Below are positions 1 to 39,517 of a DNA stretch of 39,517 nucleotides, in pieces. The notes below the pieces were generated by a model. The model did no database searches and was not told the origin of the DNA. It saw only the letters and a list, made by a program, of their open reading frames with translations. The DNA comes from Dehalococcoidia bacterium (GTDB taxonomy: Bacteria; Chloroflexota; Dehalococcoidia; Lucifugimonadales; Australimonadaceae): the NCBI GenBank assembly GCA_022449765.1, contig JAKUPZ010000005.1, forward strand, positions 66,285 to 105,801, in the 5' to 3' direction. The number at the start of each line of letters is the position of its first letter. Position 1 is the stretch's first letter. A program made the position numbers and the translations under genes.

Positions 1-1806
1 TTTCCTGAGCGAGCGCTAGCAGCAGATATTTTATCCATCGTAGAAGGTACTCGAGTTGATACGCGCTTAATTTCTCAGTATCAAGGACTAGCGTCTGACT
101 ATAGACGTGTTCAAAATGAAACACTTGGAAAGCGCCAGCCCATTCAAAATATGCCAGCTAAGCAAGCTCTCGTTGAAATGCTTATTCGGCTAAGTTTGAA
201 TGAAAATGAACCTATTCGCGTTCCCAAAAAATATTTATACGAAGCAGCCCAATTGGCAGGGTTAATGCAAGCAATAAAAGACCAATCTTCTAAAGTTGAA
301 GACTCCGCTGAAGCAGTTATTCGTATGTATCATTCACTTTCAAAAGTTGCAAATGAATTAATCCCTCCAGACGACTGGGAATTATTAGACCCATCTAATG
401 CTAGTTATGAAGAACCTACCCTCGAGGAAATAATTAAACAACTTCTTTCAGATTCAGAGCAGTCACAAGAAGAAGCCTCAGGTGATGACTATGAATCGCC
501 TGATGATGTTGATTATAGGGGGGATTTCAAGCCTGAAATGGTTCAATTATTATCACAAATGCGGGGTCAACCAGAGGCCGGTGATGAGGATGGCAGCGAA
601 AATACCCAAGGGATTTCACAAGCTGAGATTGAACAGGCATTAAGGGACTCCACTGAGATAGATTTTGATGACGATGCTGAAGTCACCACCGTAGCAGCAA
701 ACATGATGAAGGAAATGGGCACTGATATGCCCCAAAACCCAGCAGGGTCTGGGTACAATCAGATTCCGCATGTAGACGAAGAAGGTGGTCCATTAGAGGC
801 ATTGGAGCCTCGCTCTTTTGCGTACGATGAATGGGATTTTCGAGCTAATGACTATAGGCCCAGATGGTGCATCGTACAGGAACGTTTAGGGGTATCGGGA
901 GAAACCTCTTTCTACAATGACACTCTTCATTCTTATGCAGGCTTGGTCGATCAAATAAAACGCCAATTTGAATCAGTACGACCAGAAATGTATAGAAAGG
1001 TGAAAAGGCTTCCTGAAGGAGAAGATGTCGATATTGATGCTGGAATCGAAGCATTAATCGACCTTAGAAATCGAATGACTCCAGATGAACGAATTTATTG
1101 GCGCAGAAACAAAGATGAACGTGATGTAGGTGTTGTTTTTCTACTAGATATGAGTGCATCGACTGCAGAGGCTGTAGAAGAAAGCACTAAAGAATCTGAA
1201 TGGAATGCTCCAGGTGATCCCGTTGCTTACACTGCTTGGTTGAGAGCAAGAAGGGGTGAAACCGCACGTCGTCCTTACAAGAGAATCATCGACGTAGAGA
1301 AAGAGTCAATGGTTTTGCTTATGAATGCCTTAGAAGCAATTGGTGACCGCTACGGTGTTTATGGGTTCTCTGGTTTCGGAAGAGAAAATGTGGAATTTTA
1401 TGTAATAAAAGAAGTTGATGAGCAACTTACAGATCGCGTCAAACGCAGGTTGGATAAAGTCGCACCTTTACATGCAACCAGAATGGGACCCGCAATAAGG
1501 CATGCCACTACAAAATTAAGCAAAATAGATGCAAAAACAAAATTCATGTTTGTCATAAGTGATGGTAGACCACAAGATAGAGGTTATTCGCGTGAGGGTG
1601 TGGAAAAAGAATATGCGGTACAAGACACTAGAATGGCCCTTATGGAAGCAAGGCAAATGGATATAACCCCGTTTTGTCTAACTGTAGATCGTAATGGACA
1701 TGATTATCTACGCACAATGACAGGAGATTTGAACTACGAAGTGCTTCCCGACATAATGGAACTCCCTCGACGTTTACCCCAGTTATACAAAAAAATCACC
1801 CTGTAA
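1..1806 (+). CDS. NorD/CbbO-type VWA-domain protein (5' partial)
   Basis: The reading frame is open from base 1 through the left edge, so the true start lies outside the window; an ATG at 151 is internal. About 601 residues are visible. A very acidic, low-complexity middle (roughly residues 130-260) precedes a C-terminal von Willebrand A domain whose MIDAS motif DMSAST begins at nt 1147 (about residue 383). The NorD-like stretch before it (YDEWDFRANDYRPRW) supports the family. NorD/CbbO proteins normally work with a MoxR/CbbQ AAA+ ATPase to activate or insert cofactors into metalloenzymes such as NO reductase, CO dehydrogenase or Rubisco. The partner would be expected upstream, outside the window. 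Only 20 nt separate it from the acyl-CoA dehydrogenase gene, so they may be co-transcribed. The client enzyme cannot be told from the sequence. Confidence 0.85.
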   Translation, partial: FPERALAADILSIVEGTRVDTRLISQYQGLASDYRRVQNETLGKRQPIQNMPAKQALVEMLIRLSLNENEPIRVPKKYLYEAAQLAGLMQAIKDQSSKVEDSAEAVIRMYHSLSKVANELIPPDDWELLDPSNASYEEPTLEEIIKQLLSDSEQSQEEASGDDYESPDDVDYRGDFKPEMVQLLSQMRGQPEAGDEDGSENTQGISQAEIEQALRDSTEIDFDDDAEVTTVAANMMKEMGTDMPQNPAGSGYNQIPHVDEEGGPLEALEPRSFAYDEWDFRANDYRPRWCIVQERLGVSGETSFYNDTLHSYAGLVDQIKRQFESVRPEMYRKVKRLPEGEDVDIDAGIEALIDLRNRMTPDERIYWRRNKDERDVGVVFLLDMSASTAEAVEESTKESEWNAPGDPVAYTAWLRARRGETARRPYKRIIDVEKESMVLLMNALEAIGDRYGVYGFSGFGRENVEFYVIKEVDEQLTDRVKRRLDKVAPLHATRMGPAIRHATTKLSKIDAKTKFMFVISDGRPQDRGYSREGVEKEYAVQDTRMALMEARQMDITPFCLTVDRNGHDYLRTMTGDLNYEVLPDIMELPRRLPQLYKKITL

Positions 1807-1826
1807 CATTTATTGGAGAAAATTTA

Positions 1827-3062
1827 ATGGACTTCGAGCTTGAGTGGACAAAAGACCAGGAAGCTTTCAGGAAAGAAGTTCGTATGTGGCTTCAAGATAA
1901 TGCTCCTACCATATTTGAACACCCCGATCCTGCCAATTTAACTGAGGAAGAATATTTACTCCAACGATCGTTTGGCAAAGCTCTAGGATCCAAGGGATGG
2001 TTATATCCCACTATGCCAATTGAATATGGAGGCGGCGGCCTCCCAATGGATCTTGCCATGATCCTTGAAGAAGAATTGGATCTTTACAATCTTGCGCTCC
2101 CACCGTATTACGACACAGGCGGAAAGCTTGGATCTATGGCTATATTAGTCTGGGGGGAGCACCAGCAAAAATCTTATTTCTTACCCAAAATATTAAGCGG
2201 AGAAATTAGAACATGGCAATTGTTAACAGAACCGGAGTCAGGCTCAGATTTAGCTAGCGTGAAAACGACTGCAATTCTTGATGGTGACGAATACGTAGTC
2301 AATGGAACAAAAATTTATGTTGGAAGCAACCATGGGGCTGAGTATTCCTGGACAATAGTAGTAACCGACCCAGGCGGTGAACGACATAAAAACCTTGGAT
2401 GGCTAATGATTCCAATGAATTTGCCAGGGATCACTGTAGAACCGATGGATCTATTATTTGTCGGTGGGGAAAGAGGAGCTGCTAGCGGCATAAAAAATAC
2501 AGTTTTTTTTGATGATGTTAGGGTTCCTGCCTTTAATTTGATTGGAGGAGAAAATAATGGTTGGAAAGTAGCGAGTACGCATCTAGAAATTGAGCATGGC
2601 CTGCTCCGTAGTGCGGTACGTGGAGATCCTTTAACTGAAAGAATTGTCGAATATGCCAGAGAGAACAAAAATGGTGGGCATTTTTATATTGAAGACCCTT
2701 ATGTAAAGGAACGATTAGTCGATTTCTTTATCGATACCGAAGTTACTAGGCTACTACATTTCAGAAATTACGCTTGGCGATCCCAAGGCAAGCAATTAAC
2801 TTATGAAGGCGCTCAAGCATACTTATTTCAAAAGCGCTCTCAACTAACAAGAGCACGTGCAGTTCTCGATATTTTTGGCTCTCAAGCTTTGATTGCAGAC
2901 CCTGACCCCGAAGCCATAGGTGGTGGTCATATAGAAATTCACCAGCGATCTTCAATTGTTGATCAACACCCTGGAGGAACTGCGGAGATTCAAAGAGTAA
3001 TTATCGCGAGACGTTTGGGAATTGGCAGATCCGAGAGGGAAGAGCCAGGGAAGCTTAATTAA
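1827..3062 (+). CDS. Acyl-CoA dehydrogenase, FAD-type (subunit 1 of a tandem pair)
   Basis: The protein has 411 residues, full length for the family. It catalyses alpha,beta-desaturation of an acyl-CoA with FAD, passing electrons to an electron-transfer flavoprotein. The FAD/substrate signature TEPESGSDLAS is near residues 134-144, and the C-terminal motif PGGTAEIQR is at about 382-390. In medium-chain enzymes the base is the Glu of a YEGT motif; here that position is Gly. The base may therefore be a Glu on helix G (LEIEHG, about residue 255), as in isovaleryl- and long-chain-type enzymes. The ATG at 1827 follows a GGAG box. The next gene, a second diverged acyl-CoA dehydrogenase, starts 1 nt after the stop, which suggests a heteromeric enzyme. 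The substrate is unknown; the neighbouring CoA-transferases suggest a carboxylic acid activated by CoA transfer. Confidence 0.9.
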   Translation: MDFELEWTKDQEAFRKEVRMWLQDNAPTIFEHPDPANLTEEEYLLQRSFGKALGSKGWLYPTMPIEYGGGGLPMDLAMILEEELDLYNLALPPYYDTGGKLGSMAILVWGEHQQKSYFLPKILSGEIRTWQLLTEPESGSDLASVKTTAILDGDEYVVNGTKIYVGSNHGAEYSWTIVVTDPGGERHKNLGWLMIPMNLPGITVEPMDLLFVGGERGAASGIKNTVFFDDVRVPAFNLIGGENNGWKVASTHLEIEHGLLRSAVRGDPLTERIVEYARENKNGGHFYIEDPYVKERLVDFFIDTEVTRLLHFRNYAWRSQGKQLTYEGAQAYLFQKRSQLTRARAVLDIFGSQALIADPDPEAIGGGHIEIHQRSSIVDQHPGGTAEIQRVIIARRLGIGRSEREEPGKLN

Positions 3063-3063
3063 C

Positions 3064-4152
3064 ATGGATCTATTACTTAACGAACAACAATTAATGCTTC
3101 AATCCACTGTTCAGGATTTATTAAAAAGAGATTTCACTAAAGAACGGCTTGCTGAGTTTGATAGTGGGAAGGCAGACTTAAAAGATCAATGGGATTCGGT
3201 TTGTTCAACAGGTATTTTAGGGAGTCTTATACCTGAGAAATATGGAGGTATTGGAGGGTCTTTTTCCGACACTGGGGTAGTTTTTCAAGAGCTCGGAAAA
3301 GGTCCTTTACCGGGGCCCCATTTTACATCGTCTGTTCTAGCCGCGAACTTAATTATCCAATGCGGAACTGAATCACAGAAGCATAATTATCTACCTAGAA
3401 TTGCAGAGGGGAAATTTATTTTTTCCGTAGCAATTTCTAATTTGAATCAAAGCGTCAATACTATCTTTGAAGATTTTCGTTTAGCACAAAACGGAGTAAG
3501 CGGTGTCAGACTCAACATTCCTGAGCTCCGCTTAGCAACGCACGTTATAGTGCCGTTTACTAGCGAGCCCGGTATCCAAGGATTGGCTGTAATACCTACC
3601 AATACTTACGGACTGTCTATTAGGCCTCTAACTGGGATGTCCACCGAGCAATATGAACTGAAAACCGAGAATGCAGAAATTGAGGAAATTCTAACTGGCT
3701 TCAAACTTAGTGCTTTCTCCAGCGCGCTTATACAATCCACTGCCCTTTTATGCTCATTTCAGGTTGGAGGATTAGAGCGTGTTCTTGAAATGTGCTTAAC
3801 CTACAGCAAGACCCGTCACCAATTTGGTCAACCAATCGGACGCTTTCAGCGCGTCCAAGATCACATCATAGATATAGTAAATTATCTCGATAGTGCAAAA
3901 TGGGCTACTTATGAGGCGCTGTGGAAATTAGATACTGCCCAAGAATCTAAAGTAGGAATCCATATGGCTGGATCACTAGCGTCTGAAGGATACTATTTAG
4001 GCTGTAATGCTGCCCATGATGTACATGCAGGTGTGGGGATTATCAGGGAATATGGGCTAACTTTGCATACCAAAATGTCACGAACTTTATATAGCTATCT
4101 TGGAAATCCTAGGTACCATCGCAATGAAATTGCTAAGGCTCTTTATTTTTAA
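3064..4152 (+). CDS. Acyl-CoA dehydrogenase-like protein (subunit 2 of a tandem pair)
   Basis: The ATG at 3064 gives 362 residues and starts one base after the previous stop, as expected for translational coupling. A TTG at 3022 is in frame but overlaps the upstream gene and is less likely. The C-terminal acyl-CoA dehydrogenase signature is clear: SKTRHQFGQPIGRFQRVQDH near residues 247-266, then a VHAGVGIIREYG segment. The central TEP..GSD flavin loop is not recognisable; that stretch reads SVAISNLNQSVN. This pattern of one canonical and one degenerate subunit resembles heteromeric acyl-CoA dehydrogenases of the FadE28/FadE29 type. It probably forms a mixed complex with the product of 1827-3062, but this is inference. 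Substrate unknown. Confidence 0.85.
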   Translation: MDLLLNEQQLMLQSTVQDLLKRDFTKERLAEFDSGKADLKDQWDSVCSTGILGSLIPEKYGGIGGSFSDTGVVFQELGKGPLPGPHFTSSVLAANLIIQCGTESQKHNYLPRIAEGKFIFSVAISNLNQSVNTIFEDFRLAQNGVSGVRLNIPELRLATHVIVPFTSEPGIQGLAVIPTNTYGLSIRPLTGMSTEQYELKTENAEIEEILTGFKLSAFSSALIQSTALLCSFQVGGLERVLEMCLTYSKTRHQFGQPIGRFQRVQDHIIDIVNYLDSAKWATYEALWKLDTAQESKVGIHMAGSLASEGYYLGCNAAHDVHAGVGIIREYGLTLHTKMSRTLYSYLGNPRYHRNEIAKALYF

Positions 4153-4163
4153 TAGGACATATT

Positions 4164-5390
4164 TTGCTTAAGCCGTACCGTGTAATCGACTTAGCTGATG
4201 ACAGAGGTATTTTTTGTGGGAAAATACTTGCGGATTTGGGTGCCGAGGTCATAAAAATCGAACCGACCACTGGCGATCCTGCGCGGCGTTTAGGTCCATT
4301 TATAAATAATGATCCCGGAATTGAAAACAGCCTTTACTGGCAATTGTATTCTGCAAATAAAAAAAGCTTCGCTCTAGATATTCATTCACCAATGGGTAAG
4401 GAAATATTATTAAAACTTATACCCTCCTGCGATATTTTGATTGAATCTTTTGCTCCCGGAACGTTGGGTAAATTAGGACTAGGATGGGATACATTAAAAT
4501 CAATCAATAGCCAATTAATTCAAGTCTCAATTACTCCGTTTGGGCAAACAGGTCCTTACAAGAATCACCTAGCAACAGACATCATTGGCTCAGCCCTTAG
4601 CGGATTTGCCCATCTTACTGGGGACTCTGACAGACCACCTGTACGAGTGAGTATTCCTCAGTTTTGGTTACTTGGTGGAGCCACAGGAGCTACGGGTGCA
4701 ATGATTGCGCTTCAAAGCAGAGTTCGAAATAAGGTAGGACAATTGGTAGATGTTTCGTGCCTAGAATCTTTGACGCGTACACTTTCGCATGCCCCTCAAT
4801 TTTGGGATATGAATGAGGTAATTCTCAAACGTTCCGGTCCATTCAGGCCTGTGGGCGAAAAAAATGCACTTAGAGTAAATTTCGAGTGCCAAGACGGCTA
4901 CGTCAATTACATTCAACCAGGAGGAGCTACTGGGGGTAGAGCAATGGCCGCGTTAAGCACATGGATGGAAGAAGAGGGAGAAGGACATCCATTGCTATCA
5001 TCCACAGATTTCGGTGAATATGGTTTTGGGCAAATCCCAACTGATCTCCTTAATATTATGAATTCAACTTTAGAATTATTTTTCAAAACAAGATCAAAAA
5101 TATACCTATCTGAAGAAGCAATCAAACGCCGAGTCCTTCTATTTCCAGTCAATAATCCTTCGGATATATACACTTATCCCCAATTACTTGCGAGAGGTTT
5201 TTTCCGGGAAGTCACAATGCAAAACAGTCAGAAAATTTTTACATTGGGTCCCTGGATTCAATCCTCTGATTATGCGATTCCAGTCAAAACGGCTCCTTCA
5301 CTTGGAGAACACACTGATCAAATTCTAGAAGAACTGGGTCTAAGCAGGAGTGAAATACAATCCTTAATTGATAACAGGATTGCTAAATGA
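4164..5390 (+). CDS. CaiB/BaiF class III CoA-transferase, catalytic Asp not conserved
   Basis: The protein has 408 residues. It shows the class III CoA-transferase fold signatures: an N-terminal LADLGAEVIKIEPTTGDPAR segment, IESFAPGTLGKLGLGW, VSITPFGQTGPY and GQLVDVSCLES. The TTG start at 4164 follows an AGGA box. Active family members form a glutamyl/aspartyl-CoA intermediate on an Asp in a P..D...G context. By spacing to the downstream AL..R...G motif, this position here is Trp168 (in IPQFWLLGG), so this subunit may not be catalytic alone. The stop overlaps the start of the second CoA-transferase (ATGA), which retains the Asp. The pair probably forms a heteromer, as known for benzylsuccinate CoA-transferase BbsEF. 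The acid substrate is unknown. Confidence 0.87.
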   Translation: MLKPYRVIDLADDRGIFCGKILADLGAEVIKIEPTTGDPARRLGPFINNDPGIENSLYWQLYSANKKSFALDIHSPMGKEILLKLIPSCDILIESFAPGTLGKLGLGWDTLKSINSQLIQVSITPFGQTGPYKNHLATDIIGSALSGFAHLTGDSDRPPVRVSIPQFWLLGGATGATGAMIALQSRVRNKVGQLVDVSCLESLTRTLSHAPQFWDMNEVILKRSGPFRPVGEKNALRVNFECQDGYVNYIQPGGATGGRAMAALSTWMEEEGEGHPLLSSTDFGEYGFGQIPTDLLNIMNSTLELFFKTRSKIYLSEEAIKRRVLLFPVNNPSDIYTYPQLLARGFFREVTMQNSQKIFTLGPWIQSSDYAIPVKTAPSLGEHTDQILEELGLSRSEIQSLIDNRIAK

Positions 5391-6598
5391 AACATCCATT
5401 TGAAGGCTTAAAAGTATTAGATTTTTGCTGGGTAGTAATAGGACCTATGACAACTCGGTATTTTAGCGACTATGGAGCTACCGTTATAAGGGTAGAGTCT
5501 GGTTTAAGACCCGATGTAATCAGGCATGGCTTACCTTTCGCCGGAAATAAACCAGGAGTAAACAGAAGTGGTTACTGGGCAAATTATAATAGCGGCAAGC
5601 TTGGGTTAAGCCTTAATATGTCTGATCATAGAGCTCGTGAAATCGCCTTTAAACTTGCAACTGAATGGGCTGACGTCATAACCGAAAATTTCACGCCAGG
5701 AACCATTGAAAAATGGGGGTTGAGTTACGATAAGATAAAAAATAAAAACCCAGGCGTGGTTATGTTTAGTGCTTCAATGCTGGGGCGTGGCGGACCTTAT
5801 GACGCCCAACCTGGGTTTGGACCAGTACTGACAGCATTGTCCGGGCATACCAATTTCACTGGCTGGCCGGACAGAGTCCCAGTTAGTCCTTATGGGGCTT
5901 ATACTGATTTCCTAGTCCCCTATTTAGCTTTTTCTGCAATATGCGCTGCTCTAGACGAAAAAAGAAGAACTGGAATTGGCCAATACCTTGATCTTTCTCA
6001 ATTAGAGGCCTCTTTGTATTTTTTGGGAACTCCAGTAATGGATTTTTTAGCCAATAATAATATCCAAGAACGATCAGGTAATCAGGATCCAGGAATGGCT
6101 CCTCACGGAATATATAAATGCTTTGGAAATGATCGATGGTGCGCCATTGCGTGTGAATCTGACCAGCAATGGCGTTCACTAGCAAAGTTGATTGGTCAGC
6201 CGCAACTCGAAAAAGATGTACGTTTTTCATCATTAGCAGCTCGTAAAGCAAATTCAGGTGAATTAGATAAGATTGTGGAGCAATGGACGATCCTTCACTG
6301 CCCAGACGAGGTCATGAATATTTGCCAATCGGAAGGTGTACCAGCAGGTTCAGTAAGAGACTCCAAGGATTTGTTTGATGACCCTCAGCATATCCATCGA
6401 AAGCATTTTATCTACATGGAGCACGCGGAAATGGGTACCTATGCCTCAGACTCCAGCGGATTAATCATGTCTGAAACACAGCCAAATTATCGTCCTGCTC
6501 CATTACTAGGAGAGCATACTCATAAGGTGATTACAGAAATGCTTGGGATGTCTAATGAAGAATTTTCCTTACTTCTATCTGAAGGTGTATTCGACTAA
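5387..6598 (+). CDS. CaiB/BaiF class III CoA-transferase, probable catalytic subunit
   Basis: The protein has 403 residues and its ATG overlaps the preceding stop by four bases (ATGA), so translation is probably coupled. N-terminal GLKVLDFCWVVIGPMTTRYF and YGATVIRVES match the class III CoA-transferase nucleotide fold, as do ENFTPGTIEKWGL and FSASMLGRGGPY. The expected catalytic Asp is present as Asp174 in GAYTDFLVP, followed by AALDEKRRTGIGQYLDLSQLEA. The C-terminal PAGSVRDSKDLFDDPQ segment is also typical. The enzyme moves CoA between carboxylic acids without ATP. Placement after two acyl-CoA dehydrogenases suggests CoA activation of an imported acid, then desaturation. Formyl-CoA, carnitine and aryl-succinate transferases share this fold, so the substrate is left open. 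Confidence 0.88.
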   Translation: MKHPFEGLKVLDFCWVVIGPMTTRYFSDYGATVIRVESGLRPDVIRHGLPFAGNKPGVNRSGYWANYNSGKLGLSLNMSDHRAREIAFKLATEWADVITENFTPGTIEKWGLSYDKIKNKNPGVVMFSASMLGRGGPYDAQPGFGPVLTALSGHTNFTGWPDRVPVSPYGAYTDFLVPYLAFSAICAALDEKRRTGIGQYLDLSQLEASLYFLGTPVMDFLANNNIQERSGNQDPGMAPHGIYKCFGNDRWCAIACESDQQWRSLAKLIGQPQLEKDVRFSSLAARKANSGELDKIVEQWTILHCPDEVMNICQSEGVPAGSVRDSKDLFDDPQHIHRKHFIYMEHAEMGTYASDSSGLIMSETQPNYRPAPLLGEHTHKVITEMLGMSNEEFSLLLSEGVFD

Positions 6599-6652
6599 TC
6601 GGCCCATAAGTTTTACCATCCACTAACTCGCGATTTTATGTCAGGAGTTTTA

Positions 6653-7492
6653 ATGTCTGGATTTCTTGAAGGAAAAGTTGCTTTAATCACAGGGGCTGGT
6701 AGCTCAATTGGTATGGGCAAAGAAATGTCTCTTGCACTTATAGAAGAAGGCGCAAAAGTAGCGATGATGGACATCAATCGTGAATCTTTAGCGCTAAGTG
6801 TTAATGAAGCCCTTGAAATAGGAGGCGAATCGTCTGCAATCGGTATCGTTGGCAGTATTGATACATGGAGTGACGCCTCAGAGGCTGTTTCCCAAACAGA
6901 GAGCCAATTAGGTGGTATCCATATATTAATCAACAATGCTGGTGTTAGAACTCACGCTAAAACCCCTACTGGAGACTCGCCCTTTTGGAATCTTACGCCA
7001 GAAGAATGGCAACGTGTTATATCAGTAAATGTAAATGGAACCTTCATGATGACACGTGCCGCGATCGAACCAATGCTTCGCCAAAAATGGGGCAGGATTA
7101 TCGGGGTAACTACAAGCTTAGACACGATGATAAGGGGTGGTAATCTTCCTTATGGGCCATCAAAAGCAGCAATTGAGGCTTTCGTAGCATCTATTGCGCA
7201 AGATCTTGAAGGGACTGGTGTCACAGCTAATGTCTTAATTCCTGGTGGTGCCACCAATACCAACTTCATTCCTGAGGATACTAGTTATATACGTGACCAA
7301 TTGATTCAGCCAAATGTGATGCGCGACCCTATAAAATGGCTAGCTTCTGATGAAGCCGATGATTTCAGCGGTAATAGAGTAATCGCTTCAAACTGGAATA
7401 ATGCACTTTCGCTGGAGGAACGACTATCAGTTGCAGCCGCGCCTGCGGCTTGGCCTCAGCTTGGTAGAAAACTCAATCAGGGGGACCGTTAA
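6653..7492 (+). CDS. Short-chain dehydrogenase/reductase (SDR)
   Basis: The ATG at 6653 gives 279 residues and has a good AGGAG box at 6642-6646. An upstream in-frame ATG at 6638 has no comparable site. It is a classical SDR: nucleotide-binding TGAGSSIGMG at residues 13-22, structural INNAG near residue 95, and a catalytic YxxxK as YGPSKAAIE (Tyr167, Lys171). It oxidises or reduces an alcohol/carbonyl with NAD(P). The stop shares a base with the next start (TAATG), so it is coupled to the aminotransferase. Within the operon it could handle a hydroxyacyl intermediate or supply the carbonyl compound to the transaminase; neither is shown by the sequence. Confidence 0.88.
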   Translation: MSGFLEGKVALITGAGSSIGMGKEMSLALIEEGAKVAMMDINRESLALSVNEALEIGGESSAIGIVGSIDTWSDASEAVSQTESQLGGIHILINNAGVRTHAKTPTGDSPFWNLTPEEWQRVISVNVNGTFMMTRAAIEPMLRQKWGRIIGVTTSLDTMIRGGNLPYGPSKAAIEAFVASIAQDLEGTGVTANVLIPGGATNTNFIPEDTSYIRDQLIQPNVMRDPIKWLASDEADDFSGNRVIASNWNNALSLEERLSVAAAPAAWPQLGRKLNQGDR

Positions 7493-8859
7493 TGGAAATC
7501 GATCATTCAAAACTTGAAGAAACGGCGCTCTCTTACTTATGGATGCCCACTCAAGATTGGACAGAATTGGCTGAAGATGGCATTACTGTTATGACTGAAG
7601 CAAAAGGCGTACATATCAAAGACTCTAAAGGCAATTGGGGCTTTGATGGAGTAGCAGGTCTTATGCTGGTTAACGTGGGTCATGGAAGGCAAGAAATTGT
7701 CGATGCAATTAGTGCGCAACTCAGCACCCTACATTATGCAAATACTTTCAAATTCCCCGCCGCGCCAACCATAAAATTTGCTGAGAAAATTGCTTCCCTT
7801 ACGCCAGGAAATCTCAATCGAACTTACTTTACAAGTGGTGGTTCTGAAGCAGTTGAAACTGCTTTAAAAATTGCATATCGCTATCATTACAATCGGAATG
7901 AGCCTCAACGGAAAAAATTCATCGGTCGAGAAGGTTCTTACCACGGAACGACACGTGGGGCACTTAGCGTATCCACTTCATCCTATCTGGATCGTCCAAG
8001 TTACTCAGAAATCCTGCCTGACAATTTCATAATGGCGCCGCAGCCTTACTATTACCGCAGGAATAATGCTGCGTTAACACATTCGGAATTTAGCATAGAT
8101 TGTGCAAAGGCAATCGAAAACATAATACTTGAAGAAGGCCCGGAAACGATTGCAGGGGTGATAGCAGAACCAGTTTCATTTTCCGCAGGAGTTGCAGTCC
8201 CTAGTAACGACTACTGGCCAATGTTGCGCGAAATCTGTGACCGCTACGGTGTTCTTTTAATTGCTGACGAAGTCATAACTGGTTGGGGCCGTACAGGGAA
8301 GTGGTTCGCAGTGGATCATTGGGAGGTTACACCGGACATAATGACTATGGCAAAAGGCATAACTAGTGGATATTTCCCTGTAGGTGCATGCGTCGTAACT
8401 GATTCGGTTTTTGAATATTTTAAAGGCGATACAGATAAAACTTACAGGCATGGTATTACGTACGGAGGGCATCCAGGCGGTGCAGCAGCAGGTCTAGCTA
8501 ATGTAGCAATCATGGAGCGTGAAGGATTAATTGAAAATTCAGCAAAAATGGGGCAATTAATGCTAGACCAATTGAATGCTCTTGTAGATCATCCGACTGT
8601 AGGTGATATCAGAGGATTAGGTTTGATGTGTGCTGTCGAGCTAGTTAGCGACAAAGAGACCAAAGAACCTCTATCAGACAATTCAAAAGCAATAAAACTG
8701 TTGAATCAAAAAATGACAGAAGGAGGTCTCTACACAAGAGCAAATCGCCAAGTATTCTTCGCGCCTCCATTGAGTGTTACTGAGTCTGACATCACTCAAA
8801 TGGTACAAATATTTGCCGAATCTTTGTCTGCAACAGAGCACAGTTTGGGCTTAGGGTAA
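7492..8859 (+). CDS. Class III (omega) aminotransferase, PLP-dependent
   Basis: The protein has 455 residues, the usual length for class III aminotransferases. The start overlaps the SDR stop by one base. Recognisable parts are the FTSGGSEAVETALKIA PLP-phosphate cup, GSYHGTTRGALSVS, the LIADEVITGWGRTGKWFA segment that holds the PLP-binding Asp, and the Schiff-base lysine in MTMAKGITSG (Lys288). HGITYGGHPGGAAAGLANV is the second phosphate-contacting loop. Members transaminate beta-alanine, omega-amino acids, polyamines or taurine using pyruvate or 2-oxoglutarate. The operon context (CoA-transferase, acyl-CoA dehydrogenase, SDR) suggests catabolism of an amino-carboxylate, but the substrate cannot be read from motifs. 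It is the last gene of the operon, with 89 nt before the next gene. Confidence 0.9.
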   Translation: MEIDHSKLEETALSYLWMPTQDWTELAEDGITVMTEAKGVHIKDSKGNWGFDGVAGLMLVNVGHGRQEIVDAISAQLSTLHYANTFKFPAAPTIKFAEKIASLTPGNLNRTYFTSGGSEAVETALKIAYRYHYNRNEPQRKKFIGREGSYHGTTRGALSVSTSSYLDRPSYSEILPDNFIMAPQPYYYRRNNAALTHSEFSIDCAKAIENIILEEGPETIAGVIAEPVSFSAGVAVPSNDYWPMLREICDRYGVLLIADEVITGWGRTGKWFAVDHWEVTPDIMTMAKGITSGYFPVGACVVTDSVFEYFKGDTDKTYRHGITYGGHPGGAAAGLANVAIMEREGLIENSAKMGQLMLDQLNALVDHPTVGDIRGLGLMCAVELVSDKETKEPLSDNSKAIKLLNQKMTEGGLYTRANRQVFFAPPLSVTESDITQMVQIFAESLSATEHSLGLG

Positions 8860-8894
8860 TTCCAGTTTGTTTTTACTAAGTTGATCATTTTGCT

Positions 8895-8900
8895 AGAATC
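8895..8900 (+). promoter_or_regulatory. Possible -10 element before the amidohydrolase operon
   Basis: TAGAAT matches the -10 consensus at five of six positions and lies about 48 nt before the ATG at 8949. No convincing -35 hexamer sits 16-18 nt upstream. A separate promoter is plausible because this 89-nt gap divides two functionally different gene groups. The assignment is weak. Confidence 0.3.
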
Positions 8901-8948
8901 CGTATTAATTGAATAATAAGCGCATATTGCGCGTGATAAGAGGACGAC

Positions 8949-10052
8949 ATGACTACAGAGCAGTCTATAGACTTAGAAATAATAGTAGACGGGGATGGGC
9001 ATATTATGGAAGACATGGAATCCATGATGAAGTTCCTCCCTCCAAAATTTCGAGACAACCCAGCGCTGGGATTAAATGCTACTATTTTCCCTGCTATCGA
9101 CACTCATCATTCAGGACACTTTGTAGAAACCCCAGGTCGTCGTGACCGTGGAGGCGCTTTTGTTGGTCCCGATGGCTGGGAAGTCTTTCTCGACGAAGTC
9201 GGAATTGACGCGACTGTTCTCTATCCAACTAGGGGCCTTGCATATGGCAGGATTGTGAGCAGAGATTGGGCAATTGCAGCCGCGCAGGCATACAACAATT
9301 GGCTCTACGATACTTATACAAATCGCAGTTCCAGGTTCAAAGGCGTTGGATTAATTCCAATGCAAGAGCCTATGGAAGCTGTCAAAGAGCTTCGGCGTTG
9401 TGTTGAAGAGCTCGGATTTGTAGGTGCAATGCTTCCATCAATGGGGCTACCTGACCAATTGGGTTCAAAAATTTATTGGCCAGTATATGAAGAAGCAAAT
9501 CGTCTAGGCTGTGCAATAGCTATTCATGGCGGTTCGCATTCAGGCCTGGGACTGGACCATTTAAATGTATATGCTCCTATCCATGCACTTGGTCATCCAG
9601 CAGGGCAGGCAATTGCTTTTGCGGGAATGGTTTTTAACGGTGTTTTCGAAAGATTCCCAAACGCTCGTTTCGGATTCCTTGAAGGCGGTATTGGTTGGTT
9701 TATCATGTGCCTCGAACGATTCGATCGATCACATGCGACGCATATGGAATACCAATTGCGTGATGATGACATGCTTGGTCCCAAAATTGGTGATAGCGTA
9801 ACCGAATACATACAAAAACAAATTGACCTTGGTCGTTTGTTTATTGGATGTGAAGGAGAAGAACCTGCTATTGCATTCGCTGTCAGCCAAGTAGGTAATA
9901 AACCTTTCTTCTTTTCCACAGATTTTCCTCACGAAGTGACGACAGAGACATGCAAGCACGAGTTAGGGGAATTGCTAGAGAATGAAGGGTTGACAGATGA
10001 AGATAAAGAAGCAATTCTTCACAAAAATGCCCGAAGGTTTTACAAGATTTAA
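8949..10052 (+). CDS. Amidohydrolase-family (ACMSD/LigW-type) protein
   Basis: The protein has 367 residues and its ATG at 8949 follows a GAGGAC box. It belongs to the amidohydrolase-2 group, a metal-dependent TIM barrel that includes ACMSD and LigW-like decarboxylases and some hydrolases. The N-terminal metal motif is DGDGHIME (His18), where ACMSD has HxH. AIHGGSHSGLGLDH holds a barrel histidine, GFLEGGIGWF is typical of the group, and the C-terminal metal/catalytic Asp is in STDFPHE (Asp325). It leads an operon with a Rieske oxygenase and a class II aldolase-family protein. Decarboxylation or C-C hydrolysis of an oxygenated aromatic acid is the likeliest role, without direct proof of substrate. 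Confidence 0.85.
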   Translation: MTTEQSIDLEIIVDGDGHIMEDMESMMKFLPPKFRDNPALGLNATIFPAIDTHHSGHFVETPGRRDRGGAFVGPDGWEVFLDEVGIDATVLYPTRGLAYGRIVSRDWAIAAAQAYNNWLYDTYTNRSSRFKGVGLIPMQEPMEAVKELRRCVEELGFVGAMLPSMGLPDQLGSKIYWPVYEEANRLGCAIAIHGGSHSGLGLDHLNVYAPIHALGHPAGQAIAFAGMVFNGVFERFPNARFGFLEGGIGWFIMCLERFDRSHATHMEYQLRDDDMLGPKIGDSVTEYIQKQIDLGRLFIGCEGEEPAIAFAVSQVGNKPFFFSTDFPHEVTTETCKHELGELLENEGLTDEDKEAILHKNARRFYKI

Positions 10053-10069
10053 AGTCAGGAGAAGCATCA

Positions 10070-11347
10070 ATGCTGTCTATTGAGAAAAACGAATTACTAA
10101 CTAAAGTTGGACCTGGGACTCCTACTGGAGAGCTCATGCGACGCTACTGGCACCCTATTGCGGCGGCAGGGGAATTGCTAGAAAAGCCCACTAAGCCAGT
10201 AAGATTACTAGGGGAAGATCTTGTTCTTTATAAGGACAAATCAGGCACTTTAGGTCTAATTGATCGCTTCTGTCCGCATCGTCGGGTTGATCTCACTTAT
10301 GGAATTCCAGAAGAAAATGGATTGAGATGCATGTACCATGGCTGGATGATGGATGAAACCGGCCAATGTATAGAACAACCATTTGAAGAAACTGTTAGAC
10401 CTGATGGTCGGTTTAAAGAAAAAGTGAAAATTGCAGGCTACCCAGTAGAAGAGCTGGGAGGGCTAATCTTTGCGTATATGGGGCCACAGCCTGCACCTTT
10501 ACTCCCGCGATGGGAGCAGCTTACATACGACAACGCAATACGTGATATTGCTATTACGGAACTGCCTTGTAATTGGTTGCAGGCTCAAGAAAATTCTGTG
10601 GATCCCGTTCATACAGAATGGCTACATTTCTACTATGGAAACTATGTAAGGCGCGGCTTGGCTATGGCTCCAGAAAGCCAACCAAAAACTATCAAAATTG
10701 CATTTGATGCATTTGAATATGGGATCGTCAAACGTCGACTGCAACAAGGCTTCCCTGAAGATGGAGAAGATTGGGCCAAGGGACATCCAATCATGTTTCC
10801 AAATATTTTGTTCGTTGGTGACCAAGTCAGAACTACCACTCAGTGGCGTGTTCCTATTGATGATGAGAATACCTACCATGTGTCTTACTATGTGTATCGA
10901 CCTGCTCCAGGCCATCAGGCCCCTCATCAAGAGGTCGCAGCCTATCGATACACTCCTTTGTACGAACCAGATGGACGCTTCTTTACCGGAATTACATTTA
11001 ACCAGGACTACATGTGCTGGGTTACACAAGGAGCAATAGCCCAACGAGATAAGGAAATGCTAGGAGAATCTGATGTAGGGCTGATTCTTTTCCGTAAAAT
11101 GGTCGAACAGCAAGCTCAGATTGTTGAGGATGGAGGAGACCCGATAAATACCTTCAGAGATCCTGCCATCGCGGGTTATATTGAACTTCCAATGGAAAGC
11201 GTTAAGCACGGTATAAAGCCGGACGGTAAATATAGGCCAGGCGAAGGTGGCGATAGCCCTATAGTTCCTGACATAGAAAAAGTATTACAAACTTGGGTAG
11301 AAAATATTCCCGTCGAGGCAAGGCCTCAAAACGAGTATTTATTCTAA
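10070..11347 (+). CDS. Rieske non-haem iron oxygenase, phthalate-dioxygenase-like
   Basis: The protein has 425 residues and its ATG at 10070 follows an AGGAG box. The N-terminal half carries the Rieske [2Fe-2S] motif C-x-H-x16-C-x2-H, as CPH (Cys68, His70) and CMYH (Cys87, His90). The catalytic domain has the mononuclear iron triad motif D-x2-H-x4-H in NSVDPVHTEWLH (Asp178, His181, His186). The opening (LLTKVGPGTPTGELMRRYWH) and overall length match the phthalate 4,5-dioxygenase oxygenase component and related demethylases. It would hydroxylate or demethylate an aromatic or alicyclic substrate and needs a reductase, which is not encoded in the window. A dihydroxyphthalate-decarboxylase homologue lies about 4.4 kb downstream on the same strand, supporting an aromatic-acid role. 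Confidence 0.92.
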   Translation: MLSIEKNELLTKVGPGTPTGELMRRYWHPIAAAGELLEKPTKPVRLLGEDLVLYKDKSGTLGLIDRFCPHRRVDLTYGIPEENGLRCMYHGWMMDETGQCIEQPFEETVRPDGRFKEKVKIAGYPVEELGGLIFAYMGPQPAPLLPRWEQLTYDNAIRDIAITELPCNWLQAQENSVDPVHTEWLHFYYGNYVRRGLAMAPESQPKTIKIAFDAFEYGIVKRRLQQGFPEDGEDWAKGHPIMFPNILFVGDQVRTTTQWRVPIDDENTYHVSYYVYRPAPGHQAPHQEVAAYRYTPLYEPDGRFFTGITFNQDYMCWVTQGAIAQRDKEMLGESDVGLILFRKMVEQQAQIVEDGGDPINTFRDPAIAGYIELPMESVKHGIKPDGKYRPGEGGDSPIVPDIEKVLQTWVENIPVEARPQNEYLF

Positions 11348-11371
11348 AAACAAAACCGGATTGGAGCTTAT

Positions 11372-12160
11372 ATGTCTAGAGAAATTGATGAAATCAAGTA
11401 CGAAGTTGCTATGGCTACGAGAATACTTTCGCACATGGGACTTGCGACTGGTGTCACTGCTGCATTAGGACATGTCAGCATGAGGGTACCAAACCAGCCT
11501 GATAAGTTTGTAGTCAAGGGTAGAGGGTATGCAATAGACGCCCTAGAGGAAATGCAGTACTACGACATGATTGTTTGTGATCTTGAGGGCTATAAAATTG
11601 ACGGTCCAGCAAGATCGACTCAATGCTCTGAAGTCAAAATCCATTCCTCGATCTATAAATCCAGGCCTGATGTTCATTCAGTAGTTCACGTCCATCCTAG
11701 AAATGTCGTATTGATGACTGTTCTTGGAGAACCTATCAAGCCGATGGCACAAGAAGGGGCTCCAATGGTGCAGGCACAGCCACATCCTCTTTATCCGCAC
11801 ACAAAGACCGTATGGAGTGATGAAGAAGGAACTGACTTAGCTAAAACTCTCGGTGATAGCAAATTTGTACTTATGCAAGGTCATGGCGCATCTATGACCG
11901 GCAAAACTCCCGAAGATTCGGTCATCAGCATGCTTCAGCTTGAAGAGCAGGCTAGAATGAATTACTGGGCCCTGGTAGCCAAAGGAAGTGATCATCCTTT
12001 TATCCCAGACACTCTAGTTAATGAGATAACCGATAGGCCTCCTCAGCATGAATACCCGCATTTTAAAGAGCTCATGCGTGCTATAGGAGGAAATCCTCCT
12101 AGAGACGGTGTTTGGAATTCGTATAAAAAGAAAGTTTCTGGCGGAATGGTAGCTCCATAA
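11372..12160 (+). CDS. Class II aldolase/adducin-family protein
   Basis: The protein has 262 residues and its ATG at 11372 follows a TTGGAG box. Zinc-site residues of the family are present: Glu87 in QCSEVKIH, His106 and His108 in VVHVHPR, and His171 in MQGHGAS. Fold markers GHVSMRVP near the N-terminus are also typical. The family includes fuculose- and ribulose-phosphate aldolases and epimerases, and also 3,4-dihydroxyphthalate decarboxylase (PhtC-like). Coming 24 nt after a phthalate-dioxygenase-like Rieske protein, a decarboxylase or retro-aldol role on a hydroxylated aromatic product is favoured over sugar metabolism. This is inference from context. Confidence 0.88.
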   Translation: MSREIDEIKYEVAMATRILSHMGLATGVTAALGHVSMRVPNQPDKFVVKGRGYAIDALEEMQYYDMIVCDLEGYKIDGPARSTQCSEVKIHSSIYKSRPDVHSVVHVHPRNVVLMTVLGEPIKPMAQEGAPMVQAQPHPLYPHTKTVWSDEEGTDLAKTLGDSKFVLMQGHGASMTGKTPEDSVISMLQLEEQARMNYWALVAKGSDHPFIPDTLVNEITDRPPQHEYPHFKELMRAIGGNPPRDGVWNSYKKKVSGGMVAP

Positions 12161-12240
12161 GAACCTATTTATTCGCATCATAGAATTATTCTGCCCGGCA
12201 TATCATGGAGCCACATCTTGCAAAATAAGAACGAGTCTTT

Positions 12241-13275
12241 ATGAAAATTATGCTCGTAACTGACGCTTGGCGTCCTCAAGTTAATGGCGTGGTGCGTACC
12301 TATGAAAATGTAATTTCTCATATAGAGCGTAACGGTACTCACAAATTCGAAATTATCGAACCTTCCTTGTTTGCCACAGCACCCCTTCCCGCTTACCCGG
12401 AAGTTAAGATGGTTCTACAACCTTGGAAAGTAGGAGGAATGCTGAAAGACGCGGCATTTGATGCAATACATATTGCTACAGAAGGCCCACTAGGGGTAGC
12501 CGCTAGGATTTGGTGCAATCGAAAAAAAATCCCCTACACCACTGCATACCACACTAGGTTCCCGGAGTATTTCCATGAATACCACGGGGTCCCAACAAGA
12601 ATTGGATATCGATATATCGACTGGTTTCACAAAAAATCAGAGAGAATTTTTGTACCTACAGAAACAATGAAGAACGAGCTTGAGAAAAATAATATCAAAC
12701 CAGAAAAAATCATATGGCCAAGGGGAGTGAATAAATCAATTTTCAATCCTCAAAGACGGCGTGCTTTTGCTGAGTATGAGCGCCCAATTTGGCTATATGC
12801 AGGGCGCGTAAGCGTAGAAAAAAGCATTGAAGATTTCCTTAAGCTTCCTGCCGCAGGAACAAAAATAGTAGTAGGAGATGGGCCTAGCAAAGCAACGTTG
12901 CAATCCAAATATCCTAATGTAGTGTTCACTGGTTACAAATACGCTGAAGAATTAGCTGAATATTACGCTTCCGCAGACGTTTTCGTATTCCCAAGTAAAA
13001 CAGATACATTTGGAGTCGTTATTCTAGAAGCAATGTCCTGTGGTACACCTGTAATAGCCTATGATGTCACGGGGCCACGGGATATTCTAACTTCAGGCGT
13101 TTCTGGGTATTGTTCAGAGAAATTAAGTGAATTATGCGAACCTGCATTATTACTAGATAGGCAGGCAGTTTATGACGATAGCACGCAATGGACTTGGGAA
13201 AGAGTAGCCGAAATTTTTTTGGATAATATAGTTCTGCACCCGGGAACTCGAGATTTACGTAGCATGGATGAGTGA
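12241..13275 (+). CDS. Glycosyltransferase family 4 (GT-B), MgtA-like
   Basis: The protein has 344 residues. The N-terminal VTDAWRPQVNGVVRTYENV loop is the glycine/donor loop of GT4 enzymes such as MgtA-like alpha-mannosyltransferases and SqdX-like sulfoquinovosyl transferases. The C-terminal half has WLYAGRVSVEKSIEDF and the donor-binding motif DTFGVVILEAMSCGTPVIA; the E-x7-E motif is D-x7-E (Asp255, Glu263), common in this subgroup. It would act at the cytoplasmic membrane face on a lipid or glycan acceptor using a nucleotide-sugar. It has its own 80-nt upstream gap and is followed by a terminator-like hairpin at 13383-13423, so it may be monocistronic. Donor and acceptor are not determinable. 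Confidence 0.87.
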   Translation: MKIMLVTDAWRPQVNGVVRTYENVISHIERNGTHKFEIIEPSLFATAPLPAYPEVKMVLQPWKVGGMLKDAAFDAIHIATEGPLGVAARIWCNRKKIPYTTAYHTRFPEYFHEYHGVPTRIGYRYIDWFHKKSERIFVPTETMKNELEKNNIKPEKIIWPRGVNKSIFNPQRRRAFAEYERPIWLYAGRVSVEKSIEDFLKLPAAGTKIVVGDGPSKATLQSKYPNVVFTGYKYAEELAEYYASADVFVFPSKTDTFGVVILEAMSCGTPVIAYDVTGPRDILTSGVSGYCSEKLSELCEPALLLDRQAVYDDSTQWTWERVAEIFLDNIVLHPGTRDLRSMDE

Positions 13276-13295
13276 TGTGTGCTAATATCCGCCTA

Positions 13296-13316
13296 TGAAA
13301 TTTGGATTCAATTTCA
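13296..13316 (+). promoter_or_regulatory. Dyad, possible operator before the nitrite/sulfite reductase gene
   Basis: A perfect inverted repeat TGAAATT-N7-AATTTCA lies directly upstream of a TTGACA hexamer at 13322. Its size and position suit a dimeric regulator site. No known factor is recognised. Confidence 0.35.
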
Positions 13317-13321
13317 CCATA

Positions 13322-13350
13322 TTGACATGTTGCTGTTGCCGTAAAATGTA
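13322..13350 (+). promoter_or_regulatory. Candidate sigma70 promoter before the nitrite/sulfite reductase gene
   Basis: A perfect -35 TTGACA (13322-13327) is followed by AATGTA at a 17-nt spacing or by TAAAAT at a short 14-nt spacing. Transcription would start near 13357, giving a leader of about 86 nt that contains the hairpin at 13383-13415. Confidence 0.4.
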
Positions 13351-13382
13351 AGGCCGCAGGCTAACACGCTTTAATTTACACT

Positions 13383-13423
13383 GCGCCCTTCTCAGCTAAT
13401 CAATGAGAAGGGCGCGGCTTTTT
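13383..13423 (+). terminator. Rho-independent terminator or attenuator
   Basis: A perfect 12-bp stem, GCGCCCTTCTCA (13383-13394) with its complement (13404-13415), has a 9-nt loop and is followed by GGCTTTTT. It lies 20 nt before the ATG at 13443. It could end the glycosyltransferase transcript. Because a promoter-like TTGACA precedes it, it could also attenuate the reductase gene. AAGGCCGC at 13350-13357 can pair with GCGGCTTT across the end of the stem and the U-tract, a possible but weak antiterminator. Confidence 0.8.
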
Positions 13424-13442
13424 GAATAACAGGGAGGCTTTT

Positions 13443-15254
13443 ATGACTACACGTGCACCAGTGCCAATTGTTCGAGGTGTGAAAACTATAGAAGAAAAAC
13501 TCAAAATGGATTATTCCAAAGGAGTTCTTCCGTATATCCCAGAAGAGGTTGATGATTTTGAAACTGAAGCTACCAGGTATTTGAATGGTGAATGGCCGTC
13601 AGAAGCTGAATTCATCATGTACCGGCTAGTACGCGGGGTGTACGGTCAGCGGCAACCAGACGTGCAAATGATGCGTATCAAGGTACCAGGTGGCGCAATG
13701 ACCGCAGATCAAATGGACGCTTTTGGCGAACTGGTTTCGAAATATGCGCCTCTTAAGAAAGGGCACGTAACTACTCGTGAAAATATACAAGTTCATTTCG
13801 TAAAACTTGATGATACGCCACATGTAATGAGAATCCTCGGTGAAGCAGGCCTTGTCACTCGTGAGGCTTGTGGGAATACGGTACGAAACGTTGCGGGCGA
13901 TCCTTTGTCTGGTGTAAAGCCAGAAGAACCTTTTTATGTAGCTCCTTACCTGACCGCCTATGCAAGATATTTTGTCAGGCATGAATATACTCAAGTGTTG
14001 CCAAGGAAATGGAAAACCGCCTTCTGTAGTGGAGGAGATGATGAAGTCGTTGCTGATATACACGATTTAGCTTTCATTCCTAAAATTAAAGACGGAGAGA
14101 AAGGGTTTGAGATCAGAATTGGGGGCGGGACTTCAATTATGCCTCGGACGGCTTGGGTATTATCTGAATTTACGCCTGTTTCTGAATATTTAAAAATTGC
14201 AGAAGCCGCAATACGAGTCTTTCATCGAACTGATGAGTTGCGAAAAAACAAAATGAGAGCTCGAATTAAGTTCTACGTAGATAGAATCGGTATCGAAGCT
14301 TTTAAAGAAGAAGTGAATAAAGAGCTAAAAGGTGATTGGGCAAAAGCAGATTTCGATCCAACTCCATGGATGGAACTTCCTCCAGAGATGATTGATGAGC
14401 CGCCTGCGCTAGTTGATGTCGACTCGTCACGCATTGAACCAGATTTCCTTAAATGGAAAAAAACAAATACTTTGGCTCAGCAACAAGAGGGTTACTACGT
14501 CGTGTACGTCACTCTTCCGCTTGGCGACATTAGTGAGGCACAATTCCCTCTACTTTCAGATGCTGCACGAAAATATGCAGGTGGTCGAATCCGCTTAACA
14601 ACTGAGCAAAATTTAGTATATCGGTGGGTGCCTGAAGGTCATTTACATGCATTTTGGAGTGACTTAAAGAAAATGGGCCTCTCTGAAGACGGAGCTAATC
14701 AAATTACTGATGTTGTTTCCTGCCCAGGCACTGACAGTTGCAAAATGGGAATCACTTCTTCAATGGGTGTCGCTAGCGCGCTACGCGAAACACTGAGACA
14801 AAGCGCCTTTGAAGATCCTATGGTCAACAGCTTACATGTAAAAGTAAGTGGATGTCCTAATGGTTGCTCACGCCATCACATAGCTAACATTGGATTTCAC
14901 GGGGCAGCTACGAAAGGTGATGGGAATCAAGTACCTGCCTACGAAGTATTTCTCGCAGGTAATTATGGCAACCAAGATCCAGTAAGATTTGGACATCGCG
15001 TCAAAGCAAAGGTTCCGGCTAAAAGAGTTCCATTATTCATGAATGAGATTATTTCTTTTTACCAAGATAATCGCTCAAAAGAAGAGCCTTTCAACGATTT
15101 TGTTGATCGAGTTGGAACTGAGCCTTTTGAGAAGCTTGCTGATCAATTTAGAGACGTAGGCTCCTTAAATAAAGAAAACCTAGATACTTATATGGATTGG
15201 GGTAAAACCATTCTGTATAAACTTGAACGCGGCGAAGGCGAATGTGCAGTATAG
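13443..15254 (+). CDS. Ferredoxin-type nitrite/sulfite reductase (sirohaem and 4Fe-4S)
   Basis: The ATG at 13443, after AGGGAGG, gives 603 residues; a TTG at 13422 lies in the terminator's T-tract and is unlikely. The tandem-repeat NiR/SiR architecture is complete. The sirohaem-4Fe4S cysteines are Cys427 and Cys433 (CPGTDSC) and Cys471 and Cys475 (CPNGC). TTRENIQVHFV and RLTTEQNLVYRWV are the two parasite-type substrate/sirohaem loops. It performs six-electron reduction of nitrite to ammonia or sulfite to sulfide in assimilation. Motifs do not settle which anion. It stands behind a regulated-looking leader and ahead of a small unknown gene, separated by a second terminator-like hairpin. Confidence 0.9.
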   Translation: MTTRAPVPIVRGVKTIEEKLKMDYSKGVLPYIPEEVDDFETEATRYLNGEWPSEAEFIMYRLVRGVYGQRQPDVQMMRIKVPGGAMTADQMDAFGELVSKYAPLKKGHVTTRENIQVHFVKLDDTPHVMRILGEAGLVTREACGNTVRNVAGDPLSGVKPEEPFYVAPYLTAYARYFVRHEYTQVLPRKWKTAFCSGGDDEVVADIHDLAFIPKIKDGEKGFEIRIGGGTSIMPRTAWVLSEFTPVSEYLKIAEAAIRVFHRTDELRKNKMRARIKFYVDRIGIEAFKEEVNKELKGDWAKADFDPTPWMELPPEMIDEPPALVDVDSSRIEPDFLKWKKTNTLAQQQEGYYVVYVTLPLGDISEAQFPLLSDAARKYAGGRIRLTTEQNLVYRWVPEGHLHAFWSDLKKMGLSEDGANQITDVVSCPGTDSCKMGITSSMGVASALRETLRQSAFEDPMVNSLHVKVSGCPNGCSRHHIANIGFHGAATKGDGNQVPAYEVFLAGNYGNQDPVRFGHRVKAKVPAKRVPLFMNEIISFYQDNRSKEEPFNDFVDRVGTEPFEKLADQFRDVGSLNKENLDTYMDWGKTILYKLERGEGECAV

Positions 15255-15301
15255 AACCTGTACTTGCTTGATAGAAACATCTTTAAAAATCCAAAAGGGT
15301 T

Positions 15302-15327
15302 CCTAAAAAGAATCTTTTTGGGTTTTT
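15302..15327 (+). terminator. Rho-independent terminator after the nitrite/sulfite reductase gene
   Basis: CCTAAAAAG (15302-15310), a 3-nt loop AAT and CTTTTTGGG (15314-15322) form a 9-bp stem with one G-U pair, followed by TTTTT. The stem is AT-rich, so termination may be partial. The AGGAG-like box and start of the next gene follow within 20 nt. Confidence 0.6.
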
Positions 15328-15338
15328 GGGAGATCTAA

Positions 15339-15713
15339 ATGTCCATCTCTCGGCTAAAAGCATTAGACCATGCAGAGTCAATTATTAATCGACCTAGAGG
15401 TGAAACTAACCTCGTATTGCGGTGCAACAAAAATGGGTTTTCTCTCTTACATAATGGACGTGTCCTCACAAAAACCCATGCATCCAAAGTAGGTCAGCTC
15501 CAGGCAAACGCCTTAGCAATGGTACTTGGAATTGAATTACCTCAAAAAATTGGCGACGAGATCACCGCAAGTGTTGCTACTGGAGTGCTCTATCGAGCCA
15601 TCAGCGCTTCGTGCCTAGACTTAAGGAAAAATGAAGCCTTGATTGTATTAAATCAATTGCTTTCCACCGCTGCTTTACAACGAGGCATATTCAAAACTTT
15701 AGAAATTAACTAA
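15339..15713 (+). CDS. Hypothetical protein, 124 residues
   Basis: The family is not recognised. The ATG at 15339 follows GGGAG (15328-15332), and the open frame of 124 codons ends with TAA. The protein looks soluble: a short beta-like N-terminal segment (NLVLRCNKNGFSLLHNGR) is followed by alternating helices rich in Ala and Leu, including ATGVLYRAISASCLDLRKNEAL. It has no signal peptide and no membrane segment. It follows the nitrite/sulfite reductase gene behind a partial terminator and precedes a dihydroxyphthalate-decarboxylase-like gene by 35 nt. Codon use looks like its neighbours, so it is probably real. No function is proposed. Confidence 0.6.
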   Translation: MSISRLKALDHAESIINRPRGETNLVLRCNKNGFSLLHNGRVLTKTHASKVGQLQANALAMVLGIELPQKIGDEITASVATGVLYRAISASCLDLRKNEALIVLNQLLSTAALQRGIFKTLEIN

Positions 15714-15748
15714 CCTTACGAAAAACAAAACCTGTGTAAGGGGGCCTA

Positions 15749-16807
15749 ATGACGCTTGATATGTCTTTCGCCATAACAGCATATGATCGTGTTTTACCAT
15801 TAATAACTGGTGAAATAAAACCTGACGGAATTGAATTAGATTATCAGGGAATGCCTGGTGCAGTACCGAGGGTTTTTTACGAGCAGATCAAATTCAATAG
15901 GTACGATGTATCCGAAATGTCCATGTCCTCCTATTTGAGAATGCGCCCGCTAGGGTTCCCTTATCGAATGCTCCCCATTTTTCACAATCGCACTTTTTCC
16001 TATACAAACGTTTATACCCGCAAGGCATCTGGAATTCGGCAGGATCATCCGGAAGATTTGAAAGGCAAGCGCTTTGGAATTGGAGACTACCAGCAATCAG
16101 TAGGGCTATGGACGCGGGGGATATTAAAATTGGAATGGGGTATTGAGCCTGAGGACATGACATGGTTCATGGAACGGAGCGAGCATTTCAGCCATACGGG
16201 CGCTTCAAAAGAAGCAGGTCTCAGTCTTCCAAAAGATTTAGATCTTCGTTACGCTCCCACTGATTTCAGTTCCATGTACCTCAACGACGAGCTAGATGCC
16301 TCCATAGGAATTGGGCAGATGCGAGGGTCTGGAATTGATCGACAGCAAAGCGTCAATCTGCTCCAAAACCCTGATTTTCCAACCCTCTTTTCAGATCCTA
16401 AATCTGAGGCTATTAGGTTTTTTCAAAAGCATGGCGTCTTCCCCCCGCATCACGTCACAGTAGTACGGGAGAGCATTTTAAATCAAAATCCATGGGTTGC
16501 CGTAAGTCTTATGGAAGCTTTCGAAACATCAAAACGTCTTGCGATTGAAAGAATTCGTACTTTGCCCCCTACCCTCTATGTTTTTGGCTCTCAATACCAA
16601 AGAGAATTAGACGCAGTTTTTGGAAACGATCCTTTTGCATATGGAATAAGTGCAAACGCAAAAGCATTAGATATGGCTCAAAATTTCTCGCTGGAACAAG
16701 GGCTAACTAGTGAAAAACTAGATTGGGCAGAAATATTCCCCGAAGAACTATTTTACCGAGAAGAACGAAACGACAGCCCTGAGCCAACAAAGCCGCTTAC
16801 GCACTAA
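15749..16807 (+). CDS. 4,5-dihydroxyphthalate decarboxylase-like (Pht5 family) protein
   Basis: The protein has 352 residues and its ATG at 15749 follows an AAGGGGG box. The pattern (LSFAITAYDRVLPLITGEI-like N-terminus, DVSEMSMSSYLRM, LPIFHNRTFSYTNVYTR, DLKGKRFGIGDYQQSVGLW) is that of 4,5-dihydroxyphthalate decarboxylases. This family has the periplasmic-binding-protein fold (NMT1/THI5-like), and no signal peptide is seen here, consistent with a cytoplasmic enzyme. In phthalate catabolism the enzyme converts 4,5-dihydroxyphthalate to protocatechuate. A phthalate-dioxygenase-like Rieske protein lies upstream at 10070-11347. The family is often over-annotated and the true substrate may differ. 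Its stop overlaps the stop of the convergent MFS gene by four bases. Confidence 0.8.
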   Translation: MTLDMSFAITAYDRVLPLITGEIKPDGIELDYQGMPGAVPRVFYEQIKFNRYDVSEMSMSSYLRMRPLGFPYRMLPIFHNRTFSYTNVYTRKASGIRQDHPEDLKGKRFGIGDYQQSVGLWTRGILKLEWGIEPEDMTWFMERSEHFSHTGASKEAGLSLPKDLDLRYAPTDFSSMYLNDELDASIGIGQMRGSGIDRQQSVNLLQNPDFPTLFSDPKSEAIRFFQKHGVFPPHHVTVVRESILNQNPWVAVSLMEAFETSKRLAIERIRTLPPTLYVFGSQYQRELDAVFGNDPFAYGISANAKALDMAQNFSLEQGLTSEKLDWAEIFPEELFYREERNDSPEPTKPLTH

Positions 16808-18051
16808 GATGTTGATTTCCGTGGTGTTACGAAAAGTAGCACCGCGGCCATCATCCATAGAACAGTAAGCACCATCAGAGTAAGAGAATAATCTTCTGTA
16901 GAATCGTAATAGAATCCAGCAATTAGTGGCATTACCAGAGTCCCAACAGATTGCACTGCCATCATGTAGCCACGAATGGTTGAATATGATTTTCTTCCGA
17001 ATAACTCCCCCACTATTGACCATGTTAGTGGATACAGGCAGCTAGAAGCAGATAAAACTGCTACGGCAATCCATAACGATATCCCTGTCCCGCCTAATCT
17101 CAAAATGAAAATAGCTATTCCCAAAAATATGCAAGCGATAGATGCTATTAATAGCCGTCCATACCGATCTGCAAGGGTGCCAACAAAAATTACAGTGAAT
17201 GCAGAACCCAGTGCCAAAAAGGTAAGCATCATAGCACCTTGGACTTCCGTTAAGCCTTTCCAAACCATAATTGGGACAAAATGGATACCTAGTGTGGCTA
17301 TCGCTCCACCAAAAATTGTAGAAGAAATTGCTAACATCCAGAACCGTATTGTTTTCATAGCTTGCATACTATCCATACCCTCTAAAACAATTAGATATCC
17401 CTTAGCTTTTCTGATAGGGAGCTCTTGACTTCCAGATACTGATTTATTGGTACCATCTGGTTGTAATCCCAATTCTTCAGGGGTGTTCCTAGATGCGTAT
17501 GCTGTGGGGAGTCCGATAGCCAGGACCAGCAAACCAGCTATTCCGGAAGCAGTACGCCACCCCCAGCTGTCTATCGAGTAAGCCAACACAGTAATAATTA
17601 TTAGGGATCCAAGCCCCGACCCACCTTGCATTAATGAAAAAGCTGTAGATTTATATCTATCGAACCAGTTGTTAATTATTCCTGACGACGCGTTAAAAGC
17701 AACATTCAACATTACCAAGCTAATAGGACCTAGAAAAATTAAAAATAATATTAGGATATTGGGGGCAAGTCCTAATAAAAAATAGCCTATGCATCCAATA
17801 AGCACACTAATTATTAAAACTCTACGTGGTCCCCATCGATCCATTAATATACCGCTTACAGGCGCCGAAATCCCTCCAATTACGCCGCCCAAAGCAAACA
17901 TTAAAGAAGAGACGCTTCTACCGAGCCCTAAAGATTCTTCCAAAGGGATGACAAATAAAGTGTTACCCAAGATATATACCCCATTTCCAGCGGAACGGGG
18001 ACCTATCATCAAGGCCACAATCTTCCAACCGTAAAATTCTACTTTAGGCAT
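16804..18051 (-). CDS. MFS transporter (monocarboxylate/oxalate-type)
   Basis: The protein has 415 residues with about 12 hydrophobic segments. The start (MPKVEFYGWKIVALM) and the loop DRWGPRRVLI between TM2 and TM3 match the MCT/OFA-like branch of the major facilitator superfamily. A second ADRYGRLLIAS loop lies after TM8. A soluble central loop with NTPEELGLQPDGTNKS is characteristic of this bacterial branch. It probably imports a small organic acid. It is divergent from the next MFS gene (83-nt gap) and convergent with the Pht5-like gene, whose stop it overlaps, so it may serve uptake for that pathway. Substrate inferred from context only. Confidence 0.85.
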   Translation of the reverse strand: MPKVEFYGWKIVALMIGPRSAGNGVYILGNTLFVIPLEESLGLGRSVSSLMFALGGVIGGISAPVSGILMDRWGPRRVLIISVLIGCIGYFLLGLAPNILILFLIFLGPISLVMLNVAFNASSGIINNWFDRYKSTAFSLMQGGSGLGSLIIITVLAYSIDSWGWRTASGIAGLLVLAIGLPTAYASRNTPEELGLQPDGTNKSVSGSQELPIRKAKGYLIVLEGMDSMQAMKTIRFWMLAISSTIFGGAIATLGIHFVPIMVWKGLTEVQGAMMLTFLALGSAFTVIFVGTLADRYGRLLIASIACIFLGIAIFILRLGGTGISLWIAVAVLSASSCLYPLTWSIVGELFGRKSYSTIRGYMMAVQSVGTLVMPLIAGFYYDSTEDYSLTLMVLTVLWMMAAVLLFVTPRKSTS

Positions 18052-18134
18052 AGCGGATTATTTTTAATAAAAATCATTACTATTAGTCGTTAGCTTGGGT
18101 TAAATGGAACCTAACATAAGAGTAACTTAGATTA

Positions 18135-19433
18135 ATGCAAACTGCAGTGAGAAAGCGTTTAGAGTTTTTATCAGTTCTAAAGCAACACAACTACCGTCGT
18201 TACTGGATAGGTCTTGTAACAAGCGTTACGTCACATCAGGCATTAATCACTGCTCAAGGATGGCTTGTATATGACATTACTGGTGAAGAACTAGCTTTAG
18301 GATTAGTTGCTGCAGCTCAAGCCATACCTGCAATTGCTTTTAATTTATTCGGTGGGGCTTTGGCAGACCGTTATGATCCTCGGAAACTGATTATGATGGG
18401 ATCCGGTTCCGCGTTTTTGGTAATTTTCTTACTGGCTGTGCTGGTACTAACCGGATTGGTAGAAATATGGCATATCATCATCTCCGCATTTTTCATTGGC
18501 ATCGCAACTTCATTAGATCAGCCCGCTAGAAGGGTGGTTTGGCCTGCTTTAATTCGACGCGATCAATTTCTTTACGCAAGTGCCCTCAACCAAGCAGTTT
18601 GGAATGGAACGCGAATATTCGCACCTATGGTAGCTGCGGGACCAATAGCAATAATTGGTGCATTGACGGGTAATTACCAAATAGGAGCATCCGTAGCTTT
18701 ATTCTTCATCGCAACAGGCTTTGCTGCAATGGCAATAATTATACAAACGATTAAGTTACCAGACTTAAAGCGTGCGTCAGGAGAAACCGTGATACACGAT
18801 ATCGTTGACGGCCTACGATTTGTAGCAACTCACAATATCTTTTTTATTCTGCTGGGTATGAGTTTTGCCATAGGATATTTTGGGCTTTCATATCAATGGC
18901 TTCTTCCCGCATTTGCAGCAGATGTACTTAATTTAGGCCCCGAAGGCTTAGGGCTTCTCTACACTGTGAATGGAGCTGGAGGGTTAATTGGTATTTTTCT
19001 TGCAGCTTCCTATGGACAATACCAAAGTAAAGCAATGATGCTGGGTCTTGGATCAGGGTTTTTAGGTGTTTCAGTCTTAGCATTCGGCATCAATGGTATT
19101 ATGCAATGGTATTGGCTTGCCCTTGCGTCTGCTGCAATTAGTGGCTGTCTGTACTCCATCTTTCAAACAGCTTCGAATACCCTGCTCAACCTTCTTGTTC
19201 CTACGGAATATCGTGGAAGAGTTATGGGTCTAAGAGGAGTTATGTGGAGCCTTGCTCCACTAGGTGCACTACAAGCCGGTCTAGTCGCATCCCTTACTAA
19301 TGTTTCTGTTGCCATTTCAATAGGAGGCGCTGTAGTTATTCTTATGACTATTCTAGTGTTCTTCTTAAGTCAGCAGATACGCTCAATTCACACTCTTGTT
19401 GAGAAGGCAAATATAAGGGAAAGCCAAAGCTAA
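18135..19433 (+). CDS. MFS transporter (DHA3/EntS-like)
   Basis: The protein has 432 residues with about 12 predicted membrane segments. SVLKQHNYRRYWIGLVTSV at the N-terminus and the GGALADRYDPRKLIM loop are typical of the DHA3 branch (EntS/MefA-like) of the major facilitator superfamily, which mostly exports drugs or siderophores. NTLLNLLVPTEYRGRVMGL near the C-terminus is also characteristic. The ATG at 18135 has only a weak ribosome-binding site. It is divergently transcribed from the MFS gene at 16804-18051. A substrate cannot be named. Confidence 0.82.
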   Translation: MQTAVRKRLEFLSVLKQHNYRRYWIGLVTSVTSHQALITAQGWLVYDITGEELALGLVAAAQAIPAIAFNLFGGALADRYDPRKLIMMGSGSAFLVIFLLAVLVLTGLVEIWHIIISAFFIGIATSLDQPARRVVWPALIRRDQFLYASALNQAVWNGTRIFAPMVAAGPIAIIGALTGNYQIGASVALFFIATGFAAMAIIIQTIKLPDLKRASGETVIHDIVDGLRFVATHNIFFILLGMSFAIGYFGLSYQWLLPAFAADVLNLGPEGLGLLYTVNGAGGLIGIFLAASYGQYQSKAMMLGLGSGFLGVSVLAFGINGIMQWYWLALASAAISGCLYSIFQTASNTLLNLLVPTEYRGRVMGLRGVMWSLAPLGALQAGLVASLTNVSVAISIGGAVVILMTILVFFLSQQIRSIHTLVEKANIRESQS

Positions 19434-19450
19434 TTCCCTTGAATTTTCTT

Positions 19451-19480
19451 TTGACACTCGACTCTTACCAACAATATACT
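19451..19480 (+). promoter_or_regulatory. Sigma70-type promoter of the RidA-RraA operon
   Basis: TTGACA (19451-19456), an 18-nt spacer and TATACT (19475-19480) form one of the best promoter matches in the window. Transcription should start near 19487, leaving a leader of about 67 nt before the ATG at 19554. Confidence 0.7.
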
Positions 19481-19482
19481 TG

Positions 19483-19516
19483 CGACGCCCATGCGTCGTC
19501 AGTTTGAGCCGACGCA
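19483..19516 (+). promoter_or_regulatory. Overlapping dyads at the RidA promoter start site and leader
   Basis: CGACG (19483-19487), CGTCG (19494-19498) and CGACG (19510-19514) allow two mutually exclusive pairings. The first dyad straddles the expected start site like an operator. The second forms a 7-bp leader hairpin (TGCGTCG with CGACGCA, 11-nt loop). Either a repressor site or an RNA hairpin is possible. Confidence 0.4.
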
Positions 19517-19553
19517 CAGATGGGAAGCAAATTATAAGTGTAAGGAGTAAGAC

Positions 19554-19943
19554 ATGGCGCGAAAAGTAATTCACATACCCGGGAATTGGCATGCTGGACA
19601 ACCTATTCCACCTGCTACAAAGACTGGCCCATTAGTCACTTCAGGTGGTGTTAGCGGATTAAATCCTGATACTAATGAAATGCCCTCAGATTTGGCAGAA
19701 CAAGCAAAATGGGCTTTTGAGCATGTTCGACGCATTGTTACTGAGGCGGGTGGAACCGTAGAAGACATTGCTCACATGAATGTTTATGTCAAAAGTAAGG
19801 ACATCAGGCCTCTTGTAAATGAGCAGTGGGTAGCAATGTTTCCAGACGAAGAAAATCGTCCTACTCGACATACAATTCAGTACGACGCTTTAGCCGGTGG
19901 AATGGAAATGCAAATCCAATTCACTGCATACGTTGAAAATTAG
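19554..19943 (+). CDS. RidA family protein (YjgF/YER057c/UK114)
   Basis: The protein has 129 residues, the standard length for a RidA-fold trimer subunit. The ATG follows an AAGGAG box. The fold pattern is clear: TSGGVSGLNPDTNEMPSDLA, QAKWAFEHVRRIVTEAGGTV, DIAHMNVYVKSKDIRPLVN and PTRHTIQYDALAGGMEMQIQ. Canonical RidA hydrolyses reactive enamines/imines using an Arg near the C-terminus (RVEVEA context); here that segment is GGMEMQIQ, so this is probably a RidA subfamily member associated with catabolic operons. Two RraA-like genes follow directly in the operon. Confidence 0.85.
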   Translation: MARKVIHIPGNWHAGQPIPPATKTGPLVTSGGVSGLNPDTNEMPSDLAEQAKWAFEHVRRIVTEAGGTVEDIAHMNVYVKSKDIRPLVNEQWVAMFPDEENRPTRHTIQYDALAGGMEMQIQFTAYVEN

Positions 19944-19954
19944 GTGGAAGAATA

Positions 19955-20608
19955 ATGGCTACAGACGAATGGGTAGAAAGACTACGTAAGTTAGACACTT
20001 GCGCCGTATCTGACGCTCAGGACAAGTTAGGAATTAATGGTACTGTCGTAGGCATATTACCGCTCTATGAAACTGAGCGAATTGCAGGCAGAGCAGTCAC
20101 ATTTAAACTAAAAACAAAAGGAAATGAAACTTCCACTCACCACCTTGGAACTTCAGCTGTAGAAGCCGCAGACCCCGGAGATATTATTGTCTGTGACCAT
20201 AGAGGCCGAGTTGATGTAGCAGGTTGGGGAGGAATCCTATCAACTGCAGCAAAAACAAAAGGCGTAGCAGGTGTAATTATTGACGGCGCATCAAGAGATG
20301 TCGATGAAGCAAAAGGTTTAGGCTTACCTTTATTTGCAAGAGCTGCTGTCCCTCTTACGGCCAGAGGCAGGATCATCGAAGAGTCAACCAACCAAAGGAT
20401 TGAGATTGGTAAGGTCTCTCTCCTTCCTGGCGACTACATAATTGCTGACAATAGTGGGATAGTCGTAATTCCTCAAGACAGGGTGCATGACGTGGTTCCT
20501 GAGGCCGAAAATATAGTCGCGCGCGAGCAAGCGATGGCAGCAGATGTGATGGCGGGGAAGTCCGTAGTTGAAGTAATGGGTATAAATTACGAGCAAATGC
20601 TCACTTAG
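19955..20608 (+). CDS. RraA-family protein, possible oxoacid aldolase (copy 1)
   Basis: The protein has 217 residues and its ATG follows a GGTGGAAG box. It matches the RraA/HMG-CHA aldolase fold. The class II aldolase signature G-x20-R-D-x2-E/D is complete: Gly in GWGG, then Arg114, Asp115 and Glu118 (SRDVDE). Proteins with this signature cleave 4-hydroxy-4-methyl-2-oxoglutarate or 4-carboxy-4-hydroxy-2-oxoadipate to pyruvate, the last step of protocatechuate 4,5-cleavage. RNase E inhibition, from which the family takes its name, is a role of gammaproteobacterial RraA and is not indicated here. It is followed 11 nt later by a diverged paralogue, suggesting a mixed hexamer or two substrates. 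Confidence 0.82.
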   Translation: MATDEWVERLRKLDTCAVSDAQDKLGINGTVVGILPLYETERIAGRAVTFKLKTKGNETSTHHLGTSAVEAADPGDIIVCDHRGRVDVAGWGGILSTAAKTKGVAGVIIDGASRDVDEAKGLGLPLFARAAVPLTARGRIIEESTNQRIEIGKVSLLPGDYIIADNSGIVVIPQDRVHDVVPEAENIVAREQAMAADVMAGKSVVEVMGINYEQMLT

Positions 20609-20619
20609 TAGGAGAAAAA

Positions 20620-21252
20620 ATGACTGATTCAATAACTAGGCCAGACCAGTCTTTAGTAGAGGCAATAAATGGTATTGGCACAGCAACAATCCATGAAGCT
20701 GGTGGTCAAATTGGAGCGCTACCTTCATATATAAAGCCCGTCTCAGATAATTGGTATGTTTGTGGTGTAGCCACCACTGTTTTATCTCCGCCAAAAGATA
20801 ACCTTTGGTTGCACCGTGGGATATATCAAACCCAACCGGGTGATGTAATGATCGTAGACACGGGGGGATTCCATGAAGCTGGGTATTGGGGCGAAATAAT
20901 GACTCACGCTGCTCAGCAAGTTGGGATGGCAGGGTTAGTTATAGACGGGTGCGTAAGAGATGGTTCCATATTAGAAGAGTTAGGCATGCCAGTGTTTTCA
21001 GCAGGACTGTGCATTCGAGGCACAACAAAAAATAAAGATGCCTACGGTGCTATTAATGAGCCTATCCGAATTGGAGAAATATGGATTTTCCCTGGTGATT
21101 TAATTGTCGCTGATCGTGATGGAGTAGTAGTAGTTCCTCAATCACGTATTGCAGAAATTACGGAAAAATCAAAAGCCCGTGAGGATAAAGAATCCGTAAC
21201 TATTTCTAAGCTTAAAGCTGGGGAACGAACCGTAGACATGTATGGTTTCTAA
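20620..21252 (+). CDS. RraA-family protein (copy 2), aldolase signature incomplete
   Basis: The protein has 210 residues and its ATG follows TAGGAGA. It has the same fold as the preceding gene: GDVMIVDTGGFHEAGYWGE, AGLVIDGCVRDG, and WIFPGDLIVADRDGVVVVPQ near the C-terminus. The Arg-Asp pair is conserved (Arg113, Asp114) and the x20 spacing from the Gly holds. The acidic residue three positions after the Asp is Ile, so the G-x20-R-D-x2-E/D aldolase signature is not complete. It may be a non-identical partner of copy 1 or have another activity. A strong bidirectional terminator follows. Confidence 0.8.
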   Translation: MTDSITRPDQSLVEAINGIGTATIHEAGGQIGALPSYIKPVSDNWYVCGVATTVLSPPKDNLWLHRGIYQTQPGDVMIVDTGGFHEAGYWGEIMTHAAQQVGMAGLVIDGCVRDGSILEELGMPVFSAGLCIRGTTKNKDAYGAINEPIRIGEIWIFPGDLIVADRDGVVVVPQSRIAEITEKSKAREDKESVTISKLKAGERTVDMYGF

Positions 21253-21256
21253 ATAA

Positions 21257-21285
21257 TTAAAAGGGGCCTTAAGGGCCCCTTTTAA
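21257..21285. terminator. Bidirectional rho-independent terminator
   Basis: TTAAAAGGGGC (21257-21267) pairs perfectly with GCCCCTTTTAA (21275-21285) around a 7-nt loop. The A/T-rich flanks provide a U-tract in both directions. It ends the RidA-RraA operon (plus) and the exonuclease gene (minus). Confidence 0.9.
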
Positions 21286-21286
21286 C

Positions 21287-21838
21287 TTAAAGACTCAAAA
21301 CCACTGAAGTGTCGCCCAAAAATAAATGTTGGCCATTTAGCACTCTTAAGTACAAATCATAAGTCAGATCTAAATCGATTTTATTGTAGGCAATTATTTC
21401 CTCAGGCGCTTCGCGCCATACACGTAGATTCTTACGATGATCCCAAGGTAATTTCTGCGCTCCGATCGTGTAATTACTAAGGTTATCTAAACTTATTCTT
21501 CTACCTGTTGCTTTGTGTATCTCAGCGAGTAAATCATAATGAAAATTAATTTTTAAGGTATCTCCCAAAATTTCTTCAACAAATTTTTCCAGCAAAGGAA
21601 TATCAAAGCGAGCTCCATTGAAGGTCACTATCTTCCCTTTAAAATCAGCTAAATCGGATCTCATTAGCTCTAAGCTAGCAGGCTCTGATGTATACATTGT
21701 GTAACCAAAGCATGTTCTAATCCCAACAAGAAGAAGCTCAAATCCTTGAGGGAAAGTCGAAAATGACCCTCCAAAAGTCTCAATGTCTAAAACTAGAAAA
21801 TTATTGGTCTTCACAATAGGAACATAATACACATCCAA
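21287..21838 (-). CDS. Predicted DEDD-type 3'-5' exonuclease (RNase H-like fold)
   Basis: The protein is about 183 residues if the TTG at 21838 is used; an alternative GTG shortly downstream is possible and no strong ribosome-binding site decides. Three exonuclease motifs are visible: LDIETFGG (Exo I, Asp and Glu), TFNGARFDIPLL (Exo II) and YNKIDLDLTYDLY (Exo III, YxxxD). HYDLLAEIHKATGRRISLDNL resembles the YprB-like predicted exonuclease group. A role in DNA or RNA processing is likely, but no substrate can be named. It is a single gene, divergent from the riboswitch-controlled unit and ended by the bidirectional terminator. Confidence 0.72.
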   Translation of the reverse strand: MDVYYVPIVKTNNFLVLDIETFGGSFSTFPQGFELLLVGIRTCFGYTMYTSEPASLELMRSDLADFKGKIVTFNGARFDIPLLEKFVEEILGDTLKINFHYDLLAEIHKATGRRISLDNLSNYTIGAQKLPWDHRKNLRVWREAPEEIIAYNKIDLDLTYDLYLRVLNGQHLFLGDTSVVLSL

Positions 21839-21874
21839 TTAATTCTATATATATCATTTAACATTTGAGTAATG

Positions 21875-21880
21875 TACAAT
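21875..21880 (+). promoter_or_regulatory. Possible -10 element of the cobalamin riboswitch transcript
   Basis: TACAAT matches the -10 consensus at five of six positions and is preceded by TG. It would start transcription near 21887, just before the riboswitch. No good -35 is present. Confidence 0.35.
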
Positions 21881-21894
21881 TTTTCCGATTAGTA

Positions 21895-22000
21895 ATGCAT
21901 GCTTCAATAGCATCCATGAAGACGGTCAAATTCCGTCACTGGCACGCAACGGTAGGCCTCCTAGTAGGTAAGTCCGATCTGGAGCATTACGAATCCTTCT
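21895..22000 (+). promoter_or_regulatory. Cobalamin (B12) riboswitch aptamer
   Basis: The core of the cobalamin aptamer is readable in order: TTCAATAG then CATCCATGAA, corresponding to the conserved AATAGGGAA region; CGGTCAAATTCCG; CACTGGCACGCAACGGTA; and AAGTCCGATC, the B12-box region. ATGCTTC (21898-21904) can pair with GGAGCAT (21981-21987) to close the aptamer core. A terminator follows at 22024-22047, so control by premature termination is expected. A long frame runs through this element, but it is RNA rather than coding sequence. The exact 5' and 3' limits are approximate. A covariance-model search with the Rfam cobalamin family would settle it. Confidence 0.87.
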
Positions 22001-22023
22001 GCGAGGCACGGGAGGACAATATT

Positions 22024-22047
22024 CCCCTGCTTGCAGGGGATTTTTTT
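22024..22047 (+). terminator. Riboswitch expression-platform terminator
   Basis: CCCCTG (22024-22029) pairs with CAGGGG (22034-22039) around a CTTG loop and is followed by A and seven Ts. It lies between the cobalamin aptamer and the start of the transporter gene at 22063, as expected for B12-induced termination. GGGAGG just upstream (22009-22014) can pair with the 5' arm region as a candidate antiterminator. Confidence 0.88.
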
Positions 22048-22062
22048 ATGGGAGAAATACAT

Positions 22063-22674
22063 ATGTACCAAGCTAGCACCTACAAATTACCTCCAAAATT
22101 TATTCCTTCAGCACTTTATCGTGAGATTTTATTACCTGCTGTTTTTGTAGCTCTAATATTAGTATCTAACTACCTTCTTTCTTCATTACCAAACATTAAG
22201 CTGTTTGATCTTATGGTCTTTCTTGCTGGATACACACTAGGAATCCGACGAGGTATCACTGTAGGTATAGTTGCTTGGTTTTTTTACGGTCAAATCAATC
22301 CATGGGGAATAGCAAGTGCCCCTCTTCTTATTACCTTAATGGCATCTGAATCAGTTTATGCAATAGCTGGATCAGTAGTATCTATGGTAATGAGTAACAA
22401 GAAAGTATCAGTAAAACCCGGAGTTACTTACCTTCTATTTCTTTCTGCAGCGGTTATAGCCACTCCAACCTACGATATATTAACTAATATTTCGACTGGC
22501 TATTTCTGGGCGACCATTGCAGGTAGTTCAGAATATGGTGCCTGGATTAAATCTGCTTTGCTAAACCCCGGAGCCTTATTCTTTATGCTCGTACATACTG
22601 GGGCAAATGTTGCCTTTTTCGTCACTCTAGGGCCAACGCTAGCAAAATTTATAGAAAGAAAGGTCTCTAATTAG
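22063..22674 (+). CDS. ECF transporter S component, probable cobalamin-specific
   Basis: The ATG at 22063, with GGGAG at 22050-22054, gives 203 residues. Upstream in-frame starts lie in the riboswitch or its terminator and are rejected. It is a small integral membrane protein with about six hydrophobic segments. The segment FDLMVFLAGYTLGIRRGITVGIV and the following YGQINPWG resemble ECF-family S components, which bind a vitamin and dock onto a shared EcfA-EcfA'-EcfT energising module. None of those genes is in the window. The B12 riboswitch directly in front and the DUF4430 lipoprotein 4 nt downstream point to cobalamin or a precursor as the ligand. It is not clearly BtuM, CbrT or CblS. Confidence 0.75.
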   Translation: MYQASTYKLPPKFIPSALYREILLPAVFVALILVSNYLLSSLPNIKLFDLMVFLAGYTLGIRRGITVGIVAWFFYGQINPWGIASAPLLITLMASESVYAIAGSVVSMVMSNKKVSVKPGVTYLLFLSAAVIATPTYDILTNISTGYFWATIAGSSEYGAWIKSALLNPGALFFMLVHTGANVAFFVTLGPTLAKFIERKVSN

Positions 22675-22678
22675 TTAT

Positions 22679-23134
22679 ATGTTTCTGAAATCCATCATCA
22701 CACTCTGTATCGTTTTTATCGCTGCAATCAGTATCTCGTTTATTGGCTGCAATAATAACGAAAAAGATCAACCCACAGAAAACATTCAAGCAAGTATTTT
22801 AATAGAATCGCCTGAATCCTTTGAATGGATAAACCAAGTAACCATTCCTAAAGGGACTGATGGGTACGAATTACTTAAAGCAGCGGTAAATGATGAACTC
22901 GTATCCGTATGGTACCCGGAGTATCGATCTCATTTTGTTAATCAGATTAAGGGGATAGCTCCTAATGAAGGACAATTTTGGAGCGTTTTCCTATGGAACG
23001 AGAACTCTCTTAAATGGGAACCTCTCAATGTAGGGGCAGATCTTTTCTCAGTAAAAAGCGGGCACATCATGGCGTGGTCTTTAGTCAAATATGATCCAGC
23101 AAACCCGCAAACTCCTAAACAATTGCCCAAATAA
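22679..23134 (+). CDS. DUF4430 lipoprotein (transcobalamin C-terminal-like)
   Basis: The protein has 151 residues. A lipoprotein signal peptide with a lipobox ending FIGC (Cys24) is followed by a short Asn/Asp-rich linker and one DUF4430-type domain. Markers are TIPKGTDGYELLKAAV, a central GQFWSVFLWNENSLKWEPL and NVGADLFSVKSGHIMAWSL. DUF4430 corresponds to the C-terminal beta domain of transcobalamin/intrinsic factor, and bacterial relatives bind corrinoids at the surface. It starts 5 nt after the S-component stop and shares its riboswitch. The simplest reading is an extracellular lipid-anchored corrinoid-capture protein feeding the S component. The family assignment is fairly firm and the binding role is inferred. 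Confidence 0.78.
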   Translation: MFLKSIITLCIVFIAAISISFIGCNNNEKDQPTENIQASILIESPESFEWINQVTIPKGTDGYELLKAAVNDELVSVWYPEYRSHFVNQIKGIAPNEGQFWSVFLWNENSLKWEPLNVGADLFSVKSGHIMAWSLVKYDPANPQTPKQLPK

Positions 23135-23190
23135 AGTTACCGTTCTATAAGTCGGTGAGTTTATTTTATTGTGGCGATGCGAATCTTGGG

Positions 23191-24300
23191 TTATTTTTCT
23201 TGATTGGTACTGTCTCTTAATTCGTGATCTCGAGCCTCTCGTCGCTCCCGAATACCTGTACCATAATGAACAGCAAGGCCGTATAGCACTCCCATCGTAG
23301 GAACTGCAAGTAAAGCTCCTGCTACGCCTGCCAGCCTCACACCGAGGACGACAGAAATAATAACTAACATAGCGGGCATACGTACGGCCTTGCCCAAAAT
23401 TTTGGGTGTCAAAAGATTTAACATAACTTGTTGAATAAATAATAAGACGGTTAACACGATAATAAATGTCGCAAAGTCACCGGCAACGGCAGCCACAACA
23501 AGGGGCAAACCTAGTGCTAACCAATCTCCAACAAAAGGAATGGCCAATAAAATACTTGCGACTAAGGCAACAGGTAATGGGCTTGGCAATCCAGTAGCAA
23601 TCATTACACCTGCAGTGGAAACCCCATAAATTAAAGAGATAAGAAACATTCCACGAAGGTATCCGTGAAATGTTTCATCTATCGATAAAAGAATAAATAA
23701 TGTTTCTTTTTCTGCTTTAGGAGGAAGAACTTTCAGTCCTTCTACAAGGCGTCTACCTCCATCTAAGACAATATAAAACGAAATAACTAGAACCAAAATT
23801 ACACCAATCAGTAATGAAACAACGTTCTGGAGTATTCCTAGCGCATTATTTGTAATTGAGGTAGCCGCAGTTCTAGCAAAATCATTGAGTGAATCAACTT
23901 GGATCTGATCAGTAAGGTCAATTTCTAATCCTGCTCGCGCAATTGTATTTTCCAAGCCATTGACATAACTAGGAACCTGCTCAACATACCTTGGAACTAA
24001 ATCAGCCAATTCGACGACTTGATTGACAGTAACTGGAATTACTAAAAATCCAAATGTAGCAAGCAAGGAAATGAAAGCCATATATATCAAAAAAATAGCT
24101 AAGGGCCTGGTCATATATGGAATTCTTACAAGACCATTCACGACATGTATAAATAAAGAACCTACCAAATAAGAGAGGAAAAACAAAAGAATGAGGTCGC
24201 CAATAAATGACCATAAGTTACCCAAAGCGCCTACGAGGAAAACGAATGCGCTAATTGTTACTAGGATTATTGCAGTTTTAAACCAAAAACCATTTTGCAT
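23191..24300 (-). CDS. AI-2E family transporter (PerM-type permease)
   Basis: The protein has 369 residues. Two N-terminal membrane segments precede a soluble linker of about 100 residues, followed by a C-terminal block of about six segments. TEKETLFILLSIDETFHGYLRG-like helix and the terminal ALLAVPTMGVLYGL motif are typical of the AI-2E/PerM/YdiK family. Members have been linked to autoinducer export, Na+/H+ antiport or unknown permease roles; nothing here points to one. The C-terminus is cytoplasmic and charged (GIRERREARDHELRD). It is the last gene of a minus-strand run that begins at speD and lies 36 nt after the YyaL-like gene. Confidence 0.85.
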   Translation of the reverse strand: MQNGFWFKTAIILVTISAFVFLVGALGNLWSFIGDLILLFFLSYLVGSLFIHVVNGLVRIPYMTRPLAIFLIYMAFISLLATFGFLVIPVTVNQVVELADLVPRYVEQVPSYVNGLENTIARAGLEIDLTDQIQVDSLNDFARTAATSITNNALGILQNVVSLLIGVILVLVISFYIVLDGGRRLVEGLKVLPPKAEKETLFILLSIDETFHGYLRGMFLISLIYGVSTAGVMIATGLPSPLPVALVASILLAIPFVGDWLALGLPLVVAAVAGDFATFIIVLTVLLFIQQVMLNLLTPKILGKAVRMPAMLVIISVVLGVRLAGVAGALLAVPTMGVLYGLAVHYGTGIRERREARDHELRDSTNQEK

Positions 24301-24336
24301 AACTGTGACCTGATTCTAACCTTATATGCAGTAGGT

Positions 24337-26385
24337 TTACAGACCTAATAATTCCTGCAACTGACTAGGGTCATTTGTAGGCAACTCGCACGTAAAATTA
24401 TTACATAGGTAAGCCATTGGAGCATCTGCATTAGCTCTATCTTCTGATAATGGGGATTGGAAAATTTGATTTTCATCAGGGTTAATTCCATATAATGTCA
24501 GAAATGGCAAAAATTTACTGCTTACCACTTGAATCAATTCTTGGGTGTTCAGGTCTTCAGGCCTTCCAACGATTACTAGTTCCGTAGATTTCGCCATATA
24601 CAATTCTAATATTTTCAACCAATTTCCAAATCCCAAGGGATACCTTGAAATCAAGGGGATTACCTCTTGTAATATCGCTTCTAATTTTTGAAAATACTCC
24701 GTCGAATTAGTAATTTTATACATCCGCAATAACGCTTCAGCTGCAGATGAACTGCCAGAAGGAATAGCATTATCAAATACGGTATACGGTCGAGTAATTA
24801 ACTGTTCGTGATCAACACCAACGTCATAAAATCGATTAGACTCATCATCCCAAAATAATTCAATCATTTCATCCGTTAAGCGCTCAGCTGTAGCAATCCA
24901 TTCAGAGGAAAATGTCGAAGCATGCAGCGATAGCAAAGCATTAATTAAGAATGCATAGTCCTCCAAGTATCCAAGTAAATGTGCTTCCCCATTTTTCCAT
25001 GTCCGTAACAATCGATTATTTATGTACAGGTTCTCTAATAGAAATTTCGCATTATTTTCTGCAGATTCAATATAATCTTTGCGCCCTAAAGATAAGCCCG
25101 CTTCTGCAAAAACACGAAGTATCAAAGCATTCCAAGAAGTGAGCACTTTATCGTCAGTTGCAGGAGGTATCCGTTTCGTCCTTTGATTTAATAATTTTTG
25201 ATTTGAATCTCTCAATATCCTCCTAAGATTTTCTATTTCCAAATTCAATACGTTTGAAGAGGATGCAATGCTTCCTTGAATATTTAATATATTCGCCCCT
25301 TCAAAATTCCCATTTTGTGTCACTCCATAATGATAGGCATACACATCTGCATCATCACCTAGTATTAATTGAATTTCACTTAGGGTCCAAACGTAATATT
25401 TCCCTTCAACACCCTCGCTGTCAGCGTCCTGAGAAGAAAAGTACCCTCCTTGGTCATGCCTAAGATTGCGGTTTATGTAATCAAGAATCTCTTGTACAAG
25501 AATGCTGTACTGAGGGTCCCCAGATAATGTGAAAAACTGTGCACATAATGAAGCTAGCAGCGCATTGTCATACAACATTTTTTCAAAATGTGGGATCAGC
25601 CATTGATCATCAGTTGCGTAACGAGAAAAACCTCCGCCAAGTTGGTCGTAAATTCCCCCTTTAGCCATTTTGCTCAAAGTTACCTCTACCATCTCTTTTG
25701 CCCGTTGATCACCTGTGCGGAAGTAATATCTCAATAAAAATTCCTGAGGCATCGACTGAGGAAATTTGGGCGCATTACCAAAACCACCATTCTCATGGTC
25801 AAAAACAGATAAAAGAGTTTGGAACGCATTATCCGTAATAGTACTGTTTATAGACTCTTGAGGATGTTCTTTGGAGACATGGGCAATTAAAGCGTTTGTG
25901 AGCACATTGGCATTCTCTTCAACCATGTTCCTTTGGGTTTTATATGCCTCCGAAACAGCGTCGATAACTTTAGGCCACGAAGGCATACCTCTAAAATCAG
26001 AAGGTGGGAAGTAGGTCCCACCGTAAAATGGTCTGCCGTCAGGCAGTAAAAAAACGTTAAGTGGCCATCCACCATGTCCATGCATTTGCTGCACTGCGTT
26101 CATATATATACTGTCTATATCTGGTCTTTCTTCACGATCAACCTTTATGCAAACTAATAACTCGTTCATTTTGCTTGCAATTTCCACGTTCTCAAATGAT
26201 TCTCTCTCCATCACGTGGCACCAGTGACAGGCGGAATACCCTATAGAGACAAGTACAGGCTTATCTTCTTCATATGCCTTTAGAAAAGCTTCTTCACCCC
26301 ACGGAAACCATTCGACAGGGTTATGTGCGTGCTGTAGTAAGTATGGAGATGTTTCGTGTATTAACCGATTTGAAAATTCAGGCAT
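24337..26385 (-). CDS. YyaL/SSP411-type thioredoxin-domain protein (DUF255)
   Basis: The protein has 682 residues, full length for the family. The N-terminal DUF255 thioredoxin-like domain opens with [19 protein letters not shown] and has a CxxC redox motif in SACHWCHVM (Cys53, Cys56). [20 protein letters not shown] follows. The C-terminal part is an (alpha/alpha)6 barrel like N-acylglucosamine 2-epimerases/glycosidases, with [18 protein letters not shown] and [13 protein letters not shown]. The role is unproven, possibly a redox-linked carbohydrate or cell-wall enzyme. It starts 6 nt after the agmatinase stop, so it is probably co-transcribed with the polyamine genes, a link not explained by the family. 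Confidence 0.9.
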
Positions 26386-26391
26386 ATTTTT

Positions 26392-27258
26392 TCATTTTTG
26401 CTCTGTAGCATATGCTATAAGTTTATAAACTAATTTTGCGGCAGTATAAGAGCAGGTTTCAGGGCCTTCATTTGGCGATAGCTCTACAACATCAAACCCT
26501 ACAATTTTCCGATTATGGGATACATGCCTGATTATCCGCAGCGCTTCCCACCAGCCTAGGCCCCCAGGCTCAGGAGTCCCTACCGCAGCCATCAAGGAAG
26601 GATCAAAAGCATCAAGATCAAACGATATGTAGACATTTTGGGATAATGTTGCCGTAATAGACTCTAAATCGGTAATTTCTTCAGCAAAACGCTGAATTAC
26701 GGGAGTTTTGCTTGTCTTTGCAAATATTGATTCCTCTTTAGTAAGGCTCCTTACTCCAACAATAGTTACAGGCGCATAATCGAGCATTCTCCGTGACGCA
26801 CATGCATGGCTGTAAGAGTTACCTTGATATTCATCGCGAAGATCTGCCTGCGCATCAAATACCAAAATACTTAAATCTTCATATTTGAGCGACATCGCTT
26901 TCACTACCCCTGCTGAAACCGAGTGCTCTCCCCCCAAAACTCCAACCAATTTTTCTTTGTTGATATAGCTAGTTACAGCATCTGCAATTGTCAGTGTCAT
27001 AGCCTCTGAGCTTGATAGATTCGACGCCAAAGCTTCTGCAGTATGGATTCCAATTTGGCATGGTTCGATGCCTAATTCCGAGTCAAAATCTTCCATTTCA
27101 GCAGAAGCTCGGATAATTGCAGCAGGTCCCGAATTTGTACCTTTTTTGTAACTAGTGGTGGATTCAAAAGGAACCGGTAATATGACACATTTAGAATTCT
27201 CTAAGGAATGTTCAGTTTGATCTAAAGCCAGAAATGAGTTAGGAGTAGTTTGCCACAT
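26392..27258 (-). CDS. Agmatinase/arginase-family ureohydrolase with an altered metal motif
   Basis: The protein has 288 residues. The arginase-fold motifs are in order: LGGEHSVSAG (His112), FDAQADLRDEY (Asp135, Gln137, Asp139), and SFDLDAFDPS (Asp214, Asp216). SHACASRRM after the second motif and the overall length fit agmatinase (SpeB), which converts agmatine to putrescine and urea with two Mn ions. The second motif is normally DAHxD; here the metal-ligand His is Gln, encoded CAG. This could weaken one Mn site or mark a subfamily with another substrate. It lies 16 nt after a SpeD homologue, which supports a polyamine role. ATG start at 27258. Confidence 0.85.
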   Translation of the reverse strand: MWQTTPNSFLALDQTEHSLENSKCVILPVPFESTTSYKKGTNSGPAAIIRASAEMEDFDSELGIEPCQIGIHTAEALASNLSSSEAMTLTIADAVTSYINKEKLVGVLGGEHSVSAGVVKAMSLKYEDLSILVFDAQADLRDEYQGNSYSHACASRRMLDYAPVTIVGVRSLTKEESIFAKTSKTPVIQRFAEEITDLESITATLSQNVYISFDLDAFDPSLMAAVGTPEPGGLGWWEALRIIRHVSHNRKIVGFDVVELSPNEGPETCSYTAAKLVYKLIAYATEQK

Positions 27259-27274
27259 TGAAGATGCCTAAGCC

Positions 27275-27694
27275 TTAGATTTTTGTCCTTCGTTGCAATT
27301 CGTAACGCTCAGACTCAACCACTCTTGAGGCCGTTTCAGGTACAAGATGCTCTAGACCTCTATCCAAAATCCAGCATTCGAGTTTGTCGATCTGAAACAT
27401 TGACTTAACTTCTTTCTTAGCGTTTTCTATATCAAATTCTTTGCATGAGAAGACATCAACATTCAAGTAGTTACGATCGGGGAAAGTATGAACACTTATA
27501 TGGCTCTCAGCTATAATTACAAAACCTGATACTCCCCAGTCTTCTTCCACAGGTCCACGGTAAATTTGGACCGATGGCTCAGAAATTTTGGTCATAGCTA
27601 TTCGCTCTGGGAATTTGTCTAAAAATTCTAGGACGATTTCTGAGCTAGCGAGTAATCCTGAAGGGCTTCCGTATCCATCAATTGCTAAGTGCAT
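27275..27694 (-). CDS. speD: S-adenosylmethionine decarboxylase proenzyme homologue (SpeD fold, pyruvoyl)
   Basis: The protein has 139 residues and its ATG has a GGAG box. It belongs to the longer prokaryotic SpeD form ([34 protein letters not shown]). The self-cleavage site is Glu63-Ser64 in AESHISVHT, where Ser64 becomes the pyruvoyl cofactor; His69 and Cys84 (FSCKEFD) match the known processing and catalytic residues. The standard reaction is decarboxylation of SAM for spermidine synthesis. No spermidine synthase is nearby and the next gene encodes an agmatinase. Because some SpeD homologues are known arginine or ornithine decarboxylases (for example the crenarchaeal arginine decarboxylase), arginine is a real alternative substrate. 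It heads the minus-strand operon. Confidence 0.88.
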
Positions 27695-27787
27695 AAATCT
27701 CCGTAACTATCTATGTATTTACCTTCATTCAGGCTAGCATCGCTCGGGCCCTACTACAACTGTAAGAAAAAAACGAATCCCAAATGC

Positions 27788-27793
27788 TATACT
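27788..27793 (+). promoter_or_regulatory. Possible -10 element before cinA
   Basis: TATACT matches the -10 consensus at five of six positions and lies about 50 nt before the cinA ATG. It sits in the 149-nt divergent gap between speD and cinA. No clear -35 is seen at 16-18 nt. Confidence 0.35.
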
Positions 27794-27843
27794 CGCATGA
27801 CTTGTATGTCGCAAAGTTGATCTCGCTTTCGATCGGATAATCA

Positions 27844-29073
27844 ATGGACGCAGAAATTATTGCAGTAGGCACTGAATTGCTCATGGGAGAAACGCAAGAT
27901 ACCAATTCTTCATGGATTGGTCAGCGGCTACCTGAATTCGGAGTAGAACTGAAACATGTCACCATCGTAGGTGATGATCTCCAAAGGCTCACTTCAACTG
28001 TAAATCTTGCGTGGGAACGGTCAAATTTGATAATAATCATGGGAGGCTTGGGGCCAACATTAGATGATTTAACCCGAGAAGCAATTGCCAACATGCTCGG
28101 AGAAGAACTTACAACTGACCCTGACCTTGCAAAGTGGCTAGAGGATAGCTTTGCTCGTAGGAACATAAACCCAATGCCTGTGCAAAATCTTCGGCAGGCA
28201 GGTGTAATTCCTTCTTCAAAGCCGATCCGTAATTCAATGGGCACAGCTCCAAGTTGGTGGATAGAAAAAGACAATCGAATCTTAATTACTCTTCCTGGCC
28301 CTCCAAGAGAACTGACTACCATGTGGAGTACCGAAATAGCCTACCGCCTGAAAGAGAAATTACCTGGGCAAAAAATTTTATCAAAGACATTTAAGACTAT
28401 TGGGTTAAGTGAAGCTGCAGTCGATGAAGCAGTAAACGAAGTGTATAAGATTGAAGGGCTCGACTTCGGAGTATATGCAAAGCAAGATGGTATCTATGTA
28501 CGAGCAATCGCTAAAGCCTCAACAGAGAAAGAAGCAAGCAAAACTTTACTAAAAGCTGAATCCATAATCCTGCAATCTTTAAATGATTATATCTGGGGTA
28601 CAGGAGAGGATTATCCTCCGGAGAAAGCAGGGGAACTGCTGGCTCAACAGAGCCTTACGCTTGCAGTTCTCGAGTCGTGTACAGGTGGCCTACTTGGTGC
28701 AGCATTGACTGAAATACCTGGATCTTCGAAATATTTCATGGGAGGAATGATCACTTACACGAATGATATGAAAATTGCATCAGGTGTTTCATCAGAATTA
28801 TTAAATAACTTTGGGGCAGTCAGTGAAGAGGTAGCCAAAGAAATGTCCGTAGCTGCATGTAAAAGATTCAACACTGACTGCGGTATTGGGATCACTGGAA
28901 TCGCTGGGCCTGGTGACCATGAAGGTATAAAGGCGGGTACAGTTTTCATAGGTGTAAACACGCCGCGCTCATTAACCGTAACTAAGCACGAATTCCCTTC
29001 AAGGAGGCCTCTAGTAAGAAATCGAGCGGTAACTGCTGCGCTATTACAGCTTATAAAAGCACTGAACTCTTAA
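27844..29073 (+). CDS. cinA: CinA-like protein (COG1058 domain plus NMN amidohydrolase domain)
   Basis: The protein has 409 residues with two domains, the normal CinA length. The N-terminal MoaB/MogA-like COG1058 domain shows AEIIAVGTELLMGETQDTNS and IIMGGLGPTLDDLTREAIA. The C-terminal PncC-like domain has AVLESCTGGLLGAALTEIPG and GIAGPGDHEGIKAGTVFIGV. In characterised relatives the C-terminal domain deamidates nicotinamide mononucleotide in pyridine nucleotide recycling, and the N-terminal domain has ADP-ribose pyrophosphatase activity. The name from competence in Bacillus/Streptococcus need not imply competence here. It is monocistronic, convergent with tRNA-Lys. Confidence 0.92.
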   Translation: MDAEIIAVGTELLMGETQDTNSSWIGQRLPEFGVELKHVTIVGDDLQRLTSTVNLAWERSNLIIIMGGLGPTLDDLTREAIANMLGEELTTDPDLAKWLEDSFARRNINPMPVQNLRQAGVIPSSKPIRNSMGTAPSWWIEKDNRILITLPGPPRELTTMWSTEIAYRLKEKLPGQKILSKTFKTIGLSEAAVDEAVNEVYKIEGLDFGVYAKQDGIYVRAIAKASTEKEASKTLLKAESIILQSLNDYIWGTGEDYPPEKAGELLAQQSLTLAVLESCTGGLLGAALTEIPGSSKYFMGGMITYTNDMKIASGVSSELLNNFGAVSEEVAKEMSVAACKRFNTDCGIGITGIAGPGDHEGIKAGTVFIGVNTPRSLTVTKHEFPSRRPLVRNRAVTAALLQLIKALNS

Positions 29074-29089
29074 AAACCCTGCACGATTT

Positions 29090-29164
29090 TGGTACCCCCG
29101 GACGGACTCGAACCGTCAACGCTTGGATTAAAAGTCCAACGCTCTGCCTTTGAGCTACGGGGGC
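29090..29164 (-). tRNA. tRNA-Lys (anticodon UUU)
   Basis: The minus strand folds into a complete cloverleaf: acceptor GCCCCCG with CGGGGGT (G1-U72 wobble), D stem GCTC/GAGC, anticodon stem TTGGA/TCCAA with loop CTTTTAA (anticodon at 29130-29132), a T-arm with GGTTCGAGTCC, and discriminator A at 29093. The 3' CCA is encoded (29090-29092). It lies between convergent cinA and the lepB terminus. Confidence 0.97.
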
Positions 29165-29181
29165 CTATTTATTCATTATGG

Positions 29182-29766
29182 CTATCGAAACAAAAATTTG
29201 TTATCAATTTTTGGTAACGGCCAGTAATTTAACCACACTTCACCAATAATATTCTCTTCCGGTACCCAGCCCCAGTGCCGAGAATCATCACTTTCGGACC
29301 TATTATCACCCATCACAATATATTTACCCAACGGTATGACACGATCGACCAAGCTTTCATTGGAGTTATGTACCACATAGGGCTCTTTTAAAACTACCCC
29401 ATTTCGAATAACTCTTCCGTTTTCTATTTCTATTGTATCCCCTGGAACACCTATCACGCGCTTCACCAGTATTTGTCGTTCATTCCTAGGCCACCGAAAC
29501 ACAACAATGTCCCCAAAAGAAGGTCTACCTAAAGGGTACCAACGAGCGGTTTCTGGTCTATCGAAGGTAGGAATAATATTTGCAACTTTATTTTTCTCAA
29601 TGCTCAAATAAGCCAATTTATTAACTATCACTCTATCGTAATCGGCATAAGTAGGGTTCATACTCGGGCCCTCAACCCTAAAATTTTGGATTGTGGCTTG
29701 CAGTAATAAAACAAAAAAAATCGCTAGTGCGACAGTTTGTATTGATTCTCTAAACGCTACTCGCAT
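29182..29766 (-). CDS. lepB: Signal peptidase I
   Basis: The protein is 194 residues from the ATG at 29766; a GTG one codon earlier (29769) is possible. One N-terminal membrane anchor (VALAIFFVLLLQATI) precedes the catalytic domain. The nucleophile Ser35 is in VEGPSMNPTY, the general base Lys102 in ILVKRVIGVPGD, and box E is MGDNRSESDDSRHWG. It cleaves signal peptides of exported proteins at the outer face of the cytoplasmic membrane. It is compact like Gram-positive-type enzymes. It is divergent from the SIMPL lipoprotein gene across a 51-nt promoter region and downstream of nothing else on its strand. Confidence 0.95.
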   Translation of the reverse strand: MRVAFRESIQTVALAIFFVLLLQATIQNFRVEGPSMNPTYADYDRVIVNKLAYLSIEKNKVANIIPTFDRPETARWYPLGRPSFGDIVVFRWPRNERQILVKRVIGVPGDTIEIENGRVIRNGVVLKEPYVVHNSNESLVDRVIPLGKYIVMGDNRSESDDSRHWGWVPEENIIGEVWLNYWPLPKIDNKFLFR

Positions 29767-29785
29767 CACCCATATACCAATCGAT

Positions 29786-29797
29786 TATAATATTATA
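29786..29797. promoter_or_regulatory. Back-to-back -10 elements of lepB and the SIMPL lipoprotein gene
   Basis: TATAATATTATA is a perfect 12-bp palindrome. It contains a consensus TATAAT on each strand: plus strand 29786-29791 and minus strand 29797-29792. Transcripts would leave in both directions, with leaders of about 20 nt. Matching -35 hexamers are weak on both sides. Confidence 0.5.
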
Positions 29798-29820
29798 CAG
29801 CCTGAGAGTAATATGGTCTT

Positions 29821-30660
29821 ATGGGTAACATACATAACAACATAATTTATGCAGTACTTGTACTTCTCCTAGTCATGATTGCTACTGGATGCAACGATAA
29901 TGGCTCCAGTAACAGCGTACCAATGGAACCCTCGACAAGTAATACCTCTGAGCAGATCAATAGTATTTCTCGAACCACTACTGATGGCCAAGGGCTTATT
30001 TCTTCTTCTAATATTAATCATGACGTAGGAATACATGTGACTGGCGCAGGAGTGATTACAGTAGAGCCTGATATCGCAGTTTTGTCCGTCTCAATTGAAA
30101 CTACGAATAAATCGCTGTCAATTTCCTCAATTAAAAATGCGAAATCTACCGAGCTGGTTTTGAAGGTATTGAAGGCCAACGATGTCAATGAAGAAGATAT
30201 TAAAACACAGCGATATTCCACACAGCCGGTATACAAATACACACAAGAAGAAGGTCAGAAACTACAGGGTTACAAGGTAACTAACTCGTTACAAATTACC
30301 TTGCGGACAATCAGCAACAATATAGGCCCCATCATTGATGAATTAGTCAGTTCTGCAGGAAACGATATTAGAATCAATCAAATCAATTTCCGGAAAGAAG
30401 ACACTAGCAGTGCTCTACGCCAAGCCAGAATCCTAGCAGCCCAAAATGCAATTGAGATAGCAGAATTGTACGCCTTAGAAATGGGAGTAACGAGAGGGAA
30501 ATTACTTTACGTAGTAGACCAGAATTCCTCGCGATATCCTGAAAAGGATTCATTTGCAATGGCTGAAGCTGGACTAACTGCGCGATCTACTCCAACCACA
30601 ATCATTCCAGGTGGCTATGACATCACTGCTACCATACGTGTGGTTTTTGCAATCAATTAA
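29821..30660 (+). CDS. SIMPL-domain (DUF541) lipoprotein
   Basis: The protein has 279 residues. A lipoprotein signal peptide has a lipobox ending ATGC (Cys24), then a Ser/Asn-rich linker of about 50 residues precedes a SIMPL/DUF541 domain. Domain markers are GAGVITVEPDIAVLSVSIET, EEDIKTQRYSTQPVYKY, YKVTNSLQITLR and the C-terminal GGYDITATIRVVFAI. The family includes BP26/OMP28 and YggE-type envelope proteins that form ring oligomers; the function is poorly defined (oxidative or envelope stress in some). Here it is a membrane-anchored surface protein. It ends 5 nt before the stop of the convergent selenocysteine-rhodanese gene. Confidence 0.87.
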   Translation: MGNIHNNIIYAVLVLLLVMIATGCNDNGSSNSVPMEPSTSNTSEQINSISRTTTDGQGLISSSNINHDVGIHVTGAGVITVEPDIAVLSVSIETTNKSLSISSIKNAKSTELVLKVLKANDVNEEDIKTQRYSTQPVYKYTQEEGQKLQGYKVTNSLQITLRTISNNIGPIIDELVSSAGNDIRINQINFRKEDTSSALRQARILAAQNAIEIAELYALEMGVTRGKLLYVVDQNSSRYPEKDSFAMAEAGLTARSTPTTIIPGGYDITATIRVVFAIN

Positions 30661-30665
30661 AGCAT

Positions 30666-31484
30666 TCACTCTAGGGGAGTGTCGTCTCGGTTAGCCCATT
30701 CTCCCATTGAGCCATCATACATACATACGTCAGAGTAACCCAATAACGCCAGTACAAAAGCAGCGTGCGCCGCACGCACCCCACCCTGTCAGTAAATATG
30801 AATCCGTTTTTCTGAACTTATACCTACGCTAATTAATAAAGATTCCAAATCCTTTGTAGATTTAAAAGTTTGATCTTCATTAACAAGATTGGTCCATTCC
30901 AGGTGCACAGCACCGGGAATGTGGCCAACACGATTATTCCCTCTTGAATTAGCTCCGCTATATTCATCATCCGATCGAACATCCCAGATGAGGGAATCAT
31001 CGTTCCCTATCGCTAATTTTAATTTTTCTACATCGGATTGAATTGCTTGATTTACATAATCGGTAGTAAATAAAGAGCTTTTGTATGGAAATGGTGGACC
31101 CGACTCTATAGGCAAATTCAAAGAAGACCACTCACTCCAGCCACCATCAAGGATTTTTACATTTGAATGGCCATAGTAGTTCAAAACCCACCACAGTCGT
31201 GCAGCATCCCTACTCGAAAATCGATCATAAGCTATCACCAATGTGTCATCACCAATTCCTATTGACTCGAACCATTCTTTTGCTTCAGTAGGAGGCGCGA
31301 CTAGTCGCTTATTTTCACTTCCTTTTATCTGCCATGATGGAGATAGAACTGCGCCAGGTATGTGACCTTCAAGAAATTGTTCTTGGTCTTGGGCCATTTC
31401 AACAATCCTAATTCCATCTTCGCTAAGATGACCTGCAAGCCAATTTGCACTTACCAATAACTGATCTCTTGGACTTGCTGCCAT
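30666..31484 (-). CDS. Two-domain thiosulfate/3-mercaptopyruvate sulfurtransferase (rhodanese), candidate selenoprotein with in-frame UGA
   Basis: Translation from the ATG at 31484 (strong AGGAGGT box) gives an inactive N-terminal rhodanese domain (QFLEGHIPGAV) and a C-terminal catalytic domain (WDVRSDDEYSG, GHIPGAVHLEW). An in-frame TGA at 30791-30789 falls exactly where the catalytic Cys of the Y-C-Q-G-G loop belongs (HIY-U-QGGVRAAHA). The frame then continues for 40 conserved codons (FVLALLGYSDV, YDGSMGEWANRDDTP) to a real TGA at 30668-30666. Reading UGA as selenocysteine gives 272 residues, the normal length. A SECIS-like hairpin lies just after the UGA. The enzyme would transfer sulfur or selenium through a selenenyl intermediate. 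The alternatives are a nonsense mutation or a base-call error. selA, selB, selC and selD are not in the window. Confidence 0.82.
30757..30782 (-). other. Candidate bacterial SECIS element
   Basis: On the transcript, GCGUGC, a GGC loop and GCACGC form a perfect 6-bp hairpin (30777-30763). The loop begins 17 nt after the UGA and starts with GG. Below a bulged U, additional G-C and G-U pairs extend the stem to about 30782 and 30757. Spacing, small apical loop and G in the first two loop positions match the known bacterial SECIS pattern. SelB binding is inferred. Confidence 0.7.
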
Positions 31485-31539
31485 ACTACCTCCTAGTTTC
31501 CCAACAATAGTGAAATCGTTCTACGGAAAAGTCACAGTA

Positions 31540-32784
31540 TCATTTTCTTGGAGGTCTAGCTAAGTAAGAACAGGCTCCACCTACAAGCAATACCACGGCA
31601 AAGAATAACAAGGCTATAGAATAATCGCCATTCGTGTCAAAAACATATCCAGCCAAAATAGGACCCACAGCGTTTGAGGCAATGACAAACGGATGAGTTA
31701 TTCCTCGGATCATCCCTATAGAGTATCGGCCAAAATAATCTGCATACACTACTGGCAACATTGAAAAAATTCCTCCAAAAGCCGCAGATTCAAAAAAAGT
31801 AAAGAAGAGCATTGGCAACCCTGGAGGAAGCTGAATTGCGATAAGCATTGCTATCGCACCAGCCACTATAAAAATACTCACTGCAATACGCCCTTCTAAA
31901 TACTCCATGACCCATGCAGCAAAAAATCCACCAATTAGCATACCCACTGCGTGTACTATAAGTACCGGACCAATCATTCCTTCAGAAAGACCCTGATCCA
32001 AAAATAATGGAATTCTATGAAGCCCAAACCCTCCACCTGCAATCATTGCGCTCATATGAGTAAACATAAGAAACCAAAAGACTTTTGTTTTTACGGCATC
32101 CCGGGAAGACCACAATATTTCCTGTGAAGGAAAGGACGGATTTTCAATTCCAGACTCATGGAGTGCATTCCCGTCAGGTGATAATCCAATTTCTTCAGGC
32201 CTACGAGCAAGAATAAGAATCCATGGAAATACTGAACAAAGTGCGACAATAGAACCTAAAACCCAAAGAGCCTCTCGCCATCCCCAAAAATTGATAATAA
32301 TCGCAGCAATCAAAGGCCACATACCAAGGCCAATGCGGCTGCCATTGATTGCCACAGCCGTCGCTAAAGCCCGTCGTCTAATAAACCAGTTTGCAATGAC
32401 TGTATGGCCTGCAAGGTTCTGAATATTCATCATTGCCATCCGGCCAATCGAAAATGCAACGTATAGAGCGATAAGATTTTCTGCAAAGCCCATAGCAATT
32501 AAGGAAAAACCCATGAGTAGCGCTCCAACTGTCATCACAGAACGCCCTCCATAGGCATCAAGTAATTTCCCTATTAATGGGCCCACTAGAGCTGCAAGTA
32601 TGGTAGCGAAACTAAACACACCTGAGACAGCAGTCCTTGACCAGCCAAATTCCTCTGTCCACGAAGGAATAAATACGCTAAAAAGTGGAGCTGCCAAGGA
32701 GCCACTTAATACCATTGTTATTGATACTGCTCCAGCAACTACCCAGCCATAATAAAATTTATTGTTATTTGCGAAGTTTTTAAT
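31540..32784 (-). CDS. MFS transporter (MCT-like) with a non-standard start
   Basis: The first ATG (32715) gives 391 residues. Translation of the open frame upstream yields a typical N-terminus of this family (NKFYYGWVVAGAVSITM, first membrane segment), so the ATG is internal. The open frame begins after an in-frame TGA at 32796 and contains no ATG, GTG or TTG before 32715. The best candidate is an ATT at 32784, with GAGAG 6-7 nt before it; this gives about 414 residues. It has about 12 membrane segments, the GKLLDAYGGRSVM loop and a soluble PEEIGLSPDGNALH central loop, as in the carrier at 16804. It overlaps the stop region of the upstream MFS gene, so translation is probably coupled. Likely an organic-acid carrier. 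Confidence 0.78.
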   Translation of the reverse strand: MKNFANNNKFYYGWVVAGAVSITMVLSGSLAAPLFSVFIPSWTEEFGWSRTAVSGVFSFATILAALVGPLIGKLLDAYGGRSVMTVGALLMGFSLIAMGFAENLIALYVAFSIGRMAMMNIQNLAGHTVIANWFIRRRALATAVAINGSRIGLGMWPLIAAIIINFWGWREALWVLGSIVALCSVFPWILILARRPEEIGLSPDGNALHESGIENPSFPSQEILWSSRDAVKTKVFWFLMFTHMSAMIAGGGFGLHRIPLFLDQGLSEGMIGPVLIVHAVGMLIGGFFAAWVMEYLEGRIAVSIFIVAGAIAMLIAIQLPPGLPMLFFTFFESAAFGGIFSMLPVVYADYFGRYSIGMIRGITHPFVIASNAVGPILAGYVFDTNGDYSIALLFFAVVLLVGGACSYLARPPRK

Positions 32785-32786
32785 TT

Positions 32787-34013
32787 CTAGCTCTCAATCA
32801 ATTTTGCTGGCTTTACTAACGTTTCTTTAGCTACAAACATCAGCAAAGCTGCAGCAATCAAAAGCACCGGAGCATAAACGAAAAATGTTATTCCTGCTCC
32901 ATAATTTACTGCTAAAACTCCTCCCAATAATGGACCTGTTATCGCGCCCACCTCAGAAAAAGTTCTACGCGCTGCCTGTAACCTAGCTCGTGCTGAATCA
33001 GGCACGACGTCATATGTTGATGTGGCGACCGATCCCAATGAAAGCCCGTTGGCAAATCCCATTGCAACGGCAATAACAATTAAAGGATTAAAAGACCCCA
33101 AGAAAGGAATCACAAGAAAAGCCAATCCTGGAAGCATAGTACTTGGTACTGTTGCCCATTTCCTCCCAACTTTATCGACAATAAAACCTGCAGGGATGAT
33201 CATTATTAATGAACCGAAAGTCATAAGGAAAAACAGGAACCCTATTCGGCTGGCAGACATACCAATTTCATCCGCATACAGAGGGAACATACTCTGAAAT
33301 GACATCCGGTACAGCATCATGCTAGCAGTAGCAAAAACCAAGACTAGGTACGTTGAACGTAATGCAGGGTCTATTTGGAAGAAAAGGCCTTTAATTCGAT
33401 TAATAAAATTGCCATTTAATCCTAATTCTTCCGTATTTACATCTCGATTGAGTGGCTTTGAGTTAGGCGCAAAATAACCTACTATAAAAACTAGTAACGA
33501 TAGGAATGTATACAAAGCAAATACTGATCGGAACCCAGAAGCATCGGCTAAAACACCACCTGCTAGTCCACCAAGTCCCATTCCTACTGCATGAAACCCC
33601 ATAAACCCGCTCATTAACCGACCTCTTTGGGTAGCTTTTACCAAATCAACACCAGCTACTTCTCTACCCAGCATCCAGCTACTATCCGCAATACCCGCAA
33701 TGAACAATGCGATAAGTAAAGGCCAAAAAAACGGGGAAATTGACGCAACGAACACAGACAAACCTATAATTAAAGGACCCACAGTTATGGCAATGCGGGT
33801 ACCAAATCTATCGATTAAAACCCCTCCAATCGGTTGTCCCACAAACCTTCCTAAAGCAAAAGCTGTAACAATTTGCGCCGCGATACCCCCTGTTATTTCA
33901 AAATGACCAGCAATCATAGGAATAATTGGCATGATCATGCCATGCCCTAATCCCAAAAATATCGTAGTCGAGTACAGCACTATTAATCCGCGAACTACTG
34001 AAACTGCAGGCAT
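32787..34013 (-). CDS. MFS transporter (DHA1-like)
   Basis: The ATG at 34013 has a GGAG box 5 nt upstream and gives 408 residues starting just before TM1 (VRGLIVLYSTTIFLGLGHGM). A longer frame to 34094 would run into the glyS promoter region and is rejected. The GGVLIDRFGTRIAITV loop after TM2 and GFIVDKVGRKWATVPS after TM8 are the two major-facilitator signatures. FDVVPDSARARLQAARRTFSEVG-like text near TM10-11 is typical of DHA1 drug/metabolite carriers. It leads a minus-strand group with a second MFS gene and the rhodanese. Substrate unknown. Confidence 0.85.
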   Translation of the reverse strand: MPAVSVVRGLIVLYSTTIFLGLGHGMIMPIIPMIAGHFEITGGIAAQIVTAFALGRFVGQPIGGVLIDRFGTRIAITVGPLIIGLSVFVASISPFFWPLLIALFIAGIADSSWMLGREVAGVDLVKATQRGRLMSGFMGFHAVGMGLGGLAGGVLADASGFRSVFALYTFLSLLVFIVGYFAPNSKPLNRDVNTEELGLNGNFINRIKGLFFQIDPALRSTYLVLVFATASMMLYRMSFQSMFPLYADEIGMSASRIGFLFFLMTFGSLIMIIPAGFIVDKVGRKWATVPSTMLPGLAFLVIPFLGSFNPLIVIAVAMGFANGLSLGSVATSTYDVVPDSARARLQAARRTFSEVGAITGPLLGGVLAVNYGAGITFFVYAPVLLIAAALLMFVAKETLVKPAKLIES

Positions 34014-34121
34014 TAATACTCCATAGAAAAATTGTAAATGTACGCCACAGAAGGATACGAGTATCTCAGGTATACTATAACCGGATAAAGCCACTTATAC
34101 ATTCACGGAGGGGGAATATCT

Positions 34122-35459
34122 GTGGTAGAGCTTAGTAAGATTGTGTCCCTTGCCAAAAGGCGAGGTTTTGTTTTTCCATCTAGCGAGATCTATGGAGGGA
34201 TAGGTTCAAGCTGGGATTACGGTCCACTTGGTGTTGAATTAAAACGAAATGTTAAAGAGGCTTGGTGGCGTTCAATGGTATACCAGCGAAATGACGTCGT
34301 TGGTCTTGATAGTGCCATCATTCAAAATCCTCAAGTATGGGTTTCTAGTGGACACTCAACAAATTTTACTGATCCTTTAGTCGAATGCCCTGATTGTCAT
34401 AAAAGATTTCGTGCAGATCAGCTCGATGACCCACTCAAATGCCCTGAAGACGGGGGTACATTATCAGATCCCAAAATGTTCAACTTAATGTTTAAAACTT
34501 TCGTCGGTCCTGTAGAAGACTCAGCAAATCAAGTATGGCTAAGGCCAGAAACTGCACAGGGAATATTCATTAATTTTGAAAACGTGGTCACTTCTACAAG
34601 ATCAAAGCTTCCTTTTGGGATTGCTCAAATAGGGAAATCTTTTCGTAACGAGATCACTCCGGGTAATTTCATATTTCGAACGCGTGAATTTGAACAAATG
34701 GAAATGGAATACTTTGTAAAACCTGGTGACGATGATGCGTGGCACGAGTACTGGATAAAAGCTCGATATGATTGGTACAAATCTCTGGGGATAAAAGAAG
34801 AGAATCTGCGCCTACGCGTACATGAAGGTAATGAACTCGCACACTATGCGAAAGCGACCTCAGATGTTGAATACGCCTTCCCTTGGGGATGGGGCGAACT
34901 AGAAGGCATAGCAAATAGGACTGATTTTGATTTAAGTCAGCATGAATCTGTCTCAGGGAGAAATCTCAAATTCTTTGATCAGGAGCTGAATGAACATTAC
35001 TTTCCTTATGTGATAGAACCTGCGGCAGGGGTCGATCGTGCAGCATTAACGTTTATGTTCGATGCTTACGAAGAAGAACTTATTTCGTCAGTTGATGGTA
35101 AATCTGAGACCCGTACGCTAATGCATTTTCATCCTGACATAGCCCCTGTGCAAATAGCAGTGCTTCCATTAAGTCGCAATGAGAAACTTACTCCTATATC
35201 AAGAGAGGTCGAATCCAAGCTCTTAAAATACTCCTTCAGATGTCAATACGATGATTCACAATCGATAGGTAGGCGATATAGGAGGCAAGATGAAATAGGA
35301 ACGCCCCTGTGCGTTACTATAGATTTTCAAACTGCAGAAGATGACAAGGCCGTAACTATTCGTAATCGCGATTCAATGAAACAAATTCGCGTACCTATTG
35401 AAAATTTAATTGAAGAAGTGAATGTACAACTTGCATCAATGGGTAGTCTGTCAAGCTAG
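34122..35459 (+). CDS. glyS: Glycyl-tRNA synthetase (alpha2 type)
   Basis: The protein has 445 residues and a GTG start at 34122 with a GGAGGGGG box. It is the dimeric class II form (GlyQS/GRS1-like), not the bacterial alpha2beta2 form. IVSLAKRRGFVFPSSEIYGG opens the protein. A zinc-finger-like insertion has CPDC and a single later Cys (LKCPEDGG). Motif 2 is KSFRNEITPGNFIFRTREFE, and motif 3 lies in IEPAAGVDRAALTFMFDAY. The C-terminal anticodon-binding domain begins near APVQIAVLPLSR. It charges tRNA-Gly. It is followed 34 nt later by an SbcD-like nuclease gene, so co-transcription is possible. Confidence 0.95.
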   Translation: MVELSKIVSLAKRRGFVFPSSEIYGGIGSSWDYGPLGVELKRNVKEAWWRSMVYQRNDVVGLDSAIIQNPQVWVSSGHSTNFTDPLVECPDCHKRFRADQLDDPLKCPEDGGTLSDPKMFNLMFKTFVGPVEDSANQVWLRPETAQGIFINFENVVTSTRSKLPFGIAQIGKSFRNEITPGNFIFRTREFEQMEMEYFVKPGDDDAWHEYWIKARYDWYKSLGIKEENLRLRVHEGNELAHYAKATSDVEYAFPWGWGELEGIANRTDFDLSQHESVSGRNLKFFDQELNEHYFPYVIEPAAGVDRAALTFMFDAYEEELISSVDGKSETRTLMHFHPDIAPVQIAVLPLSRNEKLTPISREVESKLLKYSFRCQYDDSQSIGRRYRRQDEIGTPLCVTIDFQTAEDDKAVTIRNRDSMKQIRVPIENLIEEVNVQLASMGSLSS

Positions 35460-35493
35460 AAAAATACCTCTAAAATATGGTTTGCACTAATTC

Positions 35494-36795
35494 GTGAAAT
35501 TATTACACATATCTGACATTCATATAGGAGTTGAATCCTACGGTAGAGCTGCAACTGAAGAAGACGTCGTTTCACTCCCAGCGCATTTTGCCCCAGGCGA
35601 AGATCGATCCCAATTCATTGGCATAAATACGCGATTAATAGATTTCCTTTCAGCTATGGACGAGGCTGTTTCTTACGCCATAGAAAACAATATTCACTTA
35701 GTGTTATTTGCAGGAGATGCCTATAAATCTCGGGATCCATCACAAACTCATCAGCGAGAATTTGCGAAGCGGATAAATCGGCTTTCCGATGCGAATATTC
35801 CTGTATTTCTTACAGTCGGTAATCACGATTTGCCTCATATAGCAAATCGTGCAACCTCGTTAGAAATCTTTCCCACTTTAAACGTAAAGAACGTCACTGT
35901 TGCCCAAAGTTTGGAAACCCATCTTATACATACGGAAGCTGGTGATATTCAAATTGTAGGGCTACCTTGGATACGAATAGGGCAATTCATGGCGCTGGAA
36001 GAAACTCGAAATATGACCATGGAAGAAATTAAACAATCGGTTGAAAATCGGTTGACTGAGATGCTTGAGCAAGAAGTTGCATCACTAGATTCTTCTCTAC
36101 CGTCGGTGCTGTGCGCCCATGTCAATATTTCAGGTGCAAAAACTGCGTCAGAGCGTTCGATGATGCTCGGTAATGATCATTTACTCAGTCTTGGGACAGT
36201 TGCTATACCTGAATTTGACTACGTTGCTCTTGGCAATATCCATAAGTACCAAGTCTTAACACATACCCCTCCAGTCGTTTATGCAGGTAGTATCGAAAGA
36301 GTTGATTTCAGCGAAGAGAAAGAGGATAAGGGTTTTGTTATTGTAGAAATTGATCCTTCTTTGCCAAGCGGACAAAAAACTCTAAGTCATTCTTTTGTAC
36401 CTATTAATGCACGGCCTATGATCACATTTAATATCTCGCCGAAGTTAGATCAAGACCCCACTCAAGTCGCACTTGATGCAATAGGTCAAAAGCAGCAAGA
36501 ATTACGCAAGGCTATTGTCAGGTTCCGAATAAGTATGAGCACTGAGCAAGAGCATCTTTTCAACGAACCTGCAATCAGGCAAGCTCTTAACGAATGCTTC
36601 CATCTTGCAGGTATTGAGAAGATTATTAATAGAGATAGAAGAACAAGAATTGACGTAAATGAAGCAGAGAAAATATCTCCTACAGAAGCCGTTCGTAAAT
36701 ACTTTGAGGCAAAATCATTACCTAAAACCCGAGAGGATGAACTAATGAAGTATGTACAGCTTTTGCTTAACGAAGAACTAGAAGATACTCATTAA
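35494..36795 (+). CDS. SbcD/Mre11-like DNA repair exonuclease
   Basis: The protein has 433 residues from the GTG at 35494. Metallophosphoesterase motifs are all present: HISDIHIG, LFAGDAYKSRDP, TVGNHDLPH, CAHVNISG and ALGNIHKYQVL. This matches SbcD/Mre11 nucleases, which process DNA ends and hairpins with the ATPase SbcC/Rad50. A C-terminal region of about 120 residues ends in basic and acidic helices, where the partner usually docks. No SbcC gene follows; the next gene is an oxidoreductase. SbcC may be elsewhere. Within the SbcD-like metallophosphatases a stand-alone role is also possible. Confidence 0.88.
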   Translation: MKLLHISDIHIGVESYGRAATEEDVVSLPAHFAPGEDRSQFIGINTRLIDFLSAMDEAVSYAIENNIHLVLFAGDAYKSRDPSQTHQREFAKRINRLSDANIPVFLTVGNHDLPHIANRATSLEIFPTLNVKNVTVAQSLETHLIHTEAGDIQIVGLPWIRIGQFMALEETRNMTMEEIKQSVENRLTEMLEQEVASLDSSLPSVLCAHVNISGAKTASERSMMLGNDHLLSLGTVAIPEFDYVALGNIHKYQVLTHTPPVVYAGSIERVDFSEEKEDKGFVIVEIDPSLPSGQKTLSHSFVPINARPMITFNISPKLDQDPTQVALDAIGQKQQELRKAIVRFRISMSTEQEHLFNEPAIRQALNECFHLAGIEKIINRDRRTRIDVNEAEKISPTEAVRKYFEAKSLPKTREDELMKYVQLLLNEELEDTH

Positions 36796-36858
36796 AGGCT
36801 GGTTGTTTGACACATTCATTAAGCAGTGATAGACCGACATAGAAAGATAGAGGTAATT

Positions 36859-38136
36859 ATGGCAAAAAAGACACTGGGTGTTGCGATGGTAGGAATAGGT
36901 GTTGGTGGCACTGAAATGCTTCCAGCATTTGAACAAATGGAAGAAATCGATCTTATTGCTGGAGCAGATACCAACCCTCTTACCAGAGAGCGATTTCAAG
37001 CAAGATATGAAGCGACTGCCTATTCAAACTTAGAAGAGCTTTGTGAAGACCCTAATGTAGAAGCTGTTTGGATTTCAACACCAAATCGCTTCCATGCACC
37101 AATGGCAATCTATGCTCTCGAGCATGGCAAACACGTGGTAGTTGAGAAGCCTATGGCTCTTGATTTGAAAGAAGCCCAAGCAATGTGTGATGCGGCAAAG
37201 CGTACCGGAAATGTTTTAATCGCGGGCCATACAAGATCATTTATACCTCCTTTCAGGAAGATGTACAGCATCATCAATTCTGGTCAACTTGGTGCAGTAA
37301 AATCGATTAATTTTATGGCCTATACAGACTGGCTTTTGCGTCCACGTGTATCAGAAGAATTAGATTTGAATCAAGGAGGAGGCCTTGTTTATCGACAGGG
37401 CCCTCATCAAATTGATACTGTCCGTCTTCTCGGAGGGGGTATGGTTAAAAACGTTCGTGGAGTTGTTGGGCAATGGATGCCAGAAAGATCGATACCAGGG
37501 TACTACTCTGCCATTTTTGAATTTGAAAATGGTGCCTTCTCCACAATTGTCCATAATGCTCATGGCTATTTCATGGGAGCCCAAATGGTTCCATGGGGCC
37601 ATGATCGACAGCGATATGACGAACCCGAAAGAGTTTTAGTCAGGAATGGAATGATCAACGGCACTCGAGATGAAGAATCTGACAAGCAAGCCATTCGTAT
37701 TGGTGGAGAGCGCGAGGTCGAAATTTTCAAACGAGAAGGCCAAAACCGTGAGATTGGTGGAGAACCGTGGGTTCCTGCTGAACCAGGGTTTGTAGTTGTT
37801 TCATGCGAAAGAGGAGACATCACTCGTTCAGCGTATGGAATCACTGTTTACGATAACAAAGGTCATCACACAATTGATCTTAAGCCCCCTGCGGGTTGGG
37901 CAATGAATCGGCGAGCAGAACTAAAAGAACTCTATGAAGCCGTTGTAAATGGTGCACCTGTATATCACACTGCTGAGTGGGGTATGGCTACGTTAGAAGC
38001 CACACTTGCAGTAATTGAATCAGCTAAAACGGGTAAGCTTATTGATTTAAAGCATCAAATCCCTGTTCATTCCGATTATTCAAATGCCAAAATATTTGAC
38101 CAAGATCCATTGGATGCAGGCGTAATTACTGAATAA
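36859..38136 (+). CDS. Gfo/Idh/MocA-family oxidoreductase
   Basis: The ATG at 36859, with an AGAGGT box 5 nt before it, gives 425 residues; a GTG at 36826 is in frame but unsupported. The Rossmann fold is at the N-terminus (VAMVGIGVGGTEMLPAF), then VEAVWISTPNRFHAPMAIYA and the family EKP motif in HVVVEKPMALD. DWLLRP and GGGLVYRQGPHQIDTVRLLG are the catalytic-region segments with the substrate His. It uses NAD(P) for oxidation or epimerisation of a sugar, inositol or related hydroxy compound; in marine Chloroflexota related genes often act in phthalate-like (Pht4) or sugar-acid pathways. A 20-bp hairpin follows its stop. Confidence 0.9.
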   Translation: MAKKTLGVAMVGIGVGGTEMLPAFEQMEEIDLIAGADTNPLTRERFQARYEATAYSNLEELCEDPNVEAVWISTPNRFHAPMAIYALEHGKHVVVEKPMALDLKEAQAMCDAAKRTGNVLIAGHTRSFIPPFRKMYSIINSGQLGAVKSINFMAYTDWLLRPRVSEELDLNQGGGLVYRQGPHQIDTVRLLGGGMVKNVRGVVGQWMPERSIPGYYSAIFEFENGAFSTIVHNAHGYFMGAQMVPWGHDRQRYDEPERVLVRNGMINGTRDEESDKQAIRIGGEREVEIFKREGQNREIGGEPWVPAEPGFVVVSCERGDITRSAYGITVYDNKGHHTIDLKPPAGWAMNRRAELKELYEAVVNGAPVYHTAEWGMATLEATLAVIESAKTGKLIDLKHQIPVHSDYSNAKIFDQDPLDAGVITE

Positions 38137-38140
38137 TAAG

Positions 38141-38189
38141 AGAATGGATAGGTCCATCTGGAATTAACTCAGATGGACCTATCCATTCT
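38141..38189. terminator. Perfect 20-bp hairpin between convergent genes
   Basis: Positions 38141-38160 and 38170-38189 are exact inverted repeats with a 9-nt loop. The hairpin lies between the Gfo/Idh/MocA stop and mutS, and its right arm covers the mutS stop codon and last codons. The U-tract is poor on both sides (TTGCTT and TTATTATTC), so termination strength is uncertain. Confidence 0.65.
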
Positions 38190-39517
38190 TTGCTTCGCTT
38201 ATAATTTGCGCAAGCTTGTCCAATGCCTGCCTTGGGGTAATATCGTCTAGATCAATTTCTTTTATTGATTCAAAAAGCTTTTCTATTTCGGGTGGATAAT
38301 CTACGTGGAAATTAAATTGACCTTGCGCAGGGCCACCAGGTAAATTTTTACTTTTTACAGTTTTTGATCTTCCATTCAATGTTTCATGTTCTTGTAATAG
38401 CTCTTTTGCTCTTTCAATTACTGAGAATGGTAATCCCGCTAGCTGCGCTACTTGTACACCATAACTTTTGTCTGTACCTCCGCTAACAATCCTATGGAAG
38501 AAAGCAATTCTACCATTACTTTCCGATACCAATATGCTTAAATTGGTAACTCTCGGTAATCGTTCTGCCAGAGTGGTTAATTCATGATAATGAGTTGCGA
38601 ACAATGTGCGGCAGCCTAAAGATGCTTCATTATGAATATGCTCTGCAACAGCCTGAGCAATTGAAAGCCCATCAAATGTAGAAGTGCCTCTTCCAAGCTC
38701 ATCCAAAATAAGCAACGACCTTTTAGTTGCATGGTTAAGTATTGACGCTGTTTCCACCATTTCAATCATAAAAGTTGATTGCCCTGAAGTTAGGTCATCC
38801 TGCAATCCTACACGGGTGAAAATCCTATCTACTAAACCCACGTGAGCTTGTTCTGCAGGTACAAATGAGCCTATTTGTGCCATCAATACGACAAGGGCTA
38901 CTTGGCGTAAATAAGTAGATTTACCTGCCATGTTAGGCCCCGTAAGTATTACGAGCTGTGAAGCTTCTGTAGACATGATTGTATCGTTAGATACAAAAGT
39001 CCCTGGGGGCAAAAATCTTTCGACGACAGGGTGTCTAGCACTTACCAGATTGAGATTCTCATCGTTCGATAAGGAAGGCCGTACATAACCGTAACGAGAC
39101 GCGGCTTCACCAAGAGAAAGTAATGCGTCAATTCGAGCTATAGCTAATGCAGCGCCAAGTATTCGAGTCGAAAATGATAAAACTTGAGAGCAAACATTCT
39201 TGTAAATTTGAGTCTCTAATTCTTGAAGCTTCTCGCTCGCGTTAAGAACTTTATTCTCATACTGCTTCAACTCTTCAGTGAAAAATCGCTCAGCATTTAC
39301 TAAAGTCTGTTTTCTTATGTAATCATCAGGAACATTATTCAAATGAGAATTGGATACTTCGAAAAAATAACCGAAAACTCTGTTATACCCAATCTTTAAA
39401 TTTCCAATTCCAGTACGAGATTTTTCTTGCTGCTCTAATGCCGATATGTATTTACGAGCGTCACGTGTTGCTGAAATTAAATCATCAATCTCTGAAAAAT
39501 AACCTTCCCGGATTATT
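38179..39517 (-). CDS. mutS: DNA mismatch repair protein MutS (5' part beyond the window)
   Basis: The frame is open to the right edge; about 445 C-terminal residues are visible. The clamp/lever region includes RTGIGNLKIGYNRVFGYFFE. The ATPase domain has Walker A GPNMAGKSTYLRQ, FTRVGLQDDLTSGQSTFMIE and Walker B LILDELGRGTSTFDG, followed by LFATHYHELTTLAERL. SYGVQVAQLAGLPFSVIERA is the helix-turn-helix dimer segment. It recognises mismatches and recruits MutL. The C-terminus ends in DITPRQALDKLAQII, the usual P-x-x-A-L-x-x-L tail motif. The stop codon lies inside the hairpin at 38141-38189. An internal ATG at 39342 is not the true start. Confidence 0.97.
   Translation of the reverse strand, partial: IIREGYFSEIDDLISATRDARKYISALEQQEKSRTGIGNLKIGYNRVFGYFFEVSNSHLNNVPDDYIRKQTLVNAERFFTEELKQYENKVLNASEKLQELETQIYKNVCSQVLSFSTRILGAALAIARIDALLSLGEAASRYGYVRPSLSNDENLNLVSARHPVVERFLPPGTFVSNDTIMSTEASQLVILTGPNMAGKSTYLRQVALVVLMAQIGSFVPAEQAHVGLVDRIFTRVGLQDDLTSGQSTFMIEMVETASILNHATKRSLLILDELGRGTSTFDGLSIAQAVAEHIHNEASLGCRTLFATHYHELTTLAERLPRVTNLSILVSESNGRIAFFHRIVSGGTDKSYGVQVAQLAGLPFSVIERAKELLQEHETLNGRSKTVKSKNLPGGPAQGQFNFHVDYPPEIEKLFESIKEIDLDDITPRQALDKLAQIISEAKNG

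Follow-up and report, generated by a model that had tools for sequence, protein, structure and literature searches.

On the minus strand of the window, by which we mean the whole 39,517-nt stretch of DNA analysed here, lies a gene for a tandem rhodanese of the thiosulfate/3-mercaptopyruvate sulfurtransferase superfamily (30666–31484) whose full length is obtained by reading through an in-frame UGA. Its ATG start codon (31484–31482) stands 4 nt downstream of the ribosome-binding site AGGAGG (31494–31489, same strand), and direct reading of the sequence thus bears out the strong site described in the initial annotation. Under the standard code the ORF runs from 31484 to 30789 and ends at the UGA at 30791–30789, which gives exactly the 231-residue truncated protein that automatic annotation had been expected to call. 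Read-through yields 272 residues with a single internal UGA, at codon 232 in the peptide context IY-U-QGGVRAAHA, and a final UGA stop at 30668–30666. As previously described, and as read directly, that stop lies 5 nt from the end (30660) of a convergent ORF, which encodes a SIMPL/DUF541 (oxidative stress defence-like) protein (29821–30660). A bacterial SECIS-type hairpin (30763–30777, minus strand), with a 6-bp stem GCGUGC/GCACGC and an apical loop GGC at 30771–30769, follows the internal UGA. No other UGA in the window combines a long gene upstream, a gene-free extension of at least 25 codons and such a hairpin, and a scan of the window for further selenoprotein genes found none besides the rhodanese.

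Fold and active site

Two rhodanese domains (PF00581 twice, COG2897 type) were recognised in the 272-residue product. An AlphaFold2 model, with residue 232 modelled as Cys, had a pLDDT of 95.6 and a pTM of 0.93 and superimposed on thiosulfate sulfurtransferases with a TM score of about 0.9. Position 232 falls in the cradle loop of the C-terminal domain, between a strand (227–231) and a helix (236–247); rhodanese nucleophiles sit in the loop between such a strand and helix. The N-terminal domain, in which Cys is absent, probably has no catalytic activity.

The closest structural comparisons were M. tuberculosis CysA2/CysA3 (3hwi, 3aax) and the T. thermophilus rhodanese (1uar), which share the two-domain fold (TM about 0.9) at 30–33% identity. 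In 1uar and 3hwi the active-loop Cys falls in the column of residue 232, and an Arg five residues later is common to both sides of the comparison; these enzymes differ in using Cys and in having a CRIGERS-type loop. SseA (1urh; NF008557) belongs to the same superfamily and aligns over its full length but differs in the active loop, and the protein scored 135 bits against the cut-off of 250 for NF008557, the 3-mercaptopyruvate sulfurtransferase equivalog. Its own loop, UQGGVR, is unlike both the classical TST signature (CRKGVT) and the classical MST signature (CGSGVT). Two families with Sec in some members, the rhodanese-related (seleno)protein NF041203 and TsoB (NF045694), also contain rhodanese domains but have other architectures, and the protein fell far below their cut-offs (42 of 115 and 25 of 805 bits, respectively). 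None of the NCBIfam models scored over its cut-off against this protein. Elsewhere in the window, the TsoB selenoprotein model gives a weak match of 24.6 bits, through its C-terminal part, to a 682-residue protein (24337–26385).

Sec/Cys exchange and constraint on the RNA

Among 107 homologous loci readable at the column of codon 232, 73 carry UGA and 34 carry Cys, some of them representing the same genome counted from two collections; in three further loci the alignment stops short of the column (two) or is misaligned there (one). Because Sec and Cys occupy exactly this column, the earlier proposal that the UGA replaces the catalytic Cys is upheld. About 40 residues past the UGA are conserved in the homologues, again in agreement with the initial reading that the family's C-terminus continues in frame. 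Once duplicates had been removed, a tree built from 60 Sec rows and 34 Cys rows required at least five changes of state, of which well-supported branches force three; Sec and Cys have thus been exchanged a few times, with no distinction between gain and loss in this tree. The Sec rows come from SAR202 and other Chloroflexota and also from MAGs labelled Binatia and Deltaproteobacteria; these last two group together in a single cluster, with good support, within the Chloroflexota part of the tree. Within the family to which the host belongs, every genome examined has the UGA form except one, which is 60% complete and gave no match. The nearest public relative is a SAR202 genome with 75% identity over the protein.

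The same UGA is found in dozens of independent genomes, four assembled chromosomes among them, always together with a hairpin that the Cys versions lack. Both observations make it extremely improbable that a sequencing or assembly error turned TGC or TGT into TGA.

The hairpin, GCGUGC-GGC-GCACGC, was found as initially described: it begins 12 nt past the UGA, spans nt 12–26 and has 6 bp, of which five are GC. The 34 nt after the UGA fold with an MFE of -16.5 kcal/mol (z -2.2 versus shuffles), and just 0.4% of synonymous recodings drawn from the codon usage of the window form a stem of 6 bp or more at this site. When longer segments were folded, however, the MFE structure differed from the hairpin, and a 70-nt isolated region was no better than shuffles. 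Folding alone is therefore weak evidence, and the case for a SECIS is carried by comparison among homologues.

That comparison was clear-cut. All 51 distinct Sec sequences have a stem with 5 or more bp around a loop, GGC or GTC, at nt 18–20 after the UGA, whereas it is absent from all 34 Cys sequences (Fisher p 1.6e-24). The strongest control held the protein constant and compared codon spelling: among genes that encode the same peptide, QGG[I/V]RAAH, RAAH is spelled CGTGCGGCGCAC in 39/39 Sec genes and in 0/16 Cys genes. Since the peptide is equal and the spelling is fixed only in the Sec genes, the RNA itself must be constrained. These counts are uncorrected for relatedness, which is a minor concern given their exactness across distant rows. 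Paired changes were also seen in the stem: G-C to U-A in two loci (L045 and L109), through a joint replacement of Ala by Ser and His by Asn, and, at an outer position in nine sequences, C-G to G-C. Altogether, the hairpin after UGA232 has the features of a bacterial SECIS, including a G in the small apical loop. A search of the host genome for exact copies of this element returned only the rhodanese gene itself, and near-matches with two mismatches were as numerous as in the reversed control.

These data also bear on whether the UGA could be a true stop that leaves a 231-residue truncated rhodanese or a pseudogene remnant. Such a reading agrees exactly with the ORF produced by an automatic gene caller, but the truncated form would be without its nucleophile, the protein past the UGA is conserved across the Sec rows, and the codons there are fixed as RNA in all 39 genes of the constant-peptide set. 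We regard it as very improbable.

Selenocysteine machinery of the host and its relatives

The host is a marine, SAR202-like member of the Chloroflexota with a genome of 1.61 Mb in 35 contigs, 96.8% complete. All four genes whose search the initial annotation had recommended are present: selA (537.3 bits), a full-length selB (350.9 bits, over the cut-off), selD (372.6 bits) and selC, the tRNA-Sec with anticodon UCA. The host selD (locus L009, G000:C3:77799–78722) itself has an in-frame UGA, in the context CAG-U-AGK, and downstream of it a hairpin of 8 bp capped by a GGA loop; the genome thus has at least two Sec genes. A second match to SelB, on contig C13, looks like EF-Tu and adjoins tRNA-Thr/Tyr/Thr genes; we rejected it. 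The tRNA-Sec gene lies directly downstream of a gene for a thioredoxin-like protein (L012:1097–1598).

We compared the host and 38 relatives for co-occurrence of the UGA form with selA. Of these 39 genomes, 28 have the UGA form and 26 of the 28 have selA; the two without a selA match are 90% and 81% complete. The four assembled chromosomes with the Sec form all have selA, while Tepidiforma flava, whose genome is complete, carries the Cys form and lacks selA.

A different recoding, in which UGA is read as an amino acid such as Trp or Cys, genome-wide or otherwise, would likewise leave the codon open in frame, and Cys is indeed the alternative residue at this column. Against it stand the complete Sec machinery, the second Sec gene (selD) and the bacterial SECIS features of the hairpin. 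Furthermore, neighbouring genes stop at UGA normally: 4 of the 24 large ORFs in the window end in this codon, consistent with the earlier view that a code change is unlikely. We consider it highly unlikely here.

Since sequencing error, a pseudogene, a true stop and a code change are all effectively excluded, we conclude with a probability of about 0.93 that this is a genuine selenoprotein gene, in which insertion of Sec by SelB and Sec-tRNA at UGA232 would produce a full-length two-domain rhodanese with a proposed role in sulfur transfer. The selenoprotein case is built from sequence: the UGA, the conserved protein past it, the constraint on the RNA and the complete machinery. SelB carrying Sec-tRNA(UCA) would bind the hairpin 12–26 nt past UGA232, whereupon selenocysteine would be inserted.

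Proposed function, neighbourhood and context

Cys rhodaneses transfer sulfur through a persulfide, and by analogy we infer both the sulfur-transfer role of the Sec enzyme and its possible substrates. A donor, for instance thiosulfate or 3-mercaptopyruvate, would give up a sulfane sulfur to the selenolate of Sec232; from the resulting Enz-Se-S- the sulfur could then move on to an acceptor, either a thiol or cyanide.

The genomic neighbourhood of the gene and its relatives points to sulfur chemistry, without naming a substrate. In 17 Sec loci outside the subclade of the window, the next gene downstream, in the same orientation, is arylsulfotransferase-like (PF05935/PF14269; for example L062:3890–5026, L063:3817–5007 and L069:3826–4896), with a gap of 4–65 nt in four examples; this arrangement suggests an operon and an organosulfur role. 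In the close relatives of the window the neighbour that recurs steadily is the SIMPL/DUF541 gene, which adjoins the Sec sulfurtransferase gene in eight neighbourhood entries (the window counted, and one genome counted twice).

An alternative within the selenoprotein reading is that the main task of the enzyme is not sulfur transfer but redox chemistry, or the binding and delivery of reduced selenium, in a perselenide-type form, to SelD. Rhodanese and 3-mercaptopyruvate sulfurtransferase do bind selenium and are debated as delivery proteins (PMC8538045); the lineage uses Sec, and the tRNA-Sec gene adjoins that of the thioredoxin-like protein. However, in Tepidiforma, which lacks selA, the active loop of the Cys homologues is unchanged, which argues that the task does not need Sec biosynthesis. 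Many relatives have the arylsulfotransferase-like neighbour, and no sel gene was seen beside the Sec rhodanese gene in their neighbourhoods. We therefore think selenium delivery or redox unlikely as the main task and prefer sulfur transfer.

Sec-containing rhodanese-related sulfurtransferases have already been predicted from ocean metagenomes, as the initial annotation noted: three Sargasso Sea sequences in 2005 (COG2897; PMC1088965) and eight GOS sequences in 2008 (cd01449; PMC2398784), and a 2026 review lists ‘Rhodanese-like form 2 / form 4, UxxG’ (PMC13188914). AACY01016424, MCY3690685.1 and MBM9537886.1 are published sequences of this kind. As described there, these proteins share with ours the rhodanese type, the UxxG motif (here UQGG) and a bacterial SECIS just after the UGA. 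To judge by the descriptions, the gene fits this published UxxG kind and is thus another, very firmly supported case of it. The Sargasso Sea and GOS predictions are metagenomic and, in the passages that describe them, name no host lineage, whereas for the present gene we know the host genome, the sel genes in it and dozens of relatives. Our literature search for SAR202 or Chloroflexota together with selenoprotein and rhodanese found no paper describing a Sec rhodanese family in that group.

Beyond the host lineage and the many members, our analysis adds a test at the level of the RNA and an example of a genome where no tandem rhodanese but the Sec form turned up. Rhodanese-domain matches in the host number three, namely both domains of the Sec gene and one single-domain protein, and a whole-genome search for other tandem rhodaneses, including a Cys backup, found none, so that sulfur transfer in this organism may depend on selenium. 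The natural Sec/Cys pairs offer a testable set for a kind of selenoprotein that had until now been represented by metagenomic predictions. Wherever the Sec form occurs, annotation software that takes UGA for a stop will cut the gene short. More speculatively, and we hold this to be doubtful, SAR202/Dehalococcoidia-type bacteria might share a sulfur route across the lineage, coupled in many members to the arylsulfotransferase-like enzyme, with the Sec form as its regular and perhaps sole tandem sulfurtransferase. If so, selenium would be a requirement for organosulfur turnover in ocean bacteria of this type.

Separately, near the end of the window, a MutS ORF (38179–39342) matches only the C-terminal part of its profile (from position 468–476); the N-terminal part probably lies beyond the edge of the window and contig, 175 bases away.
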